A DNA stretch of 64,000 nucleotides from a virus. Both the position numbers and the translations under genes were made by a program. This document shows, piece by piece, positions 1 to 64,000 of the stretch. The notes below the pieces were generated by a model, which saw only the letters and a list, made by a program, of their open reading frames with translations, was not told where the DNA came from and did not search any database. The DNA lies in IMG/VR virus record IMGVR_UViG_3300047382_000771, positions 124,001 to 188,000 of that record. One strand, given 5' to 3'. Every line of letters begins with the position of its first letter. The stretch's first letter is position 1.

Positions 1-343
1 CTAAAACTGAATTTATATTAAATTGTCCCTGCATTGGGGCATTAACCACCGCCAGGCTTTTAGGCAAGTCGCCTTGAGATGACATACAACTTTCATTAGT
101 GGTTATCTTGAAACCATCTTCAGATAAAATAAAATCCTGCTTCTTGAAATACCCTCCCTGAGAAGAAGTTTCCCCTTCCATTTGGCCAACCAATTCATTG
201 TAGTTGTGATTAACATGCCCCCAACCAATAACATTAATCGGTTTTTCGGATATCGAATAAGATCCGTCTACGCTTTGTATACCTGATAACTGAGTTCCGT
301 CAACAAAAAACTTTTGTTCATGACCTAGGATAGTTTGCTTCAT
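1..343 (-). CDS. Virion structural protein, N-terminal part (runs off the window)
   Basis: An open frame starts at an ATG that overlaps the stop codon of the tape measure gene (TAATG) and stays open for 114 codons to the window edge. The start of the product, with a GIQSVDGSYSISEKP segment near residue 21, is glycine/serine-rich and beta-strand-like, as in tail tube or other tail structural proteins. The coupled start directly after the tape measure gene fits a tail protein acting after it in assembly. The C-terminus is outside the window, so the family cannot be fixed. Confidence 0.7.
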   Translation of the reverse strand, partial: MKQTILGHEQKFFVDGTQLSGIQSVDGSYSISEKPINVIGWGHVNHNYNELVGQMEGETSSQGGYFKKQDFILSEDGFKITTNESCMSSQGDLPKSLAVVNAPMQGQFNINSVL

Positions 344-3300
344 TAGCTAAGCTCCCCACCAACTCTTTTTTCCTGCCTTATTACATCAAGTACTGCTGCT
401 TTAATTTTCTTAGATAAATCTTTTTCATTAGCTCCCCCTTTAGAACCTCCAGCCCCTCCTGTCTCTGTAGATGTTTCTTTTCCTGATTCATCTATGCTAA
501 CATTTACATTTATATTATTAGTGACACTTGATGCCGAGCTTGGTTGCTGCCCAGACTGACCTGTAGACTCTGGGAGAGGGGCCATTTGCGGGGCCTGAAC
601 TTGCGGCATCTGGGGAGCCATTTGTGGCTGGGCAGACGCACTAGGCAACCTATTGTTAGAAACAACTCCACCCTGGTAGTAATTATTAATTCCTTTCCTA
701 AATCCATCAGGGTTTTGGACGGCCATCTTAAATAAGTTCGGATTTCTCTTCATCAACTTATCTGTGGATGACTTTTTGACTACAAAATCTCCTTCGTTTA
801 ATCCAACTGGACCGACCTTATCTATACCAGATTGACCTCTCACTATGGGTATATCCCCCGAAGTATTCAACTGCTCAAGATTTGAATACCCTATTTTCTT
901 TGCCACACTAGATGGAATTAAAGATTCACCCGCAGTTAACATTGCTGGCACAACACTGCCTCCTTTATTATAACCTCTTAATTTTCTTCTATTAGCGTGA
1001 TCTATTCCCGTTTTATTAGCAGAATATCTATTGTGTCCAGCAAGGATATTTGCGTTAGTTAGATTTATGCCGCTTTGAACTGTATGCTTCTTAGCTCTTC
1101 TGTTTTGTGATATTTGATTTTTGCTTTTACCATCTCCATAAAGGTCGCCAATAAAACTATTAACCTCATCACTAACAGCTTTTGATGTTACATCTTTTTT
1201 AGCTTGATCTAACATTTTTTCTTCTTTGGATTTGAACAAACCGCCTAATTTTTCTTTTCCTTTTGCGATTAAGGGTGAAGCTAAAGTTGTGCCCATTGAT
1301 ACGAGTCCGCTAGTAACATAACCACCTACCATGCCCATAATTTGATTAAAGGTACCCATCCTTTTTTCAAATTTTTGGTTTTTCTTACCAACATTATATT
1401 CATGCAAGTTTAATAAATGTTGTTCGTATTCTTGTAAACCTGCATTACTTTCAGCCAGCCTACCGCTAACCATTTTATCGTTAGCATTAAGGGATACATC
1501 AAATCCTAAATCTAGAGATTGTAATTGTTTTTCATCGAATACTGGGGGGCCAGCCTCTTGAGGTTTTTGTGCTGATCGAGACGCTGCGTGTGAGCCATAT
1601 GCAGAAGCAGCTGTATTCATTACTCCTTGAGCTCCAGACTTTAATCTATCCTGCCAAGTAGCCTTTCCTCCTTTATTAAACTTAGACACAACATCTTTGG
1701 GTATGACATACTCTCCAGCAGTGAGCATAGCGGGAACATTATCTATCCCTCCTGGGCCATTTACTAGTCCACCCTTGGCATATTTTTTAACCTTTCCACC
1801 AGCCATCATTTCAGCAGGGCTTGGAGTAGAATTTTTAATACCATTTAAAGCTATAGGTATTTTAGATATTTCGGTTTTAGCCGAATTAACTTCGCCTACT
1901 AATTTTCCTAAATGAGCGTTCGTAGCTTGAGCATTAGCATCCGCACTTTGTACCAACTGTGATAATTCAGGCGTACCCGCTGTAGCTATTGATTCTTGAG
2001 GGTTTGCTACAGATACTGTAGCTGGCTCAGCCATGATTGGCCTCTCGTATCCAACGGGTACAGCTCTATCTGAAGTAACAAAATCATTAACTTCTTTCTG
2101 TGCAACTTTTTCTTTTGATTCAGCCTGACTGAGTTTGTTTGAATATTTCTTTAATTGCTCTTGAGCTCTTGCAAGCTCAGCTGCTAGCGGAGCAAGAGCT
2201 GCTTCAGCATCTTCAAGCTTACCCCTGAACATTTCTAACTTTGCTATTGCACTGTCATACTCTGCCTTATCCTCACTATTCGTCAAGTCTGAATTTAATT
2301 TTAAATCATTCACCTTATTTTGTTGCACATCAAAATTAGACTGTGCATAATCTTTGCTCTTTGACAACGAGCTAAATTCATCAAAGTTTTTACCTGTAGG
2401 TCTTACGAGCTGATTACCACCCATGAACATTCCCTTGTTTTCGTATAAGGGGCCCTTGAATGATTTGATAGTTTTTTGAGAATTATCAATCATTGACTGA
2501 GCATGGTCTTTATCTGATCTAATGTTGTGTAGTTTTGATTTAGCTATATCTATATTTTTGTTCCTAGTTATTTCAGACATTTTTGAATCATCGTATTTAG
2601 ATACATCCAAATCCCTTTCCATCATAGATCTTCTTTGCATCTCCACATTTACATATGGATTCTTGTCATAGCTTTGTTTGAATGGATCTACTTTGTTTTT
2701 TAAAGCTATAGAATTTATTTGATCCTGGCTCTTCGGCTTATTAGCTTCATTCGCCTTTTTTTCAGCTGTTTTTTGAACTTGCTCTACTTTATCTTTTGAA
2801 CTAGAAGATGGAGCTTCTGTCAGTTGCTTTTTTTCTATAGCATCCTTTAATAGGATAAGGCTGTCTTTAAGATCCACCATTGGTGACTTAAGGCCTTCTA
2901 TAGCATTATCAATCCATTGAGGTTTATCTCCAAACAGACCCTTTAATTCCTCTCTAAATTTTGCAGCAAAATCACTCGCTCCACCAGCAATTTCTGATTT
3001 TAAGTTAGCTACTAATTTTTCTGTATTAGTTAATTCAACTCCGTCAGTGAGCCCAGACTCAACCCTACTAATTAAAGATTCTAGTTTAGAAGAAAGCTCT
3101 TTCTCTACATTAGAAGATTCATCAAGTTTAGCCCCTAATTCAGTATTAGCGTCTACGACCATCTGGGCATCGCTTTTTGCAGATTCCCCAGTAAAAGCAA
3201 AAGTCAAATCCTTAATAATGTTATCTATATTAGCATCCATCATTCTGTCCATAATGGTGTCCGCAATACCAAGTCCCACGTCAGCAAATGCCTCTCCTAT

Positions 3301-6300
3301 GTCCTTGGCTCCAGTAGCTATATCTTTAAATGCTCCTTTTAAGCCAGACCTTGCACTATCAATTCCAAGGTTAACTAAGTCTGATTTTAAGTTAGATGCC
3401 TGAGCGTTCATCTCTGCCATCTTTACCTTGAGAGCATCTACTATTTCAGAGTTATTACCAATCTCTTTATTGTATGCCTTGTAGGCTTCCGCAAATGCAA
3501 GAATATCATCGGGGTCATCAGTAAGTGTTGCCCTTGTTGCTGATTGTCTTACCGCCCCTAGGCTTTGAAATTTTTCTGTCTGAACATCTGCGGCTACCAT
3601 CAAATCCATAGTTGGCTGATCCATCAAGGCTTGCTCTTTAGCATTCCTGAGAGCTTTTAATTTATTACCAGTTTCTTCCAGAGATACAGCAGCTCTCATT
3701 CTTTCTGCCATTTGGTCATTCAGAGATAACAGTAATTCTTTTTTAGCATTTATTAATGAGCTTTTTTCTGTACTTAATATTTCTTGTTCTACTTGCTCTG
3801 AAACTATCTCATTTATTTTACCAGTTATAATAAGTCTTTGTAATTTTTCTTTCTCTAACTTATTACCATCTTTAAGTTCAGATAATTCTTGCTCTATTTG
3901 TTGATCTGCAATTATAGACCTGTAACCCATTTTATCCATTATTTCTCTGCGTATTTGGGCAGTCTTATTGGTGGTTACTAAATCTATCATTTCTCCCTGA
4001 ACTGTAGACTTAATTGTCTCTAAACTTTTTGCATTGTTATCTAGAGCTGATAATTTTAAAGCTTTCTTTTGAACTTCTATAGCTAAATTGTCGGCTTCAG
4101 CTGATGCTTCGTCTGCTACAATTTTACCAAGCATATTCAAGTCAGACAACATACCCCTTCTAATGTCAGCCTCAATAGCCGCAGATTCAGCTGAAGACGC
4201 CTCTTCGCCTATTTTGATAAGTTGATTCTTCATCAGCAACTGTTGCGTATCTAAAACTTCTTGATTCTTGGATGGGGCTGAAGATAGTAAACTGTTACTC
4301 ATTCGAGATGACGACAATCCTTCCATTCCAGATTTTGAAGACTCAATCGCTTGCTTTCTTAAATTTTGAAATATTAATCCTTGAAATGCGAGGCTATCTT
4401 GTTCTAATTTTAACCTTTTTGATGCGAACTTATTTTGAACAGATAACGTTGCGGCTTGACCCATAAGGTTTTCGGTTATCGTTTCTTGTGTCGCTAAAGT
4501 TTTATTTAATTCTTTTTCTAATAATTTAGCCCCCTCAACTGTTTTAGCTTCTATTAATAATTTCTTTAAAGACTGCTTGTTTTTCTCGTCTTGCCTTTTT
4601 GCCTCTAAATCTACAGACACAAGCAGTTGCGAGTATTTATCAGATGCTTCGGCTAATTTCTGTAAAGTACTTTCTTCTACAGCGAGAATGCCAGATTCTA
4701 CCGCCGCAAGTGTTGCCGCCAGCTGTACCCTTGGGTCTTGCTCGTCAGCAATTTTTTGAGTTATTTCATTTAATTTTTCTTGGAATTGAGTACCCTCATC
4801 GATTTCGGCTCCTTCAAATATTCTACTGACACCATTTTTTATTTCATCATCAACATTTAAATCAGTTATAACCCTAGAATTAAATTCAGTAAATTCAAAA
4901 TCTGCATTAGCTGCATTTTGTAATCTTTTATTAAATGTTGAAATTGATTTAGCTAAATCATCTCCTTCTCTCTTTAAATCTGGAGACAATAAATTGGTAG
5001 TCATTATTGTTTTTGCTTGATCAAGTATGGCTATAGATAGTTCATCTTCTGCATCTGCGCGTTTTTTATTTAACGCATCAAGCTGGCTAGCTGCATCCCT
5101 GGATACTTTATTAAAAGCGGCGGTAGCATTACTCATCATGCCATACTCGCTGATTAAATCTTCAGATGCGGCAGACTCTTCTCTTCTTAACTTGTTCAAC
5201 TCTAATTGATGACCGAGGGTTATCTTTTCGTAAGACACTCTTGTTTTAGCTAAGTTAACTAGCTTGTTTAATTCTTTAGCAAATTTAGTGTCAGCCATCA
5301 TGATAGCCTTCTGACCATCAGAGATATCATTTTTAGATAAGCTGTCGGCTAATCTATTAATTAAGGCTGCAAAGCCTTTAATTTCATTATCACTTAAACC
5401 ACCCATATCGTACTCAAACTCATCAGTGGTTTTCTTTAAATTGTCTAGCATACCCTGAATCCCAACGCTACCAACCAATTCGTTAGCGTCAAAATTTAGT
5501 TCGTCTATATCCATTGATGGGTTAGCGGCAAGCTTTCTTAGTTCTGAAATGTTTTTTTGTAATGACGAATCTTGCTCTACGGCACTGGCTCCAGATTTAC
5601 CTTTTAATAAATCCTGCATAGCAAAAGCGCTCCTTGCTCCCTCTGCTTCTGATAGCCTTAAAAATTTCTCTACATTATCATCGCTATCTGCTTTGTCTAC
5701 ATTTTCTGAAAAATTAACCCTGTTTGATTCTACAGCAGTTAACATTTTAGTAACCACCAAAAGATCTTGTAATGCTTTTTTGTTTGCGGCATGAGCTTCA
5801 GTGCTTCCACCCAAAGCTTTATTAACAGCTTTTAATCCAAACTCTCCGACTTTATTCTCATCATAAAGAGCCCCCATGGAATCCATAAGTTTAGAATCAG
5901 CATCTAAGCTTTTTAATCTAAGATCATAATATTCTTGTTCTTGTTTTTGAGTTCTACCTGAGCCTAATATTTCAAGGTCCACCATTTTTTGCTGGATTTC
6001 TTCTTTAGACTTCATGGATTCAAGCGCAGCAGAAACAGTCTCTGAAGTCTTACCCAACTCCTCTATTTGTTTCCTGGCTTTAGAGGCACTACTTGAAAGC
6101 AAATCAAATATACCCTCTCCAACAAAAAACTTAAAAGCCTCATTAACAAGGGTGAAACCTGTGTACAGCTGACCTATTACTGGTAAGAACCTAGTAAATC
6201 CTCTAGCTAATGCACCTACCGACTTACCCAATAGTGGAATTTTTCCACCAGTCATCTTTGCGAGTCCACCACGAACTCCACCTCTTTGCTGGTTCCTTAA

Positions 6301-9300
6301 ATTTCTAGATACAGCCTCCCTCTCACCTGCATTTGCTGCAGCTTCTCTTTGCGGATTTCCCCCAAAAATATCTCCGACACTTCTTTGTTCGTCTGAACTT
6401 TGACCAAGAGCTTCCGATATTTCGGGGATTAATTCTTTTTGTTGCATGTATGCCGCAAAAACCTGCGACGCACCCATGCCTAACTCTGCTAAATTCTTAC
6501 TTGCGCCTGACGCTGTTGATGCAAATTCACCAAGGAATCCATTCGCCATAGAAATCATGGACTGGAAGAAGAATAATCTCTGCAGTCCGTTCTCTCTCCC
6601 TTTAGATTCTGCCTCTATAGCTGCCTCAGCCTTGCCAGTTTTTACAGCCAGATCATTAAATACCCTGGCTACTTTATCGCCTTCTTTTATGACCTCACTG
6701 TCACCTCCAGACCTTGCTTCAGCTTTTTGAAAAGCTCCAAACATTTCTTTCCTGGCAAGATCTGTGGCCCCCGTCAGTGCTGGATTAACAAATGCATCCT
6801 TATCTCCACCCGCTGCAGCTTTTTCAGCATGACTAATTTGGGTACTAACTTCCTCCACAGATTTAGATGCCTTCTCAAACTCTGTCTTGGTTAGCTTGTC
6901 TTTTAAAAATTGTAAACCTTTTTCTAAATCTTTAGCTCCTTCATTGATTGAAGTGATTATGGGTTCTAGGATTTTATCTTGATTAGATCCACCAAGAGGA
7001 GCACTAGGCCCACTAACAGGGACAATAGGCTTTGCTGCAAATTGTGAATAATTACTTTGGCTAGAATCGTATTCACCAAATTTACTCCCTCTTCTTGTAA
7101 GAGCATAGTTAGGTACCAACCCCTTTTGTGCTCCATGTTTTTTAGGGTCGATGTTCATCGACTTAGCTCTTTTAATTCCTTGGTTCACACCTAGAGGTTC
7201 GTCTCTTGTGTTTGTTACAGCTAAACCTAAAGGATTTTTTCTATCCACCAGCTGATTGCTTCTTTCTATCCTGATGGTTGAAGGTGGTACACCAGCAGCT
7301 TTTTCTCTTTTAATGGCTTGAACTAATGGGTCACTAAAATTAGGAACAATTCCTTTATTTGCTACATCATAATATTTATCTTCATCTCCCTTGAAATAAC
7401 CTCTTAGTAAATGATTACTTGTAACTCCTTCTGATATTCCTTTTCTTTGAAAATTCTTTGCCTGAAGTAAAGATTCTGTATGTTTCTTCAAGAAAGACTT
7501 CATTAACTTACTTGGCTGCTTGATTCCATCTTTCTCCATGTTACGAATAACACTTGGGTTATCCATCACAGATTTAATGTGCCTTATGTCTTCCGTGTTA
7601 GCCGATATAGAGAATGTTTCCTTATCAAGCCTAAGACCAGAAACTGGAAACTCCATTTGCATCCACTCTACAATATCCTGAAATTGTTTGTACTCATCAG
7701 GGGTGACTTTTAAATAGTTTTTAGTATCCGCCTTTAAGCCCTTCCTGGCTTTTTCAACCCTATTACTAGCAACAAAGTTAGGGACAAGACCCTTACTTGA
7801 GAACCCCGCCGCAGAATCACCTTTCCCTTTAACCCTTGTGGTCATTAAATCCTGGAAATTTACAGCTTCATCCATATCATATGGACCACCAAATGGCTTA
7901 AAAACTAAACTTGCAATATCTGCATTTTCTGGCTTAGTAAAGTGTTTGTTAATATCACTCTTAAAATTTACAAGACTATCAAAACCCATTTGTTGCTCAT
8001 CATAGCCCTCTGAGTAGCCAAAGACACCCCCAGTTTGTAGACCTTCCTGTACTCTATATTTTATTTGAGGAAACATTGAAACAATATTAGCCCAGGGTGT
8101 CGATCCCATTCCATTTCTCTGGGGAGTCAAAAATCCAGATCCCAAGGATTCGTTATCTTTTAATAATTTATTAAAGTTATTAAATGCGCCTCCTTTTAAA
8201 TCTTTATCCCCTCTGGTTGCGTGCAATATTTCGGCATGTCCCGCAGGGTATTGTCTATACTTCAAGCTGGTTCCCGTTGCAGGGTCTTCCATTTGTCGAA
8301 CAGACATGGCAAAATTTGGCACAAGCCCTTTATTTAAAACCTGCATAACCTCGCTTTCGCCAGGCAAAATTTGACGAGTGCCATTAGGGTTATAACCAAT
8401 ATCTGATTCTGGAACCATTTGTTTCATGGTCTTGTCGTAGAAATCGTATTCTTTTCTACCATATTCCATTTTATAATGGTCCAATAAAGACCTATCATTT
8501 CTTCTACCGTAAACATTCAGATATAGCCCGCCATTTTCTTCGGCCCATTTTTGTATGGCACCACTTGCCATAGCTTCTTTAAATTCCTCAACTTTAGGGT
8601 AGTGTCCTTTTTCGGGGTCAGCTCCCTTGTTTAGTATTCTCAGCATTTTCTTTTTATTGAATACATTTTTTTCTGGGACGGTTTTCTCGAGTACATGACC
8701 TTCTTCTACTGGCTTGCCTGGTCGGATTGCCCCCGCAAAATTCTTAGCAACAGTTTTTGAGGTACTGAAGGATGTCGCTCCAGAAGGTTTCTGGTTCCCA
8801 ACATCTCCAATATCCCTATAGCCAGCCATAACCCCACTTACATGAGATTTAACGAAATCTTGCACAACTCCAACTACATCTTCTGGAGTCTTTACTCCAT
8901 CAAATGATGGCATATTTTTACCAATTGTAGGTTCGTCAATCCCTTGCCTTGATTTATTTTGACCTCGATATAGAGTTAAGTTTGCAAAGTTAGGAACTAA
9001 GCCTTTTGAGAAATCATCTTCTCTTACTGTTTCTCCTGGTTTAGGTTGGTAATAATTTCCAGCTTTTTCTAAAGCCAAACTTATTTCATTAAATAAGATT
9101 CTTTCGTTTTTTATTTTTCCATCTCCACCAGCATAAGAAGTTGTAAATCCCTCAGGGTCATCTGCTTGAGCATCCTGTATTGCAGCCATATATCTATGCA
9201 TATATTTTTCTATCTCTGGAGAATTCATCTGAATCTTACCTCCAGTTCTACGCTCATAAGCGGTTTTAATAGCAGCTTTAATTTGGGACTCTGAAAAATA

Positions 9301-12300
9301 TCCAGTTTTTAAATTGAGGGCATTAAAATTCGGCACTAATCCCTGGGCTGTATTTACATAATCTCTATAAATACTCGGCCTAATCCAGTCAGGATTCATC
9401 TTGACCCCTAAGGAATTCATGCCTTGACTTGCGATGTCTTCGACGTCTGGGTCTGAGTTTAATCCGTAATTAATTTTATTGCCAACCATCTCGTAGCCAT
9501 CTAACCCCTTGCTATTAATAAACTCGGCAGCATGAGAAGGGAGAGCTACATCTAATATAGACGACCCACCATCCCTATCCATCATAAATTCTAACCCAGA
9601 TTTTATTGCGGGGGTGTTATTGGCTTTGGCTAGCATTTTTGTAGCTGTATGAGAAAGTCCAGACTTAGCCGCTTCTCCGTGTGTCACGCTTTTGATAACA
9701 TGCGGATTAATCCCTGTGTCGGGGTTGTATTGACCAGGACCAATATTTACATCTCCCTCTGTATTTTTTTCCCAATCAAATCTTGATGTTGGTCCGCCAG
9801 GGTCTCCCATGTAAGCCCTATCACCAAAAGTCGATTGAAAATCTTTACCCATTTTTGACGCTGTTGCTGGAAATCCAGTTCTTAATACTGTTGATGGGTC
9901 TAGCAAATCTGAGACTGGAATAGACTCAGTCTTTACTGAGCTTGTAGTACGATCAAGCACGTCTCCATTAACATATCCTCCCGAAGAAACCATCTGCCCC
10001 CTATGAGGTCTAAATATTTTACCAGACGCCAAAGTATATTCATTCCTTGCATTGATCGTCTTGCCATCCATATTGTAGACATCTCGCTCGGACGCGTAGT
10101 TAGGTACAAAACCAGAACTTATCCCATGCGACACAACTAAATCCTTAGCGGCTTCATCTATTAATGCTGGATTTTCTCTTAAAGTTTTTTGTAATTGGTT
10201 TTTCTGTATTAAACCTCTAACCTCAGACATGGACATACCAACAGGATTCCAAGAACCCATTCTCGCTAATTGAGCCAAACTTTCTACTAACAAGTCTTCC
10301 TCAATCTTACTGATCATGTAATTTAATTCTTTAGCTACATCATCGTTTGTTAAACCTTTTGCAGATGGATTAGGGGTAGTGTCACCAACAAAAGAATCAG
10401 CTATAGCCCCTACTTGATCCCTGAATGCGAAATTAGAATACCTTCTAATACTCTTAGATGCTATATTATTTAAATCAATTTCTCCAGCTTTTATCTCAAA
10501 AGGCACTTCTCCTGGTTTAATTGCGTCTACTACAAAATTACTTTTACCCTTCGAATTATCTATTTTATAGGAGCCATATTCATCTGTAGCTTCTAGCCCA
10601 GCACTAGATCGATAGCCATCACCTTCTCCGCTCCCCAGAAATAAAGATTCGCCTACATTCCCTTTATGATCATTATTTCCTTTATTTAAATTACTTAAAA
10701 CTTTTTTATGGTAAACTTTTGGCTTTTTAGCCATCCTTGGGACATCATCTATATATCCAAAAGGAATTTTGCTTTCAATTTCCTTAATACCTAACGCCTC
10801 TAAATACTCACCTAAGGACAAAGCAGATTTATCTCCCCCTGTAGCCTTAAAGGAAGAGCCTTTTAATTTATTAGCTTGTGTGGTAAAAGTTATATCTATA
10901 CCAGAGCCCTGTAAATCTTGATCTCCATATTCAGCTATAAACTCTTTTAATTGTTTCCTGTATTCTGAGGTTTTAAACTGTCCAGTCTCTAAACCTCTAA
11001 GCTCCATTGCCTGGGAACCAGTTGTTAAGTCGTTTTGTATGGCTGCGAAGTTTGGTACATAACCCTTGAATGCGTAAGGATCAAAACCATGTTTATTACT
11101 AAACTCTTTTTCGTATTTCTTACCAGCTCTAGAAGATCTAGGCGGCATGATTGCGGGTTGATCCATCCCTGGAAACTTTTTAACTGTTTCTGCTTTATTA
11201 TATACTACTTTCCCGACTCCAGAAATTGACATTGAAGATATACCGCCAGGTGTATACCCAGCTTCTATTGCTCCTTTTCTTTCTTTTCTTTTGGCGGATG
11301 TAGGGATGTGTCCACTCGCTCTTGTGCCCACCTCACCTGTCCCGCTACCATCTAAATCTACAAAAGAATTAGTGTTTACGGTTAAATCTGGATTAACTCC
11401 AGCTCTTAGAGCTGCGCCAGCCAAAGATGAGGCTAATTGTTTTTGCTTAATCATTGCGTTGGTTTGTGCTTCAATAACTTTGAGCATGAATTTTTCTTGA
11501 GCGAGCCTATCTCCCTCTAATTCATTTAAACCTTCTTGAATTTGCTTGTTTTGAGATAATGCACCAATGATGGAATTTTCCATTTGTACAAGTTTCTCTT
11601 TTCTACCAACAACACCTAATACATCTTTTAAACTTTGTGACGCAAACTTACCCACGTTCATAAGCATCTTACCCATTACAGCTGTAAAAGCAACTAAGCC
11701 AGGCCCACTAAGTACATTCCCTATTCCTTTTACGAATCCAGTAAAAAATGTATTACCTGCTTCTTCTCCTCCACCCAAGGCATTCTTTAGACCGTTAGCT
11801 GCACCTTCTACATTTTCTAATATACCTCCGATTGGCCCCTTAAGTGTCAAGTTTCCAATCACTTCAGCCAACTCTTCTATAGATACTGTTGTTCTTTTAG
11901 CTAGAGCGTCTAATGTTTTATTTAATTGCTCATTTTTAATGGCCGCATCGCCCATGGCATCTCCTGCTATAGCGGTTGCTCTTTCAAAGATATTTTGCTC
12001 TTTAGCTAAATCCCTCAATGCAGATTTAAATATATTAGCCTGAAATATACCTGCAGCAAATTGAGTAATATTAGATTGCTGGGATTCAGTTAAAGAATCG
12101 AAAGATTTTGCTATGTTTTGTAAAACTTTATCTGCAGGCAGTAAATTACCTTGTAAATTTTTAACCTGAACACCCATTTCTTCTAGCTGCCTGATGGACT
12201 CAGGTCTTCTTATTCTTGTGAATATTGTTTTAAGTCCATTACCAATCACAGAACCACCTCTAGCAGTGGTTTGTTGTAGCGAGGTTACAATACCAATTAA

Positions 12301-12999
12301 GTTATTCAACTTAACACCTGCATCAATTGCTACAGCACCCGTACGCTCCAACGCATTAATTAAATCTTCAGAACTAACCGCAAAGTTGACATCAACAGCG
12401 GCCAACTTATCAATAATGTCGGTCGTCGTGACACCGCTATCCCCAAATGCATTGACTGCTGCAGTTAAACCAGATACAGCCTCTTCAGCCTTTAAGCTTG
12501 TCAATCGAGTTAAAATTAGTGCATCATTTGTCCTTCTCAAGGTTTCCTCCATGGACAAACCCTGTCTTGAAAACTCTAATGCGGCCTCTGCCACCTGATT
12601 AAAAGACTGCCCCGTATTTTTAGCAGTATCAAACAACGCCATCCCAAAAGCTTCTATGCTTTGTTGTGATGAACCCATTATGACATTTATGTCAGCCATA
12701 ACCTTTTGGAACTTAATAGTTTCAGCAACTAACCCTTTAAAGGCATTACTGACAGCGTTAATTATTCCTACGGAAAGACCAAAAGCTATAACACGGGCAT
12801 TTGATGCTTCTAGTGACTTAGTAAATTCGTTAGCTGAAGCAGTGATTCTCCCCAAAGGCTGGGTAAAAGATTTTGAGTTTACTGAAAAATTAGCCTGCCT
12901 ACCAGATAGCCTAGACATCATTTTGTTGAATTGCATTTCAACAGAACGCATGCCTTGAGCATCTAGCTCTGGTCTTATTCCTACTCTAACTCCTGCCAT
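343..12999 (-). CDS. Giant tail tape measure protein with embedded effector-like modules
   Basis: A 4,218-residue protein that should set tail length and leave the tail during DNA injection. Residues about 90-350 look like the TP901-type phage tape measure core (amphipathic helices, GNGLKTIFTRIRRPESIRQL near residue 260). Residues about 645-1960 are split by eight G-[LIFY]-V-P-N-[FY] motifs into globular-looking modules, including an ADP-ribosyltransferase-like and a nuclease-like one, listed separately. A hydrophobic stretch lies near 2253-2295, followed by about 1,500 residues of charged coiled coil. The C-terminus carries two VPAMLTAGE motifs (about 3753 and 4015) typical of tape measure proteins. 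At 0.15 nm per residue it would span about 630 nm, probably an overestimate given the globular modules. The start has AAGG upstream. It lies downstream of the InlB-repeat tail genes in the same direction. Confidence 0.92.
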   Translation of the reverse strand: MAGVRVGIRPELDAQGMRSVEMQFNKMMSRLSGRQANFSVNSKSFTQPLGRITASANEFTKSLEASNARVIAFGLSVGIINAVSNAFKGLVAETIKFQKVMADINVIMGSSQQSIEAFGMALFDTAKNTGQSFNQVAEAALEFSRQGLSMEETLRRTNDALILTRLTSLKAEEAVSGLTAAVNAFGDSGVTTTDIIDKLAAVDVNFAVSSEDLINALERTGAVAIDAGVKLNNLIGIVTSLQQTTARGGSVIGNGLKTIFTRIRRPESIRQLEEMGVQVKNLQGNLLPADKVLQNIAKSFDSLTESQQSNITQFAAGIFQANIFKSALRDLAKEQNIFERATAIAGDAMGDAAIKNEQLNKTLDALAKRTTVSIEELAEVIGNLTLKGPIGGILENVEGAANGLKNALGGGEEAGNTFFTGFVKGIGNVLSGPGLVAFTAVMGKMLMNVGKFASQSLKDVLGVVGRKEKLVQMENSIIGALSQNKQIQEGLNELEGDRLAQEKFMLKVIEAQTNAMIKQKQLASSLAGAALRAGVNPDLTVNTNSFVDLDGSGTGEVGTRASGHIPTSAKRKERKGAIEAGYTPGGISSMSISGVGKVVYNKAETVKKFPGMDQPAIMPPRSSRAGKKYEKEFSNKHGFDPYAFKGYVPNFAAIQNDLTTGSQAMELRGLETGQFKTSEYRKQLKEFIAEYGDQDLQGSGIDITFTTQANKLKGSSFKATGGDKSALSLGEYLEALGIKEIESKIPFGYIDDVPRMAKKPKVYHKKVLSNLNKGNNDHKGNVGESLFLGSGEGDGYRSSAGLEATDEYGSYKIDNSKGKSNFVVDAIKPGEVPFEIKAGEIDLNNIASKSIRRYSNFAFRDQVGAIADSFVGDTTPNPSAKGLTNDDVAKELNYMISKIEEDLLVESLAQLARMGSWNPVGMSMSEVRGLIQKNQLQKTLRENPALIDEAAKDLVVSHGISSGFVPNYASERDVYNMDGKTINARNEYTLASGKIFRPHRGQMVSSGGYVNGDVLDRTTSSVKTESIPVSDLLDPSTVLRTGFPATASKMGKDFQSTFGDRAYMGDPGGPTSRFDWEKNTEGDVNIGPGQYNPDTGINPHVIKSVTHGEAAKSGLSHTATKMLAKANNTPAIKSGLEFMMDRDGGSSILDVALPSHAAEFINSKGLDGYEMVGNKINYGLNSDPDVEDIASQGMNSLGVKMNPDWIRPSIYRDYVNTAQGLVPNFNALNLKTGYFSESQIKAAIKTAYERRTGGKIQMNSPEIEKYMHRYMAAIQDAQADDPEGFTTSYAGGDGKIKNERILFNEISLALEKAGNYYQPKPGETVREDDFSKGLVPNFANLTLYRGQNKSRQGIDEPTIGKNMPSFDGVKTPEDVVGVVQDFVKSHVSGVMAGYRDIGDVGNQKPSGATSFSTSKTVAKNFAGAIRPGKPVEEGHVLEKTVPEKNVFNKKKMLRILNKGADPEKGHYPKVEEFKEAMASGAIQKWAEENGGLYLNVYGRRNDRSLLDHYKMEYGRKEYDFYDKTMKQMVPESDIGYNPNGTRQILPGESEVMQVLNKGLVPNFAMSVRQMEDPATGTSLKYRQYPAGHAEILHATRGDKDLKGGAFNNFNKLLKDNESLGSGFLTPQRNGMGSTPWANIVSMFPQIKYRVQEGLQTGGVFGYSEGYDEQQMGFDSLVNFKSDINKHFTKPENADIASLVFKPFGGPYDMDEAVNFQDLMTTRVKGKGDSAAGFSSKGLVPNFVASNRVEKARKGLKADTKNYLKVTPDEYKQFQDIVEWMQMEFPVSGLRLDKETFSISANTEDIRHIKSVMDNPSVIRNMEKDGIKQPSKLMKSFLKKHTESLLQAKNFQRKGISEGVTSNHLLRGYFKGDEDKYYDVANKGIVPNFSDPLVQAIKREKAAGVPPSTIRIERSNQLVDRKNPLGLAVTNTRDEPLGVNQGIKRAKSMNIDPKKHGAQKGLVPNYALTRRGSKFGEYDSSQSNYSQFAAKPIVPVSGPSAPLGGSNQDKILEPIITSINEGAKDLEKGLQFLKDKLTKTEFEKASKSVEEVSTQISHAEKAAAGGDKDAFVNPALTGATDLARKEMFGAFQKAEARSGGDSEVIKEGDKVARVFNDLAVKTGKAEAAIEAESKGRENGLQRLFFFQSMISMANGFLGEFASTASGASKNLAELGMGASQVFAAYMQQKELIPEISEALGQSSDEQRSVGDIFGGNPQREAAANAGEREAVSRNLRNQQRGGVRGGLAKMTGGKIPLLGKSVGALARGFTRFLPVIGQLYTGFTLVNEAFKFFVGEGIFDLLSSSASKARKQIEELGKTSETVSAALESMKSKEEIQQKMVDLEILGSGRTQKQEQEYYDLRLKSLDADSKLMDSMGALYDENKVGEFGLKAVNKALGGSTEAHAANKKALQDLLVVTKMLTAVESNRVNFSENVDKADSDDNVEKFLRLSEAEGARSAFAMQDLLKGKSGASAVEQDSSLQKNISELRKLAANPSMDIDELNFDANELVGSVGIQGMLDNLKKTTDEFEYDMGGLSDNEIKGFAALINRLADSLSKNDISDGQKAIMMADTKFAKELNKLVNLAKTRVSYEKITLGHQLELNKLRREESAASEDLISEYGMMSNATAAFNKVSRDAASQLDALNKKRADAEDELSIAILDQAKTIMTTNLLSPDLKREGDDLAKSISTFNKRLQNAANADFEFTEFNSRVITDLNVDDEIKNGVSRIFEGAEIDEGTQFQEKLNEITQKIADEQDPRVQLAATLAAVESGILAVEESTLQKLAEASDKYSQLLVSVDLEAKRQDEKNKQSLKKLLIEAKTVEGAKLLEKELNKTLATQETITENLMGQAATLSVQNKFASKRLKLEQDSLAFQGLIFQNLRKQAIESSKSGMEGLSSSRMSNSLLSSAPSKNQEVLDTQQLLMKNQLIKIGEEASSAESAAIEADIRRGMLSDLNMLGKIVADEASAEADNLAIEVQKKALKLSALDNNAKSLETIKSTVQGEMIDLVTTNKTAQIRREIMDKMGYRSIIADQQIEQELSELKDGNKLEKEKLQRLIITGKINEIVSEQVEQEILSTEKSSLINAKKELLLSLNDQMAERMRAAVSLEETGNKLKALRNAKEQALMDQPTMDLMVAADVQTEKFQSLGAVRQSATRATLTDDPDDILAFAEAYKAYNKEIGNNSEIVDALKVKMAEMNAQASNLKSDLVNLGIDSARSGLKGAFKDIATGAKDIGEAFADVGLGIADTIMDRMMDANIDNIIKDLTFAFTGESAKSDAQMVVDANTELGAKLDESSNVEKELSSKLESLISRVESGLTDGVELTNTEKLVANLKSEIAGGASDFAAKFREELKGLFGDKPQWIDNAIEGLKSPMVDLKDSLILLKDAIEKKQLTEAPSSSSKDKVEQVQKTAEKKANEANKPKSQDQINSIALKNKVDPFKQSYDKNPYVNVEMQRRSMMERDLDVSKYDDSKMSEITRNKNIDIAKSKLHNIRSDKDHAQSMIDNSQKTIKSFKGPLYENKGMFMGGNQLVRPTGKNFDEFSSLSKSKDYAQSNFDVQQNKVNDLKLNSDLTNSEDKAEYDSAIAKLEMFRGKLEDAEAALAPLAAELARAQEQLKKYSNKLSQAESKEKVAQKEVNDFVTSDRAVPVGYERPIMAEPATVSVANPQESIATAGTPELSQLVQSADANAQATNAHLGKLVGEVNSAKTEISKIPIALNGIKNSTPSPAEMMAGGKVKKYAKGGLVNGPGGIDNVPAMLTAGEYVIPKDVVSKFNKGGKATWQDRLKSGAQGVMNTAASAYGSHAASRSAQKPQEAGPPVFDEKQLQSLDLGFDVSLNANDKMVSGRLAESNAGLQEYEQHLLNLHEYNVGKKNQKFEKRMGTFNQIMGMVGGYVTSGLVSMGTTLASPLIAKGKEKLGGLFKSKEEKMLDQAKKDVTSKAVSDEVNSFIGDLYGDGKSKNQISQNRRAKKHTVQSGINLTNANILAGHNRYSANKTGIDHANRRKLRGYNKGGSVVPAMLTAGESLIPSSVAKKIGYSNLEQLNTSGDIPIVRGQSGIDKVGPVGLNEGDFVVKKSSTDKLMKRNPNLFKMAVQNPDGFRKGINNYYQGGVVSNNRLPSASAQPQMAPQMPQVQAPQMAPLPESTGQSGQQPSSASSVTNNINVNVSIDESGKETSTETGGAGGSKGGANEKDLSKKIKAAVLDVIRQEKRVGGELS
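8344..8988 (-). other. ADP-ribosyltransferase-like module within the tape measure protein
   Basis: Tape measure residues about 1338-1552 lie exactly between the fourth and fifth VPNF motifs. In order, they contain an LYRGQ motif (about 1344), an SFSTSKTVAKNF segment (about 1409) and a terminal PGESEVMQV segment with an E-x-E pair (about 1547). Arginine, S-T-S and E-x-E in this order is the signature of R-S-E class mono-ADP-ribosyltransferases. Phage T4 injects enzymes of this class (Alt), and large multidomain phage 'polyvalent' proteins often carry them. Activity and target are inference. Confidence 0.7.
10120..11037 (-). other. PD-(D/E)XK nuclease-like module within the tape measure protein
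   Basis: Tape measure residues about 655-960 lie between the first and second VPNF motifs. They include a GNVGES segment (about 780), then an aspartate in FVVDAI followed about nine residues later by PFEIKAGE (about 833), giving a D-x(n)-E-x-K arrangement. A glycine/glutamate helix followed by D and E-x-K strands is typical of PD-(D/E)XK nucleases. The call rests on motif order alone and is weaker than the ADP-ribosyltransferase call. Confidence 0.45.
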
Positions 13000-13076
13000 A
13001 ATTACCTTGTTCCTTTATAATCATACTATTATTACACAAGAACTATGGATCTTGCATATAAAATATATAAGACTTT

Positions 13077-16000
13077 TTAAACTTGACCACCGCAATCGCT
13101 CGCAGTTCTTATGAAAGTATTACCTCCACCTAGTGAAGTTCCATTACTATGATTGGTTATTGTTAGGTTTCCGTTACTATCTGTTGTGTAATTTGATGTA
13201 TTAGATACATTTGTATCATATATAATTTCTCCTTCACTACCTGCAGCTGAAATAAACCCATTTGGGTTAATATTAGCGAACAGAGGATGGTACCCAGATG
13301 GAATATAATTTGTATTAGCCAGTATAGTTGAAATCTTATAAGCATTATTCCCAGCTGTTCTATCTATATTACCAGTAAACCTAACACCATAATAAGGTAA
13401 AATCTGGTTTACGGAACTTTGGAAAGTATTATGGTCTGTTATAATAAATAAACCCCCACCTTCGTCAAAGTAATCCAGCAAACCTTGTATAAGGCTATTC
13501 GGCAAATACGCACCACCCGTATAATTAGTCCCTAGCCATACTATTACATCGTATCCGTTAAAATATGTTTTCCATGCTGATCGCGTGGTGTGCAAATTTT
13601 GCAAATACCCACTATGAGTGCTTGCACTCTCACTACCTATAGAGGAAGCTGTAAACCCTGCAACTCTAGCAATATCGAGTACAGTATTGTGAAATACTTT
13701 TGCAGTGTAATTTCCGCCTGGTGCGTCATTGATATATAAAAGTTTTTTCTGTGACCCCTCTTCTCTTTCCACGTGGCTTATGGCATTATAAAAATAAGGA
13801 TACTGGGCTGGCACAGAAGAATCATATATAGAAACACTTCCATTTTTAATGCCCGCGCTATAAGATGCCCACTTGCTATTGTAAAATTTAGGAAAGCCTC
13901 CATCGAATACAAGCCTACCTCCAGGGCCAGATGTCTGGGTCCTGACTTGGCCAGAACCCTCCGCTATGAATAAATTATTAAATTGATCATTAGCTATAGG
14001 CCTAACCAACCCTCTTGTTTCTAGACTTCCTGTTTGTTCAGATATTGTTATTCCGCTATTCGGGGCGGCTCCTGAAATCTGCAAGTTATTATTGGAGTCT
14101 TTAGTCATAGTGTAATTGCCGCAAGGGTTAGTTACAAACTCTACAGTATTTGATGTACCCGTGACAGCTCCCGCGTTCACATTCCCTGTAGCCCTACATC
14201 TACAATAATACTTAGTGTAAGCTATTAAGTCACTAAATATAGTGGACGTTTGAAATGTGGTGAAAACTTTTGCTTCAACTAATTGATTAAAACTTGAACT
14301 CGTACTTATTTCATAAGTATAAGTAGTAGTCCCGTTGTCATTTATAGCCTGATTATCCAAAGCTGACCTAGTCCACCTAAACTCTAATTCTTTAAATGCT
14401 TGGTATGCAGTTGTGCCTACAATATTCTGTTGTCTTCCAACAAATACAAAATTAGCAGTAATTATATCGTCTGATAGTCCCACGGTAAAAGTAGTTGAAC
14501 TACTATTTGGATCACTGATTGAGCCGATTCCAGTATTACTCCAATTTGAGAATTCATAATTAGTATTTGCTGTTGCCTGAATTTGAATTGCCGATTCGTA
14601 ATAATATTGGTTAGCCCCAATAGTGGATGGAGTAGTGGTTACCCCAGAACCATTAGAGTCTCCATTAACTGTCACGGTGTAAGGCACACTATTATACACA
14701 GCACTAATAACTATATCCGAAGCAGGCATCGACAAAACAGCCTCTGGATTATACTGGTCGCTATATGTGATTCCAGATATATTACTTTCCCATCTATCGA
14801 ATGTAAAACCTCGTTCAGGAATAGCTCTAATTGTTACACTATCCCCATAGTTTGCTACAGAATTAGATGTATTTAAGGTTGTGCCATTAATATTTAAAAT
14901 TGCTTCCTCACCAGATAACCCATCAACTCTTACATTATAATTAACCATTTCGTATTTCGGGGTAATGATTGAGTCTCCAGCTCCTACAGTAAATACCGCT
15001 GGATTACTGGTGGGATTGTCTAAAGAACCTGGCCCAGATATTTCCCAACTAGAAAACTGCCATCCAATGTCAGGGGTAGCAGTAACCGTCATAGTTTGAA
15101 ATATATTATTAGGGAAAGCAGCCTTGCTCGCAACCGCAGTCCCGTTAGACCCATCAGCCACATTAACTGTGTAATCTATGGGGCTGTACACAGCTCTAAT
15201 AAAAGAGTCCGCTGGACCAACAGTTAAAACTGTCCTAGCCGAAGTTATATCGTCCAATAATCCAACTCCCTGAATTATCATCCAACTTTCAAACTTGTAT
15301 CCTGCATCGGGTACGGCTAAGATCTCTACTTTATTATCTATGTTGTATAAGCCAGAACCTAATTCTTGAAAATCTAAAGGCCTGCCTGTTGTATCAAAAC
15401 TATCAATATCGCCATCTACTGTAATTAAATAATCTATTGGGTTAATATTTGCCCTGATTAATGTGTCAGAATTATCAACCCTATAAACTGTCGAAGCATT
15501 TAATTCGTCCCCAATTTCACCATTACCATTAACTATTGACCATGATGCAAAAGAATATCCAGGTCCAGGATAAAATACTAAATTTAATACATCAAATATG
15601 TTATATATTCCACTATTATCTTGCAGCGTACCTATGTAACTATAAGGAAGATTATTGGAGTCAGTCCCCCCTGTTAATATATTTCTATCTGGATACCCAT
15701 TTACAATAAAGTCCATTTTAATATCATAATCTATTAACCCAAACACACCCTTGATCTGAGCATCAGCATTAAAAATTCTAAAATTTGTAGACGACTGCAA
15801 TGGCTCTTCTATTATCCCAAAACCAGTTTGTTCCCAACCTATGAAGTAATGCCCCCTTATGTCGTTAGCATTTAATGGGATTAAAGTGTCTTGTGTGCCG
15901 CTGACTTCTATATTTGGCTGTGGTAAAAGTGGGTGGGTGTCAAATTCAATACTTATATTATAAATACTAAAATAAATATTTCTTGTAGCTGAGATAAACC

Positions 16001-16511
16001 CATCTACATTTAAAGATTCCACGGTGAGTTCATGTTCTTGTCCTGTTGGCAAATCTAGCTCTTGGTCCACAATTAAATCATCAATAGATTTATTTATATA
16101 TTCACCATCGTTTACTTTCCATCTCCATGAAAACGCATCAGTCCCTCCTATTTCAACATCAAAACTTAATCTTCCTGGACTAAATGTTTTGTAATCAAAA
16201 TTATTAATAACAAGTTCCACATCCGCAAGGAAATACATATCTATTTGTCCAGGAGATATCCCCGCTTTATTTTTAGCAAATACTGCATAGTACCATTCAC
16301 CCCTCTCTTTTTCTTCATCTATAAAAGAGTATTCTTCTTTCGTAAGGTCTACAGTCCTATATACAAGCTCCCCCTTTTCTGCGACCTCTTCCATGTCGGT
16401 GGTTAAACCTTTAAATGGCTCAAGCCGATATCTAAAGACCACTATTTCATCAGATTCTTCCACAAGCTCTGGTTGACCAAAAGACACATTTAAATCTACT
16501 TTTTTCATCAT
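13077..16511 (-). CDS. Tail-associated protein with six InlB-like repeats and an amidotransferase-like C-terminus
   Basis: A 1,144-residue protein. Residues 1-100 resemble the N-termini of the next two upstream products (a fibronectin-III-like strand pattern ending in GEWYYAVFAKNKAG). From about 190 to 690 there are six repeats of about 75 residues, with the G-Y/F-x-F-x-x-W ... T-x-x-V-x-x-x-D-x-x-I-x-A-x-Y pattern of divergent InlB B-repeats. A fibronectin-III-like domain follows (about 690-790). Residues about 920-1080 alternate strands and helices (KLLYINDAPGG, VIVWLGTNY, GGGLFIITDH), resembling class I glutamine-amidotransferase or ThuA-like folds. Its ATG overlaps the upstream stop (ATGA), indicating translational coupling. 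Probably an elongated surface-exposed tail or receptor-binding component; that role is inferred. Confidence 0.7.
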   Translation of the reverse strand: MMKKVDLNVSFGQPELVEESDEIVVFRYRLEPFKGLTTDMEEVAEKGELVYRTVDLTKEEYSFIDEEKERGEWYYAVFAKNKAGISPGQIDMYFLADVELVINNFDYKTFSPGRLSFDVEIGGTDAFSWRWKVNDGEYINKSIDDLIVDQELDLPTGQEHELTVESLNVDGFISATRNIYFSIYNISIEFDTHPLLPQPNIEVSGTQDTLIPLNANDIRGHYFIGWEQTGFGIIEEPLQSSTNFRIFNADAQIKGVFGLIDYDIKMDFIVNGYPDRNILTGGTDSNNLPYSYIGTLQDNSGIYNIFDVLNLVFYPGPGYSFASWSIVNGNGEIGDELNASTVYRVDNSDTLIRANINPIDYLITVDGDIDSFDTTGRPLDFQELGSGLYNIDNKVEILAVPDAGYKFESWMIIQGVGLLDDITSARTVLTVGPADSFIRAVYSPIDYTVNVADGSNGTAVASKAAFPNNIFQTMTVTATPDIGWQFSSWEISGPGSLDNPTSNPAVFTVGAGDSIITPKYEMVNYNVRVDGLSGEEAILNINGTTLNTSNSVANYGDSVTIRAIPERGFTFDRWESNISGITYSDQYNPEAVLSMPASDIVISAVYNSVPYTVTVNGDSNGSGVTTTPSTIGANQYYYESAIQIQATANTNYEFSNWSNTGIGSISDPNSSSTTFTVGLSDDIITANFVFVGRQQNIVGTTAYQAFKELEFRWTRSALDNQAINDNGTTTYTYEISTSSSFNQLVEAKVFTTFQTSTIFSDLIAYTKYYCRCRATGNVNAGAVTGTSNTVEFVTNPCGNYTMTKDSNNNLQISGAAPNSGITISEQTGSLETRGLVRPIANDQFNNLFIAEGSGQVRTQTSGPGGRLVFDGGFPKFYNSKWASYSAGIKNGSVSIYDSSVPAQYPYFYNAISHVEREEGSQKKLLYINDAPGGNYTAKVFHNTVLDIARVAGFTASSIGSESASTHSGYLQNLHTTRSAWKTYFNGYDVIVWLGTNYTGGAYLPNSLIQGLLDYFDEGGGLFIITDHNTFQSSVNQILPYYGVRFTGNIDRTAGNNAYKISTILANTNYIPSGYHPLFANINPNGFISAAGSEGEIIYDTNVSNTSNYTTDSNGNLTITNHSNGTSLGGGNTFIRTASDCGGQV

Positions 16512-17254
16512 TCTGGTTTATAGTGAGCGATTAATTCTACATTAGACATTATTCTTGCATTAGTTGTACTAGAAGTTATATCTTCAAATACAGCCGAACC
16601 CTGAGTTTCCCATGTGTCAAAAACATATCCAGGCTTTGGATCTGGAGCAACTATTTCGAAAAAATTATCCCACATTTGCTGGAAACTTATAGAATCCTCC
16701 CCATTGTACTTTAAAGAATTTCCATCTTCTAGCATGGTTACAGAAAATACATCCAAATGATATTCAACTGTTTTAGTTACAGATAGATTTTCATCTCTTC
16801 CCTCTATTATTATTTTTTGAGGACCACTATCTATATTTACTGTTTGAGTAATATTTGTCTCTGATAGGTCGTAGTCAGTTGCAACATAATCTCCATAATA
16901 CCAATGCCAACTACTGACATCTAAACCGCTAATATTTAATTCTAAATATAATATTCCTTTTACATATTCTAAATTTATTATTTCGATATCAGCGTCTATT
17001 GTTAAATAATTTTTCATCGCGCCAGGACAAAGTAAACCCTTCCTGTTTTCCGCAAATATAGCATAATACCAATCCCCCCTCTCAACGGTGTCTCTGTGGT
17101 ATCCAGAATATATTTCACCTGTTTCAAATATCTTCTCTCCGCTTTGGGGCATTTCTTCTATAGACACCTCCCCGCTGTGTCTGTATATTAATATATTCCT
17201 AGTGTCGCCACTAAACAATGGAGTCTTCCATGATAAATGTAATTCTGTAGACAT
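16508..17254 (-). CDS. Tail-associated protein, short paralogue with one InlB-like repeat
   Basis: A 248-residue protein. Its first 100 residues parallel the 1,144-residue product next to it (GDWYYAIFAENRKG against GEWYYAVFAKNKAG, then a DADIEIINLEY-type strand). Its last 60 residues form a single InlB-like repeat with a GYVFDTWETQG core. It looks like a minimal version of the larger neighbour. It starts two bases from the stop of the 685-residue gene upstream and overlaps the next gene by four bases, so the three are one translationally coupled set. Confidence 0.65.
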   Translation of the reverse strand: MSTELHLSWKTPLFSGDTRNILIYRHSGEVSIEEMPQSGEKIFETGEIYSGYHRDTVERGDWYYAIFAENRKGLLCPGAMKNYLTIDADIEIINLEYVKGILYLELNISGLDVSSWHWYYGDYVATDYDLSETNITQTVNIDSGPQKIIIEGRDENLSVTKTVEYHLDVFSVTMLEDGNSLKYNGEDSISFQQMWDNFFEIVAPDPKPGYVFDTWETQGSAVFEDITSSTTNARIMSNVELIAHYKPE

Positions 17255-17255
17255 A

Positions 17256-19313
17256 TTAAAAAAATTCTATCTCATACAGGTCCCATCCAGTTGATGATGT
17301 GACCGCCTCAACTCTTATAAACGCTATAAAGCCTGTGGTTTGCCCTTTGTCTAAAGATATAGCTACATTACCGTCTGCTTTGTGAAGATTCTGCATAATA
17401 GTTTTGTTAGCATCAACTATCGTTCTGTTTTCTACACCAATTTGACCTGGACCATTTGGGCTGGCGTTACTCCTATTCCCAAAACTTGCTACAGCCGAAT
17501 CGGCACTTGTGTTTGTTAATGTAACCTGCGGTTGAGTTTGAAATTGGCCATTAACCGCATCTCCACCTCCGCCAGTATATAAAAACCTTGTAACTGTAAA
17601 AGTACCTACTCCATGAGGGTTATTGCTATTTCTCAATGCATCCCCAACATAAAGCGAATCTGCCACCAAATGAGCAGGATCCCCTGGGTTAGTAGCACCG
17701 TCAGGGTTAAAATATATCTGAAACCTGTCTGGAACATTATAGGCATTAAAATGACAAACAACTTTCACGGGATCTGTCCCTATAACCAAGGGTATATCGT
17801 AAAGGCCCTGGCGAGCACTAAAGTTGACAGAATCCCCCCTGGAAACCCCAACACCTATTTCTACCGATGTTTCGTTACTGTCAGACTGACCATCATTGAC
17901 TTTGTATTTAAATTCATCCACCATATCGAAACTATCGTCATGTTGATATTTAATATGACTTCCATTTGGGTCAGGGTTTCCACTTGCGTCTGTAATAGTT
18001 GCGGTTCCATGTGCGGGCACCTGTGTAATTATGATTGTTAATACATCTCCATCTGGGTCAAAGTCGTTACTCTTAACATCGATTATAATAGACCCCCCTT
18101 TTTTTCCAACGGCTCTAGGGTCTTTATTGGCTATGGGCGGAGCATTGTCAAGAAAAACTCTTGCTAGTAAATCTATTTTGTTTTCAGTTACTTCGAAGCT
18201 GTAACTATTTCCATCAACAATCTTTCCATTAGTATCATCAATAGATTGCACTAAATATCTATCTCCAGGATCAGGTATAGTGAATGTTGCGATATCTCCA
18301 CACTTATATGTTTGATCAAATAAAACTTGGCCATCCCTGCTATCACCATAACCTATCGATTTAACTTGGACTTGATAGCTTGGAACTTCAACAATCGCTG
18401 TAAGATTAACATCTTGAGTCATCCTTACTTTTGTCTTATTGGAAAATTTATCTAATACAGCGGCACCACTCCATTCAACGAATTGCAGACATGCACTCCC
18501 AACATCAGCCTCAAATTCAACAAGATCGTTTCTTTCATAAGGCCCTGCTCCTATAAAATCTAAAGTGCCAGGATCTTGAAGGGAGTCTTTGTCAAGAGCA
18601 CTAAGTGTTAAATCAAATGTCACTAGGCCAAAATGTCCAGTTATTACTTTGTCCCTATCCATAATTATAGTACTATGTGGATCTAGCGGGTCAGTTACTT
18701 CATCTCCATCCCAATATTTAAATTCTAAATTATCAGTATCATTACCTACTCCTCTTAATTGAATTTCTCCACCATTTGGATATATACCAGTAAAAGCACT
18801 AGTACCATCTCCATGTCTAATAATTAATTGTCTATTGTAAAATAATGGAAATGGATCATCTTCATCTAACACACCATCATTATCATCATCAAGATCATAA
18901 TCATTAGTAATTCCATCTCCATCAGTATCTAGCTTTAAATAATTTAAACCAAAATCAGCATCTTGAAGATCGGGAATACCGTCATTATCAAAGTCATATG
19001 GATATATGTCTTCGTCGTCAGGTATCCCATCTCCATCTGAGTCTGGGTAAACTTTAAAAGTTTTTAAAGTACATTCTGTATAGCTAACTTTATTTCTTGC
19101 AATAGCTATATATTTAAACTCGCCAACTGAATTCAGTTGATCAATATATGTGCCATTAGATATTCTATTGGTAACGTATATAGGCTGTGTAGAGTTAACT
19201 ATTCTATCGCAACTTCTCAACGCACTACCTTTATATATTTCAATGGTATCAATATCAGATGTGTCATCTGGTGTTTCCCATGAAACTAATATATTGTAAG
19301 GTAGGTAGCTCAT
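17256..19313 (-). CDS. Tail-associated adhesin-like protein with thrombospondin-3 and cadherin-like repeats
   Basis: A 685-residue protein. Residues 1-88 form the same fibronectin-III-like module as the two downstream paralogues. Residues about 91-155 are aspartate-rich D-x-D-x-D-G repeats (DSDGDGIPDDEDIYP, DTDGDGITNDYD), the calcium-binding thrombospondin type 3 pattern. InlB-like repeats follow (about 160-390). Then comes a cadherin-like/VCBS-type domain (about 391-485, with NDFDPDGDVLTI and KVNDGQSDSNE) and a C-terminal beta-rich region. These domains usually build calcium-stiffened surface adhesins, so a distal tail or host-recognition role is likely. The ATG overlaps the upstream stop (ATGA). 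Confidence 0.7.
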   Translation of the reverse strand: MSYLPYNILVSWETPDDTSDIDTIEIYKGSALRSCDRIVNSTQPIYVTNRISNGTYIDQLNSVGEFKYIAIARNKVSYTECTLKTFKVYPDSDGDGIPDDEDIYPYDFDNDGIPDLQDADFGLNYLKLDTDGDGITNDYDLDDDNDGVLDEDDPFPLFYNRQLIIRHGDGTSAFTGIYPNGGEIQLRGVGNDTDNLEFKYWDGDEVTDPLDPHSTIIMDRDKVITGHFGLVTFDLTLSALDKDSLQDPGTLDFIGAGPYERNDLVEFEADVGSACLQFVEWSGAAVLDKFSNKTKVRMTQDVNLTAIVEVPSYQVQVKSIGYGDSRDGQVLFDQTYKCGDIATFTIPDPGDRYLVQSIDDTNGKIVDGNSYSFEVTENKIDLLARVFLDNAPPIANKDPRAVGKKGGSIIIDVKSNDFDPDGDVLTIIITQVPAHGTATITDASGNPDPNGSHIKYQHDDSFDMVDEFKYKVNDGQSDSNETSVEIGVGVSRGDSVNFSARQGLYDIPLVIGTDPVKVVCHFNAYNVPDRFQIYFNPDGATNPGDPAHLVADSLYVGDALRNSNNPHGVGTFTVTRFLYTGGGGDAVNGQFQTQPQVTLTNTSADSAVASFGNRSNASPNGPGQIGVENRTIVDANKTIMQNLHKADGNVAISLDKGQTTGFIAFIRVEAVTSSTGWDLYEIEFF

Positions 19314-20743
19314 TTTAATCTGTCGATGTCAATTTCAACAATATTTGATTCGTCAAGCACTCTTATTACTTCTAAATCTTCAGGAGCATCAACATCTTCA
19401 AGAACCCTAGTAATATCAAAATCATGCGGAGTATGCTTGTGTGAAGGAGTACATTTGTCATCTCTCCAATTTGGAAATGAACCGCTAGCAAACACTCCAT
19501 GCTCAGTACCCACACAGAATGTAAAACTACAAGATACGGTAGATTGAGAACCTCCTATACCTGCGTTTAAAGAGTAACTTTCAAATTTAGCATTATCAAT
19601 AACAAAACGCATAAAGCTATCTTTACTCCTAGAAGGCAAACAAGATATAGTACAACTGTTATTTAATAATAAATCTATTTTGTATTCTCTATCACTGCAT
19701 AACATTGGCTTAATATTCCCAGTGTTAAAAGCGCTAGATAATAGTTCAATAGTAAGGGAGCCGATTTGAGGTAATTTTAACCTTCTACCATAGACATGTA
19801 AAGATTCCATTCCGTATAAATCTTCCCTCTCGAAGGGAACACTCAAATCAAAAGCTTGTATATTTGCGTGACCTCTAGAGCATTCCCCGACATAATCCCC
19901 AGAGATTATTGGTCCCCCAAACTCTAAATTATCTAATTCGATTGTAATCCCACCAGGTGCTATTGCCGATGTAGCGGATTTATATATATTAGGGTCAAAA
20001 ACGTACCCAGTCCCTTCTATAATAGAAGCTCTACCTGTTAGGTCTAAAGATGGGATTGGGACTCCAGAAACTTTTTCGATCTGCTCGTCTCCTTGTAGTG
20101 TAACTTTTCCAGCCTCTTCTTGGAGTCTTATGAAATCAAAATCATTTACATCTTCATTGTTGAGTAGGCTAGCCAGCTCTTTAAGCTCTCTCTCAAACTC
20201 AAAAGACCCGACACAAGAATAAGTCATGTTAGAGCAAGCCATAGATACATTAGCTGTAGCAAAAGAGCCTACAGATGCACTGACGGAATAGTTTGTTATA
20301 AAACAATTACCAAACCCTGCTGCGTCTGTACCCCCGAAATTATTATCCTGCCTATAATAACTAACTAAATCAAAAGGCTCTTCTCCTACTAAAAAATAAG
20401 CCGATTTATCTTCTTTAATTCCCTTGTGAATTGTGCCATTCATGGGGTCATATCCAGACGCAATATTTAAACCCATGACATGCTCTTCATGTCCGTCTGT
20501 TAAGAAGTATTGAAAACTCAGATCAATTGTCGGCTGAGAAATTACTTTTCTAGCAAGGTAGTCATCCGACCCTATTTGAGCTACATCTTGCCTGACAGCG
20601 GAAACATTAAAAGTTGCCGTCTGAACCCTGTTAAGAAATGTTAATACATCTGAGTCGGGTTTATGTGCTGGAGAATCTGTAAGAAATAATCCTACAGAGT
20701 TGTATCTTATAGCGTTCCGTATATGTTTAGGGGAGGTGGACAT
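19310..20743 (-). CDS. Tail-tube-like structural protein, divergent paralogue
   Basis: A 477-residue protein related to the 518- and 519-residue products upstream. All share an opening LFLT/LFxSPD stretch, an NRVQ/KRIQS helix, the 'I-G/Q-x-L-x-x-x ... PTxxLxFxYFLxDG' block, and a G-N-x-F-I/L-T-x-Y-S/N-I/V strand before a 'V-G-S-x-x-T-A-x-V' strand. This two-layer beta pattern is compatible with a tail tube or tube-like fold. It ends in an acidic tail. The ribosome-binding site GGGGAGGTG is strong but sits in a 12-bp hairpin (20727-20769), so translation may be controlled. Confidence 0.6.
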   Translation of the reverse strand: MSTSPKHIRNAIRYNSVGLFLTDSPAHKPDSDVLTFLNRVQTATFNVSAVRQDVAQIGSDDYLARKVISQPTIDLSFQYFLTDGHEEHVMGLNIASGYDPMNGTIHKGIKEDKSAYFLVGEEPFDLVSYYRQDNNFGGTDAAGFGNCFITNYSVSASVGSFATANVSMACSNMTYSCVGSFEFERELKELASLLNNEDVNDFDFIRLQEEAGKVTLQGDEQIEKVSGVPIPSLDLTGRASIIEGTGYVFDPNIYKSATSAIAPGGITIELDNLEFGGPIISGDYVGECSRGHANIQAFDLSVPFEREDLYGMESLHVYGRRLKLPQIGSLTIELLSSAFNTGNIKPMLCSDREYKIDLLLNNSCTISCLPSRSKDSFMRFVIDNAKFESYSLNAGIGGSQSTVSCSFTFCVGTEHGVFASGSFPNWRDDKCTPSHKHTPHDFDITRVLEDVDAPEDLEVIRVLDESNIVEIDIDRLK

Positions 20744-20769
20744 ACATAATGTATATACACCTCCCCTAA
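20727..20769 (-). promoter_or_regulatory. Perfect 12-bp stem hiding the ribosome-binding site of the 477-residue tube-like gene
   Basis: On the mRNA, TTAGGGGAGGTG (complement of 20758-20769) pairs perfectly with CACCTCCCCTAA (complement of 20727-20738), a stretch spanning codons 2-6 of the gene. The 19-nt loop holds the ATG. The Shine-Dalgarno is thus fully base-paired with coding sequence that mimics the 16S anti-Shine-Dalgarno. No U-tract follows, so it does not look like a terminator. Confidence 0.7.
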
Positions 20770-20795
20770 GAAAGTAAGAATACTAAATTCTTATT

Positions 20796-22268
20796 TTAGT
20801 AACGATAAATAAGAGTTTGATCAGTTGTTGGAGGAAATGTTTCTCTCCACACCAAATCACTAGATCCATTTTCTGTAGCAATGCCTCCACTACTGTAACT
20901 GATGTTAGCTCTTCCAGCTGTACCGTCGAGACGGAATTGATTATCATTAACAACGTCAATTGTAAAACTTCCATCGTATGCAACATCTACACCAGAGATT
21001 ACAATCGTATCTCCATCTGTTAGCCCATGAGCTGATACAGTTACTACGGCGTCCGTAGTAGCTTGAGCAGATGCAAAGGATTCAATTTCTAAAGCCCTAA
21101 CAGTATTGGATCCTCCTGAAGCTACATAACTTCCAGCATAATTTCCTGCTGGGTCAGCACCTGCAACACCTGCAGAACCTACTGATTGATCATAGTCTTC
21201 GATGAAGTTTTCTGAAAGAAGATTCCAGTAATCAAGGTCTGCAAGATCGTTAGCTGTCGTGATAGCTAATACTGCAGCATCAGTAGCAGTAGCTGTACCA
21301 GATGAAAACTGCAAAGGAGTAGCGAGCGCTGGAATTTCTTCCCAGTATTCGTTACTTGCAGAAGGATCAGCTAAACGTGTGATCTGTGCGGCATCAAGAA
21401 GGTCAGCGACCTCTGTAGTCTCTAAAGCATAACCTGTGGAATTTGAAAGAATAACTTGAACTCCACCAGTATTAAGCGCCCATACATAACTTGCCAAGCT
21501 TCCTGAAACGACTGCACTTTGGTCTGCGAAGATAGCACTTGTAAATGTATTTGCATCAGTGAAATCTACATCGCCTGCAGTAGAGTTAAGGTAGTAACCA
21601 GCGGCGCTAGGAGCAGTTCCAGCTCCGATGTCATCACCAGCATAATAAAACCATGCTCCGCTTGGTACTATACTAGTAGCGGAAATCTTACCGAAGTAAG
21701 GAGCTGTAAACCTCCTATGTCCACCTGTTCCAGCAAAAGTAAAATCAAGGACATTAACAGTTCCGCCACCTGTGAAGGCAGCAGCTACAATATCAGATGT
21801 AAGTAAAGCAGGGACTAATGTTTTGTCTGAAATTAAAATATTCTCATCGACATAAGCATCCGTAGTGGTGGAATCATTAACTCCGCCAGTAAAGATTTCA
21901 TAAGAGCGTTTAAAATATTTGTTGTTCTTCTTGTAAAGCCCATCGGCATCAAAAGCTTCCATTTCCGCAGAAGTGGTAGCTGTTGTGTCAATTGCAGCAA
22001 GATCTCCATTTTTAACTAAGTTAAAAGAAGATTGTGATTCAAGAATAGAAGTGTGTGCATCTCCAAGGTCGTCAACAGTTGTGAACCTCATAAGGTCACC
22101 TGCGACGATATTAAATCCAGCAGCTGTAGCTGGGTCATATTCTTTGGCGGCCCATCGGCACTCATAAACGAAACCTTCTGTGGCTCCACTATCTGTTGCG
22201 TCGAAGGAATTTAACACTGTTTCGCCTTTGGCGACTTGGGCTAATGCTGATTGTTTTAGTAAACTCAT
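20796..22268 (-). CDS. Abundant-type structural protein with a C-terminal FCCH-like domain
   Basis: A 490-residue acidic, alanine/threonine/serine-rich protein, low in lysine, as in repetitive virion components. Residues about 410-470 (VTVSAHGLTDGDTIVISGV, then an F-x-I-x-V-V-x-x-x-x-F-x-L-x-G strand set) match the 'A-H-G-L-x-x-G-D' domain common in phage tail and fibre proteins and often annotated as FCCH-like. It has a good Shine-Dalgarno (AGGA) and lies between tube-like genes. It may be a tail tube, sheath-position or fibre component; I cannot distinguish these. Confidence 0.55.
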   Translation of the reverse strand: MSLLKQSALAQVAKGETVLNSFDATDSGATEGFVYECRWAAKEYDPATAAGFNIVAGDLMRFTTVDDLGDAHTSILESQSSFNLVKNGDLAAIDTTATTSAEMEAFDADGLYKKNNKYFKRSYEIFTGGVNDSTTTDAYVDENILISDKTLVPALLTSDIVAAAFTGGGTVNVLDFTFAGTGGHRRFTAPYFGKISATSIVPSGAWFYYAGDDIGAGTAPSAAGYYLNSTAGDVDFTDANTFTSAIFADQSAVVSGSLASYVWALNTGGVQVILSNSTGYALETTEVADLLDAAQITRLADPSASNEYWEEIPALATPLQFSSGTATATDAAVLAITTANDLADLDYWNLLSENFIEDYDQSVGSAGVAGADPAGNYAGSYVASGGSNTVRALEIESFASAQATTDAVVTVSAHGLTDGDTIVISGVDVAYDGSFTIDVVNDNQFRLDGTAGRANISYSSGGIATENGSSDLVWRETFPPTTDQTLIYRY

Positions 22269-22286
22269 TTTAATTATTCCTGTCTA

Positions 22287-23843
22287 TTAGTTAATGTAGT
22301 TCATGGCAATCTTAGACTCGTAGTACTTAGTGCCTACTTGAATGACTTTGCCAGCAAGATATTGTCTTGAAATATCGAAAGGTTCCGCATCGGGTGGTAC
22401 CTCAGAAAAGAAAGGAACATTTTCCTCACCTTGTTCATTGATCCATGCTGGAGGAATGCCTGGGATAGAAGCTTTAGTATTTTCTTTGCCCCATAGGAAT
22501 AATCCTCTATTAGCATCATCGGCTCCACCAATTTGGGTAGAAAATACCAAGTCAACACTTTTATTTTCTCCGATAGAAGAACTAAAGTTTTCAGACTCAA
22601 GTCTAGCTCCCTTTAATGTGAATTTAATAGCTTCTGCATCAGACTTAACTTCACATCCATAACATTCTGGATCAAATACTGTGACAGACACTTCGTGTTC
22701 ATCGCATCCGCAAAGAAGATCAATCATGTTTCCTGCTTGTAAATCGGAAAGTGTCGCACTAACATTGAATGTCGCTGTTAATGGGAAGTCGATTGACTTA
22801 GAAAAACCAAATGTAGAACCAAGACGTTGCAAGGTTGTTCTAGCTAAAGGAAGGTTGATAGCACAAGACTGGATATGAGCACTTCCACGAACTGGAGCGT
22901 CAAGACTTCCTGTTACCTGCTTACTAATCAACGATTGTCCAGCTAAATCTAGAACCACATCTCCTGGTCGAAGGGCTGCGGTATCTTCGCATCCTGCATA
23001 ACCACTGTCCGCTTGAGGAAGAGAGAATAATCCAGTACAACCTGGTGCTGAAGCTGGCTTGCATTTACCGCGTTCTCCGTTGTGCCATGCATCACTAATT
23101 ACAGCTGAATTAGCTGTGTCAACAGAAGGAAGGTCTAATCCAGTAGCTCCAACGTCACTACGGATATTCATGCCTTCAACCGTGCAGCTTACAGTAGGAA
23201 TACTTCCTACAGAAATGTCAATACTATAGTCGGTAAGAAAACCATTTCCAAGAGAAATAACCGTTTTCTTCTCATCTCTTCCCTCTTCATCCAAAGTAAC
23301 ATCTGCGCCAATTGCATCACGAGCCTCAGGAACAGTTAAGATGAAGAAGTTGTGGCCAGCTTGGTAAAGCTCTGGAGACATAGCTCCACTCAAAGCATTA
23401 GTTACACCATTGGTTACGAATTCAAGCATACGCTCATTGTAGCCATCAAGCAAGTAATAAGAAAAGTCTAAGTTAACAGTTGGGGAGTCAATGACAATAG
23501 AGTCAAGCTTAGAAAGTTGACCGTATTGATTGATGTCTTGTTTGTTGATAGTGAAGCCATAGTTCGCACTCTGGATTCTCTTTAACTGTTTAATGATAGA
23601 ACCGTGGCCTTCTGCATAATTAGCATCAGATCCATCTGGATTCCACTTTGGCCATTGGTCGCCGCAGCGCCATCCAACCATTTGACCCTTTGAATTGACC
23701 CCGCCAGCAGCTTGGTCAGAATTAAGAGGAGGTGTCATTAGACCGTAACCGCCTTTACCAGTAAAATGGTATCCAGTGGAGTCGGGGCTAATGAAGAGCG
23801 CCTCTGATTGATAAATTACTCGATTTCTGTGAATAGATGACAT
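22287..23843 (-). CDS. Tail-tube-like structural protein, paralogue 2
   Basis: A 518-residue protein starting with HRNRVIYQSEALFISPD and carrying GHGSIIKQLKRIQS, PTVNLDFSYYLLDG and GNGFLTDYSIDISVGS blocks, nearly the same as in the 519-residue gene immediately upstream. Several cysteines near residues 380-400 (LLCGCDEHE, CYGCE) are conserved between the two. Shine-Dalgarno GAGGAA precedes the ATG. The pair is a tandem duplication, and the 477-residue downstream gene is a third, older copy. The tail tube or tube-accessory role is inferred from position between head genes and tape measure. Confidence 0.6.
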   Translation of the reverse strand: MSSIHRNRVIYQSEALFISPDSTGYHFTGKGGYGLMTPPLNSDQAAGGVNSKGQMVGWRCGDQWPKWNPDGSDANYAEGHGSIIKQLKRIQSANYGFTINKQDINQYGQLSKLDSIVIDSPTVNLDFSYYLLDGYNERMLEFVTNGVTNALSGAMSPELYQAGHNFFILTVPEARDAIGADVTLDEEGRDEKKTVISLGNGFLTDYSIDISVGSIPTVSCTVEGMNIRSDVGATGLDLPSVDTANSAVISDAWHNGERGKCKPASAPGCTGLFSLPQADSGYAGCEDTAALRPGDVVLDLAGQSLISKQVTGSLDAPVRGSAHIQSCAINLPLARTTLQRLGSTFGFSKSIDFPLTATFNVSATLSDLQAGNMIDLLCGCDEHEVSVTVFDPECYGCEVKSDAEAIKFTLKGARLESENFSSSIGENKSVDLVFSTQIGGADDANRGLFLWGKENTKASIPGIPPAWINEQGEENVPFFSEVPPDAEPFDISRQYLAGKVIQVGTKYYESKIAMNYIN

Positions 23844-23877
23844 GATTTTTTTTCCTCGTGTATTAATGTATTAAAGT

Positions 23878-25437
23878 TTAAGCCCTATAACCTAAGATTT
23901 GCGCATCCGTGATACCATTACCAAGAAGATCTGCAGCGACAGCTGCAGTTAAAGCTCCGTCACTTGGATGTGTTGGTATATTTACCGCTCCTCCTGCTCC
24001 TGTCCATGCTGGAGGGATGCCTTTATGGGAGTTTTGGCTAGCACTATAGCCAGACAAAAATACTCCATTTCTTGAATCATCTGCTCCTCCTACTTGTACT
24101 GTAAATGTCATATCTACAGTTTTATTGTCGCCGATTGTTGATGAAAAATTCTCAGACTCTAGACGACAGCCTTTAAACCCAAACTTCATGGCAGCTTCAC
24201 CTGTTTTCAGGTTACAAGAAGCACACTCTGGTGGGTAAATTGTTACAGTTAAATCTACAGATCCACATTCACATAATAGATCAGCAACATTTCCACGCTT
24301 CACATCTGCGAGAGATGCCGAAACATTCATTGTTGCTGTAATGGGTACATCGATAGATTTCGAAAATCCAAAAGTATTACCAAGTCTTTGGAGCGTGGTC
24401 CTAGACATTGGAATGTTCATTGAAACAGACTGGATATGAGCAGTACCCTTTTGAGGTACATGACTATCTCCAGAATTCGTAATTGCAATAAGAGATGAGT
24501 CTTTTAAATCTACCACAACATCTCCAGGCCTAAGTGCCGCAATATCGCCACACCCTGAAAAACCAGTTACTGCTGCGGGTAATGAATAAAGCCCCGTGCA
24601 TGTGTTTGGATCACTGTGTATAACTTGATTGTTGTCATTATCATACTCCCATGCATCACTAATTTTAGAACCGTCGGTTAACCTAATGGCTGGAAGATTT
24701 AATCCAGTTTCTCCAATATCACTTTGCATATTCATGCCTTCAACAGTTACATTGGCTGTAGGAATAGAGCCTACGGCTACATCAATATTATAGTCTGTAA
24801 TAAATCCGTTACCTAATGCTATTACTGTTTTCGATGTTGAACCGAATCCTGATTCAGTATCAAGTCTAACATCTCCAGCTACCGCATCACGGGCTTCAGG
24901 TACAGTTAGTAAGAAAAAGTTGTTTCCAGCTTGGTAAAGCTCAGGGGACAGTGCTCCGCTCAAAGAGTTTGTTCCCCCATCAATATTAAATTCTAGTAAT
25001 CTTTCGTTTTCTCCATCAATAAGGAAATAACTAAAATCCATGTTTACAGTTGGCTGTTCTGTAACAATTGAGTCAAGCCTAGATAGTTGGCCGAACTGAT
25101 TGATATCAACCCTGTTTACAGTGAATCCGTAATTAACAGACTGGATTCTTTTTAGCTGCTTAATAATTGAACCATGGTCTTTAGCAAGATTAACGTCATG
25201 CTTAGGGTCGTCGTAAGGAAAAGCGTTCCATTTTGGCCAAGCTGCTTGCGTATCATTCGGGTGCCAACCGCAGAGATATTCGCCCAGGGTACTGGACCCT
25301 GCGATTTCGGTACGGGTTTTGGGGGGAGTCATTAGACCCATTCCTCCGTTTCCCGTGAAGTGATAACCTGTGGCGTCTGGACTTAGAAATAAAGCTTCAG
25401 ACTGGTAAATTACTCGGTTTCTGTGAATTGCAGGCAT
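23878..25437 (-). CDS. Tail-tube-like structural protein, paralogue 1
   Basis: A 519-residue protein collinear with its downstream duplicate: HRNRVIYQSEALFLSPD start, GHGSIIKQLKRIQS helix, PTVNMDFSYFLIDG, PEARDAV, GNGFITDYNIDVAVGS, and a C-terminal GCRLESENFSSTIGDNK strand that matches the duplicate's GARLESENFSSSIGENK. No convincing Shine-Dalgarno precedes its ATG. Upstream is an AT-rich gap with a weak inverted repeat. A phage making two such similar proteins may build a mixed or two-layer tube, or use one as tail terminator; this is inference. Confidence 0.6.
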   Translation of the reverse strand: MPAIHRNRVIYQSEALFLSPDATGYHFTGNGGMGLMTPPKTRTEIAGSSTLGEYLCGWHPNDTQAAWPKWNAFPYDDPKHDVNLAKDHGSIIKQLKRIQSVNYGFTVNRVDINQFGQLSRLDSIVTEQPTVNMDFSYFLIDGENERLLEFNIDGGTNSLSGALSPELYQAGNNFFLLTVPEARDAVAGDVRLDTESGFGSTSKTVIALGNGFITDYNIDVAVGSIPTANVTVEGMNMQSDIGETGLNLPAIRLTDGSKISDAWEYDNDNNQVIHSDPNTCTGLYSLPAAVTGFSGCGDIAALRPGDVVVDLKDSSLIAITNSGDSHVPQKGTAHIQSVSMNIPMSRTTLQRLGNTFGFSKSIDVPITATMNVSASLADVKRGNVADLLCECGSVDLTVTIYPPECASCNLKTGEAAMKFGFKGCRLESENFSSTIGDNKTVDMTFTVQVGGADDSRNGVFLSGYSASQNSHKGIPPAWTGAGGAVNIPTHPSDGALTAAVAADLLGNGITDAQILGYRA

Positions 25438-25508
25438 TTTATATACTATGGTTTAATTGTGTTTACTTGCTAAGAATTACATTATCTTTTTCATAATGTG
25501 AAATAAAA

Positions 25509-26090
25509 TTATTCTTGTTCATTTTGGTTATCGCAAAGATTCAAGCAGTCATCACCAATAGCTTGCCTAGGTACAGATCCATACATATTATATGCATATA
25601 TCAAATCTTTTAATCTGCTATCTACTACCTTTGACATGTCTTGGAATTTTGCACTAACACTCGTTTTGTTTACAGCTGAATTAGAAAGAGACGCAGAACT
25701 TCTTTTTATTACTGTGTCACCTTCTCTTAATTCAATCCAATCGTTATCTGCTTGAGCCGCGCTTGTTGTAGTAGAGGCGGTAGCATTATTATTAGTAGCT
25801 ACATTGCTATCGTATATTCCTCTAAGTATTTTTTGAGACTCTCTTCTATTATAATCTCTTAGGTATATTAATTGAAGTATTTCTGATTCCTCATACTGTA
25901 ATCTTGGGTATGGGTTTCCATCGTCACCAGTAAAATGAAAGCTTTGGTTAATTAATGCATTCAGCTCCCCCAATCTACCACTCAATGTTCCAGAGATTGT
26001 TTGTAATTCCGCAGTCCTGTTGTCTGCCCCAGTAATGTAAGCGAATTCATATTCCATTAATCCGCTCGCTATTTGTCCTATTTGATTCAT
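25509..26090 (-). CDS. Hypothetical tail/neck-region protein
   Basis: A 193-residue, mainly helical protein with a serine/threonine/asparagine linker around residues 98-112 and a C-terminal cluster DDCLNLCDNQNEQE. No family recognised. It starts just after the stop of the 229-residue gene (26092), so it is probably cotranscribed with the fibre genes upstream. Virion-associated by context only. Confidence 0.55.
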   Translation of the reverse strand: MNQIGQIASGLMEYEFAYITGADNRTAELQTISGTLSGRLGELNALINQSFHFTGDDGNPYPRLQYEESEILQLIYLRDYNRRESQKILRGIYDSNVATNNNATASTTTSAAQADNDWIELREGDTVIKRSSASLSNSAVNKTSVSAKFQDMSKVVDSRLKDLIYAYNMYGSVPRQAIGDDCLNLCDNQNEQE

Positions 26091-26091
26091 T

Positions 26092-26781
26092 TTATAATAT
26101 TCCTTCTACCCTGCCCCATGCATTTTCTCCATCTATATTTAAATAAAGAGCAGGCTTTTTGTCGTAATATACTTCTTTAACAGTAGATAAGTTTATTGAT
26201 AATCCTGATTCGAGTTTCCTTGTGTCGTATTCTTTTTGGTAAATATCTAATCTATACCCACCTCTTTTCCAACAAAGACCTCCTTCTCCTGGGTAAATAT
26301 TAGCATGGTCTGCACTACCCCTAGTTCCTTTGAGGAAAAAAGAATCTTCATCTATCACTTCTATTTCCCATTTTTGATTAACAGTAACATCTACATTAAA
26401 TATTTCTACATCATCAAAATCTAAAAAACCATGCTGTGGGCAAGTTATAATACAATTAGCAGCATCTGTTTGCGGTATAACATCTACAATATTAATTTGA
26501 ATATCAATCTCTGTAATTTCATAGTCAGCTGCACCAATTCCTTGACCACCACAATATAGCACCTTAGACTCTGGTTCAAATACAAACGCTTTTGGTTTTT
26601 CTACAATAACTAGCTGGTTACTATCTTTATCGTATGTAACTTTAGTGGTAATCATCGCATCTGAAATCGCACACATAAATGTCTCATTAATACCTATGTC
26701 TGTTGGACTTGCTACGGGAATCAAATAACCAGTAGTTGGAACTATTGGTTCTAATTGTCGTATCTTTCTAAACCCTAACAT
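26092..26781 (-). CDS. Fibre-region protein with N-terminal anchor motif and FCCH-like domain
   Basis: A 229-residue protein. The first 45 residues follow the anchor pattern shared by several fibre proteins of this phage (KIRQL, then a short stretch ending LIPVAS, then NETF before a D). Residues about 130-175 (CPQHGFLDFDDVEIF, then WEIEVIDEDSFFLKG) resemble the A-H-G-L/FCCH-like domain also seen in the 490-residue structural protein. Its ATG overlaps the stop of the S74 fibre gene upstream by seven bases, so the two are translationally coupled. Confidence 0.55.
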   Translation of the reverse strand: MLGFRKIRQLEPIVPTTGYLIPVASPTDIGINETFMCAISDAMITTKVTYDKDSNQLVIVEKPKAFVFEPESKVLYCGGQGIGAADYEITEIDIQINIVDVIPQTDAANCIITCPQHGFLDFDDVEIFNVDVTVNQKWEIEVIDEDSFFLKGTRGSADHANIYPGEGGLCWKRGGYRLDIYQKEYDTRKLESGLSINLSTVKEVYYDKKPALYLNIDGENAWGRVEGIL

Positions 26782-27704
26782 AATTTTGACTCTAGTTTAT
26801 TTATTCTTTCTTCTTGGTTTTTTATACACTCTATTAAAAGTGGAATTATCTTATGATAAGCTACTGTAAGTTCCCCTCTACTATTTGGCTCAACAGCTTC
26901 AGGAATTATAGATTCGATTTCTTGAGCTATAACTCCTATATCTTCTTCACCATTTTTATTGGTTTTATCATTCCAAGTAAAAGTTACACCATTTATTCCA
27001 TCTATCAAAGATATAGGGTTTTGTATTTTTTTAACATTATTTTTTAGAGATATGTCTGATGTATAGACTGCACCTTCTGATGAAGCGCCCCAATTAGTTA
27101 TAGATAAAGTTCCGTCCGCTGAAGCAGATAATCCTCCTCCGACTTTTACCCCTCCTAAAACACTATTAGTTGCAATAGGGAGGCTGTCAAGCGCTGCACT
27201 TAGTATACCATTACTATCTATATTTAACCCGTCCCCAACTCTTATAACTCCTATAGAACTATCAGAAGCAACCCTGAATGCATCGTAATTTAATGTAGTG
27301 GTTCCATCTGAAGTTACTAAAAAACCATTGCCTACTTTAATTCCACCCAAAGTAGTTGCTGTCGCTTTAGGTAAAACATTGTAGGTCTCATCAAAAAATT
27401 GATTCAAAGTAAAAGAGGCTAGCTCGGTTTGGTTGCCATCCTCAAGGATTATTTTTGAGTCTTCTATAACTCCTGTTGCAACAGGCACCCCACTTACCTT
27501 AAGAAATTCTGTGAAATCCCCTCCTCTCACATATCCAGTAAAGTCTCTAGCCGTACCAGAGAACATATCATCACAAGTAAACGAACGGGTTTCATATGGC
27601 ATGTCTGGGTGATTTATCGCAATAGCCAATAAATTCTCCCCAGTAAAGTCTTCTGGTGATCCGCTAGGTAAATTTCTAAGTTTGATTAATCCCATATATC
27701 TCAT
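26775..27704 (-). CDS. Tail fibre with C-terminal S74 intramolecular chaperone
   Basis: A 309-residue protein. The N-terminus has the shared anchor pattern (LIKLRNL, then NLLAIAI, then ETRSFTCDD). Residues about 118-205 contain beta repeats of the LGGIKVGNGF/LGGVKVGGGL type found in trimeric fibres. Residues about 215-309 are a Peptidase_S74 domain: a Ser-Asp site at TSDISLK (216-217), IGVIAQEIES (256-265) and YHKIIPLLIECIKNQEERI. In this family the domain trimerises the fibre and then cuts itself off at the Ser. An alternative start at the fourth codon is possible. A GTGTAATAT motif lies directly upstream. Confidence 0.85.
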   Translation of the reverse strand: MRYMGLIKLRNLPSGSPEDFTGENLLAIAINHPDMPYETRSFTCDDMFSGTARDFTGYVRGGDFTEFLKVSGVPVATGVIEDSKIILEDGNQTELASFTLNQFFDETYNVLPKATATTLGGIKVGNGFLVTSDGTTTLNYDAFRVASDSSIGVIRVGDGLNIDSNGILSAALDSLPIATNSVLGGVKVGGGLSASADGTLSITNWGASSEGAVYTSDISLKNNVKKIQNPISLIDGINGVTFTWNDKTNKNGEEDIGVIAQEIESIIPEAVEPNSRGELTVAYHKIIPLLIECIKNQEERINKLESKLC

Positions 27705-27738
27705 GGGATATTACACCTATATTTATATCAGGCGAATA

Positions 27739-28725
27739 TTAAAAACCGTTTAAATCCATCAAGTCTTTCATGGATAACCTGCCACCTTTAGCTTTGGCTG
27801 CTTCATGCATAGACTTTTGGCTTGACTGCGTTTCGACACCCATATCTTCGTAATCTTGTTTTGTGGCCCCAACTACAGAAGATACTCCACCTTCATTATT
27901 TTTTAATTTTTGCTCCATCTTTTCTCGGCTTGATTTGCCTTCTGCATAGTCCAATAACGCTGATGGGTTAGTTTTTACTCTTTCTGGGATATCTTTATTG
28001 GTTTCAAATATGTTTTTGAATATTTTTGTATAAATCAACAAGTGAAGCTGGAAATTAGTTAAATACACCACAGGCTTACCGTAAAAATCGTTTGAGGTTT
28101 CAGAAAAAGTATAGTAAGTTTTAAAAAAATCTTGAATAGCTAAATACTGTATTGACTCTTCAGAGAATCTTTCATTGAATTCATTATATGCAGATATCAT
28201 TGATTTTAATGTTTCATCATCTAGGAACTCAAATTCTTCTTCTGTATACAAGGGCTCTTTCTGCCTCACATCTTTGTAAAAAGATTTAGTTATATAATAA
28301 TCATTAGCCCTATTAGTTGCGTATCTCTCTGCCGAGTTTGAAATGATAATTTCCTTCTTTGCTTTCAAGACCTGAACATGCGCCTCTGCATCTTCTATTT
28401 GAGACTGCAATGTATCCTTTACCGACTGTAGAACCATTTCACTTTTAGTCGCTTTTAAATTCTTTATGAAATGCTCTTTTTCTACAATAACTTGATCGTC
28501 ATTAGGATCCCATTCACCAGCTTCTATTTGTTCTTCTAATACATCTTTTTCTTCAGGCATACCTTTCTGGATAGCATAATCTAGAAAGTTTTTATATACT
28601 AGGTCGTAATCTACAACATCAGATATTTTCTTGTGTTGTATGTATACTCTTTTGTGCTTAATGAATGCGGTTGAGCATCCATCAATTATTTCTACGAAAT
28701 TTCTTCTGTATTCAGACTGTTCCAC
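27739..28725 (-). CDS. Hypothetical helical protein (possible tail assembly chaperone)
   Basis: A 328-residue, highly helical, charged protein with a lysine/glutamine-rich C-terminus (about 265-328) that looks disordered. It begins at GTG, eight bases after the stop of the 253-residue gene, so the two form a pair. Two helical genes between head and tail genes can be tail assembly chaperones, but they lie far from the tape measure gene and no slippery overlap is visible, so this is only a possibility. Confidence 0.5.
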   Translation of the reverse strand: MEQSEYRRNFVEIIDGCSTAFIKHKRVYIQHKKISDVVDYDLVYKNFLDYAIQKGMPEEKDVLEEQIEAGEWDPNDDQVIVEKEHFIKNLKATKSEMVLQSVKDTLQSQIEDAEAHVQVLKAKKEIIISNSAERYATNRANDYYITKSFYKDVRQKEPLYTEEEFEFLDDETLKSMISAYNEFNERFSEESIQYLAIQDFFKTYYTFSETSNDFYGKPVVYLTNFQLHLLIYTKIFKNIFETNKDIPERVKTNPSALLDYAEGKSSREKMEQKLKNNEGGVSSVVGATKQDYEDMGVETQSSQKSMHEAAKAKGGRLSMKDLMDLNGF

Positions 28726-28733
28726 ATAGAGTC

Positions 28734-29495
28734 TTACACTGCTCCATCATCCATGTCTTGCTCTAATTTCTTAAAATCTTCTTCAGTAGTGTTTTGGCTG
28801 AAGTACCAAAAACTAACAAAAGCCATAAGTTTTTCTTTTGCTAGATCATAAATGGGATCTCCATTCTCGTCTTTTTCATAATAAGAGTCGAGCTTATCCT
28901 CGTAATCTTCACCCTGAAATAAAGGTCTATCAACACCATCGGGACCCTTACTGAAAGTTAGATTTACAAGATACCATAAAATAGTTTTGTTCTGAGCTTT
29001 TGTGTCAGCGGTATGGTTGAATACTGCTTGGTAAGTTGTTTCAAGATCCACGATAGCTCTTCTTACTTCAGCAAACTCTTCAGTAAGGCTCGTTACGGAT
29101 TCTTCATCTTCTTTGCTTTTAGACTTTTTGCTCATTAGCTTGGAAAGATTTGTTTGGATTTCTGCTAACTCAGAATAGCTCCTAACTAACTTTTGAGAAT
29201 CTTCTTCGCTGAGTAACCCCCCAGAGTCACTGTATTTTTTAGCAAGCATAGCTTTAGTGAGAATGCCTTTTTTAATGCACTTACTCATTTCTATAGAAAA
29301 TTCCATGTCGGCATCTTCCACTTGCCTCCTGGAGGGCTGGTAAATAGTCACATCATGAGATGTTGGCTTTTTCACTTTTTTTGTTTTAGTGATTTCCTCC
29401 ATTTCCCCAGTTTCTTTATTTTTAACTTTTGAAGTAGTACTTTCCTCTACTTCGCGCTCAACAGTAACCTTAAAGCTGTATATAACTTTTTTCAT
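28734..29495 (-). CDS. Hypothetical helical protein, partner of the 328-residue product
   Basis: A 253-residue protein with an N-terminal beta segment, a lysine-rich loop (about 20-45), then helices including SRRQVEDADMEFSIEMSKCI and a KSKSKEDEES linker. Acidic C-terminus. Shine-Dalgarno AAGGA lies upstream of the ATG. It is paired with the gene immediately downstream. No family is certain; a tail assembly chaperone is one option. Confidence 0.5.
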   Translation of the reverse strand: MKKVIYSFKVTVEREVEESTTSKVKNKETGEMEEITKTKKVKKPTSHDVTIYQPSRRQVEDADMEFSIEMSKCIKKGILTKAMLAKKYSDSGGLLSEEDSQKLVRSYSELAEIQTNLSKLMSKKSKSKEDEESVTSLTEEFAEVRRAIVDLETTYQAVFNHTADTKAQNKTILWYLVNLTFSKGPDGVDRPLFQGEDYEDKLDSYYEKDENGDPIYDLAKEKLMAFVSFWYFSQNTTEEDFKKLEQDMDDGAV

Positions 29496-29519
29496 TTATT
29501 ATTCCTTATACCTTGTAAT

Positions 29520-29810
29520 TTAATTATTAAATTTAAAACTTATTGTGAAGTGCTCTATATTATTATCATAATCTCTCATAACTTCGTTTCCCATATCTAA
29601 GATTTTCTTTCTTAAATATTTGAGTTTACTCTCGTCAAAATAATCTGCCTGCTCAATGATTGGGCCTAGAGCAGTTGGCATATTTGACTTAAGTTTACCA
29701 AAATGTATCTGGTGTTCTTGATGCAGATCTTCTACTAAAACAAGATAAGACTTAAATAAGTTCTTAATATTTTTCTTGTTTTTTTCTAATAATATTTTTT
29801 CCGCTTCCAT
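29520..29810 (-). CDS. Small helical protein of unknown function
   Basis: 96 residues starting MEAEKILLEKNKKN, lysine-rich and coiled-coil-like. I chose the ATG at 29810 because AAGGTG sits just upstream of it. A longer in-frame extension to 29951 would run through the divergent promoter region and into the coding sequence of the plus-strand neck gene, so it is rejected. Function not recognised. Confidence 0.55.
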   Translation of the reverse strand: MEAEKILLEKNKKNIKNLFKSYLVLVEDLHQEHQIHFGKLKSNMPTALGPIIEQADYFDESKLKYLRKKILDMGNEVMRDYDNNIEHFTISFKFNN

Positions 29811-29886
29811 ATTGCACCTTTTTCCTTGATATATTATATTAAAAGAATTACCTGTTTTTTTCAACTCGTGTGTAATAATATTTGTT

Positions 29887-30333
29887 ATGTCATATTTATC
29901 CTCCTCACAAAAGCAACTTTTTGAAAATGCTATGCAAAAAGTGCATGACACATTTGCTCGTTCAATTTTTGTCTACAAAGAGTCTCTGAAAGTTATAGTT
30001 AGCACTGATCCAAACTTTAATTATTTATATAATAATGTAAAAGGGGTTAGTCAGACTGTCCGCAAATCTCAATTTAGTGTCATCACTGCTAGAATTCATT
30101 ACATGAATAAACAAGACGAGATAAGCTTTGACGGAGAAGCTAATTCACAATTAAACTTAACTCAAAATGTCGGAGAAGTTAGAATAAAAGTTGACACAGA
30201 AGGTTATAAATATTTTAAAGACGCACAAAGAGTAGAGATAGATGGAAGAATGTTTTTTAAAGTTTCAGATGTAAGGAAACATGGTTTATTTTCTCCTAAA
30301 TATTATACATTTTATTTACAGCCAAGTGATTAA
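29887..30333 (+). CDS. Putative head-tail connector / neck protein
   Basis: A 148-residue protein, first of three plus-strand genes within the minus-strand virion cluster. The C-terminal half (DTEGYKYFKDAQRVEIDG, FFKVSDVRKHGLFSP) is a compact beta pattern that I associate with head-closure or tail-completion proteins of large phages. No Shine-Dalgarno is visible. A GTGTAATAATA motif ends seven bases before the ATG, so transcription may start at or near the codon. The gene overlaps the next by eight bases. Confidence 0.5.
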   Translation: MSYLSSSQKQLFENAMQKVHDTFARSIFVYKESLKVIVSTDPNFNYLYNNVKGVSQTVRKSQFSVITARIHYMNKQDEISFDGEANSQLNLTQNVGEVRIKVDTEGYKYFKDAQRVEIDGRMFFKVSDVRKHGLFSPKYYTFYLQPSD

Positions 30334-30970
30334 TCCAAGAATAACACTGCGCGTAGATTCTGCGGGCCTTAGAAAAGATATACTATCTAGCTTACCTAGG
30401 ATGAATAACCACAAGGTGTTAGAGAGAAATCTAAGAGACTCTTCGGGGCAATTAATTTACAAAAAAATATTAAGATATAAAAACGAAATGATTAAAGAGT
30501 TCCTGCAGCATCCTGTTACAAAAGAGATTCTTGCTGGAGCTTCCTCTGGGAATCAGAGTGGTACATTAAGCGGCTATGGAAACCTTTTTACTTTTATTGG
30601 TTTCAATAAAGGGGACAACCCGATACAGCCAATTATACAATTATTAAATCAAACTAATTACCATTTTACTAAATTCGACAACAAGGGAAGCTTTACTGTC
30701 AATATAGAAATACCTAGTGCCGACCAAATATTTAGAGCGACACCCTTGCCTTGGGCCCCTGGAATGAGCTGGGCACAAAGAATAGAAGTAGGCATGCCTG
30801 GATTTGGTCGATACATGAATAAAACTAGTGATACAAGTCGGTCTGGCTTAGGTATACAAACAAAAAACCCTATTAGAGGTGGTGGATTTAAAAACACAAG
30901 ATATATATCTGATTTAATAAACAGGTGGACGAAGAAATTTAAAACAATAGGAAGTGTAACTACGCTATAA
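30326..30970 (+). CDS. Putative neck / tail completion protein
   Basis: 214 residues from a GTG start that overlaps the preceding stop by eight bases; an ATG at 30281 would give a longer form lying deep inside the previous gene and is less likely. The protein carries LPWAPGMSWAQRIEVGMPGF near residue 155, a tryptophan/proline pattern I associate with neck or HK97 gp10-like proteins. The stop and the next start overlap (TAATG), so the three-gene block is translationally coupled. Confidence 0.5.
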   Translation: MINPRITLRVDSAGLRKDILSSLPRMNNHKVLERNLRDSSGQLIYKKILRYKNEMIKEFLQHPVTKEILAGASSGNQSGTLSGYGNLFTFIGFNKGDNPIQPIIQLLNQTNYHFTKFDNKGSFTVNIEIPSADQIFRATPLPWAPGMSWAQRIEVGMPGFGRYMNKTSDTSRSGLGIQTKNPIRGGGFKNTRYISDLINRWTKKFKTIGSVTTL

Positions 30971-31875
30971 TGAAACCTCAATTCCAACACGAAGCAACCA
31001 CAAGCTTTTCCTTATGGCTGGACAATTATTTTGTCAAAAAAGGTGAAGCTTTTTCCAACAAAACTGGAGAGCTATTCTATAAAGAAGATTTTAGAATACC
31101 TAGTTACCCTGACGATCCAGCAGGCTACATAACTTATTCAAGTGAATACAAGCAATGGGTATATAATGCAGACATGACAGACGCAGCTATTCCCGATGGA
31201 GTTTATGTCGATAGTGGTGATGGATATAAGTTTGTTAATAGAGGTGAAAATGGATTAGTTATAGATTTTGACAATGGCAGAGTTTTATTAAGTGGTGCAT
31301 ACTATGCAGGGGTTCATGATCAATTAAAGATAGAAGCAGATTTTGCGGTTAAAGATTATAATGTATATTTAGCTAGCGAAACAGAGGAAACACTCATATT
31401 AGAAAATAAATACAATACAAATAGTAGAACTATACCAGACTATGGAAAAGGCACAGGCATACCTCCTTACGAGCCAGTTGCCCCAGCCGCTTTCATTTCC
31501 ATGGAGAGTACGAACAATACTCCTTTTGCTTTGGGAGGAGAGGACTTAACAACACTTTACTTCAGGGTAGTTTTATTTGCTGAAAATTTATATCAACTTG
31601 ATGGAGCAATGTCCCTGTGCGCAGATGCATATAATCTAGGTGTCTGCAATATAGGTTACGATGATTACCCCTTAACAGAATATGGGGATGTTAAGGATGG
31701 TAATTTTTCTTACTCAGATACAGTTAAGAATTCTACAAAAGTTCCAAAAATAATGTTTATTGAAAATGTAAATTCTTCAAAGATAAGTGATAGGGTTACG
31801 AATAAATCAAACCCTGGACTGCACCTAGGCTATGTAGATTTTACTGTTGCTCAGTCTAGGTTCCCTAGGCATTAA
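30970..31875 (+). CDS. Putative neck-region structural protein
   Basis: A 301-residue protein, last of the inverted three-gene block. The N-terminus FSLWLDNYFVKKGEAF is aromatic and amphipathic; the rest is beta-rich with proline (PPYEPVAPAAF). Start codon overlaps the previous stop (TAATG). Its TAA shares bases with the TAA of the convergent fibre gene (TTAA at 31872-31875), leaving no room for a terminator between them. Function inferred from gene linkage only. Confidence 0.5.
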   Translation: MKPQFQHEATTSFSLWLDNYFVKKGEAFSNKTGELFYKEDFRIPSYPDDPAGYITYSSEYKQWVYNADMTDAAIPDGVYVDSGDGYKFVNRGENGLVIDFDNGRVLLSGAYYAGVHDQLKIEADFAVKDYNVYLASETEETLILENKYNTNSRTIPDYGKGTGIPPYEPVAPAAFISMESTNNTPFALGGEDLTTLYFRVVLFAENLYQLDGAMSLCADAYNLGVCNIGYDDYPLTEYGDVKDGNFSYSDTVKNSTKVPKIMFIENVNSSKISDRVTNKSNPGLHLGYVDFTVAQSRFPRH

Positions 31876-33509
31876 GGAGCGGACCAAGCTGTATAGTTAT
31901 CGTAATAAGAATCTAATTCGTATACAGTTCCATTAGATATTGCTGCTGCGTTTCTAACATCTACATTTTCTATAACCGCTGGACTATAAAAAGTGGCACC
32001 TGGCCACCTATTAGTTTCCTGGCTTCCGTCCTCTTTTCTTAAAGTTGTATTTGTAGCTATTGTGCAAAAACCTTCAGCATATATTGAAAAATCAACACCC
32101 AATGTTACACCAAGAGCTCTAGTGACCAAAGCGTTCTGTTGAAATGTTGAGTTTCTTTTTAAAGCTACGAAATTACTTATATTATTAACATTAGACGAAA
32201 AACAAATTCTTGATGGTAGCTCTGTATCAGGATCGTATAAACCACCTTGGTATTCTATGGTTAAAATTTTAGCAGAGTCTTCGGCTAAAAACAGATTACC
32301 CGCATAACTTAAATCATCCAGGTCTAATTCTAAACCCGATACAAAGCCACCTTTATTTGCAGGATCTCTAAGGTCGTCTGTAGGTGACCCGTCGTATATG
32401 TTTTGTATGTGTAGTCTACTACCATCTCTGACATCGAAAATTTGAGCCATGCCATGCCTGTTTCCATCACTAGCATTGTAATCTCTAATAGACCACTTGC
32501 ATTGGGCAAAATAACCATCTGTTCCCTTGGTTTGCCTGTAAGCCGCAAAGACACCAAAAGTGTATGTTTCCAATACAAAATGTATACCTCTCCAATATGT
32601 ATTGGTTGTAATCCAAAAAGGTAAAGTTGTAAATTGGTATAAATCTACTCCCGCTGGCAAAGTAGACATAACTGCACCAGTTTTGCCTTGATAGACTCCT
32701 GCTTTTTGCTGGGGCACGCGATCCCACTCTGCAGATAACGCTGGATCAGATGCTAAAGTATACCCAACACCTAGTCTTAATTTAATAACTTTTAATGAAG
32801 ACGCATTGTAATCAGAGCCATAAACATTTATTCTGTTTATAGGTAAATTCAAACTATAACCATTACCGTAAATAAATCCTTCATCCGTATCAGTTTCAAT
32901 AAAAATATTTACTGTAATAGCGGTAGACACAATCTCGTCATTTATATATTGGTATGCACCCCTTAAATTAAGAAATCTCTGAGATACAGCCCCATCAGAA
33001 CCAACCGTAAAACCTGACTTATTGTTCAGGTAGTCTGACCCTGTGTTGTTTACATATAAAGTTAATGTCTTAGATGACGCACTCTTTGCGAACGACAATT
33101 TCTTCTTTTTGTACTTTACGAGAGGGTTTAAGGTGCCTGGAGGGCTCTCGCAAAGAATTTCTGTATACGATGCATCATAACAGGTGCTAACGACCTCTAG
33201 GCCACTCCCTGGGTCTACAAGACTATCTAGGTTAGCGGATGTAATTGGTGTTGCGTCTACAATTACTTCTTGGCCATTAATAATTTCAACTTCTGAAGCG
33301 GTACTGTTGCCTAGTGGGTTGTTAGGGTCAGCTTGCTCGTTGGCTTTTTCTTTATTATATTCACCAACGAGGTCGCTAACCTTTATCCTGAAGGTTTCTT
33401 CAACGGCGGAACCGTCAGGATTAGATGCAGCTATAAAGTAATCACTTGTCTTTACAGAAGCGTCTTGTTGAAACTCCCTAAGTTCTCTGATTAATTTATA
33501 ACTACTCAT
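31872..33509 (-). CDS. Tail fibre / tailspike-like protein with beta-helix-like domain
   Basis: A 545-residue protein. Residues 1-50 carry the shared anchor motif (IRELREF, DYFIAAS, EETFRIKVSDLVGEY). From about 145 a TLYVNNTGSDYLNNKSG segment leads to AYQYINDEI and TVNIFIETDTDEG, the usual opening of parallel beta-helix (pectate-lyase-like) tailspikes. No catalytic acid pair stands out, so it may bind but not cleave polysaccharide. Coding direction matches the surrounding late genes. Confidence 0.65.
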   Translation of the reverse strand: MSSYKLIRELREFQQDASVKTSDYFIAASNPDGSAVEETFRIKVSDLVGEYNKEKANEQADPNNPLGNSTASEVEIINGQEVIVDATPITSANLDSLVDPGSGLEVVSTCYDASYTEILCESPPGTLNPLVKYKKKKLSFAKSASSKTLTLYVNNTGSDYLNNKSGFTVGSDGAVSQRFLNLRGAYQYINDEIVSTAITVNIFIETDTDEGFIYGNGYSLNLPINRINVYGSDYNASSLKVIKLRLGVGYTLASDPALSAEWDRVPQQKAGVYQGKTGAVMSTLPAGVDLYQFTTLPFWITTNTYWRGIHFVLETYTFGVFAAYRQTKGTDGYFAQCKWSIRDYNASDGNRHGMAQIFDVRDGSRLHIQNIYDGSPTDDLRDPANKGGFVSGLELDLDDLSYAGNLFLAEDSAKILTIEYQGGLYDPDTELPSRICFSSNVNNISNFVALKRNSTFQQNALVTRALGVTLGVDFSIYAEGFCTIATNTTLRKEDGSQETNRWPGATFYSPAVIENVDVRNAAAISNGTVYELDSYYDNYTAWSAP

Positions 33510-33513
33510 CTAA

Positions 33514-33879
33514 TTAACCATTCATAATCTCTATGAATTTTTTTGCAGCATCACTACTGGGAGAAAGAATTGATTCACTCTTTCTCGGCATAGGGGTTCT
33601 CCCGTTAGCTGCTACGAACTGTTTGAAAGCTTTCTTTATTTTATTTTTAAGAGAGAGCTTTGTCCCAGAAGGGAAGATACTGGCGGTTACAGCCATTGCT
33701 TGTAATTCAGATAAACTAGAGGATTCTAATTTCTTATCAAGTTCATCAGCACTAGATGTGCCGAAATGATTTTTTTCCTTAAAACCCAAAAGATCGTTGA
33801 TATCTGGTTGCTTAGTATCTTTTGCTTTTCCGTCTGAGAATTCTATTTGATTCTTTGTTTGTTTCCTTTTCCTTGGCAT
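33514..33879 (-). CDS. Small basic head-associated protein with a SAP/HeH-like helix pair
   Basis: A 121-residue, lysine-rich protein. Residues about 50-90 (SSLSELQAMAVTASIFPSG, then LKNKIKKAF) form a helix-extension-helix pattern like SAP or Rho-N-type nucleic-acid-binding motifs. Strong Shine-Dalgarno AGGAGG upstream. It lies just after the major capsid gene and its terminator and has an upstream GTGTATATT motif, so it may start its own transcript. Confidence 0.5.
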   Translation of the reverse strand: MPRKRKQTKNQIEFSDGKAKDTKQPDINDLLGFKEKNHFGTSSADELDKKLESSSLSELQAMAVTASIFPSGTKLSLKNKIKKAFKQFVAANGRTPMPRKSESILSPSSDAAKKFIEIMNG

Positions 33880-33937
33880 AATAACCTCCTTTTTCTAGAT
33901 TTGAAAGAATATACACTATTATAGTAATATTCAGAAA

Positions 33938-33960
33938 CAAAAAATCCACCCGAAGGTGGA
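33938..33960 (-). terminator. Intrinsic terminator after the major capsid gene
   Basis: On the minus strand, TCCACC-TTCG-GGTGGA forms a six-pair stem with a stable TTCG tetraloop, followed by a run of six T. It lies 30 bases beyond the major capsid stop and should end or attenuate the capsid transcript. Confidence 0.85.
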
Positions 33961-33990
33961 CTTTTTGAAGAGTCGCTTTGTATCTTAGTA

Positions 33991-35094
33991 TTACAGATCA
34001 AGGACGATTCCAGTCAAGACCCTATTATCAAGGATCATACGACCTTCTTCCATAGAACCGTAGTAACCGATCTTGGACTGACGAACACTGTATTGGTCGT
34101 CTGCAAGCAAGGACATTTCTGAACCAGACTCAGCGTCAAGAGCAATAGCACGGAATAAAGATTCACGGCTACGATCAAGACCAAGTACCAATTCATCAGA
34201 AGATCCGAATGAGAAACCATGGTTAGTGTTGATCTTTCCACCTGCTGTTTCAAGAGCTGCAAAAGCTGAGTTCAACTTTTGGCCAGCGCCGAGCTCATTG
34301 ATTTCCATGATAGAAATACCATAGAATTCAGGAACTCCTGCGTTGTTGTAGATAGCGTTACGCATATCATCTGTAGCAGCGATGTCAGTGTTAGAACCAG
34401 AATGGACAGGCTGATAGGCAAGGGCACGAAGACCTTCTACCATTTCAGGACTCATAATGAGGTCAGTCACACCTTTGATGCGGCCACCCTCAGGAGAAGA
34501 ACCAGTCCAAGCTGTGTTGATTCTTTTGGCTTTAGTAAGTAACTTATTGAAATCGTCAAGATTCAATGATTTACCAGCAGCTTTAACAAGATGGTCATCA
34601 CCATTTGTTGCGGCATCGTAAAGAGCTCCAAGGATCAAAGAAGAGGAAGTACTTTCCATCTTCAAGAGAACTTCTTGAGCGATACGTGTAAATGTTTTTC
34701 CGACTACATCCATGCGGGATTTAGCAGCATAACGCTTATCAAAGTCAACAGAACTGTCGAGGCGATAAGTGTTAAACTTCATTTCAGAAACAGTAGGAGT
34801 AACAGTATTGGTTGGTAAACCACCAGGTACTGTAGTACTGTAAACTGTTACGTAGTCAGGAGCTGAAACATCATAGTAAAGGTCAAGCGGAATACTTGGG
34901 CTATCCATTTCGTTGAACTGGAAGCTAGTAAACAAGTTACTAAGAACTGGTGCTTGATTAATGACTTTGACGAGAACTGGTCCGATGAATTCTGCTAATG
35001 CCATTTGTGCTTCGTATGCAACATCTCTGTTGCGGGATGCCATAGCTTTAACAAGTTCGACTTGTTCTTCTGTGCGCTTAAGTGTAATTTTCAT
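33991..35094 (-). CDS. Major capsid protein (HK97 fold)
   Basis: A 367-residue protein with the features of HK97-fold coat proteins. There is an N-terminal helical arm (AYEAQMALAEFIGPVLVKVI), a mid-region SSVDFDKRYAAKSR strand with a long helix (FTRIAQEVLLKME), a P-domain-like TDLIMSPEMVEGLRALAY and a C-terminal DDQYSVRQSKIGYYGSMEEG strand. It follows the protease/scaffold and decoration-like genes and is bounded by its own terminator, the usual arrangement for the most highly expressed virion gene. The Shine-Dalgarno (AGAGAGGA) is further from the ATG than usual. Confidence 0.88.
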   Translation of the reverse strand: MKITLKRTEEQVELVKAMASRNRDVAYEAQMALAEFIGPVLVKVINQAPVLSNLFTSFQFNEMDSPSIPLDLYYDVSAPDYVTVYSTTVPGGLPTNTVTPTVSEMKFNTYRLDSSVDFDKRYAAKSRMDVVGKTFTRIAQEVLLKMESTSSSLILGALYDAATNGDDHLVKAAGKSLNLDDFNKLLTKAKRINTAWTGSSPEGGRIKGVTDLIMSPEMVEGLRALAYQPVHSGSNTDIAATDDMRNAIYNNAGVPEFYGISIMEINELGAGQKLNSAFAALETAGGKINTNHGFSFGSSDELVLGLDRSRESLFRAIALDAESGSEMSLLADDQYSVRQSKIGYYGSMEEGRMILDNRVLTGIVLDL

Positions 35095-35121
35095 TGTAAT
35101 ATATTATGTCCTCTCTACGAA

Positions 35122-35787
35122 TTAAAGTTCCAACTTGATAACATAATAAGAACCATTACCAGTGGAGGGAGCTCCAGCGAAGTAATCGTCTTTACCATAC
35201 GCTTCACGATCACCAACAGCAAGACACTTGCCGATACGGTTGGTACCTGTTCCGTCGAGTTGTCCGTTAGCTCCAGCGAATACATCAGCGCCTGCTGCAG
35301 GAGCTGTTGCTGGATCTACGAATGCGGAAGCGGCCAATGTGACAAGTCCTCGTGTAAGAACGGGAACAACTTCACCTGGAAGTACAGCTTGCATTTCAAG
35401 TGCTTTTTGACGATAGTAGAGAAGTTTTTCTCCATTTTCATCGTGGGTTAAAGTCTGATTAAGAGTTACCCCCAAAATATTAGCTTCGTCTCCTGCAGGC
35501 TCAATTGTGAGTTGAGCGAAGGGATATGCGTTGCCTCCAATGTGGGGGTAGTCTGTTTTGCCGAGATAGCTGTTGTCAACATACTTGACTGGTTCCCATG
35601 GCTGGCCATTGGATCCTGTCAAGGAAGCATTCTTAACTTTAACTAAAACTCCGTTATCGTTTACGCCGTTAGCTCCGTTAAGAACTTGGTCAGCGCTGAT
35701 TGCGTCTGTAATAGTTTTGTCAAGTGCATAGAGGTTGACAACATCATGCTCGTTGTATTGCCTGAACGGTAATAATCTTAGTGCCAT
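35122..35787 (-). CDS. Putative capsid decoration / head-stabilising protein
   Basis: A 221-residue protein starting MALRLLPFRQYNEHDVVNLYAL, with a beta-rich core and an alanine/glycine-rich loop (DPATAPAAGADVFAGANG). Its position between the prohead protease and the major capsid gene is where lambda-D-like decoration proteins are encoded. Shine-Dalgarno GAGG upstream. The product family was not confirmed. Confidence 0.6.
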   Translation of the reverse strand: MALRLLPFRQYNEHDVVNLYALDKTITDAISADQVLNGANGVNDNGVLVKVKNASLTGSNGQPWEPVKYVDNSYLGKTDYPHIGGNAYPFAQLTIEPAGDEANILGVTLNQTLTHDENGEKLLYYRQKALEMQAVLPGEVVPVLTRGLVTLAASAFVDPATAPAAGADVFAGANGQLDGTGTNRIGKCLAVGDREAYGKDDYFAGAPSTGNGSYYVIKLEL

Positions 35788-35803
35788 TTTTGTTTCCTCG
35801 TGT

Positions 35804-37378
35804 TTAGTATTGAATTGTTATGCTATCTTCTGAGAAAGCTTGTAGAAATTTTTCTCGAAGCGATTTTTCTTCTTCAGTGCTGGAACCGTTGTTGTTAGCT
35901 AATGCTTCGTCTTCGACTTCTGCATTCTCAATCGCTTCTTCAACGATTTCTTCTTCGGAAGGTGTTTTTTCGGATGCTTCGCTTTGCAAAGATGCCAAGC
36001 GTTCTTGCACTCCAGCTTCGATTTTATCCTGAAGAGCTTTTTCAGTCTCTTCAAGGTGGGCTTTATTTTTATGTTTCCATAATACAGACATCTTTTCTTT
36101 AAAAGATGCGTAAGCCTCTTCGGAATCTAAAGATTGAATTTCATCAGCAAGTAAAGTACGGTCTTCGTCTTCAAGAGCGAAAAGCTCGTCAAGCTCGTTC
36201 ATGCGATCATTGAATAGATCGACGGCTTTCTTAGCTTCAACTTCCGACTTAATTGTGCCGAGTTCTTCTGATGTTTCTTGAAGTTGCTGTTTAATAGCCT
36301 CTAATTCCTGGGCTGTGGATTCAGCAACTTTTTCGAGTTCTTCCTTTTGTCCTAAGAGCTGGTCTTTTTCTGATTGCCATTTTTCACTACGCTCGATAAT
36401 AGCATCATGAAAAATTTTAGTCATGTTAGCAACAGCCTCTTCAGACAACTTCTTGGAAGATTTACTCTCCTCAAGAACATTTTTGAATTGGTCTAGAATT
36501 TCTTGTTCCATAATTTGTTTGTTGTGAATGTTATAAGATTGTACATTCCCTTTTTCTGTTTGGGAAATTTTTTGTTCAGTTTTTATTTCTATTTTATTGA
36601 ACTGAAAATCATCTTCTGAGGCAATTAAATCCTCAGGTATATCGTCATGAGCCATAGTGATACCTTCTACTGATGCAGCGGGATTGGCAGTAAAGCCTAT
36701 TCCTAGGGGGTAAATATCTCCTTTAATTAATCGGTAGACATTTTCTCCTTCTTCGGTTTTGCCTGAACCGCCGTAGCATTTAAGGCATTTTGTGAGTTTT
36801 TCTTTTTCTTCCGAACTTGTGACTATTTTTGCTTCAGATAAATTTTCGCTACCCACTGCGATGTCATATTCATTGAACCCAAGCTCCCAACTAGCGGAAA
36901 CTTTATGGTGAAACTCACTTGATTCATCGGTTGATTTTTCTATCAATTTTGCAAAATCGGGGTTAACTGATTTATATACAACAGCTGACAGTGCAATATT
37001 AAAAGGCTCATTAGATGCAAGGAGTTCTGATGACTCTGTAATCTGACTACTCTCATAAGAAGAAAGAGATGATCCAACTATATGACCAACAACTTTATCT
37101 CTTTGGTGCTCTATATTCGTAGGCTTATGCATGAAGTGATCCTTAATTGCAACTGCCGTTATCCCATTTATTCCATCTCCATTTTTATTAAATAAGTTAG
37201 CTACCGCAGCATTAAAAGCAACTCCGATTATATCTATATTTTTCTTAAAGTCTATGTCTTGAGGTATGAGGCTTTTTAGATCTTCTAAATTCGAAGCACT
37301 TGAAATAAAATCTTCTTCTACTTCTTGTGTCGAAATCTCACTAGCAAAGGACGCAATATACTTGAATGGTAAATTCAT
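35804..37378 (-). CDS. Prohead protease fused to a scaffold domain
   Basis: A 524-residue protein. Residues about 45-235 look like a prohead serine protease: NIEHQRDKVVGHI (His91) and HHKVSASWELGF (Ser161 or Ser163) supply candidate catalytic residues in the usual order. Residues about 290-460 are a long acidic coiled coil (LLGQKEELEKVAES, LEAIKQQLQETSEEL) typical of scaffold. One polypeptide thus probably assembles the prohead and then digests the scaffold. Upstream of the major capsid and downstream of the portal gene, as expected. Confidence 0.78.
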   Translation of the reverse strand: MNLPFKYIASFASEISTQEVEEDFISSASNLEDLKSLIPQDIDFKKNIDIIGVAFNAAVANLFNKNGDGINGITAVAIKDHFMHKPTNIEHQRDKVVGHIVGSSLSSYESSQITESSELLASNEPFNIALSAVVYKSVNPDFAKLIEKSTDESSEFHHKVSASWELGFNEYDIAVGSENLSEAKIVTSSEEKEKLTKCLKCYGGSGKTEEGENVYRLIKGDIYPLGIGFTANPAASVEGITMAHDDIPEDLIASEDDFQFNKIEIKTEQKISQTEKGNVQSYNIHNKQIMEQEILDQFKNVLEESKSSKKLSEEAVANMTKIFHDAIIERSEKWQSEKDQLLGQKEELEKVAESTAQELEAIKQQLQETSEELGTIKSEVEAKKAVDLFNDRMNELDELFALEDEDRTLLADEIQSLDSEEAYASFKEKMSVLWKHKNKAHLEETEKALQDKIEAGVQERLASLQSEASEKTPSEEEIVEEAIENAEVEDEALANNNGSSTEEEKSLREKFLQAFSEDSITIQY

Positions 37379-37402
37379 ACTTTAAGTAGATACACCTTTT
37401 TT

Positions 37403-39466
37403 TTACTTTTTACCATTTTTACTGTGATATAAAATTGCAGCAGGATAAGATACTACTTCATGTTCTACAGATATATTAAGTATTTCAGGTAATGTATCAA
37501 GTGTTTCTATTTTATTAAAATCTTGAATGCATTCCTTTAAGGTATCACTCCAAGAAGTTTTTTCAGTTGACACAATAACTGACTCCACCAAATTATCAAG
37601 TAAATCTTTTTGGTTTTTGGAGAGTCTTTTTTTATTGTAATGAGACTTCATTAATTTTTCAGCATCTTTAGACAAAGACTCTATATCATATACCACAGAC
37701 TGAATATCTTGCCTACTATAAAAATTATCAGTAGATGCAATTGAATTAGTTTTAGTATTTGTTCCTGCTGGTCTACCAGGCTCACCAGAGGGCTTTTGCT
37801 GAGGATCTTCTTTGCTAGGCTCATTTTGAAGGTCTTGGCTTTCCATCTGTGAGTCATGCTGCTCTTGCTTCATCTCTTGATCTTCTTCGGTAAGAATAGG
37901 CTGAGCTGCAGCAAGAGGAGTGTAGTAGCCTTTTCTCCTGTCTTCTACAAGTTTTTCTTGAGCACTCTTGAGTTCTGAAGGGTTGGGGTAAATACCCTGC
38001 TTGATAGCGGTCATTCCTTGCTCAGGAGTAATAATACCCATCTCAATTAATCTAGACGCAACTCTTTGTAGTTGGACCTCATCCTTAATATCTATCTCTA
38101 CAAATTTAGCTGTTGGAAAGTTTTTTAATCCAACCATTTTGCAAACCTCTTTGATTTGAGGTTGAAGAAAATCGTTAAGGAATGAATTTCTAGCTTCTTT
38201 TAATCTTTCAAGAAATATCTGAGCCTTTACCTGCGTACTTGAGTAATTTTCTTTACCCACAATAATGTTCTGCAAACCTTCCTTGATATCTTCATTTACA
38301 ATCTGGTATTTTTCAGGGCCTAAAACTTTATTTAAATCAGGTATAACGAAATCAGCTTTAGTTGTATAGTCTGCAATCAATGCCCTTCCAACACTCTCAT
38401 TTAAGAATAGTTGCTGCATTGCTTTTAAGTTGTTAGGATTAACCCCTCCTTTGTCAGGAGTGTTACCCATGGTAATTAAAAGAATTACATTTTCTACTGT
38501 TCTACTAATTGCTTGGTCAACTTTTTTTAATTCTATTTTCCAGTTAATATCATCTAGCACAGGAAAACCAAAAGGAGTCGCAAAAGGTTCGTAATCTTGT
38601 TTTTTATAAAAAGAATAAATTAATTTATCTGGGTCAAGATCAATAAGAACACCATCACTCTCGAATGAATTTTGGCTTATTTTTTCTTTTGCATCCTGAG
38701 GCAAAGAGTCGTATACTTCTTTATCGTAATCCGTTTTTGGGTTTTTTAACCTTTCGATATCGTACTCACTTAGTAGTTTTTTATATACTCCATTTTTTTC
38801 CTCGAATGTAATACTCCTGTGAGCTACAAAGTCATAAGGATTGAGGAATACATACCTCATTGGAATTTTTGTTGCAGCAGCGGTAGATTGCTCTGCGTAT
38901 ATTTTATTTAACTTAGACAAGTCCGAAGACTTAAACTTACCATCAAGCTTGTATACAAATATATTACCAGACCTATAAAACTCTCTAAAATATTGATCTT
39001 TAATTTTCCAGCCCTGAATTTTTTCGAGCCACTTGTAAATAAAGTTCTTTGATTTTTCCGATCCGCCATCTAAATATATATCCGAATTAGCAAACTCCGC
39101 CATTACATCTACAGCATTTCTAAAGATGGGTACATTAGCATATGCTTTTTGACATAACAGTATAGTATCACGAGGAGAAATATATGAATCCTTATAAGAA
39201 TAAGGTAAGTCCATATTTTTTATGTGAGAATATTTATCGCACGAAGGTTCCCTTGCATGTATAGCTCTCCTAGACCTACTTGAGTCTGCTGAAGTGGTCT
39301 GGTTTATATTCCTTGAATATGCAGCGTTACTGTAAAATGTTTCCCCTGCGAATACTGGACCAGTATTATCTGCAGCCGATGAGCTTTCTAAAAGTTGATC
39401 AATCGACTTTTCTTGACTTTTAAACTTGTTCCAGTAGTCCGACTTCTTAGTGTATTTCCTAGCCAT
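37403..39466 (-). CDS. Portal protein
   Basis: A 687-residue protein. Portal features are a VDVMAEFANSDIYLDGG wing start near residue 112, a PMRYVFLNPYDFVAHRSI strand segment near 200, a stem-like helix (AISRTVENVILLITMG) near 320, and a long helical C-terminus with a glutamine/glutamate/proline-rich tail (QDLQNEPSKEDPQQKPSGEP) near 540. It directly follows the large terminase gene. A promoter-like TTGTAA, 17 bases, TATTAT, five bases, then ATG lies upstream. Confidence 0.85.
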   Translation of the reverse strand: MARKYTKKSDYWNKFKSQEKSIDQLLESSSAADNTGPVFAGETFYSNAAYSRNINQTTSADSSRSRRAIHAREPSCDKYSHIKNMDLPYSYKDSYISPRDTILLCQKAYANVPIFRNAVDVMAEFANSDIYLDGGSEKSKNFIYKWLEKIQGWKIKDQYFREFYRSGNIFVYKLDGKFKSSDLSKLNKIYAEQSTAAATKIPMRYVFLNPYDFVAHRSITFEEKNGVYKKLLSEYDIERLKNPKTDYDKEVYDSLPQDAKEKISQNSFESDGVLIDLDPDKLIYSFYKKQDYEPFATPFGFPVLDDINWKIELKKVDQAISRTVENVILLITMGNTPDKGGVNPNNLKAMQQLFLNESVGRALIADYTTKADFVIPDLNKVLGPEKYQIVNEDIKEGLQNIIVGKENYSSTQVKAQIFLERLKEARNSFLNDFLQPQIKEVCKMVGLKNFPTAKFVEIDIKDEVQLQRVASRLIEMGIITPEQGMTAIKQGIYPNPSELKSAQEKLVEDRRKGYYTPLAAAQPILTEEDQEMKQEQHDSQMESQDLQNEPSKEDPQQKPSGEPGRPAGTNTKTNSIASTDNFYSRQDIQSVVYDIESLSKDAEKLMKSHYNKKRLSKNQKDLLDNLVESVIVSTEKTSWSDTLKECIQDFNKIETLDTLPEILNISVEHEVVSYPAAILYHSKNGKK

Positions 39467-39511
39467 ACATTATAATACACAAAAAAGTTAAAAGTTACAA
39501 TAAAAGTTACA

Positions 39512-41389
39512 TTAAATTAAAATCGGGGTAAAAGTAGAAGCAACATCTTGGTCTTCTACATTTATCATATCGTAATATGTCTTAATCATCCAGTTCCCTA
39601 GAACCAAAGCTGAATAAGAGTCTTTTCTAGCTTTGCCTGGACCAGTCTGCCTCCTTAGATTTGACGGTAAATTAAATGTTTGAGTCCCCTGTGGGGTTGA
39701 TGTGACCTGTATCAATGCACATTGATTCTTTGTGTAATTCAACATGTCATACTGGTGGTCAACAAAGTCAATCATCATTGCCTGACCCTTAGCTTTGATT
39801 AGTTCTTTCTGGTTAGGCATGAATGTCAGATCGTCAATAGGTATTTTTTTACCTATTTGCTCTCTGTAATCTTTATCTAAGGCCCTAGAGGCAAACCATA
39901 TTCTCTTATGGTCAAAGTTAGCTTGCAGCAGCTCATTGGACCTCCTAATCCAATCTGATGTAGCTTTCCTTAATACGCAGATTCTTTTATCTTTAACATT
40001 ATACTGCGTTTTAGCTACCCTCAACTGTTCTTGATAGTTTTCAAGGTCATCAAAATTTGCTGTTATTTCTTCTAGCTTTATTTTGTCGTTACTAAATTTT
40101 TGGCTAGCATTAGCCGCCTGCATAAACTGTACACCTCCACCGTAGTCACCTACAATTGCTACAATATTAAAACTATGCAATAGATAATGAAAATAATTAA
40201 TATGGTCATTCATCTTTAAGCCAGGCATAGCATAACTATGAACCAATGTACCAGTTTTAGTATTATCGTTCAACTTGAAGACATGCATTGCAAAGTCGTC
40301 AGAACTCTCACTCTCAGCCCAACTAGGATCAAATGCTAAAAGATACTTCGAATCTTTATGGCCAGCGACTTCCACACAAGGGCCTTGCCCGTCTTCAACC
40401 GTGCAGGCAGCCATAGTAGATGTCTTAAAGAAGCCAGAGCTATCGTCAGTAAATATAGCACCAAACTCACGGTCGAATTGAGATTGGCTCATGGTCTGCC
40501 TTGATTGATTAATCAAGTTTTGATCGTAGAGAGCTTTAGGTGCCACATCATAACTAAAATGCATAATCACTCTATTGGCTTCATCCATTTCTTTAGCTTC
40601 CTTTGGGCCATGAATTATTAGGTCTTCAAAAGTTTCATATACCTTGTATAAATATTCAAATTTATAACTAGCAGAAGATAGGGCTATTAATTTATTGTTT
40701 GGCCAAACTTTTCTCTCATCTTCATTCATTTTGCCAGAAGCTATTAATTGGTTCTCCATCTTTGTGAACCTCTCTCTTTCTGTAGGGTTTTGAACGACAC
40801 TCAAAAACGGCAATATAACTTCATTATATACATGCTCAGGCATCAACAAGAATTCGTCAATAATAATTCTATGAAACCTAAAACCACGAAGCTTAGAACC
40901 GTCACCCAATGGCAAAGCAATTATTTTAGAATCCCCAATCTCTAAGGTCCACTGATCATTCTTTTTTGATTTTTTTGTAATGCATTGACCCAAAAACGCA
41001 GCCTCTGGTTTTTTAGCGATATCTTCAATCTTTTCAAAAATCATTTTAGACTGCCTAAATGTAGCAGCCAAGATACCTATCTGTATTCCTTGGTTGAATA
41101 TAGCATCCAAGAAAGCATATATAGCAGTACTGAATGACTTTGACATACCACGACTCCATATGCCAAGAAAGTAATCTGCTTCTAGCATAGACTTGATAGC
41201 TAAATGCTGAAAAGGAAACAAGTCAACTCCTGCTATGAGGTTTGAAGTGAAAGTAATATTTGACCTTAAAAATTTATACAAATAATATTGGGCTTCCTCC
41301 TCATCCAGGTATCCTTGTAGATCAAGTATTTCTTGGTTTGTTTTATCGAACTCAAGATTGTATTTTTGTACTCCTGGTTCCCAAGTCAT
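39512..41389 (-). CDS. terL: Terminase large subunit (packaging ATPase and nuclease)
   Basis: A 625-residue protein that should pump DNA into proheads and cut it. The ATPase has a divergent Walker A, WSRGMSKS (78-85), and a Walker B, RIIIDEF (174-180). The RNase H-like nuclease shows FDPSWAE (Asp354) and IVGDYGGG (Asp415) as first and second acids, with MMIDFVDHQYDML near 550 as the likely third. Length is usual for gp17-like terminases. Its ATG overlaps the stop of the ERCC4-type nuclease gene (ATGA). Confidence 0.92.
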   Translation of the reverse strand: MTWEPGVQKYNLEFDKTNQEILDLQGYLDEEEAQYYLYKFLRSNITFTSNLIAGVDLFPFQHLAIKSMLEADYFLGIWSRGMSKSFSTAIYAFLDAIFNQGIQIGILAATFRQSKMIFEKIEDIAKKPEAAFLGQCITKKSKKNDQWTLEIGDSKIIALPLGDGSKLRGFRFHRIIIDEFLLMPEHVYNEVILPFLSVVQNPTERERFTKMENQLIASGKMNEDERKVWPNNKLIALSSASYKFEYLYKVYETFEDLIIHGPKEAKEMDEANRVIMHFSYDVAPKALYDQNLINQSRQTMSQSQFDREFGAIFTDDSSGFFKTSTMAACTVEDGQGPCVEVAGHKDSKYLLAFDPSWAESESSDDFAMHVFKLNDNTKTGTLVHSYAMPGLKMNDHINYFHYLLHSFNIVAIVGDYGGGVQFMQAANASQKFSNDKIKLEEITANFDDLENYQEQLRVAKTQYNVKDKRICVLRKATSDWIRRSNELLQANFDHKRIWFASRALDKDYREQIGKKIPIDDLTFMPNQKELIKAKGQAMMIDFVDHQYDMLNYTKNQCALIQVTSTPQGTQTFNLPSNLRRQTGPGKARKDSYSALVLGNWMIKTYYDMINVEDQDVASTFTPILI

Positions 41390-42306
41390 GACTTATCTAA
41401 AAAATATTGCATATCTGTATTCCATAATTTTTTTCCGTGAAACAATAATCTAGGTATCAGGAATTTTGATTTTTCTCTACTACCAGAAAATATAAATTGA
41501 CATGTACCCGCATAATCATGAGATATAGCTCTAACATTATGCCAAATATAGGAAAGGTTTGATTTATGTGGACCATAATCATTATTCTCTATAATACTAT
41601 CGATACTCGATTCCGTAACAATAAAAACATAAGAAGAGAATTCCTTAGCCCTATCGAGTTCTCTGCGAAACCTCTGTATACCTGTCGAAAAAGTTCCCTT
41701 AAAATCTGATTCACTTTTTCGATCTATGTAAGTATAATCATAATGAGGCTTACCTATAGCATAGTCGCCGAAATCTAGCTTCATGAACATACTGCGCGGA
41801 AATTTCAAGGGCTGTTGTTCACGTGTGTCAACTAATATTTTAAGTTCATCAAAAAAACTATCTTCTGTAAAAAAGCCCGCCATTATATTCTTGTTGAATA
41901 ATGGCCTTATTTTCAATTCGTCGCAAGCCGACGAATAGGAACCAAAAAAACTTTTATATAAATCTATATCAGGTAATTTATTTAATAGAAGCTCTATATG
42001 ACTTGGAGCAAACTCTAACTTCTTTTCTTCTATTCTATTCTTAAGTCGCTTAAGCAAATATAATTTAACATTATCTGGATCAGCATATTCTACCCATTTA
42101 AGAAAATTATCATAATTAATAAAATCATTATTAAAATAATCATTCTTATTTTTAAAAGGCAAAAGTTCACCTGAATGTAAATCTTTTCTACTATAGAAAT
42201 TAACATAATACTCAGCAAGAGTAATTTTATGTATTTTAGATACATGCATATGCAGGCCCTTATCGTTCTTAAAGGACTCGCCGCAAACCTTACACTTAGC
42301 AGGCAT
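41386..42306 (-). CDS. Zinc-finger plus ERCC4-type nuclease
   Basis: 306 residues from the ATG at 42306; a TTG at 42312 is an alternative. An N-terminal C2H2 finger uses Cys5, Cys8, His21 and His26. Residues 157-290 match the XPF/ERCC4 nuclease fold: VDTREQQP (159-166), GDYAI (180-184) and DRKS (195-198), the D-x(n)-GDY-x(n)-ERK-type active site. Such enzymes cut branched DNA. Translational coupling to the large terminase suggests it resolves branches before or during packaging; that link is inference. Confidence 0.8.
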   Translation of the reverse strand: MPAKCKVCGESFKNDKGLHMHVSKIHKITLAEYYVNFYSRKDLHSGELLPFKNKNDYFNNDFINYDNFLKWVEYADPDNVKLYLLKRLKNRIEEKKLEFAPSHIELLLNKLPDIDLYKSFFGSYSSACDELKIRPLFNKNIMAGFFTEDSFFDELKILVDTREQQPLKFPRSMFMKLDFGDYAIGKPHYDYTYIDRKSESDFKGTFSTGIQRFRRELDRAKEFSSYVFIVTESSIDSIIENNDYGPHKSNLSYIWHNVRAISHDYAGTCQFIFSGSREKSKFLIPRLLFHGKKLWNTDMQYFLDKS

Positions 42307-42316
42307 AAACAAATAA

Positions 42317-42685
42317 TTAATAAGGCCTTACAACGCCTTCAGACAGCATGAGGTCATTGATACATACTTTTGTATCTGAATCGTCGTAATATAACTCACC
42401 CAGTACACGCCCGTATTTACCACTACCCACTGAATGCAAATATATAATATGCTCCTTACATGTTTTTGCCAAATGTGATTTGGCTATTAGCCCCAACTTT
42501 TTCTCATGTATTCTATCATCTAGATTTTTAATTTTACTTTGTAATCTAGTCTCTGGTGCATTTATTCTATTTAATCTTATTCTTTGTCTAGTAGATACTT
42601 TAAAGCCTAAGTCTATATCTGCATCTATAGTATCTCCATCTACAACTCTTATATTGGAGAGCTTATAGTAATATAGTTGACTCAT
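42317..42685 (-). CDS. Thermonuclease (SNase)-like protein
   Basis: A 122-residue protein with the staphylococcal nuclease pattern: VVDGDTI (Asp16/Asp18/Thr19), RIRLNRINAPETR (Arg40, Glu45) and GKYGRVLGELYY (Arg93), covering the calcium ligands and both catalytic arginines. No signal peptide, so it acts inside the cell or virion. It is a calcium-dependent phosphodiesterase in other organisms. It sits between a small acidic gene and the ERCC4-type nuclease gene, giving two nucleases beside the terminase. Confidence 0.85.
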   Translation of the reverse strand: MSQLYYYKLSNIRVVDGDTIDADIDLGFKVSTRQRIRLNRINAPETRLQSKIKNLDDRIHEKKLGLIAKSHLAKTCKEHIIYLHSVGSGKYGRVLGELYYDDSDTKVCINDLMLSEGVVRPY

Positions 42686-42940
42686 TTAGATTTTGAACTC
42701 TACATCACCAGAATCGAGATCTTTGTCTTCTGGCTCTAAGACTTTACTTACGGTTAGAGACTCGGTCTCTGCACCACCTACATCTTCTTCCTTTAGGTTA
42801 TTTGGGCTAACGATAGCCCTCATTGCCTGAATTAAGATTTTGTCTGTCTCAGTCATTGGGTTAAACTCCTCTTCGCTATCAAAGAGAGATTTGATTTGAT
42901 TGTATTCGTGATCACCGATTAATAATTCTACTAATTTCAT
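42686..42940 (-). CDS. Small acidic protein of unknown function
   Basis: 84 residues, strongly acidic with a C-terminal PEDKDLDSGDVEF stretch. It starts at TAAATG directly after the 349-residue gene and ends next to the SNase gene. No family recognised; cotranscribed with the packaging genes. Confidence 0.55.
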   Translation of the reverse strand: MKLVELLIGDHEYNQIKSLFDSEEEFNPMTETDKILIQAMRAIVSPNNLKEEDVGGAETESLTVSKVLEPEDKDLDSGDVEFKI

Positions 42941-43990
42941 TTATATTGCATCCTTTTTTGAGATTCCTAATATTCTAGCCTTCCAGCTTTCCATATTGTC
43001 AAGCCGTTCGACTTCTTCCTCGACTAGAGCTTTTTGCATGTCAGCTAACTGAATCATTTGCTTCCTCTGCTCCTCTAGTTGGAAATTCTTAACAAGCGAT
43101 AATATACTGGCATGATCGTCACGCCGATTCTTTAGTCGCTCTGCACGGTCACCATTTAATTTCTTAATAAGTGATTCCATGCGTTTCTCACATTTGTCGT
43201 ATTCGTCAGTTTTAGATTTTAATACTTCTGCTAGTCTAACAGTCATATCTTGCTGATCCTCAACCTCATTAAACATATTATTTAACTTTTCTATATGAGA
43301 AGATATATTTTTTAAATTAATATAATCCACACAGACATTAATATATAAATTTATTTCGTCTGCTGTAAGATCTGGTTTATCCCATGTAGCCCTTATGAAT
43401 TCAGCCTCAAATAATTTTCTATCTTTATCACTACTATAGTTACCTATTACCTGAATGAATCTAGGAGAAGAAAGGTTCCTGATAAGGTTCTTGGCACATT
43501 CTATATCATCGTGTGTCATCTTATCTTCAACGAACTCTGTATGAGCAAATTCGTTAATTTTACCTACAGCTGTTTTTATTATTTTAGGCGGATGGTATTG
43601 CCTGTTAATAGCTGTTTCGCTTTCATGGACAAAATTAGGCTCATATTCTCTTAAAAACTCTAATACGCAGACATGGTGCTTGGAGAATCTTTTAACAGTG
43701 ACATCTGGAAACAGTATTTCTGCAATTTGAAATGCACTCAACCCGTTCTCAGCCTGAGCCTTAATAAAATCTACTTGAGCTTCGGTTAAATCTATATCTT
43801 CCATTTTCTCCCAAGCACTAGTCTCATATTCCAAGTTTTGACTTGCTAGAAATTTCCTAACCGCCCTGCCTTCTTTTGTGCGACCATCTAAGTCGGGATC
43901 GCCGAACAGTCTTCTAGTTAAATCAATAAGACTTGGATTTTTCTTAAACTCTTCAGTTAAGAACTGTTGCTGCTCGTCAGTTAAGTCCAT
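42941..43990 (-). CDS. Helical DNA-binding-like protein, possible small terminase subunit
   Basis: A 349-residue protein. Two LTDEQQQFL/LTEAQVDFI segments, each followed by a LSAFQIAEILF-type helix, resemble tandem helix-turn-helix units. Residues about 230-340 are a long lysine/glutamate coiled coil. DNA-binding N-terminus plus oligomerising coiled coil and proximity to the large terminase fit a small terminase, but the protein is longer than most. Its ATG overlaps the sigma factor stop by 14 bases. Confidence 0.5.
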   Translation of the reverse strand: MDLTDEQQQFLTEEFKKNPSLIDLTRRLFGDPDLDGRTKEGRAVRKFLASQNLEYETSAWEKMEDIDLTEAQVDFIKAQAENGLSAFQIAEILFPDVTVKRFSKHHVCVLEFLREYEPNFVHESETAINRQYHPPKIIKTAVGKINEFAHTEFVEDKMTHDDIECAKNLIRNLSSPRFIQVIGNYSSDKDRKLFEAEFIRATWDKPDLTADEINLYINVCVDYINLKNISSHIEKLNNMFNEVEDQQDMTVRLAEVLKSKTDEYDKCEKRMESLIKKLNGDRAERLKNRRDDHASILSLVKNFQLEEQRKQMIQLADMQKALVEEEVERLDNMESWKARILGISKKDAI

Positions 43991-44720
43991 CTAGATCGTC
44001 CTCCCCTTTTAGGAATGTGATACCCTTATCTTGCAGTATTTTTACCGCTTTTTCTTTTAGTAAATTTTTAAGGTTTTTTATTTGTTTGTAGCCAGCCTTC
44101 CTTCCAGACTCACTGCTTTTAAAGCCCATCTCTTTGGCTGCTTCTTCGTCTGTTAATTTTTGTACATATAGTAATTGAAATGCTTGCCACTGCCTTTTAT
44201 TTAAAGCACCCTTTAATTCATGTATTAATTTACCAATAGATTTATCTATATTATGGTCATCATACTCTTCATGATTATTTATTTCGTGATAATGATTTTC
44301 TATAGATAATGTAATCTTTACATTGTATGCTTGTCTTTTTGTTTTTTCCCACTTAGCATATAAAGGACAGCCCCCATCTTGCTTGCCGCTAACAGTAAAC
44401 TTACATTCGTTTTCTATAGAATCATTAGAGAAAGGACAATTCAAACAAGGTCTAGCGTAATTACTGTAATTATTTCTTAATATATTTTTAAATTGATTAC
44501 TTATTATTTTATTAAGCCAAGGCTTTATTGGTCTGTCTTGATCCCATTGAGCCCATTTCTTATGTATGTGCGCACGGATGATTTGGCAGACGTCATCAAA
44601 GTCAAGCCAGGATACGGATGTCAAGAACCAGTTGTTGCGCCTTTTATTTAATTCAGCGTCAATTAATTCTGAGAAATCTTCGTATTTGTATTCTGGGTCA
44701 GGGTCTTTCTTTGTCCTCAT
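43977..44720 (-). CDS. Phage sigma factor (sigma-70 family, ECF-like)
   Basis: A 247-residue protein. A region-2-like segment (DFDDVCQIIRAHIHKKW ... PIKPWLNKIISNQF) and a region-4-like segment (LNKRQWQAFQLLYVQKLTDEEAAKEMGF, shown here in part) bracket a cysteine cluster (PCLNCPF, then CKF and GGCPLY) that may bind zinc. It likely redirects host RNA polymerase to phage late promoters. It overlaps the zinc-ribbon gene upstream by 23 bases and the next gene by 14, so expression is tightly coupled. Confidence 0.72.
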   Translation of the reverse strand: MRTKKDPDPEYKYEDFSELIDAELNKRRNNWFLTSVSWLDFDDVCQIIRAHIHKKWAQWDQDRPIKPWLNKIISNQFKNILRNNYSNYARPCLNCPFSNDSIENECKFTVSGKQDGGCPLYAKWEKTKRQAYNVKITLSIENHYHEINNHEEYDDHNIDKSIGKLIHELKGALNKRQWQAFQLLYVQKLTDEEAAKEMGFKSSESGRKAGYKQIKNLKNLLKEKAVKILQDKGITFLKGEDDLDGLN

Positions 44721-45000
44721 TAAATATATCTGACATTTTGTGTATATTGTCTTGAGGTACGTCTACATCATACTCCAATTTAGCGATAGAAGGAACCTCG
44801 TCGATATCCGTCTCGTCTTCCTTTAATTGCTTAGTTGGAGTTTTTTTAATTAACCCTTTTCGTTTTGTTTGTGTAGTTGATGGCGATTTACTAAACGATG
44901 CTAATGAATCGAACGGTGCACCGCAATTACTACAGAATTTCGGAGGTTGATAAGAAAATTCGTTTTTCCCTCCGCAGTTTGGACAAAATTTAGACCTCAT
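44698..45000 (-). CDS. Zinc-ribbon protein
   Basis: A 100-residue protein with an N-terminal four-cysteine ribbon (FCPNCGG and FCSNCGAPF), a lysine/threonine-rich linker and an acidic tail. The 23-base overlap with the sigma factor gene suggests a partner or regulator of that factor, or a small nucleic-acid-binding adaptor. No more specific family could be assigned. Confidence 0.6.
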   Translation of the reverse strand: MRSKFCPNCGGKNEFSYQPPKFCSNCGAPFDSLASFSKSPSTTQTKRKGLIKKTPTKQLKEDETDIDEVPSIAKLEYDVDVPQDNIHKMSDIFNEDKERP

Positions 45001-45035
45001 GTTTTATTATAAAAACAAAAGACTAAAAAATCTAA

Positions 45036-45659
45036 TTAAATTAAATAAGCCGAAAGTATTCTCCCCTGGCAGCGCATGAATTCTTTCATTTGCTCTTTAC
45101 TGGTGATTTCCAACTTGTCGCATTTTGCAAATATTGGGTCAGCTTTATTTTTAACATAGTCCAACCCTAACATTCCGATTATCTTTCCATCTAAAGTTTT
45201 TAAAGGTATATTATACAACGATATCACACCTTTTGAAAGAACGAGATTTTTTAGTGTTTCATCTTTTATCTGAGAAGTATTACTATAATAATACTCGCCA
45301 TTATTAATTAATAGATGTATGTAATTATGGTAATTTGAAACTAAATGGTTTTGTGACCTTGTCGCCTCCCTACTTGTTCCTGGGGTGCAGGACTCATGCG
45401 TGCAACTAAATTTCTGTTGGCTTTTTCCAGAAACATAATACCCACCATTATGGAACTGCAATACATACGCACGGTCAGCCCCAGTCTGCTCAAGTATATA
45501 ATCTAGGCATAATAATATATTTTCGTTAGTCTCTAGATCGTCTCTTATCGGGTCTTTTTTAGCTTTAGCTCTTCGACTAACAACAAACTTACCTAGCAGC
45601 ACACTAGCGATAGTGGCTGAAGCACTTATAACTGCAACAACAATTTCTGTCCAATTCAT
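45036..45659 (-). CDS. Membrane-anchored GAF-like protein
   Basis: A 207-residue protein. Residues about 5-24 form one transmembrane segment, followed by a basic stretch (RRAKAKKD) that would stay cytoplasmic. The rest looks like a GAF-type fold: ADRAYVLQFHNGGYYVSGKS near residue 60, and KTLDGKIIGMLGLDYV near 155. GAF domains bind small molecules such as cyclic nucleotides. A membrane-tethered sensor produced by a phage is unusual; lysis timing or host signalling are possible roles. Confidence 0.55.
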   Translation of the reverse strand: MNWTEIVVAVISASATIASVLLGKFVVSRRAKAKKDPIRDDLETNENILLCLDYILEQTGADRAYVLQFHNGGYYVSGKSQQKFSCTHESCTPGTSREATRSQNHLVSNYHNYIHLLINNGEYYYSNTSQIKDETLKNLVLSKGVISLYNIPLKTLDGKIIGMLGLDYVKNKADPIFAKCDKLEITSKEQMKEFMRCQGRILSAYLI

Positions 45660-45679
45660 ATCTAAAATAGTACACAGAT

Positions 45680-46405
45680 TTAACTTTTGTGTGATTTTAG
45701 TTTTTTTATTATAAATTTTAATATTTCACTGCGCATAATATCGTTCTCTGTAAATCTAAAGCAATATATTCCTTTTTCTTTACTTTCGTCGTCGTCGAAC
45801 AAATCAATCATTGGCTTTAAGCCAGATTTTCCGTTGATATCACTTTGCATTAAGTCGCCACAAATAAAGAGTTTTGAATTTTCTCCTAGCCTAGTCACCA
45901 TGGTTACTAGCTCTTTAAAAGTGAAGTTCTGAGATTCATCCGCAACGACAATTTTATTTAACCAACTAGCTCCCCTAAGAAAGTTGATTGGCATAGCCTG
46001 GATCCTGTTGCTCTTGAGTAATTCTGTCTTCAGCGTTGTGTTGCTAGGTAAAAGTTCGGCCAACTTATCCTCAAGGGGAGCCATGTAGGGATTAAATTTC
46101 TCCTCCAAGGTTCCTGGTAAGGCACCTAAGCCTTTTTCAGCACTCTCAATTGCGGTGCGCACATAAAATAAATCCAAGGCATCATCTTTTTGTAAATGAC
46201 GTAGAGCTGACATTACAGCCATGTAGGTTTTCGTGGAACCAGCTGGCCCTAGCACGAAAACTATCTTGGCATCGTCTCTAAGTGAAAGTTCTAGGAATTT
46301 TTTCTGCTTTTCGGTTAATTTAAGACCTTTAATTTTTACCTTAGCCTTAAGTGCGTTATCGTTTAAGTTTAAATCTTCGGGGTTGGTAGCTTTTTTTCTA
46401 GCCAT
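45680..46405 (-). CDS. phoH: PhoH-like ATPase
   Basis: A 241-residue protein with Walker A GPAGSTKT (53-60), Walker B KIVVADESQN (151-160) and a LFICGDLMQSDI sensor segment, the PhoH layout. PhoH-like genes are very common in marine phages; the biochemical role is a nucleic-acid-linked ATPase, not clearly phosphate-related. It is the first gene of the leftward packaging operon and is divergent from the plus-strand fibre operon, with a paired GTGTAAT motif between them. Confidence 0.88.
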   Translation of the reverse strand: MARKKATNPEDLNLNDNALKAKVKIKGLKLTEKQKKFLELSLRDDAKIVFVLGPAGSTKTYMAVMSALRHLQKDDALDLFYVRTAIESAEKGLGALPGTLEEKFNPYMAPLEDKLAELLPSNTTLKTELLKSNRIQAMPINFLRGASWLNKIVVADESQNFTFKELVTMVTRLGENSKLFICGDLMQSDINGKSGLKPMIDLFDDDESKEKGIYCFRFTENDIMRSEILKFIIKKLKSHKS

Positions 46406-46426
46406 ATAAAATTGGTTGTAACTGTA

Positions 46427-46449
46427 ATTACACTTGAAATTAGTGTAAT
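46427..46449. promoter_or_regulatory. Inverted repeat between divergent operons (paired AGTGTAAT boxes)
   Basis: ATTACACT, seven bases, AGTGTAAT: each arm points an AGTGTAAT box toward the operon on its side, PhoH to the left and the DUF2384-like gene to the right. It could be an operator or two back-to-back late promoter elements. Similar GTGTAAT boxes occur upstream of other late genes. Confidence 0.5.
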
Positions 46450-46477
46450 ATATATTAATAATAACATTATTATTTAT

Positions 46478-46684
46478 ATGTCAAGAATTTCTAAATCCGA
46501 AATAATGAATCTGCTATGCAAGAACTTCACTGCATACGCATCAACTCAATGGCTAAAAAACCCAAACAAACACATGGATGGGTTAACACCTTCTGAGTGC
46601 ATGACTAAAGACCAAAATATAAAAAAAGTCTACAATGCACTCAGCAAGGAAATAGCAGAAACAAAAAATAAAAAATGCAAATAG
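46478..46684 (+). CDS. Standalone DUF2384-like (Xre/MbcA/ParS toxin-binding domain) protein
   Basis: 68 residues from the ATG at 46478; a frame open further upstream crosses the divergent promoter and is ignored. WLKNPNKHMDGLTPSECM (25-42) followed by a helix (KVYNALSKEI) matches the 'W-L-x-x-P-N-x-x-L-x-G-x-T-P-x-E' core of DUF2384, the toxin-binding half of Xre/MbcA-type antitoxins. No DNA-binding half and no RES-type toxin gene are adjacent, so it may neutralise a host toxin or have been recruited for another role. Confidence 0.6.
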   Translation: MSRISKSEIMNLLCKNFTAYASTQWLKNPNKHMDGLTPSECMTKDQNIKKVYNALSKEIAETKNKKCK

Positions 46685-47823
46685 AATATTTATCAGATGA
46701 AGAGGTTGTCTCCTGGGGGACTGTGTTTGAGTACGATACACGCGATTGGTTATTCAATAATAGCAATATAGAAAACTATGTGCAGTACCCTTCCGCTCAA
46801 CTTATGACGGCTCAAGGCGACCCGCCCTGGAAGGGGGCTACGGCATTAATACTTGATATTGATGTAGCAGACGAATCCCCTTATACAGCCTCCAATGTAA
46901 AGGTTAAACTAAGAAAACAAGCCACAGGAGGAGGTATACTTATTCCTGGTGGCGGAACAGTAATGAATGAAGAAATTACTGCGGTAAACCTTAGGGGTTT
47001 TGAGTCTTCTCCTAGTTGCAAGCAGGTTCAGGTCATTGTACCTCTTTCCGCACTTGGAACCTTTGAATACGCATACGAAGTAGAAGGAGAACTTCCTCTT
47101 CTCAAACATATAAAGGTTATAGGGAAAATTTCTGAATTTGATTTGTCTTCACTTAATAGTGGTACAAAAATAAGTGACCTTAGTTATGTAGAGGGTAGAG
47201 ATGATGACCTTTTTGTTATCTCTAGATGCTCCGACACAGAAGGTGAAAGAAAATTTATTACAGATGAGAGATCTGGATCTAGGATCCCAGATTTTTCAGG
47301 AGATAGTAGGAAGTGGGTATCAACACACGCTGTCTCAATGTACCACCTAAGGCAGGGTTTAGGATTAGGGGCCTATGCAGTCATAGAGAAAGGCGGCGGA
47401 GGTGATAGTGTATTTGTTAACTGTTTTATGGTTAACCAAGGTGGTTCAGATACATATACCATCAAAACCCTAAATGGACTTTTCCCTAATAAACAGTGCG
47501 TCGTATTAACATCTTCCACTATGAGTAAAAAAGCTGGCAACCCAGGCATGGGAGATTTGGATGGAGGATACCTCGCCGTGGGCAAAGTATCATTCCCAAG
47601 TGCAGCTGGATCTCCTGCAACTTTACCTAATCAAAAAATTAATGAAAGTTATGATGCCCAAGTTGATGTGACTCAATGCCAGCCAAATATGAAGGTGGTC
47701 CAGGTAAGTACTGGTGGTGACGACAGAAAAGATTATGGTAAGGCCAAAGTTTATGCCCCTGTAGAGGGTAACCCACTTACATACCAACCTGGGTATATGT
47801 ACATAGCATTTATAGGAAGATAA
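46675..47823 (+). CDS. Tail fibre / adhesin-like protein
   Basis: A 382-residue beta-rich protein. Residues about 157-190 hold a KISDLSYVEGRDDDLFVIS motif followed by GERKF, the 'KISDL ... D-x-L-x-V-x-x ... ' element found at fibre N-termini in many phages. Glycine-rich loops (QATGGGILIPGGGTV, EKGGGGDS) suit receptor-binding tips. It is followed by a fibre-assembly-like gene, which supports a fibre role. Its ATG overlaps the previous stop by ten bases. Confidence 0.6.
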   Translation: MQIEYLSDEEVVSWGTVFEYDTRDWLFNNSNIENYVQYPSAQLMTAQGDPPWKGATALILDIDVADESPYTASNVKVKLRKQATGGGILIPGGGTVMNEEITAVNLRGFESSPSCKQVQVIVPLSALGTFEYAYEVEGELPLLKHIKVIGKISEFDLSSLNSGTKISDLSYVEGRDDDLFVISRCSDTEGERKFITDERSGSRIPDFSGDSRKWVSTHAVSMYHLRQGLGLGAYAVIEKGGGGDSVFVNCFMVNQGGSDTYTIKTLNGLFPNKQCVVLTSSTMSKKAGNPGMGDLDGGYLAVGKVSFPSAAGSPATLPNQKINESYDAQVDVTQCQPNMKVVQVSTGGDDRKDYGKAKVYAPVEGNPLTYQPGYMYIAFIGR

Positions 47824-47825
47824 TC

Positions 47826-48272
47826 ATGGCTACTCGAATATTTATAAAACCAGAACCAAACAAAAGTTTTTCAACTTTAGAGTTTGATGATTTAGATAAC
47901 GAAGTTATGCTGAATTACGCAGCAACTAATGGTTATGTAGAGTTTCAAAAACCTCTTACCCTTGAAGACCCTGAGGGATGGTTTGCTCGTGCATACGAAT
48001 ACGACCCAGAAGCTAAAAAAGTTACCATCAACCTAGATAAGGCTAAAAATGGTTACATGGAATTCTTAAAAGAAGCAAGGAGCAACAAACTGAAGGAGCT
48101 AGACGCCCTACAACTCCGCTACTTGGTTCAAAAAAATGAAAAAAAGGTAGAAGAAATTGAAGAAATAAAAATCGCACTCAGAGACATGCCTGAAACTATC
48201 CCTATGGATAAAATCAAAAATGTGTTTGAATTGGTTCACTTATTTCCTCCGATTTTACTACCTGATGAATAG
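47826..48272 (+). CDS. Tail-fibre-assembly-like chaperone
   Basis: A 148-residue protein. The second half (LKEARSNKLKELDALQLR, then EEIKIALRDMPETI) matches the 'R-x-x-K-L-x-x-L-D ... K-x-x-L-R-D-x-P' helical pattern of phage tail fibre assembly proteins, which fold or attach the fibre encoded just upstream. It starts two bases after the 382-residue fibre gene and overlaps the next gene by eight bases. Confidence 0.6.
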   Translation: MATRIFIKPEPNKSFSTLEFDDLDNEVMLNYAATNGYVEFQKPLTLEDPEGWFARAYEYDPEAKKVTINLDKAKNGYMEFLKEARSNKLKELDALQLRYLVQKNEKKVEEIEEIKIALRDMPETIPMDKIKNVFELVHLFPPILLPDE

Positions 48273-48804
48273 ATTTACTCCTGAAGGAGACCTGCTTAAG
48301 GCTGTAAATGTCTTAAGTGAAAAATATGGAGAACTCCCCCCCGAAACTTACGAGGGTGGTGATGCTAAAAAATATATATCTGAAGAATATTATAATATTC
48401 ATAAATCATCAGATATTCCCGAAGCTGAAATGAGTGTCCTTAGGAATTTGTATCTAAAACCAAAAGAAAAATATGACATGATCAGAGGGTTAGCGAAAGT
48501 ATATAACTCTGCGTCTATAATTCAAAGCGGAGATTTCTATTACCCACCAAAAGGGTATATGGGATGGCATACTAACTCAAACACCCCTGGCAGGAGGGTA
48601 TATATAACTTACTCCGCAAAGGCTGGAGAGAATAGTTTTCTATACATAAAAGAGGGTAAAATCGTAAAAGACTACGATGACGCAGGTTGGACTGCTAGAG
48701 AATTTATTGTAGGAGACCAGCCTAATAATTTATTCTGGCATGCCGTGGACGCACAGGCAGCTAGAATCTCTATGGGGTTTAGGGTTTTTGACAATCTTAC
48801 ATAA
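48265..48804 (+). CDS. 2OG-Fe(II) oxygenase-like protein
   Basis: 179 residues from an ATG overlapping the previous stop (ATGAATAG). GYMGWHTNSNTPGRRVYITY followed by LFWHAV and RISMGFRV has the His ... His ... Arg layout of small 2-oxoglutarate/Fe(II) oxygenases. The second metal ligand position is Asn in H-T-N where Asp is typical. Such enzymes hydroxylate proteins or nucleic acids. Placement after fibre genes suggests modification of fibre or surface substrates; unproven. Confidence 0.55.
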   Translation: MNRFTPEGDLLKAVNVLSEKYGELPPETYEGGDAKKYISEEYYNIHKSSDIPEAEMSVLRNLYLKPKEKYDMIRGLAKVYNSASIIQSGDFYYPPKGYMGWHTNSNTPGRRVYITYSAKAGENSFLYIKEGKIVKDYDDAGWTAREFIVGDQPNNLFWHAVDAQAARISMGFRVFDNLT

Positions 48805-48827
48805 AAAGCCCTCTGAAGAGTGCTTTT
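48804..48827. terminator. Bidirectional intrinsic terminator between convergent operons
   Basis: AAAAGCCCTC-TGAA-GAGTGCTTTT forms a ten-position stem with one mismatch and a four-base loop. It has T-rich flanks on both strands, sits between the oxygenase-like gene and the minus-strand LamG operon, and should terminate both. Confidence 0.8.
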
Positions 48828-48832
48828 AATTA

Positions 48833-49807
48833 TTAAACCTCTTTGAGGCCTAATCCTTTTTGGTAATTATTGTCGGAGTATACATATAAATCATTACCCA
48901 TTGTGGTCGGGTGAGCGGTACAATAATATCGATAAACTCCATGCTGTGATGCAGTCCAGGTTGTTACTGTCCCACTTTCTGTAGCAATATCATTACCGTC
49001 GGCATCTTTAATTGCTAGAGGGTGTCCACCAGTATTGTTGGTAAAGCTTATAGTGTCACCAACTCTCATTGTTAAGACTGGGTCAGTTTGATTGGCAAGC
49101 GGTCCTGCTCCAAATTTATAGCCATTAGAAGTTCCGTTTACTGATGCCAGGATATAGTCAAGATTAGTTGCTGGGGGTTGCACAAAATGATTAGCACCAT
49201 TTACTCCAATATCTGGAATTGTTGTTAAACCTGAAGATTCTCCTAAGCGCCAGTAATGCTTTGGTTGTTTTTGTAAATTCATCCAGTTTCTCGTGACTCC
49301 TTTGTTGTAAATTTCTGGAGCTATGTCACTAATATCTTCATCCCAGTATGCCAAATCTCCGACTTGCATATTGCAGGCATTATTTGGATCAAGTTCCCAA
49401 TCAAAATTAGGATCGGGATAATAACTTGCTGTATCTGTATTGTATGCAACCTTTTCGCCGTTAAACCAAAATTCCATCGAAGTTGGATTTTTCTTCAAGA
49501 ACAACCAATTATTTAATTTTTTGGGTTGGTAATTAACTTTAAAAGTTGAACTATTTGGTTCAACAATATCTGGATTATACCAAGATGTTGCTGTGGTAAT
49601 AAATCCGTGACTCCTAGGTTCTATTTTTTTGGTATGTTGATTGAATGTTACACCTGATATTTGGCCACCCGTTTGCCCTCGCAAAAATACTGAATTATGA
49701 GCTGGAATATCACTTATATCTTCGTATGGATCGTAAAACCAAAATGAATAGCCGTACCCAGATGCGTTATTAAAGGTTACACCACCGTTTTGAGTAACTA
49801 ATTTCAT
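48833..49807 (-). CDS. LamG-like tail protein with C-terminal cupredoxin-like domain
   Basis: A 324-residue protein. Residues about 1-190 form a LamG/concanavalin-like jellyroll (YGYSFWFYDPYED, WLFLKKNPTSMEFWFNGEKV, GDLAYWDEDIS). Residues about 240-310 look like a cupredoxin: LTMRVGDTISFTN, then His262, and YYCTAHPTTMGN giving Cys296, His299 and Met303 as a type 1 copper set. Similar domains recur in marine phage virion proteins. It may lack its own anchor because the preceding 86-residue gene encodes one. Probably a carbohydrate-binding decoration. Confidence 0.6.
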   Translation of the reverse strand: MKLVTQNGGVTFNNASGYGYSFWFYDPYEDISDIPAHNSVFLRGQTGGQISGVTFNQHTKKIEPRSHGFITTATSWYNPDIVEPNSSTFKVNYQPKKLNNWLFLKKNPTSMEFWFNGEKVAYNTDTASYYPDPNFDWELDPNNACNMQVGDLAYWDEDISDIAPEIYNKGVTRNWMNLQKQPKHYWRLGESSGLTTIPDIGVNGANHFVQPPATNLDYILASVNGTSNGYKFGAGPLANQTDPVLTMRVGDTISFTNNTGGHPLAIKDADGNDIATESGTVTTWTASQHGVYRYYCTAHPTTMGNDLYVYSDNNYQKGLGLKEV

Positions 49808-49812
49808 AATTA

Positions 49813-50073
49813 TTATTCTATAGCCCCAGGGAAGCCCATTAAATTAATGTTTGTTAATTTTGCCGTTAAATTTGCAGCCTTGTAAATGCTGCAGGAATCA
49901 ACGGTAGATGTTTCTTTAGCTATATATAATGCTGGGGCATCTCCAGTTACTAATAACATCTCACCTGCAACTGCATCGCCAGTAGCATTTGTGATATCTC
50001 CTCCTGTGCGTATTTTTAGACGGTAAGTTTGATTATTTAAATACTGCCCGCTATATCCTATATCTTCTTTCAT
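49813..50073 (-). CDS. Freestanding tail anchor module
   Basis: An 86-residue protein that is essentially the N-terminal module of the 345-residue LamG protein: GYSGQYLNNQTYRLKIRTGG, DAVAGEMLLVTGD and ALYIAKETSTVDS align with its residues 5-60. It ends just before the 324-residue LamG/cupredoxin gene, but the frames differ by more than a single stop, so they are encoded separately. It probably docks its neighbour to the tail. Confidence 0.55.
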   Translation of the reverse strand: MKEDIGYSGQYLNNQTYRLKIRTGGDITNATGDAVAGEMLLVTGDAPALYIAKETSTVDSCSIYKAANLTAKLTNINLMGFPGAIE

Positions 50074-50075
50074 TA

Positions 50076-50975
50076 TTAAATCCCTGGGTATTCTGGTGAA
50101 AATACTACATTGCTAGCTGTGGGGTGAAATTGATTTACCCCATCATCATAAAGAACTCCATCCAAAGCTAGGTGTTGTACTGGATTAAGTTCATCAATCA
50201 AAGTCTTAGGATTCGAAAGTCCATTACCGTAAAGAAAACCTATCTGAGCTGCTGAAAGTGATTTATTAAATATAGCAATATCAGCCATATTTCCTTCTAG
50301 CCATTGAGTGCTAGGTGTTCCTCCAGACACGGTACTACCTCCAGAATAAAACCCCTGACCAATATCAACCATACTAACTCCAGTACTTGGAACTTGTTTA
50401 GATAAAACACCATTCATGTATACAGAGATAATTGCATTAGCGATATCAAAACTCAGAGCAAAATGATTCCATTCGCCTTGTACAAATGTAGCTACATTGT
50501 CATCCCTGAAAGTTTGAGTAGAGCCATTAAAACCTATGAGTCTTACTGTTGGCGCACCTCCAGTACAGTCAATTAAAAATCCATCGGTTGCTGACTGCCT
50601 ATAATTTACTGTCGTAAGCAAAGTTTGAGCAATAAGCTGGTTAGGTTTAAAAAATAAAGAAAGAGCGATATCTCCAGAAAAATTAAAACCAGGGGATGCG
50701 GCTCCAGTAAGGTAGGAACTCGTGCCATTGAAATTAGCAGAAAGACTATTGTAAGGAATTTCTTGGTTTTCTGCGATATCAAATAGTGCCGACACTCCAT
50801 GGTTAGTCGGATTAGAGGTTTTTTGGCCTACACAGACCCCATTAACCTTTGTGTCATACAAGATTTCGCCAGGGATTGCATCCTTTATACCTTTGTATAT
50901 ATCGCTTCCTGTTTTTTTCTTAATGCGATATGATTTATCGCCAAGCAATTGTAAGTTATGATCTTTGTTTTCCAT
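50076..50975 (-). CDS. LamG-domain tail protein
   Basis: A 299-residue protein. Residues 1-75 are a divergent version of the shared anchor (LLGDKSYRIKKKTGSD, DAIPGEILYDT). Residues about 80-270 are a LamG jellyroll (LSANFNGTSSYLTG, IALSLFFKPNQL, WNHFALSFDIANAIISVYMNG, MADIAIFNKSLSAAQIGFLY). LamG domains bind glycans. Start overlaps the upstream stop by 20 bases. Confidence 0.7.
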   Translation of the reverse strand: MENKDHNLQLLGDKSYRIKKKTGSDIYKGIKDAIPGEILYDTKVNGVCVGQKTSNPTNHGVSALFDIAENQEIPYNSLSANFNGTSSYLTGAASPGFNFSGDIALSLFFKPNQLIAQTLLTTVNYRQSATDGFLIDCTGGAPTVRLIGFNGSTQTFRDDNVATFVQGEWNHFALSFDIANAIISVYMNGVLSKQVPSTGVSMVDIGQGFYSGGSTVSGGTPSTQWLEGNMADIAIFNKSLSAAQIGFLYGNGLSNPKTLIDELNPVQHLALDGVLYDDGVNQFHPTASNVVFSPEYPGI

Positions 50976-51993
50976 ACCTAATATTATTGTGAGGAGAATC
51001 GTAACTTAATTCGTAAGGAGCATTACCCCCTGGGCCAGAAACATTATCGTCATTCAGGTCTTGGTCTGTTAGATATAATGCTGCATCTGAATTTACTCCA
51101 TGGCTACTAAAAGCTTCTAATCCTTGTGGAGCATTACCGAAATTCCACCAATAAAGTGGGTTATAGCTACCAGCGCTTTTATTATCGTATACGCCTTGGA
51201 CTTGGGCAGAGGTCAACTCTGCATCAAAAAATGCTATCTCATGATATTTTCCAAAAAGAGTATACTGCATTGCATTTGTTCGTTGACCAAATGCCCAGGA
51301 TGAATTAAGTCCAAGCATCCCAGTAAAGCTACCAATATCATTGCGAGTAATAGAATTTGTTTGCTCCATGCCGTCTATATAAAGTTTCAAACCACTTGAG
51401 ACTGTTCCCCCATCATATGTTAAAACGAAATGATGCCATTTGTCTTTGGTTATGGGTGCATTATTTTGAATAAGCTGTATTTTGTCGCCCGTACCACCTC
51501 CACCGTTAGAGCCAGTATAAACTGTAATTGATGTATCATTGTTGGACGGATTGTAAAACCATTCTAAATCATAAGTATAACTATTTCCAGCTTTTCTTGC
51601 GAAGAATGTTGATCCTTTTTGTCTAGGGTCAATCTTAATCCAAAGAGAAATTGAAAGTGGGCTGTTATTCTTGAAATGCATTTCGTGGCTATTATTTGAC
51701 CCAATAAAAGTTCTAAAAGCTGTATCCCTAAAAATCTCTTGAGAAAAAGCATAATTATTGTAATCTCCTCCAGAAATTAAACCACCAGCGTCTGCGACCT
51801 TGTAAATACCAAAATCATCATCTATGGAAGTTTCAGTACATACATATAAACTTTGGTCGGAAACCCCTGTTGTTAAAAACATTTCTCCTGCTACTGCATT
51901 TCCAGTAATATTTGCAATATCTGATCCTGTTCGGATTTTCAATCTAAACTCTTTACTGTCGAGAAACTGCCCACTATATACTATATTTGACAT
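50956..51993 (-). CDS. LamG-domain tail protein
   Basis: A 345-residue protein. Residues 1-75 form the anchor module (YSGQFLDSKEFRLKIRTGSD, NAVAGEMFLTTG, LYVCTETS). Residues about 95-290 are a LamG jellyroll (NNSPLSISLWIKIDP, WHHFVLTYDGGTVSSGLKLY, EIAFFDAELTSAQVQGVY). It is collinear with the 299-residue product downstream, so the operon carries repeated anchor-plus-LamG cassettes, probably glycan-binding fibres or tips. Confidence 0.7.
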   Translation of the reverse strand: MSNIVYSGQFLDSKEFRLKIRTGSDIANITGNAVAGEMFLTTGVSDQSLYVCTETSIDDDFGIYKVADAGGLISGGDYNNYAFSQEIFRDTAFRTFIGSNNSHEMHFKNNSPLSISLWIKIDPRQKGSTFFARKAGNSYTYDLEWFYNPSNNDTSITVYTGSNGGGGTGDKIQLIQNNAPITKDKWHHFVLTYDGGTVSSGLKLYIDGMEQTNSITRNDIGSFTGMLGLNSSWAFGQRTNAMQYTLFGKYHEIAFFDAELTSAQVQGVYDNKSAGSYNPLYWWNFGNAPQGLEAFSSHGVNSDAALYLTDQDLNDDNVSGPGGNAPYELSYDSPHNNIRYGKQRS

Positions 51994-51998
51994 AAAAT

Positions 51999-53636
51999 TT
52001 ACCCTATTAGTATTGACACTCCAGCTCCGTTAGCTAAACCGTTTCCAAATGCTCTGAAATTTTGTCCAGCTGGTACAGTTAATGAACTTCCGACTGCACC
52101 GCCATTAAGACCTGTTGCTCCACCACTTGTTATTGTTATAGCTGCCCCAGTGCAATTTAAAAATGTAGCATGCCAACCTTCTCCGTAACTCGCATTAAAC
52201 CCTACGCTAGTGACTCCAGCGTCTAGACGCACGACTTTAGCCAACATAGTACCATTTGCGGTAAAGTTGCCGCTCTGCACCATAAAATCAGGCCTTTTTG
52301 AGAAAAGTGGCTGAAGAATGCCTTTTTGTTTGAAAAAGAATGTTCCATTACCCAAGTCAAATAAAGCTTGCCCGTCTTCAACAAAATCACCAATAGTAGT
52401 ACCTGCTACATTTACCCAACTTTGGTTTGTAGCATCGTATTGAAATGTTTCGTTTGTTTCAATATTAAATACGAGATCATTGGTTGCTGCATCGGCAAAT
52501 GCCGCACCTTGCTGAGCAATAAATAATTCAGTCCAAGAACATCTTGGTTGAGATCTTGCAACTAGTCCCCATCTGCATGGGTTTTGAAATCTAGCCATAG
52601 TAGCTTGTGGTACTGTAGCTAACCTAGTGGCCATAGACACGTTACTTGCAAGACTATTAGCTGCCTGAGTTAAATCTATACTCATATATCCAACCCATGA
52701 TGGATCATCATCAGGCGGGACAGTAGCTACATTATATGCAACCCATACTTCAATTTGATTTGATTTTCTTGATACTTTAAATGCGTCACCGTTTGGATAA
52801 TAGGTCTGCCAACGTTGACTACTACTATATGGTACCGTGCTTTCTGCTTCCGCAAGCCAAGATTCATTGGATTTATTAAAATTATAACAAACACCCCATC
52901 GATATGCCGCCCCGTCTCTGCTAGTACCCTTAGTATTTGACCTAATAATACTAAGAGTTTCATCAGATCCAGTGGATTGATCTAGAGCTATAACAAATCC
53001 AATGGCATCATCTTCGTCAGCACTTCTTGCTATAAGTCTAGCTTCGTAACCACTGTAAAAATCTTGACTAGCAAAACCTACTGCATATTGAGTATTTGTT
53101 GGTTGAGTAATGTTTCCATTTCCATCTATAGACCAACCTTGTTCTCCAGAAGGGGAATTGTGATCATCATTTAAATAATGACTAAACCTATAAAAATTAT
53201 CTAAAATATCTTGGAATGATATGTAAATCGCAGTCTGATTAAAGATAACTTCAGGAGCACCTCTTCCAGCCAAAGCTTTTTGAAGAAAAGGTTTATTTAC
53301 TAGATTAGTACCATTTGTACCCTCGTAAATTAAATGTTCTCCAGCATCTGTGTTTGTGGGAATTGCAAATACAGGTTGACCGCCAATTGTTGGGGGATTA
53401 TTTGTGGTATATGTAACTGTTGTGTTTCCAGCTGAGTTGATTGTATTAATCGTATCACCAAGTTGGGTTTGAACAGTTGGATCCGTAAGAGCTTCTTTTA
53501 CAATTTCACCTACGGTTGCAGATACTGTTTGGTTTGCACCGCCCGCACTTCTTGCTACAGGAATTAAATCCCCTGGAAGTATTGTTATACTCGCTCCTGA
53601 CGCGGAAGTAAGTTGTCTTATAGTCTGGAATGACAT
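51999..53636 (-). CDS. Tail fibre protein with shared anchor motif
   Basis: A 545-residue protein. Residues 1-50 carry the anchor pattern (TIRQLTSASGASITILPGDL, IPVARSAGG, then TVSATVGEIV). The central region (about 150-340) looks like a beta-sandwich (YEARLIARSADEDDAIGFVI, IEVWVAYNVATVPP). The C-terminus (about 440-545) has glycine/alanine-rich strands with SYGEGWHATFLNCTGAAITI. Likely a trimeric fibre; no enzymatic motif found. Confidence 0.65.
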   Translation of the reverse strand: MSFQTIRQLTSASGASITILPGDLIPVARSAGGANQTVSATVGEIVKEALTDPTVQTQLGDTINTINSAGNTTVTYTTNNPPTIGGQPVFAIPTNTDAGEHLIYEGTNGTNLVNKPFLQKALAGRGAPEVIFNQTAIYISFQDILDNFYRFSHYLNDDHNSPSGEQGWSIDGNGNITQPTNTQYAVGFASQDFYSGYEARLIARSADEDDAIGFVIALDQSTGSDETLSIIRSNTKGTSRDGAAYRWGVCYNFNKSNESWLAEAESTVPYSSSQRWQTYYPNGDAFKVSRKSNQIEVWVAYNVATVPPDDDPSWVGYMSIDLTQAANSLASNVSMATRLATVPQATMARFQNPCRWGLVARSQPRCSWTELFIAQQGAAFADAATNDLVFNIETNETFQYDATNQSWVNVAGTTIGDFVEDGQALFDLGNGTFFFKQKGILQPLFSKRPDFMVQSGNFTANGTMLAKVVRLDAGVTSVGFNASYGEGWHATFLNCTGAAITITSGGATGLNGGAVGSSLTVPAGQNFRAFGNGLANGAGVSILIG

Positions 53637-53653
53637 TATTTAAAAATTCGGGG

Positions 53654-54628
53654 CTATTTAGTTTTTTTCTTCTTATATCCAGATTCTGCTGGAGTATGAG
53701 TATAACCCATTTTTTTGTATTTCAAGTGCTCCTCTTGACTTTTAGCTTTGTAGGCTTTTCCAGTTTTGGGGTCATACATGTCATGAGGCTTGAAAGCTTT
53801 AGCTTTTTCGTCCATCTCGTCATGGTCGCCACAATCACTTGCTTTACCCTTTTTTTCTAAAATCTTTTTTTGTATAGCGGGAGGTAAACTTTTTTGCTCT
53901 TTTGTTAGGCTGTCTTTTTTTTCGTCGCCTTTTTCATCTTCAGCTTTAGATTTCTTATCTTTACTGGATTTTTGGGCTTTCTTTAAAGCTTTAGGGTCTG
54001 GGTAATCTTTATCACCTGGTTTTGCAGGTTTGTAGTTTTTACCTTCACGTTTCTTTTTGTCACGGATATTCTCCCATAAGCCCTTTTTGGCATCAGACTC
54101 TTTTTCTTCCTCCTTGGAATCCTTAGAATCTTTCTTGTCTTTTGAACCGCCCTTTTTGCTTTTTTCAATTTTTTCTTGAATAGCTGGAGGCAATTTTTTT
54201 TGCTTTTCTGAAAGTTCTGCTCCACTCTCATCTAAAAAGTCTGCCATCTCATCTTCTAAGTCAGCTTCTCCTTTAGTCACACTTTTCACACTTTTCTTAC
54301 TCCACATTTTGCAACTCCAGTATTTAGCCTTAGTCTTGGGCCCAGGATTATCGCAACCATGACGGGCACGAAAACTTCGGCGGCGTGCAGGATCATCACG
54401 TTTAATTTCCATGTTGGGGTCACCAAAGTTTACTTTTACTACATTGCCCTTCTCGTTTTTCACATATACGGAAAACTTCTTTGGCCCACCTGAAGTCCTA
54501 AAAGGTTTGTTTAGTTTTTTTCCTTTTTTTTCTTCTTTTGCCCAGGATTCTGCGTTAATTTCTTCTTCATTACCCTCGCTTGCGAGTAATTGAAGTCTAA
54601 TTTGTTCTGTAAAATCTAGTTCTTCCAT
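53654..54628 (-). CDS. Lysine-rich, mostly disordered phage protein
   Basis: A 324-residue protein. Residues about 48-112 form the only folded-looking part (KKFSVYVKNEKGNVVKVNFG, FRARHGCDNPG, KYWSCKMW), a basic cysteine-containing domain I recognise as recurring in large tailed phages without a known role. The rest is lysine/glutamate-rich and repeats 'L-[ST]-x-[EK]-Q-K-x-L-P-P-A-I-Q-x-K-I' twice. It ends with YDPKTGKAYKAKS. First gene of the leftward fibre operon, with a GTGTAATATTAA motif upstream. Confidence 0.6.
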   Translation of the reverse strand: MEELDFTEQIRLQLLASEGNEEEINAESWAKEEKKGKKLNKPFRTSGGPKKFSVYVKNEKGNVVKVNFGDPNMEIKRDDPARRRSFRARHGCDNPGPKTKAKYWSCKMWSKKSVKSVTKGEADLEDEMADFLDESGAELSEKQKKLPPAIQEKIEKSKKGGSKDKKDSKDSKEEEKESDAKKGLWENIRDKKKREGKNYKPAKPGDKDYPDPKALKKAQKSSKDKKSKAEDEKGDEKKDSLTKEQKSLPPAIQKKILEKKGKASDCGDHDEMDEKAKAFKPHDMYDPKTGKAYKAKSQEEHLKYKKMGYTHTPAESGYKKKKTK

Positions 54629-54870
54629 TTTTTTTTAATTTGGTGATTTATTAATATTACACTTATTATAAACTTTGTACTAGTTATTTTTCTAGTTTTA
54701 TTTTATAGCCTCCAAATTTTTTTCGATTAAGCAAATATTTGAAAGTATACTTGTTTATTTTGAGAATGAGAAATACCACCCCCCGCCGCTATTTGAAAAG
54801 ACCTATTAGTGATTTATTCAAAAAATGGGGTGGGTAGCAATAATTAATTTAAAAAAAAAGTTCAATTAGC
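54629..54870. other. AT-rich intergenic region between late and early gene blocks
   Basis: About 240 bases without a credible gene, lying between a leftward late operon and the first rightward early promoter. It contains the GTGTAATATTAA motif at 54651-54662 (minus strand), long A/T runs and a CACCCCCCGCCGC patch. A regulatory or replication role is possible but nothing specific is visible. Confidence 0.5.
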
Positions 54871-54905
54871 TTGACTCGACCCCCCTGTTTTGCTACCTTA
54901 TATAT
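54871..54905 (+). promoter_or_regulatory. Early promoter directly abutting the start codon (72-residue gene)
   Basis: TTGACT (54871-54876), 17-base spacer, TACCTT (54894-54899), six bases, then ATG at 54906. The predicted transcription start falls on the ATG and no Shine-Dalgarno is present, so the mRNA is predicted leaderless. Confidence 0.75.
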
Positions 54906-55124
54906 ATGACAGTTAAAGATATAAAGTTCGAAATTCAATCACTAAAGCGCCGACTTGTTTCTGATCATTACGATCATGAAAAGCATACCTTTGTTCCTGC
55001 TGAAGGAAAAACTAGAGATTGGATCTTGTCAGCGATTGACGAATACACAAAGATGCTACCACGTGCGAGCTATGATGACGACGTGCGCCGTTATGGTTGG
55101 AAAAGTGTTGAAAGAAATGCCTAA
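54906..55124 (+). CDS. Small early protein of unknown function
   Basis: 72 residues, charged, with a TRDWILSAIDEYTKM helix. Predicted to be translated from a leaderless mRNA. No family recognised. It is the sole gene of its unit; a second promoter lies just after its stop. Confidence 0.6.
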   Translation: MTVKDIKFEIQSLKRRLVSDHYDHEKHTFVPAEGKTRDWILSAIDEYTKMLPRASYDDDVRRYGWKSVERNA

Positions 55125-55129
55125 AAAGC

Positions 55130-55166
55130 TTGACTCGCACGCCTTAAAACGTTAACTTACTTATAT
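55130..55166 (+). promoter_or_regulatory. Early promoter abutting the start codon (63-residue gene)
   Basis: TTGACT (55130-55135), 17-base spacer, TAACTT (55153-55158), eight bases, then ATG at 55167. No Shine-Dalgarno precedes the ATG. Confidence 0.72.
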
Positions 55167-55358
55167 ATGAAAATCAAAAACGGATCAATCTATCATAGCA
55201 AAACAAATAATAAAGCCGTGCGAGTTGTTCGCGCACATCAAGACGAGCAAATTGCATACGTCAAACACCACGAACAAACGCAAATCGAAACAGAGGTTTT
55301 CTTCTCTGACTTACAGCCCGCAACAAAAATGCAAGTAAAACTTTACTTGGGTCGATAA
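55167..55358 (+). CDS. Small early protein of unknown function
   Basis: 63 residues, strand-rich (GSIYHSKTNNKAVRVVRA, IAYVKHHEQTQIETEVFFSD), reminiscent of a small SH3-like barrel. First gene of a three-gene unit with the 20-residue membrane peptide and the 102-residue gene. No specific function recognised. Confidence 0.6.
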   Translation: MKIKNGSIYHSKTNNKAVRVVRAHQDEQIAYVKHHEQTQIETEVFFSDLQPATKMQVKLYLGR

Positions 55359-55360
55359 TC

Positions 55361-55423
55361 ATGTTAATAGCAGAATTCATCTTGGGCATAGTAGTAACAT
55401 TAATTTTAGTTTCAAAAGGATAA
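55361..55423 (+). CDS. 20-residue transmembrane micropeptide
   Basis: A 21-codon frame (M-L-I-A-E-F-I-L-G-I-V-V-T-L-I-L-V-S-K-G, stop) fills the gap between two early genes; almost all of it is one hydrophobic helix. The Shine-Dalgarno of the next gene (AAAGGA) lies in its last codons, so the two would be coupled. It could be a small membrane effector; translation is not certain. Confidence 0.4.
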   Translation: MLIAEFILGIVVTLILVSKG

Positions 55424-55427
55424 GAAA

Positions 55428-55736
55428 ATGAGAAAAGTAACACAACAAATCAAGGAAGCTTTCGAGCAAGGCAAATCTTTAAAAGTAGGTAATACCAAGA
55501 CAGACGGCAAGACTGTTTGGTTGCATGGCAACGCTATTGTTAAGCGTGATCCTGACGGGCTTGTCAGGTGGTCGCTTGCGGGATGGAATACCCCCACCAC
55601 ACGCGAACGCGTCAATGGTATAGCAAATGCAGGAGTTTGTCAATATAAATTCGAGCCTGTGTTAAATGGTCAAGAAATTGACTCATCCGATTGGTTCGCC
55701 TGTAATACCACATTGCCTGATCCTCTCATTTTCTAA
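55428..55736 (+). CDS. Conserved small phage protein of unknown function
   Basis: 102 residues. The segment KVGNTKTDGKTVWLHGNAIV, followed by SLAGWNTPTTRERVNGI, is strongly patterned and seems familiar from other phage and bacterial proteins, but no function is known to me. It has a good Shine-Dalgarno (AAAGGA) inside the preceding micropeptide gene and is followed by the first structured repeat. Confidence 0.65.
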   Translation: MRKVTQQIKEAFEQGKSLKVGNTKTDGKTVWLHGNAIVKRDPDGLVRWSLAGWNTPTTRERVNGIANAGVCQYKFEPVLNGQEIDSSDWFACNTTLPDPLIF

Positions 55737-55748
55737 CAAAAGCCTTAC

Positions 55749-55816
55749 CTAAGTGCTTGACTATCAGGCACTTAGGCGGGCCCGCCCGCATAAGTCGTTG
55801 GTATTCAATGACTTAT
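55749..55816. repeat. Structured 3'-end repeat, copy 1
   Basis: Left hairpin CTAAGTGC/GCACTTAG (perfect eight pairs), palindromic core GCGGGCCCGC (55776-55785), right hairpin ATAAGTCGTTG/CAATGACTTAT. It begins 13 bases after the stop of the 102-residue gene. Nearly identical to copy 2. Confidence 0.85.
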
Positions 55817-55896
55817 GAAACATCCGTACAAACATCGCGCCAATTCACATGGTCGGATAGTGCAATAAAATAGTTGCTAGATAATTGCGAATAAAT

Positions 55897-55931
55897 TTGA
55901 CTTTAGCTATAATTTCCCTTAGTTTATATAT
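55897..55931 (+). promoter_or_regulatory. Early promoter abutting the start codon (116-residue gene)
   Basis: TTGACT (55897-55902), 17-base spacer, TAGTTT (55920-55925), six bases (ATATAT), then ATG at 55932. The same ATATAT precedes the ATG of the first early gene. No Shine-Dalgarno. Confidence 0.72.
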
Positions 55932-56282
55932 ATGAAATCATTATATAACACAGACACACAAGAATTCACTTTTAACTTTATCATGGGCATCGATGGTACA
56001 TCCTACCGAGTCGAAGCGGTAGCTTGTCAAGATGATATCCTATTGAATGATCAGTATCGCGCCGAATACATCGACGTTTACATGGCTAAATTGACTGAGG
56101 AGAAAACAGGTGAATTGACCGAATCAAACACCTACAAGAACACAGATCTTTTAAAGGTTGTAAGCGATAAGCTCACAGAAAGGTTAATCACTAATGCAAG
56201 CAAAACATGGTTTGTGACTGATGCGCCAAGACTTTTCCTTGAGCAATTGGACACTTGTTTAGAAATAATGTTTGATAAATAA
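55932..56282 (+). CDS. Early protein of unknown function
   Basis: 116 residues with an opening beta hairpin (EFTFNFIMGIDGTSYRVEAV) and a helical second half (LLKVVSDKLTERLI, PRLFLEQLDTCLEIMF). Monocistronic, predicted leaderless. Not recognised. Confidence 0.6.
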   Translation: MKSLYNTDTQEFTFNFIMGIDGTSYRVEAVACQDDILLNDQYRAEYIDVYMAKLTEEKTGELTESNTYKNTDLLKVVSDKLTERLITNASKTWFVTDAPRLFLEQLDTCLEIMFDK

Positions 56283-56293
56283 TTGTTTTAGTG

Positions 56294-56328
56294 TTGACTC
56301 AAGCAAGCCGATAATCTACCTTATACAT
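56294..56328 (+). promoter_or_regulatory. Early promoter abutting the start codon (111-residue gene)
   Basis: TTGACT (56294-56299), 17-base spacer, TACCTT (56317-56322), six bases (ATACAT), then ATG at 56329. Identical -35 and -10 to the first early promoter. Confidence 0.75.
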
Positions 56329-56664
56329 ATGAATATAACAAATATAACATTCTCAAAAATCGATCACAAACTAATCACAGCACATCTATCCTTTGCTGAT
56401 GCTAATCATGAGTATGGAACTATACGTGCCGAAGGTGTATCTCGCAAGCAGTGCATATATAACTTATGCAAGGAGGGCAAGTTGCCGTGGAAGTTGTTTG
56501 GCGCAGCTCGCGCGATGGCAATGCGTCACACCGACCCCAGGTTTCCCAGGGTTAGTAGTAGCAGAGAAGACGACAGACTCGCAGACATCTGCGACGATCT
56601 GAATTGCTCGGTTAGTGAAGCTCGCCACTTTCAGGAGACAGGCGAACACCCCGTAAATTGGTAA
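56329..56664 (+). CDS. Early protein of unknown function
   Basis: 111 residues from the ATG placed by the promoter; a longer in-frame reading would begin inside the previous gene and cross the promoter. An N-terminal beta segment (ITFSKIDHKLITAHLSF) precedes a helical, arginine-rich part ending RLADICDDLNCSVSEARHF, which could be a helix-turn-helix. Followed by repeat copy 2. Confidence 0.6.
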   Translation: MNITNITFSKIDHKLITAHLSFADANHEYGTIRAEGVSRKQCIYNLCKEGKLPWKLFGAARAMAMRHTDPRFPRVSSSREDDRLADICDDLNCSVSEARHFQETGEHPVNW

Positions 56665-56672
56665 AAGTTTGC

Positions 56673-56740
56673 CTAAGTGCTTGACTATCAGGCACTTATG
56701 CGGGCCCGCCCGCGTAAGTCGTTGGTATTCAACGACTTAT
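56673..56740. repeat. Structured 3'-end repeat, copy 2
   Basis: Left hairpin CTAAGTGC/GCACTTAT, core GCGGGCCCGC (56700-56709), right hairpin GTAAGTCGTTG/CAACGACTTAT. It differs from copy 1 at only a few positions and starts eight bases after the 111-residue gene. Confidence 0.85.
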
Positions 56741-56746
56741 GTAAAA

Positions 56747-56805
56747 ATCGCTATAACGCGGCTTTTAGCCCGTGTCAAGATTATTTGGTAAAAAATAAAT
56801 CACAA
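56747..56805. repeat. 60-base repeat downstream of structured repeat copy 2
   Basis: A block containing CGTGTCAAGATTATTTG and then AAATAAAnCACAATTA recurs at 57177-57236 after copy 3. Both lie between a structured repeat and an early promoter, so the whole 3'-end/spacer cassette seems duplicated. The first half can fold (GGCTTTTAGCC). Confidence 0.75.
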
Positions 56806-56821
56806 TTAAACATCTTTTTTC

Positions 56822-56858
56822 TTGCTATGTATTAGTATATCCCTTATGTTGTATATAT
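56822..56858 (+). promoter_or_regulatory. Early promoter, T-tract class (79-residue acidic gene)
   Basis: A TTTTTTC run leads into TTGCTA (56822-56827), 17-base spacer, TATGTT (56845-56850), eight bases, then ATG at 56859. No Shine-Dalgarno. Confidence 0.65.
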
Positions 56859-57098
56859 ATGACAGATAATTACGATTCACTCGACCGCCTCGCTCACGCC
56901 TCAGGGATGACTGACCTTGAATATGAAGCTCAACAAAAAGAGCTTGCTCGCCTTGCTCGTTTCGACAAAATCATCGAAGACGTTAGGGACAGCGATGAGC
57001 CTGCTGAAATGCCTGAGGTTCATCGCAACCATGAAGAGCCTAGCATAGACGCTTATGATGACTATGACTATGGCTACCATGACCAATACGAGCAATAA
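56859..57098 (+). CDS. Small acidic early protein
   Basis: 79 residues, very acidic, ending in a tyrosine/aspartate-rich tail (DAYDDYDYGYHDQYEQ). Small acidic phage proteins sometimes mimic DNA, but no fold is evident. Monocistronic, followed by repeat copy 3. Confidence 0.55.
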   Translation: MTDNYDSLDRLAHASGMTDLEYEAQQKELARLARFDKIIEDVRDSDEPAEMPEVHRNHEEPSIDAYDDYDYGYHDQYEQ

Positions 57099-57102
57099 GC
57101 TC

Positions 57103-57172
57103 GTAAGTCGTTGGTTATCAGCCCTTTATGCAGGGCGGCCCGCCATAAGCCGTTGAATACCAAGGACTTATG
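57103..57172. repeat. Structured 3'-end repeat, copy 3
   Basis: Degenerate left arm (GTAAGTCGTTG ... CCCTTTATG), core GGGCGGCCCGCC, right hairpin ATAAGCCGTTG/CAAGGACTTAT with two mismatches. Starts five bases after the 79-residue gene. Confidence 0.75.
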
Positions 57173-57176
57173 TAAA

Positions 57177-57236
57177 AACTTCTATAGCGCGGGCTTAGTC
57201 CCGTGTCAAGATTATTTGATGGAAAATAAAACACAA
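57177..57236. repeat. 60-base repeat downstream of structured repeat copy 3
   Basis: Second copy of the block at 56747-56805, sharing CGTGTCAAGATTATTTG and AAAATAAA followed by CACAATTA. The GCGGGCTTAGTCCCGT part can form a small hairpin. Confidence 0.75.
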
Positions 57237-57242
57237 TTATGT

Positions 57243-57276
57243 TTGACATTCGCCCTCAAATATAGGATAGTAAGGT
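57243..57276 (+). promoter_or_regulatory. Early promoter abutting the start codon (four-gene unit)
   Basis: TTGACA (57243-57248), 17-base spacer, GATAGT (57266-57271), five bases, then ATG at 57277. AAGG lies in those five bases, so this is the one early first gene with a possible, very close Shine-Dalgarno. Confidence 0.6.
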
Positions 57277-57465
57277 ATGACAAAAATTAAAGAACCATTC
57301 AATAAAGGCGATGTTCTTATATCGCGCGACAATCAAATACTGCAATACCAGGGCGAGTTCAATCATCCCGAGCTTGGTCTAATAGCTGAAGTGCGTATCT
57401 ATCGTACAGATCGCATAGTAGGCATTCGTTTCGAGGATGTAAAACTTCACCCGTTTTTCGCATGA
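57277..57465 (+). CDS. Small early protein of unknown function
   Basis: 62 residues, strand-rich (GDVLISRDNQILQYQGEF), a possible small SH3-like fold. First gene of a four-gene plus-strand unit and overlaps the next start by four bases (ATGA). Confidence 0.55.
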   Translation: MTKIKEPFNKGDVLISRDNQILQYQGEFNHPELGLIAEVRIYRTDRIVGIRFEDVKLHPFFA

Positions 57466-57677
57466 GTGAACGCGAACCATATCCTCAACTTGACTGCGCT
57501 CTTGCTATGAGTAAGGCTCGTGGTAATCTTAACTTTCTTCTAAATAGAACAAAAGAAGAATGGAGCGAAACCTTTACTACGGCAGAAGCCATAAGGGATG
57601 CTCATGCCGCGCTTGACCAAGCTCAAAAAGAATACAAAAAAGTCTTGACTCTACTAACAAACTCTAATACATTGTAA
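57462..57677 (+). CDS. Small helical early protein
   Basis: 71 residues, almost wholly helical (LAMSKARGNLNFLLNRTKEE, AIRDAHAALDQAQKEYKKVL). Translationally coupled to the gene before it through an ATGA overlap. No family recognised. Confidence 0.55.
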   Translation: MSEREPYPQLDCALAMSKARGNLNFLLNRTKEEWSETFTTAEAIRDAHAALDQAQKEYKKVLTLLTNSNTL

Positions 57678-57681
57678 ACAT

Positions 57682-57867
57682 ATGATCTCAATCAAAAAAA
57701 ATCAAAACTTCTCTAATTGGTTTCAAGTATTCGCTTTCGGTAAAATGATAGACGAATTCAGTCGCAGAAGCAAGGCGGTGCGTCGTGCTGAAGAATTAGC
57801 GATACAAGCAAACCAAAAATACATCAATGTCGAAGGACTTGCACAAAAAATTAAATATGGCAACTAA
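57682..57867 (+). CDS. Small early protein of unknown function
   Basis: 61 residues: ISIKKNQNFSNWFQVFAFGK strand pair then a basic helix (RRSKAVRRAEELAIQ). Starts four bases after the previous stop. No Shine-Dalgarno is evident, so it probably relies on coupling. Confidence 0.5.
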   Translation: MISIKKNQNFSNWFQVFAFGKMIDEFSRRSKAVRRAEELAIQANQKYINVEGLAQKIKYGN

Positions 57868-58066
57868 AAAACTCGTACTCACCACAATATCCCAAGGCAA
57901 GATTGCCGTTGTAGAAAGTGCCGAAAGGGCAGATGACAAGAGGGGAGAAAGATACATAAGCGAAGATTGCTTGGCTGTCAATCTTAAAAACGGAGCGTTT
58001 ACTGACATTACCGCAACAGGTGCAAACCCCGAAGGTAGATTGTATATGTTCACCGAAGATATGTAA
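57857..58066 (+). CDS. Small early protein of unknown function
   Basis: 69 residues from the ATG at 57857, which overlaps the previous stop by 11 bases; a start at 57827 would add ten residues. Mostly beta (KKLVLTTISQGKIAVVES). Its TAA is part of structured repeat copy 4. Confidence 0.5.
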   Translation: MATKKLVLTTISQGKIAVVESAERADDKRGERYISEDCLAVNLKNGAFTDITATGANPEGRLYMFTEDM

Positions 58067-58132
58067 GTCGTTGATTATCAAGCCCTTAGGCGGGGCGGCC
58101 CGCCATAAGTCGTTGACTTACAGGGGTTTATG
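58063..58132. repeat. Structured 3'-end repeat, copy 4 (between convergent units)
   Basis: GTAAGTCGTTG arm, core GCGGGGCGGCCCGCC, then ATAAGTCGTTGACTTAC, which can also fold as TAAGTC/GACTTA. It contains the stop codon of the plus-strand unit and ends four bases before the stop of the minus-strand unit, so it serves both 3' ends. Confidence 0.8.
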
Positions 58133-58135
58133 TAA

Positions 58136-58363
58136 TTAATCTTCCAAGAGCAACTCATCAAGTGCATTGATGTCAAGATCGGGATCGTTGTAGCTCGCCC
58201 CGTCAGGAGTCTGAAATGTTTCCATTTCTTCCAAACGATCTGCAAAATCAACATACCTCACACATCTGCGAGCTAACTTGTAAAGCAATTCGTCATTAGA
58301 TAACCAAAGTGCAACATTCCAAGTTGCCCAATTTTTCCATCCGTGATATGTTGTATCTGTCAT
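58136..58363 (-). CDS. Small protein with the N-W-x-T-W-N-V-A-L-W motif
   Basis: 75 residues. KNWATWNVALWLSNDELLYKLA is a pattern I recognise from small conserved phage proteins of unknown role; the C-terminus is acidic. Second gene of a two-gene minus-strand unit, starting two bases after the 67-residue gene's stop. Confidence 0.65.
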   Translation of the reverse strand: MTDTTYHGWKNWATWNVALWLSNDELLYKLARRCVRYVDFADRLEEMETFQTPDGASYNDPDLDINALDELLLED

Positions 58364-58365
58364 AA

Positions 58366-58569
58366 TTAACTTTCTTTAAATTCTTTTATAATTTGCTCCA
58401 TTTGTGAAAGTACAGATTTTTTGTTTCCTTTGAATCCGTATTGTTCTTTAATGATTGAATATGCTGATTGACCTCTTCTCTTCATTCCGACGCACTCCAT
58501 TTTGAGAGCGGATCTGAGACTGAGAAATCGAAACATATCTTGTTTTTCGGGTGTGTCTAATGTAATCAT
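58366..58569 (-). CDS. Small early protein of unknown function
   Basis: 67 residues, helical and basic (MFRFLSLRSALKMECVGMKR, then a Y-G-F-K-G-N-K-K-S segment). Predicted leaderless first gene of its unit. Resembles other short phage host-takeover genes in size only. Confidence 0.55.
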   Translation of the reverse strand: MITLDTPEKQDMFRFLSLRSALKMECVGMKRRGQSAYSIIKEQYGFKGNKKSVLSQMEQIIKEFKES

Positions 58570-58604
58570 AATAATAATCTAGTTCAGTTTGTTTTGTTTG
58601 TCAA
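58570..58604 (-). promoter_or_regulatory. Early promoter abutting the start codon (67-residue gene)
   Basis: Minus strand: TTGACA (58604-58599), 17-base spacer, TAGATT (58581-58576), six bases, then ATG at 58569. No Shine-Dalgarno. Confidence 0.72.
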
Positions 58605-58840
58605 GCTACTTCAGCCAAATCCTTTGCCAATGCTTTTTCTGCATCCACCTGCTGTTGTAGTAAGTTGAGTTTGTTGAGTAAACCTTTGTAGCCGATATAG
58701 TCGCCACGAAAGTGACCCTTCCAAACCCCGTCAACTCTTTGGAATGTAACATCCCAAGCAGATTTATAGTCATAAGTTCTTAGCAAGCCATTTGGCAAGC
58801 GCTCGAAGTAGAATTCTTTTCCGTTGTCTTTAATTGTCAT
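58601..58840 (-). CDS. Small early protein of unknown function
   Basis: 79 residues: beta N-terminal half (GKEFYFERLPNGLLRTYD, WDVTFQRVDGVWKGHF) and a C-terminal helix (LLNKLNLLQQQVDAEKALAK). The stop overlaps the -35 element of the next unit. Predicted leaderless. Confidence 0.55.
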   Translation of the reverse strand: MTIKDNGKEFYFERLPNGLLRTYDYKSAWDVTFQRVDGVWKGHFRGDYIGYKGLLNKLNLLQQQVDAEKALAKDLAEVA

Positions 58841-58882
58841 ACCAACACACTAAGGCATCTAACTAACTATAGCAAGAAAAAA
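58841..58882 (-). promoter_or_regulatory. Early promoter, T-tract class (79-residue gene)
   Basis: Minus strand: TTTTTTC then TTGCTA (58875-58870), 17-base spacer, TAGTGT (58852-58847), six bases, then ATG at 58840. Confidence 0.68.
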
Positions 58883-58904
58883 CTTCAATAAAAAAAAGAT
58901 TGTT

Positions 58905-58974
58905 CTAAGTCGTTGAATGTTAACGGTTTACGCAAGGCGGCCCGCCGTAAGTCGTTGACTTACAGGGGCTTATG
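58905..58974. repeat. Structured 3'-end repeat, copy 5
   Basis: CTAAGTCGTTG arm, core AAGGCGGCCCGCC, then GTAAGTCGTTGACTTAC, which folds as GTAAGTC/GACTTAC (seven pairs, three-base loop). It lies four bases beyond the stop of the GP88-like gene on the minus strand. Confidence 0.8.
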
Positions 58975-58977
58975 AAA

Positions 58978-59706
58978 TTAATGGGCTAAGTAAGCAATGC
59001 CTTTCTTGCATCCTTTGATGAAGCATAAGTTGCAATTATGGGCTTGACAAGTTGCAAGAATCTTGCCGTCCTCACCTTTAACATAAGTTGCGGGGCAAAC
59101 AAAATGTCCGTCTTGCTCGGCTTGCTCTTTGCTAGTATAAACCGAAGTGCCTGCGTCAAGCCCGTCTACTTGAGGGGCTGGCTCGTCAACATAGATTGCG
59201 CTCGGCTTAATGCAAACATTTTTAAGACTAGCTAACTTTTGCAAGTGTGGAAGTTGAGAGTCGCGTTTCCATTCTCTAGTTGGAAACCAAAATTTAATAG
59301 TTGGAAATTGCTCGCAAATTCTAACCCATGCAGAAATATACCTGGGGGAAAAGAGGTCGCCTGAATCATGAACGCGAAACAAATCCGTGTTTGTCTTTTT
59401 GAGTTTTTTCTTGTTGCCATGCTTGTCGAAATACTTTGCGCGAATTTGTTTGCACATTGCATTAACAAAAGTGTCTCCATTGTCTTGATGTAAAGACTTT
59501 GTAATGAGATCCGCCTTGCCTTGCAAGCTTGCCTTGACATTGGAAAACATATAAAAACCTTTGCAAGCATAGCAAGAATCGCAAATGAATTTCTTGCCCG
59601 CTTCTTTAATCTTTGCTAATAGCTGCGCGGCAGGGCAATACTTGAAAGCAGGAATGTTGAACGAATAGCAAGGCATCTTGCTCGGGTTGGATAATAAGTT
59701 AATCAT
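58978..59706 (-). CDS. GP88-like cysteine-cluster protein
   Basis: A 242-residue protein with cysteines at 24, 42, 45 and 48 (KYCPAAQ, CDSCYACKG), LFRVHDSGDLFS (109-120), WFPTREWKRD (140-149) and a second cluster at 204, 220, 225 and 228. This matches phage 'gene product 88' proteins, which have metal- or Fe-S-binding-like cysteine sets and no proven activity. Largest early protein on this strand apart from the DUF932-like one. Predicted leaderless. Confidence 0.75.
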   Translation of the reverse strand: MINLLSNPSKMPCYSFNIPAFKYCPAAQLLAKIKEAGKKFICDSCYACKGFYMFSNVKASLQGKADLITKSLHQDNGDTFVNAMCKQIRAKYFDKHGNKKKLKKTNTDLFRVHDSGDLFSPRYISAWVRICEQFPTIKFWFPTREWKRDSQLPHLQKLASLKNVCIKPSAIYVDEPAPQVDGLDAGTSVYTSKEQAEQDGHFVCPATYVKGEDGKILATCQAHNCNLCFIKGCKKGIAYLAH

Positions 59707-59748
59707 AAGAATACATTACCACCGAACTTAACTAAACACAAGAAAAAA
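59707..59748 (-). promoter_or_regulatory. Early promoter, T-tract class (GP88-like gene)
   Basis: Minus strand: TTTTTTC then TTGTGT (59741-59736), 17-base spacer, TAATGT (59718-59713), six bases, then ATG at 59706. The weakest -35 of the set. Confidence 0.6.
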
Positions 59749-59770
59749 GTGAATTAAAATAAAAGTTGTC

Positions 59771-59840
59771 ATAAGTCCTTGGTAGTCAAGCACTTACGCG
59801 GGGCCGCCCGCCATAAGCCGTTGAGTATCAACGACTTACG
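59771..59840. repeat. Structured 3'-end repeat, copy 6
   Basis: ATAAGTCCTTG left arm, core GCGGGGCCGCCCGCC, right hairpin ATAAGCCGTTG/CAACGACTTAC with one internal mismatch. It lies downstream of the 38-residue membrane peptide gene. Confidence 0.8.
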
Positions 59841-59881
59841 GGGTTTCTTATCCGCGTCCCGCTAAAAGGGTGAGTTCTTAT

Positions 59882-59998
59882 TTACCTGAACTCTATTTCG
59901 TCCCTGTCGCTGAACATACATTCAAACATAAGAAAGAAAGCAAAAAAGGTTGGCATGAGAAAGAATAAATAAACAAAAAATTCTAATATACTATCCAT
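59882..59998 (-). CDS. 38-residue transmembrane protein
   Basis: An ATG overlapping the stop of the 91-residue gene (ATGGATAG) opens 38 codons. Residues about 5-29 are one long phenylalanine-rich hydrophobic helix (LEFFVYLFFLMPTFFAFFLM); the C-terminus is charged (SDRDEIEFR). Single-pass topology and coupling suggest a small membrane effector, holin-like or host-membrane protein. Function unproven. Confidence 0.5.
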   Translation of the reverse strand: MDSILEFFVYLFFLMPTFFAFFLMFECMFSDRDEIEFR

Positions 59999-60266
59999 TG
60001 TAGACTCCTTTCATTTGGTCAGATATACCTAAGCCCATGAAGTTGTCTTCTTCGTCAATGTCTTCGGCATTTGGGGAATGCTTTAACAATGAGGACTCAT
60101 CTTCAATGTCTGACTTTTGCGCGTCTAGTAAACCATGCTCGCCCAAAACCTCTTGAGACTTAATCTCTGAGACGAAATCCTCAAGGGAAGTTTTAAGACC
60201 AAGACCCTTGGAGTCTTGGACGGCGTGCTTAATGATGGCGATTCTTTGATCTTCTGTTAATGTCAT
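59991..60266 (-). CDS. Small acidic early protein
   Basis: 91 residues with a helical N-terminal half (LTEDQRIAIIKHAVQDSKGL) and an acidic C-terminus (EDIDEEDNFMGLG). First gene of a unit with the 38-residue membrane protein. Predicted leaderless. No family recognised. Confidence 0.55.
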   Translation of the reverse strand: MTLTEDQRIAIIKHAVQDSKGLGLKTSLEDFVSEIKSQEVLGEHGLLDAQKSDIEDESSLLKHSPNAEDIDEEDNFMGLGISDQMKGVYNG

Positions 60267-60301
60267 AATAATAAGGTAATCTAGTTTTTAGTGAGAGTCA
60301 A
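60267..60301 (-). promoter_or_regulatory. Early promoter abutting the start codon (91-residue gene)
   Basis: Minus strand: TTGACT (60301-60296), 17-base spacer, TACCTT (60278-60273), six bases, then ATG at 60266. Same -35 and -10 as two plus-strand early promoters. Confidence 0.75.
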
Positions 60302-60632
60302 CAAGTTTTTGATTAAAGTCTGCCCGTATTGCTACAAGCAAATCTTCGTGAGCTTTGCCGTCCATCTCAAATTGATGCATAAGAGAAGTAATTCTGTGTG
60401 GCTCTTGCCAACCTAGCACATCATCAGAGACAGATAAAGGAACCCAACTTCCGTCGGGATTAAATACTGCAACTTCAAAAGTATCGGGATAACGACCATA
60501 AAATGGCTCAAATGCTCCCTCATTTTTACCCGCAATAACTGAAAAAGAATATCCGTTGTCAAGTGTGAGCGATGCCATCCATCTTCTCATGGATTCATCG
60601 TAAGTGAATTTTAAATCATCGAATGTTTTCAT
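60288..60632 (-). CDS. Early protein of unknown function
   Basis: 114 residues, beta-rich N-terminal two thirds (RWMASLTLDNGYSFSVIAG, DTFEVAVFNPDGSWVPLS) and a C-terminal helix. The N-terminal layout resembles small phage structural-mimic or inhibitor proteins, but nothing specific is recognised. Predicted leaderless, monocistronic. Confidence 0.55.
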   Translation of the reverse strand: MKTFDDLKFTYDESMRRWMASLTLDNGYSFSVIAGKNEGAFEPFYGRYPDTFEVAVFNPDGSWVPLSVSDDVLGWQEPHRITSLMHQFEMDGKAHEDLLVAIRADFNQKLVDSH

Positions 60633-60668
60633 ATAATAATATATATACTATTGGTTATTGTCTGTCAA
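60633..60668 (-). promoter_or_regulatory. Early promoter abutting the start codon (114-residue gene)
   Basis: Minus strand: TTGACA (60668-60663), 17-base spacer, TATATA (60645-60640), seven bases, then ATG at 60632. Confidence 0.72.
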
Positions 60669-60875
60669 CTAAAACTTTAGCGCTTGAATGGAAGTATTCT
60701 CTCTGCACCATTTTCTTAATGGATGATGAGCCTTTGGACTCAAGTGAGTCAAATACTGCTTCCCATTAGTTGCCATAAGCATATAGCCTTTGGCGGTTGC
60801 GCGGATGTCTTTGATTTCTGGACATTTACGCAATTGCTTTAGTATCTTTAAGTTTCCGCTATCTCTGTGTTTCAT
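60669..60875 (-). CDS. Small basic early protein
   Basis: 68 residues, basic and compact (LKILKQLRKCPEIKDIRATA, GYMLMATNGKQYLTHLSPKA). The hairpin-like second half resembles an RNA- or DNA-binding small domain, and the arrangement is like a truncated HicA-type toxin fold, but no catalytic histidine can be argued. Predicted leaderless. Confidence 0.5.
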   Translation of the reverse strand: MKHRDSGNLKILKQLRKCPEIKDIRATAKGYMLMATNGKQYLTHLSPKAHHPLRKWCRENTSIQALKF

Positions 60876-60918
60876 ACTACTACATTAAGACGGATAGCAA
60901 GTGACAGCAAGAAAAAAA
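60876..60918 (-). promoter_or_regulatory. Early promoter, T-tract class (68-residue gene)
   Basis: Minus strand: T-run and C then TTGCTG (60910-60905), 17-base spacer, TAATGT (60887-60882), six bases, then ATG at 60875. Confidence 0.66.
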
Positions 60919-60940
60919 GTGTTTTTTTTTACTTAGCTAC

Positions 60941-61010
60941 ATAAGTCGTTGGTTATCAAGCATTTATGCGGGGCGGCCCGCCGTAAGTCGTTGAATATCA
61001 ACAACTTATG
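60941..61010. repeat. Structured 3'-end repeat, copy 7
   Basis: ATAAGTCGTTG left arm, core GCGGGGCGGCCCGCC, right hairpin GTAAGTCGTTG/CAACAACTTAT. It lies between the terminator of the DUF932-like gene and the promoter of the 68-residue gene. Confidence 0.82.
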
Positions 61011-61026
61011 AAATAAATCAGCCCAC

Positions 61027-61055
61027 AAAAAAGCCCCTCCGTTTGGAGGGGCTTT
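61027..61055 (-). terminator. Intrinsic terminator of the DUF932-like gene
   Basis: AAAGCCCCTCC/GGAGGGGCTTT forms an 11-pair stem with a four-base loop, followed on the minus strand by six T. A textbook terminator, 20 bases after the gene's stop. Confidence 0.92.
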
Positions 61056-61076
61056 CTATATTTGTCAAGCTTTTAT

Positions 61077-61940
61077 TTAAGCTTCGACTAATTCACCTTC
61101 AACTACCTCCATATCGAGAACATTTTCGACATGGTTTTTAATATCAAAGTTGACCTCGCCATCAAGAACGGAGTGCAAGGCATCCGAGCGATTAGGTAAG
61201 GCAACTAAGTTTCCTTTATACACCTCAGTAAAAGCATTGTAAAGAGAATTTACATTGCGATCCCAAAATTCGGGGTGATCGGAAGACTCCCATTGATTGA
61301 CAACATCCATGATTTTAGACTTAGGCAAAGCACCTGCCTTGCAAGCCCTAATCACAAGATCGTTAGCATGGGAATTTGAAAGATCAAAATCTTTATAGGC
61401 ATTGATGCGATTGTCTTGACCATTCCAAAAGCCAAACAATTTGCCCAATGCACGATTGATAGTAAAATCAAGATCTTGCAAAATGTTGCGAGTGTGGCGA
61501 CGCGCTAATTTAATAGTATTGGTAAAAATAAGATTATCGCACACAAAGGGAGCATCACCTGCACACAATCCCGCAGGAAATGTTTTGTCGTGAGAGTTGC
61601 GAAGACCAACTACACAACCACGATCACTAGCCTTACGATTAGGGTGATCGACTGAAAATAAACCAAAATAGTGGTTATCGTTGCGAGCAAGAGAGTGAAC
61701 CTCATCTTGAATGGTGAAGCCATTGGTTTCCAAAAAACCTTTGGTGCGATGCACTAATGCCTCATGGGCGATAGGCTGATAAGAGACGGCTCTTTCGCCA
61801 TTGGCATTTTCTTTCTTGCGATACTCTACGGGCGGAGTAGGAACCCCGACTACTTGATCGAAATCTACAAGAGTACGATTGCCTCCGCAGATATGAAGAT
61901 TAACTTTGGGTGAGTTGTTGGTATTTTCTGTAGTATTCAT
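61077..61940 (-). CDS. DUF932 family phage/plasmid-like protein
   Basis: A 287-residue protein. VVGLRNSHDKTFPAGLCAGD, then FVCDNLIF and RRHTRNILQDL, is the conserved core of DUF932 proteins, found in phages and plasmids with unknown biochemical role. It is the only early gene with a classic intrinsic terminator. Predicted leaderless. Confidence 0.8.
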   Translation of the reverse strand: MNTTENTNNSPKVNLHICGGNRTLVDFDQVVGVPTPPVEYRKKENANGERAVSYQPIAHEALVHRTKGFLETNGFTIQDEVHSLARNDNHYFGLFSVDHPNRKASDRGCVVGLRNSHDKTFPAGLCAGDAPFVCDNLIFTNTIKLARRHTRNILQDLDFTINRALGKLFGFWNGQDNRINAYKDFDLSNSHANDLVIRACKAGALPKSKIMDVVNQWESSDHPEFWDRNVNSLYNAFTEVYKGNLVALPNRSDALHSVLDGEVNFDIKNHVENVLDMEVVEGELVEA

Positions 61941-61975
61941 AATAGTGATAATATAGTAGTGATTGTTTTTGTCAA
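61941..61975 (-). promoter_or_regulatory. Early promoter abutting the start codon (DUF932-like gene)
   Basis: Minus strand: TTGACA (61975-61970), 16-base spacer, TATTAT (61953-61948), seven bases, then ATG at 61940. Best match to the sigma-70 consensus in the set. Confidence 0.75.
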
Positions 61976-61978
61976 TAG

Positions 61979-62212
61979 TTAATTTTTATAAACTTGAGAT
62001 AGTTGATCGTAGGCATAAGCTTTTTCAGCGATACTACCGAATACCTCTTTTAATAAAGAGTAGCCTAGTAAATCCCTAGCATCTAAATCTGCCTTGTCAA
62101 TAATATTGACTTCTAATAATTCAGTCGCTGTATCCATTGCTTGTATGGAATCTAAATTACTAAAGTCGATTTCTGTGTCGCCTTCGTTGTGTGAGTTAGG
62201 TATATAATACAT
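61979..62212 (-). CDS. Small acidic early protein
   Basis: 77 residues, acidic helical protein (IQAMDTATELLEVNIIDKAD, LLKEVFGSIAEKAYAYDQLS). Its start lies inside the end of the 41-residue gene (17-base overlap), so it depends on that gene's promoter. Confidence 0.55.
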   Translation of the reverse strand: MYYIPNSHNEGDTEIDFSNLDSIQAMDTATELLEVNIIDKADLDARDLLGYSLLKEVFGSIAEKAYAYDQLSQVYKN

Positions 62213-62321
62213 AATTTTTCTTGTGTTTAACTTTGCGGTCTAAGACTTTGTTTCTCATTTTGAATGCTCTTGCCTTAGTGAAAAGGATTGGCTTTCTTAC
62301 TTTTACTTCTCTTGCTTTCAT
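62196..62321 (-). CDS. 41-residue highly basic protein
   Basis: 41 residues, 16 of them lysine or arginine (MKAREVKVRKPILFTKARAF start). The ATG is fixed by the abutting promoter; a longer frame would run through structured repeat copy 8. Possibly binds nucleic acid or ribosome. Overlaps the downstream gene by 17 bases. Confidence 0.55.
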   Translation of the reverse strand: MKAREVKVRKPILFTKARAFKMRNKVLDRKVKHKKNYVLYT

Positions 62322-62363
62322 ATAAGTATAGTAAGCTATAAAAGTAATTATAGCAAGAAAAAA
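62322..62363 (-). promoter_or_regulatory. Early promoter, T-tract class (41-residue gene)
   Basis: Minus strand: TTTTTTC then TTGCTA (62356-62351), 17-base spacer, TACTAT (62333-62328), six bases, then ATG at 62321. Confidence 0.7.
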
Positions 62364-62386
62364 GTTAAGTAAATTGGCATTTTGTT

Positions 62387-62456
62387 GTAAGTCGTTGAAT
62401 ATCAACGAGTTGCGCGGGGCAGGCCGACCTAACCCCTTGATAACCAAGGAGTTAGG
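62387..62456. repeat. Structured 3'-end repeat, copy 8 (covarying right hairpin)
   Basis: GTAAGTCGTTG left arm, degenerate core GCGGGGCAGGCCG, right hairpin CCTAACCCCTTG/CAAGGAGTTAGG (11 of 12 pairs) followed by CCTTTT. Both arms of the right hairpin differ in step from the other copies, so pairing is conserved while sequence is not. Confidence 0.78.
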
Positions 62457-62471
62457 CCTTTTAACTACTAA

Positions 62472-62642
62472 CTAAGCTGTAATGTGGCGAGTTCTTTTCT
62501 CCGCCCTATAGAGTTGATATAATAAATCCTGGTGGGACCTTTTTAAGGTGAAGTACTCGGGGGTGTTTTCCCCGTATATTTCTCTGACCGCTAATTGGTA
62601 CCCAAGTTTACGAATGTTTTCTCTGAGAGTTTTAATTTGCAT
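62472..62642 (-). CDS. Small basic protein
   Basis: 56 residues (MQIKTLRENIRKLGYQLAV start, basic C-terminus YRAEKRTRHITA), helical. AAAGGA precedes the ATG and overlaps the end of the WYL-like gene, so it is a downstream gene of the 63098 unit. Not recognised. Confidence 0.55.
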   Translation of the reverse strand: MQIKTLRENIRKLGYQLAVREIYGENTPEYFTLKRSHQDLLYQLYRAEKRTRHITA

Positions 62643-62647
62643 TTTTT

Positions 62648-62881
62648 TTATCCTTTGTTAAGTGAGATTATACGATCATAACGAAAGGAGCGAACAGCTC
62701 CCCTGTTGAAGCAGTAGCTCCTGAAGCCCGCAACAGCGAGACCTTCTTTGACATTACCGAACTCATTTTTGTGTTTCGGCTTTGTGATAGTGTACATCTG
62801 CGTTTTACCGTCTTTAGTATTGTAAACAACACTGTATACGGGGAGTAATAACTTAAGCAACTTCAATAACATTTTCTTCAT
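62648..62881 (-). CDS. Minimal WYL-like protein
   Basis: 77 residues. An N-terminal hydrophobic helix (LLKLLKLLLPVYSVV) leads into VVYNTKDGK, a long strand, GLAVAGFRSYCFNRGAVRSF, then RYDRI (67-71). Loss of the usual N-terminal helix-turn-helix leaves only the 'G-x-x-A-Y-C-x-x-R-x-x-V-R-x-F-R-x-D-R-I' ligand-binding signature of WYL domains. Shine-Dalgarno AAAGGA lies in the preceding gene. Function unproven. Confidence 0.5.
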   Translation of the reverse strand: MKKMLLKLLKLLLPVYSVVYNTKDGKTQMYTITKPKHKNEFGNVKEGLAVAGFRSYCFNRGAVRSFRYDRIISLNKG

Positions 62882-63098
62882 GTTGATCCTTTCTTACGGG
62901 GTTTAAGTTGTAGTGATTGTAAGCATCAGTCACTTCCTGTGCTGATTCGAAACTTACAGAAATTAAATCTCTCTCTTGGCTTGGATGCCATGGTGTCTCT
63001 GATTCCTCAAAGAATAGTAACCAAAGTTCTGATTCCTCGTCCCATTCGGGCAAACCCAAAGGCTTCCCGATACAAGTTGCTTCTATGTAATTGTTCAT
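62853..63098 (-). CDS. Small acidic early protein
   Basis: 81 residues from the ATG at 63098, chosen because the promoter sits seven bases upstream; an ATG nine bases further upstream falls in the -10. Acidic with LPEWDEESELWLLFFEESET. First gene of a three-gene minus-strand unit with the WYL-like and 56-residue genes. Confidence 0.55.
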   Translation of the reverse strand: MNNYIEATCIGKPLGLPEWDEESELWLLFFEESETPWHPSQERDLISVSFESAQEVTDAYNHYNLNPVRKDQHEENVIEVA

Positions 63099-63134
63099 GA
63101 TTATCATAATGTACTACTTAGTTGTTGGTGTCAA
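63099..63134 (-). promoter_or_regulatory. Early promoter abutting the start codon (81-residue gene)
   Basis: Minus strand: TTGACA (63134-63129), 17-base spacer, CATTAT (63111-63106), seven bases, then ATG at 63098. Confidence 0.7.
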
Positions 63135-63142
63135 CTCCTTAA

Positions 63143-63364
63143 TTAACAAGGAATTGGTGAATCTTCTTCTGTTTCAATGGTAATGCAAAAGTGGCTTGCG
63201 AGCTCCTTGATCATTACATCATTATTGAAATAATTATAAGCAAAAGTTAAAAGTTGCTCTTGCTCTTCCCCTGTATGGCCGTCTCTGAGTTCGTCATATA
63301 TCTCAAAGATATTCATATTCCAATTCCATCCCTCTACTCTTGATTCTATCTGTGATTTTGTCAT
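63143..63364 (-). CDS. Small acidic protein of unknown function
   Basis: 73 residues, tryptophan-containing N-terminus (RVEGWNWNMNIFEIYDEL) and acidic C-terminus. Shine-Dalgarno AAGGA precedes the ATG. Last gene of a unit that continues beyond the window to the right. Confidence 0.55.
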   Translation of the reverse strand: MTKSQIESRVEGWNWNMNIFEIYDELRDGHTGEEQEQLLTFAYNYFNNDVMIKELASHFCITIETEEDSPIPC

Positions 63365-63377
63365 AATGTTCCTTGTG

Positions 63378-63611
63378 TTATAGTTGTGCTGATTGAAAAG
63401 ATGATTCTATCCTAATCTCGTTTTGTAGTGATGTCAAACTCAAAATGATATCTTCCAAGGTTTCTTCGGCAGACATTATAGTCGCACCAAGTGGAAACTT
63501 TTCAGGATGACGCTCGTGTTGTTGAAGACATACCTTGGACATTGGATCTGCCCACGCAAGTTCTCCTCGAACTATGTTTAAGATTTCTTCTCTAATTTTA
63601 CTTTGCGTCAT
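63378..63611 (-). CDS. Small protein of unknown function
   Basis: 77 residues, helical (REEILNIVRGELAWADPM, ETLEDIILSLTSLQNEI). Overlaps the upstream 57-residue gene by 14 bases. No family recognised. Confidence 0.55.
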   Translation of the reverse strand: MTQSKIREEILNIVRGELAWADPMSKVCLQQHERHPEKFPLGATIMSAEETLEDIILSLTSLQNEIRIESSFQSAQL

Positions 63612-63771
63612 TTTTTGCCCTTTCGTTTAGATTGTCCGCTATCTTTGCAAGACGAAGAATTTCCGCTTGAACAAACTTTTTAGCTTGTGGTTCTGCTTTT
63701 GGGTTCTTCAGCACCTCGATCATTGGAAGAATGAGCGCTGACCATTTAGGTGTTACATCAATCGTTTTCAT
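63598..63771 (-). CDS. 57-residue helical protein
   Basis: An ATG at 63771 opens 57 codons (MKTIDVTPKWSALILPMIEV start, lysine/alanine-rich helices after). It overlaps the genes on both sides by 14 bases, a consistent coupling geometry that supports translation. Function unknown. Confidence 0.55.
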   Translation of the reverse strand: MKTIDVTPKWSALILPMIEVLKNPKAEPQAKKFVQAEILRLAKIADNLNERAKNDAK

Positions 63772-63916
63772 GTTTTACAGTATGCTTTAATTCTTGGATG
63801 GTGTCAAATATAATTTTATGAATTTCATCAGTAAATTCGATTGGAGCACCCGCGTCTGATAAGTAATCACGAACTCTATCTTGAAGTTTTACTTGTAATT
63901 TGTGTATTGGATTCAT
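63758..63916 (-). CDS. 52-residue helical protein
   Basis: An ATG at 63916 opens 52 codons (MNPIHKLQVKLQDRVRDYLS start). It overlaps the next gene by 14 bases and the previous one by four. No family recognised. Confidence 0.55.
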   Translation of the reverse strand: MNPIHKLQVKLQDRVRDYLSDAGAPIEFTDEIHKIIFDTIQELKHTVKHEND

Positions 63917-64000
63917 CTGTGCAAAGCTACCCTCACTTCATTCTCATGTTTTTTTTGTTCAACTAAATCTTTTAAGTCAAAGCTAATACTGCAGAGAGTA
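63913..64000 (-). CDS. C-terminal end of a gene running off the window
   Basis: A minus-strand frame is open from the window edge to a TGA overlapping the next start (ATGA). The visible 28 codons end KHENEVRVALHR and look helical. Too little is present to identify it. Confidence 0.5.
   Translation of the reverse strand, partial: TLCSISFDLKDLVEQKKHENEVRVALHR

What the first reader, a model, noticed from the sequence alone, without database searches (positions are those of the whole stretch)
8344..8988. Mono-ADP-ribosyltransferase signature buried in the tape measure protein
Between two VPNF motifs the protein reads LYRGQ, then SFSTSKTVAKNF, then PGESEVMQV: the arginine, S-T-S and E-x-E elements of R-S-E ADP-ribosyltransferases, in the right order and with module-sized spacing (about 205 residues). 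T4 Alt shows that virion-carried ADP-ribosyltransferases can modify host RNA polymerase at infection. A tape measure leaves the tail with the DNA, so an embedded transferase could be delivered to the host cytoplasm or periplasm.
Basis: partly seen in the sequence, partly recalled or inferred. Interest (0 to 1): 0.82.

Follow-up and report, generated by a model that had tools for sequence, protein, structure and literature searches.

The report
ADP-ribosyltransferase cassette in phage tape measure
An uncultured virus of bacteria carries, inside the long protein that measures and fills its tail, a swappable row of enzyme-like modules, one of which has the conserved active-site residues of an ADP-ribosyltransferase, so the tail itself probably delivers host-modifying enzymes into the infected cell.

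Summary
The 4,218-aa tape measure protein (343-12999, minus strand) holds seven modules separated by [S/K]xG[LF][VI]PNF linkers. Module 4 (aa 1338-1558) has the R-S-E signature. The loose motif alone proves nothing (434 of 1,000 shuffles contain it). The support comes from relatives: in 21 modules, some only about 20% identical, the invariant columns include the predicted catalytic Arg (1345), Ser (1410) and Glu (1550). The Ser motif is S-F-S, not the S-T-S named. A profile match to T4 ModA/ModB has P=1.3e-4, against 0.047 for the best of 35 other module families. AlphaFold is middling (pLDDT 63); Foldseek hits are individually insignificant, but most listed PDB hits are ADP-ribosyltransferase folds.

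The larger finding: the cassette is mobile. It is 78% identical where tape measure backbones are 50% identical, and 28% where backbones are 63%. Dozens of further viral contigs carry such arrays, with about 145 module families including acetyltransferases, nucleases and a CCA-adding enzyme. Best reading: tape measure proteins in this phage group double as carriers of injected effectors. Enzyme activity, ejection and the linker's role are inferred, not shown.

The parts
343..12999 (-). giant tape measure protein gene, 4,218 aa
12064..12630 (-). PhageMin_Tail domain (aa 124-312) in the N-terminal backbone
8326..8988 (-). ADP-ribosyltransferase-like module (aa 1338-1558)
8965..8967 (-). R1345 of LYRG, invariant in 21 modules
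8764..8772 (-). S1410-F-S1412, the S-x-S motif; S1410 invariant in 21 modules
8350..8358 (-). E1548-S-E1550, the E-x-E motif; E1550 invariant in 21 modules, E1548 absent only in the L136/L186/L187 subtype
11047..11058 (-). VPNF linker 1 (aa 648)
10096..10107 (-). VPNY linker 2 (aa 965)
9325..9336 (-). VPNF linker 3 (aa 1222)
8986..8997 (-). VPNF linker 4 (aa 1335), upstream border of the module
8311..8322 (-). VPNF linker 5 (aa 1560), downstream border of the module
7774..7785 (-). VPNF linker 6 (aa 1739)
7336..7347 (-). VPNF linker 7 (aa 1885)
7105..7116 (-). VPNY linker 8 (aa 1962)
10108..11046 (-). module 1, PD-(D/E)XK-like (VDAI..FEIKAG, aa 821-839)
   Evidence: motif in 17/24 and 6/7 members of its two families; in 4 of 472 shuffled modules
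9337..10095 (-). module 2, unknown (shared with L026 only)
8998..9324 (-). module 3, unknown, recurs in 5 contigs
7786..8310 (-). module 5, unknown, recurs in 7 contigs
7348..7773 (-). module 6, unknown; sub-threshold RhoGAP match
7117..7335 (-). module 7, very common last module (NPxGLAVTNTRDEP family, 62 arrays)

Best explanation
The module is a divergent mono-ADP-ribosyltransferase of the R-S-E type, closest in sequence to the T4 Alt/ModA/ModB clade. It sits as one exchangeable cassette in a VPNF-delimited array of enzyme-like modules within the tape measure protein. SHOWN: the array, the conservation of R, S and E, purifying selection, and movement of the cassette between tape measure backbones. 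INFERRED: the tape measure travels in the tail tube with its modules threaded unfolded, leaves with or ahead of the DNA, and its modules refold in the host envelope or cytoplasm. There the transferase modifies a few host proteins, as Alt does, alongside nuclease, acetyltransferase or tRNA-processing cassettes that vary from phage to phage. The linker works at protein level (a tether, a chaperone-binding site or a processing site), not as a DNA recombination site.
For: Own sequence and motif positions. Relatives at 53-90% identity plus three divergent subtypes; invariant L, R, G, H, S, A, F and catalytic E over 21 rows. A profile of the close type alone finds the divergent subtypes (4.1e-7 and 1.2e-4). 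T4 ModA/ModB share LYRG, SFS-x5-A-x2-FA and E-x-E-x-M spacing; hhalign P=1.3e-4, controls 0.51 and 0.047 or worse for 35 other module families. Foldseek: best PDB hit is ParT, and I count 33 of the 50 listed rows as ADP-ribosyltransferase or related folds; a second model of a distant relative hits TreX, SdeA, cholera and pertussis toxins; among viral proteins a PolyVal ADP-ribosyltransferase ranks second. dN/dS 0.21 for the module. Mobility. Array repertoire: SNase, PolyA_pol/CCA, GNAT.
Against: No Pfam or PDB sequence match to any ADP-ribosyltransferase. AlphaFold models pLDDT 62.8 and 50.6; no Foldseek hit below E=1e-3. The profile match covers the S-x-S half and not the E-x-E part. No catalytic, virion or delivery data. 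A tape measure is present in only a few copies per virion (established knowledge), a small dose compared with T4 Alt.
Confidence: 0.62

Rival explanations
1. The module has the ADP-ribosyltransferase fold but acts during assembly, or in the producing cell, on phage or host proteins, and is not delivered.
For: The gene is a tail (late) gene; T4 ModA and ModB show that phage transferases can act without being in the virion (annotation; PMC5512222). No delivery data exist here.
Against: Fusion to the one protein that fills the tail and leaves with the DNA, in every relative found; a free-standing gene would be simpler. Companion cassettes (nucleases, GNAT) would be a hazard in the producing cell.
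Confidence: 0.15
2. The array modules are structural spacers or decoys that tune tail length or flexibility; catalytic-looking residues are relics.
For: The protein is a length ruler; array lengths vary from 670 to 2,016 aa while the backbone stays at 2,272-2,904 aa.
Against: The predicted catalytic residues are the invariant ones at about 20% identity; recognisable enzymes scoring above Pfam cut-offs occur; purifying selection. Spacers would not need these.
Confidence: 0.12
3. The module is another NAD-using or unrelated fold that converged on R-S-E-like positions.
For: Weak statistics of the fold and database matches; ParT and RES, among the hits, are atypical members of the superfamily.
Against: Joint spacing SxS-x5-A-x2-F and ExE shared with T4 ModA/ModB and 35 negative-control families.
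Confidence: 0.11

Closest known systems
T4 Alt/ModA/ModB (Alt/VIP2 clade, R-S-E ADP-ribosyltransferases)
   Same: LYRG, SFS-x5-A-x2-FA, E-x-E-x-M with matching spacing; phage-borne; Alt is carried in the virion (PMC5512222)
   Different: Alt is a separate head protein; here the domain is one cassette in a tape measure protein, with a long insert before E-x-E and no database-level sequence similarity
Polyvalent proteins (Iyer et al. 2017, PMC5512222)
   Same: large multi-domain phage proteins predicted to be injected, with ADP-ribosyltransferase, acetyltransferase, nuclease and similar domains
   Different: [quoted passage not shown] no metallopeptidase found by Pfam here
Tape measure proteins with embedded peptidoglycan hydrolase motifs (mycobacteriophage TM4, PMC1796659)
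   Same: an enzyme embedded in a tape measure protein
   Different: those act on the cell wall; here there are many exchangeable intracellular-type enzymes
Tape-measure-related effectors of contractile injection systems (Sle1, Tme; PMC13277306)
   Same: tape-measure-like carrier with swappable functional domains
   Different: bacterial nanomachines, a single C-terminal functional domain, no VPNF array described; here a phage tape measure itself
MuF-type phage toxin fusions and polymorphic toxins (from memory, a lead only)
   Same: virion protein fused to variable effector domains
   Different: head protein, single C-terminal toxin; not compared here

Membership tests
R-S-E ADP-ribosyltransferases (Alt/VIP2 clade) | Arg in strand 1 | tested here: met
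   R1345 invariant in 21 modules; in the predicted strand at module residues 3-10
R-S-E ADP-ribosyltransferases (Alt/VIP2 clade) | S-x-S motif in strand 2 | tested here: met
   S1410 invariant, S1412 S or T
R-S-E ADP-ribosyltransferases (Alt/VIP2 clade) | E-x-E with catalytic Glu | tested here: met
   E1550 invariant; E1548 replaced only in the L136 subtype
R-S-E ADP-ribosyltransferases (Alt/VIP2 clade) | sequence homology to the clade | tested here: met
   hhalign P=1.3e-4 against T4 ModA/ModB with controls; remote only, no Pfam hit
R-S-E ADP-ribosyltransferases (Alt/VIP2 clade) | split beta-sheet fold | tested here: inconclusive
   pLDDT 62.8; best hits are this fold but E>0.1
R-S-E ADP-ribosyltransferases (Alt/VIP2 clade) | NAD+-dependent activity | not testable with these tools
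   needs an assay
phage tape measure proteins | PhageMin_Tail domain and tail operon context | tested here: met
   followed by two tail proteins and, by my reading of the ORFs, lambda gpL/gpK/gpJ-like genes
polyvalent proteins | many effector-type domains in one large phage protein | tested here: met
polyvalent proteins | H-Y-D type transferase | tested here: not met
   R-S-E type here versus H-Y-D; one relative, L004 aa 1720-1903, may carry an H-Y type (not tested)
polyvalent proteins | zincin metallopeptidase domain | tested here: not met
   no such Pfam hit at E<=0.001 among 143 module representatives
polyvalent proteins | injected at infection | not testable with these tools
   needs virion and ejection proteomics

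The most novel reading that the evidence does not exclude
A widespread group of uncultured phages uses the tape measure protein as a multi-cassette injectable effector magazine: VPNF linkers mark protein-level joints at which modules (transferase, acetyltransferase, nucleases, CCA-adding enzyme, kinase-like) are exchanged between phages and possibly cut apart after ejection.
Probability: 0.35. Interest if true: 0.88.

Novelty: new variant of a known kind. Interest (0 to 1): 0.75.

Why it matters
Phages are known to inject enzymes from the head (T4 Alt, N4 RNA polymerase, polyvalent proteins). If the tail ruler is itself a swappable effector carrier, a large, unannotated set of host-modifying enzymes lies in proteins now labelled only 'tape measure'. 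It also makes testable how folded enzymes pass through a tail tube, and offers a natural example of modular protein delivery by a tail.

Tried and rejected
The motif as evidence on its own was rejected (434 of 1,000 shuffles). Pfam, PDB-sequence and phage-isolate searches with the module gave nothing. The genome collection has no relative of the module that this pattern-based scan could find. A DNA-level recombination site at the linkers was rejected: codons at G, N and F follow background, and proline is only mildly shifted. The linker does not occur in any other ORF of this virus record as fetched. A second AlphaFold run, on a shorter relative, gave a poorer model, pLDDT 50.6. One alignment was too diverse for the collection search. 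A PADLOC scan of the modules gave only two marginal matches. Literature searches found no report of such arrays, in an open-licence library only.

Full report
WHAT WAS CHECKED. The window is positions 124001-188000 of a 200,094-base virus record. The ORF at 343..12999 (minus strand, 4,218 aa) is a tape measure protein: PhageMin_Tail at aa 124-312, E=2.9e-28, and several PHROG tape measure families, best 1.3e-48. The next genes are two tail proteins and, by my reading of the ORFs, lambda gpL-, gpK- (JAB plus NlpC) and gpJ-like proteins.

CHANCE. The loose pattern R..STS..ExE turns up in 434 of 1,000 shuffles of the same protein, so as written the observation would be unremarkable. A stricter pattern with the T4-like spacing is found once in the real protein and in none of 1,000 shuffles. 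That pattern was written after seeing the relatives, so the weight lies on conservation, not on this count.

CONSERVATION. Related modules were found in viral contigs at 53-89% identity, and more divergent ones by motif, by profile and by later scans. In an alignment of 16 the invariant columns are L, R, G, S, S, A, F, K, K, E and E; in 21 they are L, R, G, H, S, A, F and the second E of E-x-E. The catalytic positions expected of R-S-E ADP-ribosyltransferases are thus among the few positions that never vary, over sequences some of which are only about 20% identical. A profile built only from the close type finds the distant types (E=4.1e-7 and 1.2e-4), so they are homologous and not picked by motif alone.

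RELATION TO KNOWN TRANSFERASES. A profile of T4 ModB, T4 ModA and five relatives shares LYRG, SFS-x5-A-x2-FA and E-x-E-x-M. The hhalign comparison gives P=1.3e-4 and probability 53%. The tape measure N-terminus as control gives P=0.51; 35 other module families from the same arrays give P of 0.047 or worse and probability of at most 1.1%. Pfam and PDB sequence searches do not reach any known transferase.

STRUCTURE. AlphaFold on the 16-row alignment gave pLDDT 62.8 and pTM 0.60, with a strand at LYRG, a strand at S-x-S followed by a helix, and a strand at E-x-E. Foldseek against the PDB found nothing below E=1e-3, but the best hit is ParT (a Prs ADP-ribosylating toxin), and by my count 33 of the 50 listed rows are ADP-ribosyltransferase or related folds (TreTu, PltA, RES, tankyrase, cholera/LT, PARP4, diphtheria toxin, ExoA). 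These rows are not independent of each other. A poor model (pLDDT 50.6) of a distant relative also hits this fold first: TreX, SdeA, cholera, pertussis. In the viral library a PolyVal ADP-ribosyltransferase ranks second. This is consistent but weak support.

THE ARRAY. All relatives of the module lie in large open frames (3,177-10,566 aa for the close type). They have the same plan: an N-terminal backbone of about 555-650 aa, an array of modules split by the linker, and a long C-terminal part. The linker consensus over 272 cases is S-x-G-[LF]-[VI]-P-N-[FY]-A. Linker codons follow background for G, N and F, so selection is on the protein. Together 472 modules fall into 145 families. Among them: SNase above the Pfam cut-off, a CCA-adding tRNA nucleotidyltransferase with PolyA_pol head above the cut-off and a weak HD match, GNAT acetyltransferases, a PD-(D/E)XK-like signature, and by eye HAD-, kinase- and P-loop-like modules.

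MOBILITY AND SELECTION. Identity of the transferase module and of the tape measure N-terminus are nearly uncorrelated (r=0.15 over 105 pairs). The window versus L018: 78% module, 50% backbone. The window versus L004: 28% module, 63% backbone. The cassette therefore moves between backbones. Window versus its nearest relative L026 gives dN/dS 0.21 for the module. No isolate phage record matches the array, and no genome record matched the module. A tape measure N-terminus at 63% identity sits in a 3.6-kb contig binned with a Flavobacteriaceae genome, a weak hint at the host.

MECHANISM. Shown: array, conservation, mobility, selection. Inferred from established tape measure biology: the protein fills the tail lumen and is ejected at infection. 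The lumen is too narrow for folded 20-30 kDa domains, so modules would pass unfolded and refold. The number of copies per virion is low, so catalytic effectors such as a transferase, a nuclease or an acetyltransferase make sense as cargo. T4 Alt gives the model for the target (host RNA polymerase or translation proteins), but the target here is unknown. The role of the linker is open: tether, chaperone site or processing site.

KNOWN VERSUS NEW. Polyvalent proteins are the nearest concept. [quoted passage not shown] Tape-measure-related effectors of bacterial contractile systems were reported in 2026. Searches of an open-licence paper library found no report of VPNF arrays or of transferases in tape measures; absence from that library is not proof of novelty.

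VERDICT. The module is very probably an R-S-E ADP-ribosyltransferase domain (my estimate about 0.85 for the fold, about 0.6 for function as a delivered effector).

Noticed in passing
L020/L045/L046 (G006:C1:37366-68690): A 10,441-aa tape measure open frame carrying a transferase module, a CCA-adding enzyme, a HAD-like module and about 20 others; a similar 10,566-aa frame lies in G009 (L023).
   Followed up: partly
window 7117-7335 and 62 arrays: A 67-aa last module (NPxGLAVTNTRDEPxGVxQGIxRA) is present in most arrays, near the final linker; function unknown, no significant Pfam match.
   Followed up: partly
L057:10645-11043 (G000:C1:30645-31043): The phage record encodes a tmRNA (tag AESSQRVVDLDSIELGLEMAA) and, in L056, a tRNA-Thr.
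   Followed up: no
L004 aa 1720-1903 (L004:15170-15691): A module with FHGTT..GGVYWSP next to the transferase module, resembling the H-Y type of ADP-ribosyltransferase.
   Followed up: no
L061:10600-11328: Tail-tip gpK-like protein with a JAB/MPN motif (HSHP..SxxD); a candidate protease if VPNF linkers are processed.
   Followed up: no
L011:14558 onward and F13 modules in 8 contigs: Modules with a P-loop (GPSGAGKT, GPAGTGKT), possibly nucleotide or toxin-like kinases.
   Followed up: no
L025 aa 1103-1317: Module with a ParB/sulfiredoxin-like stretch (IEGNHRVAALGRL), seen by eye only.
   Followed up: no
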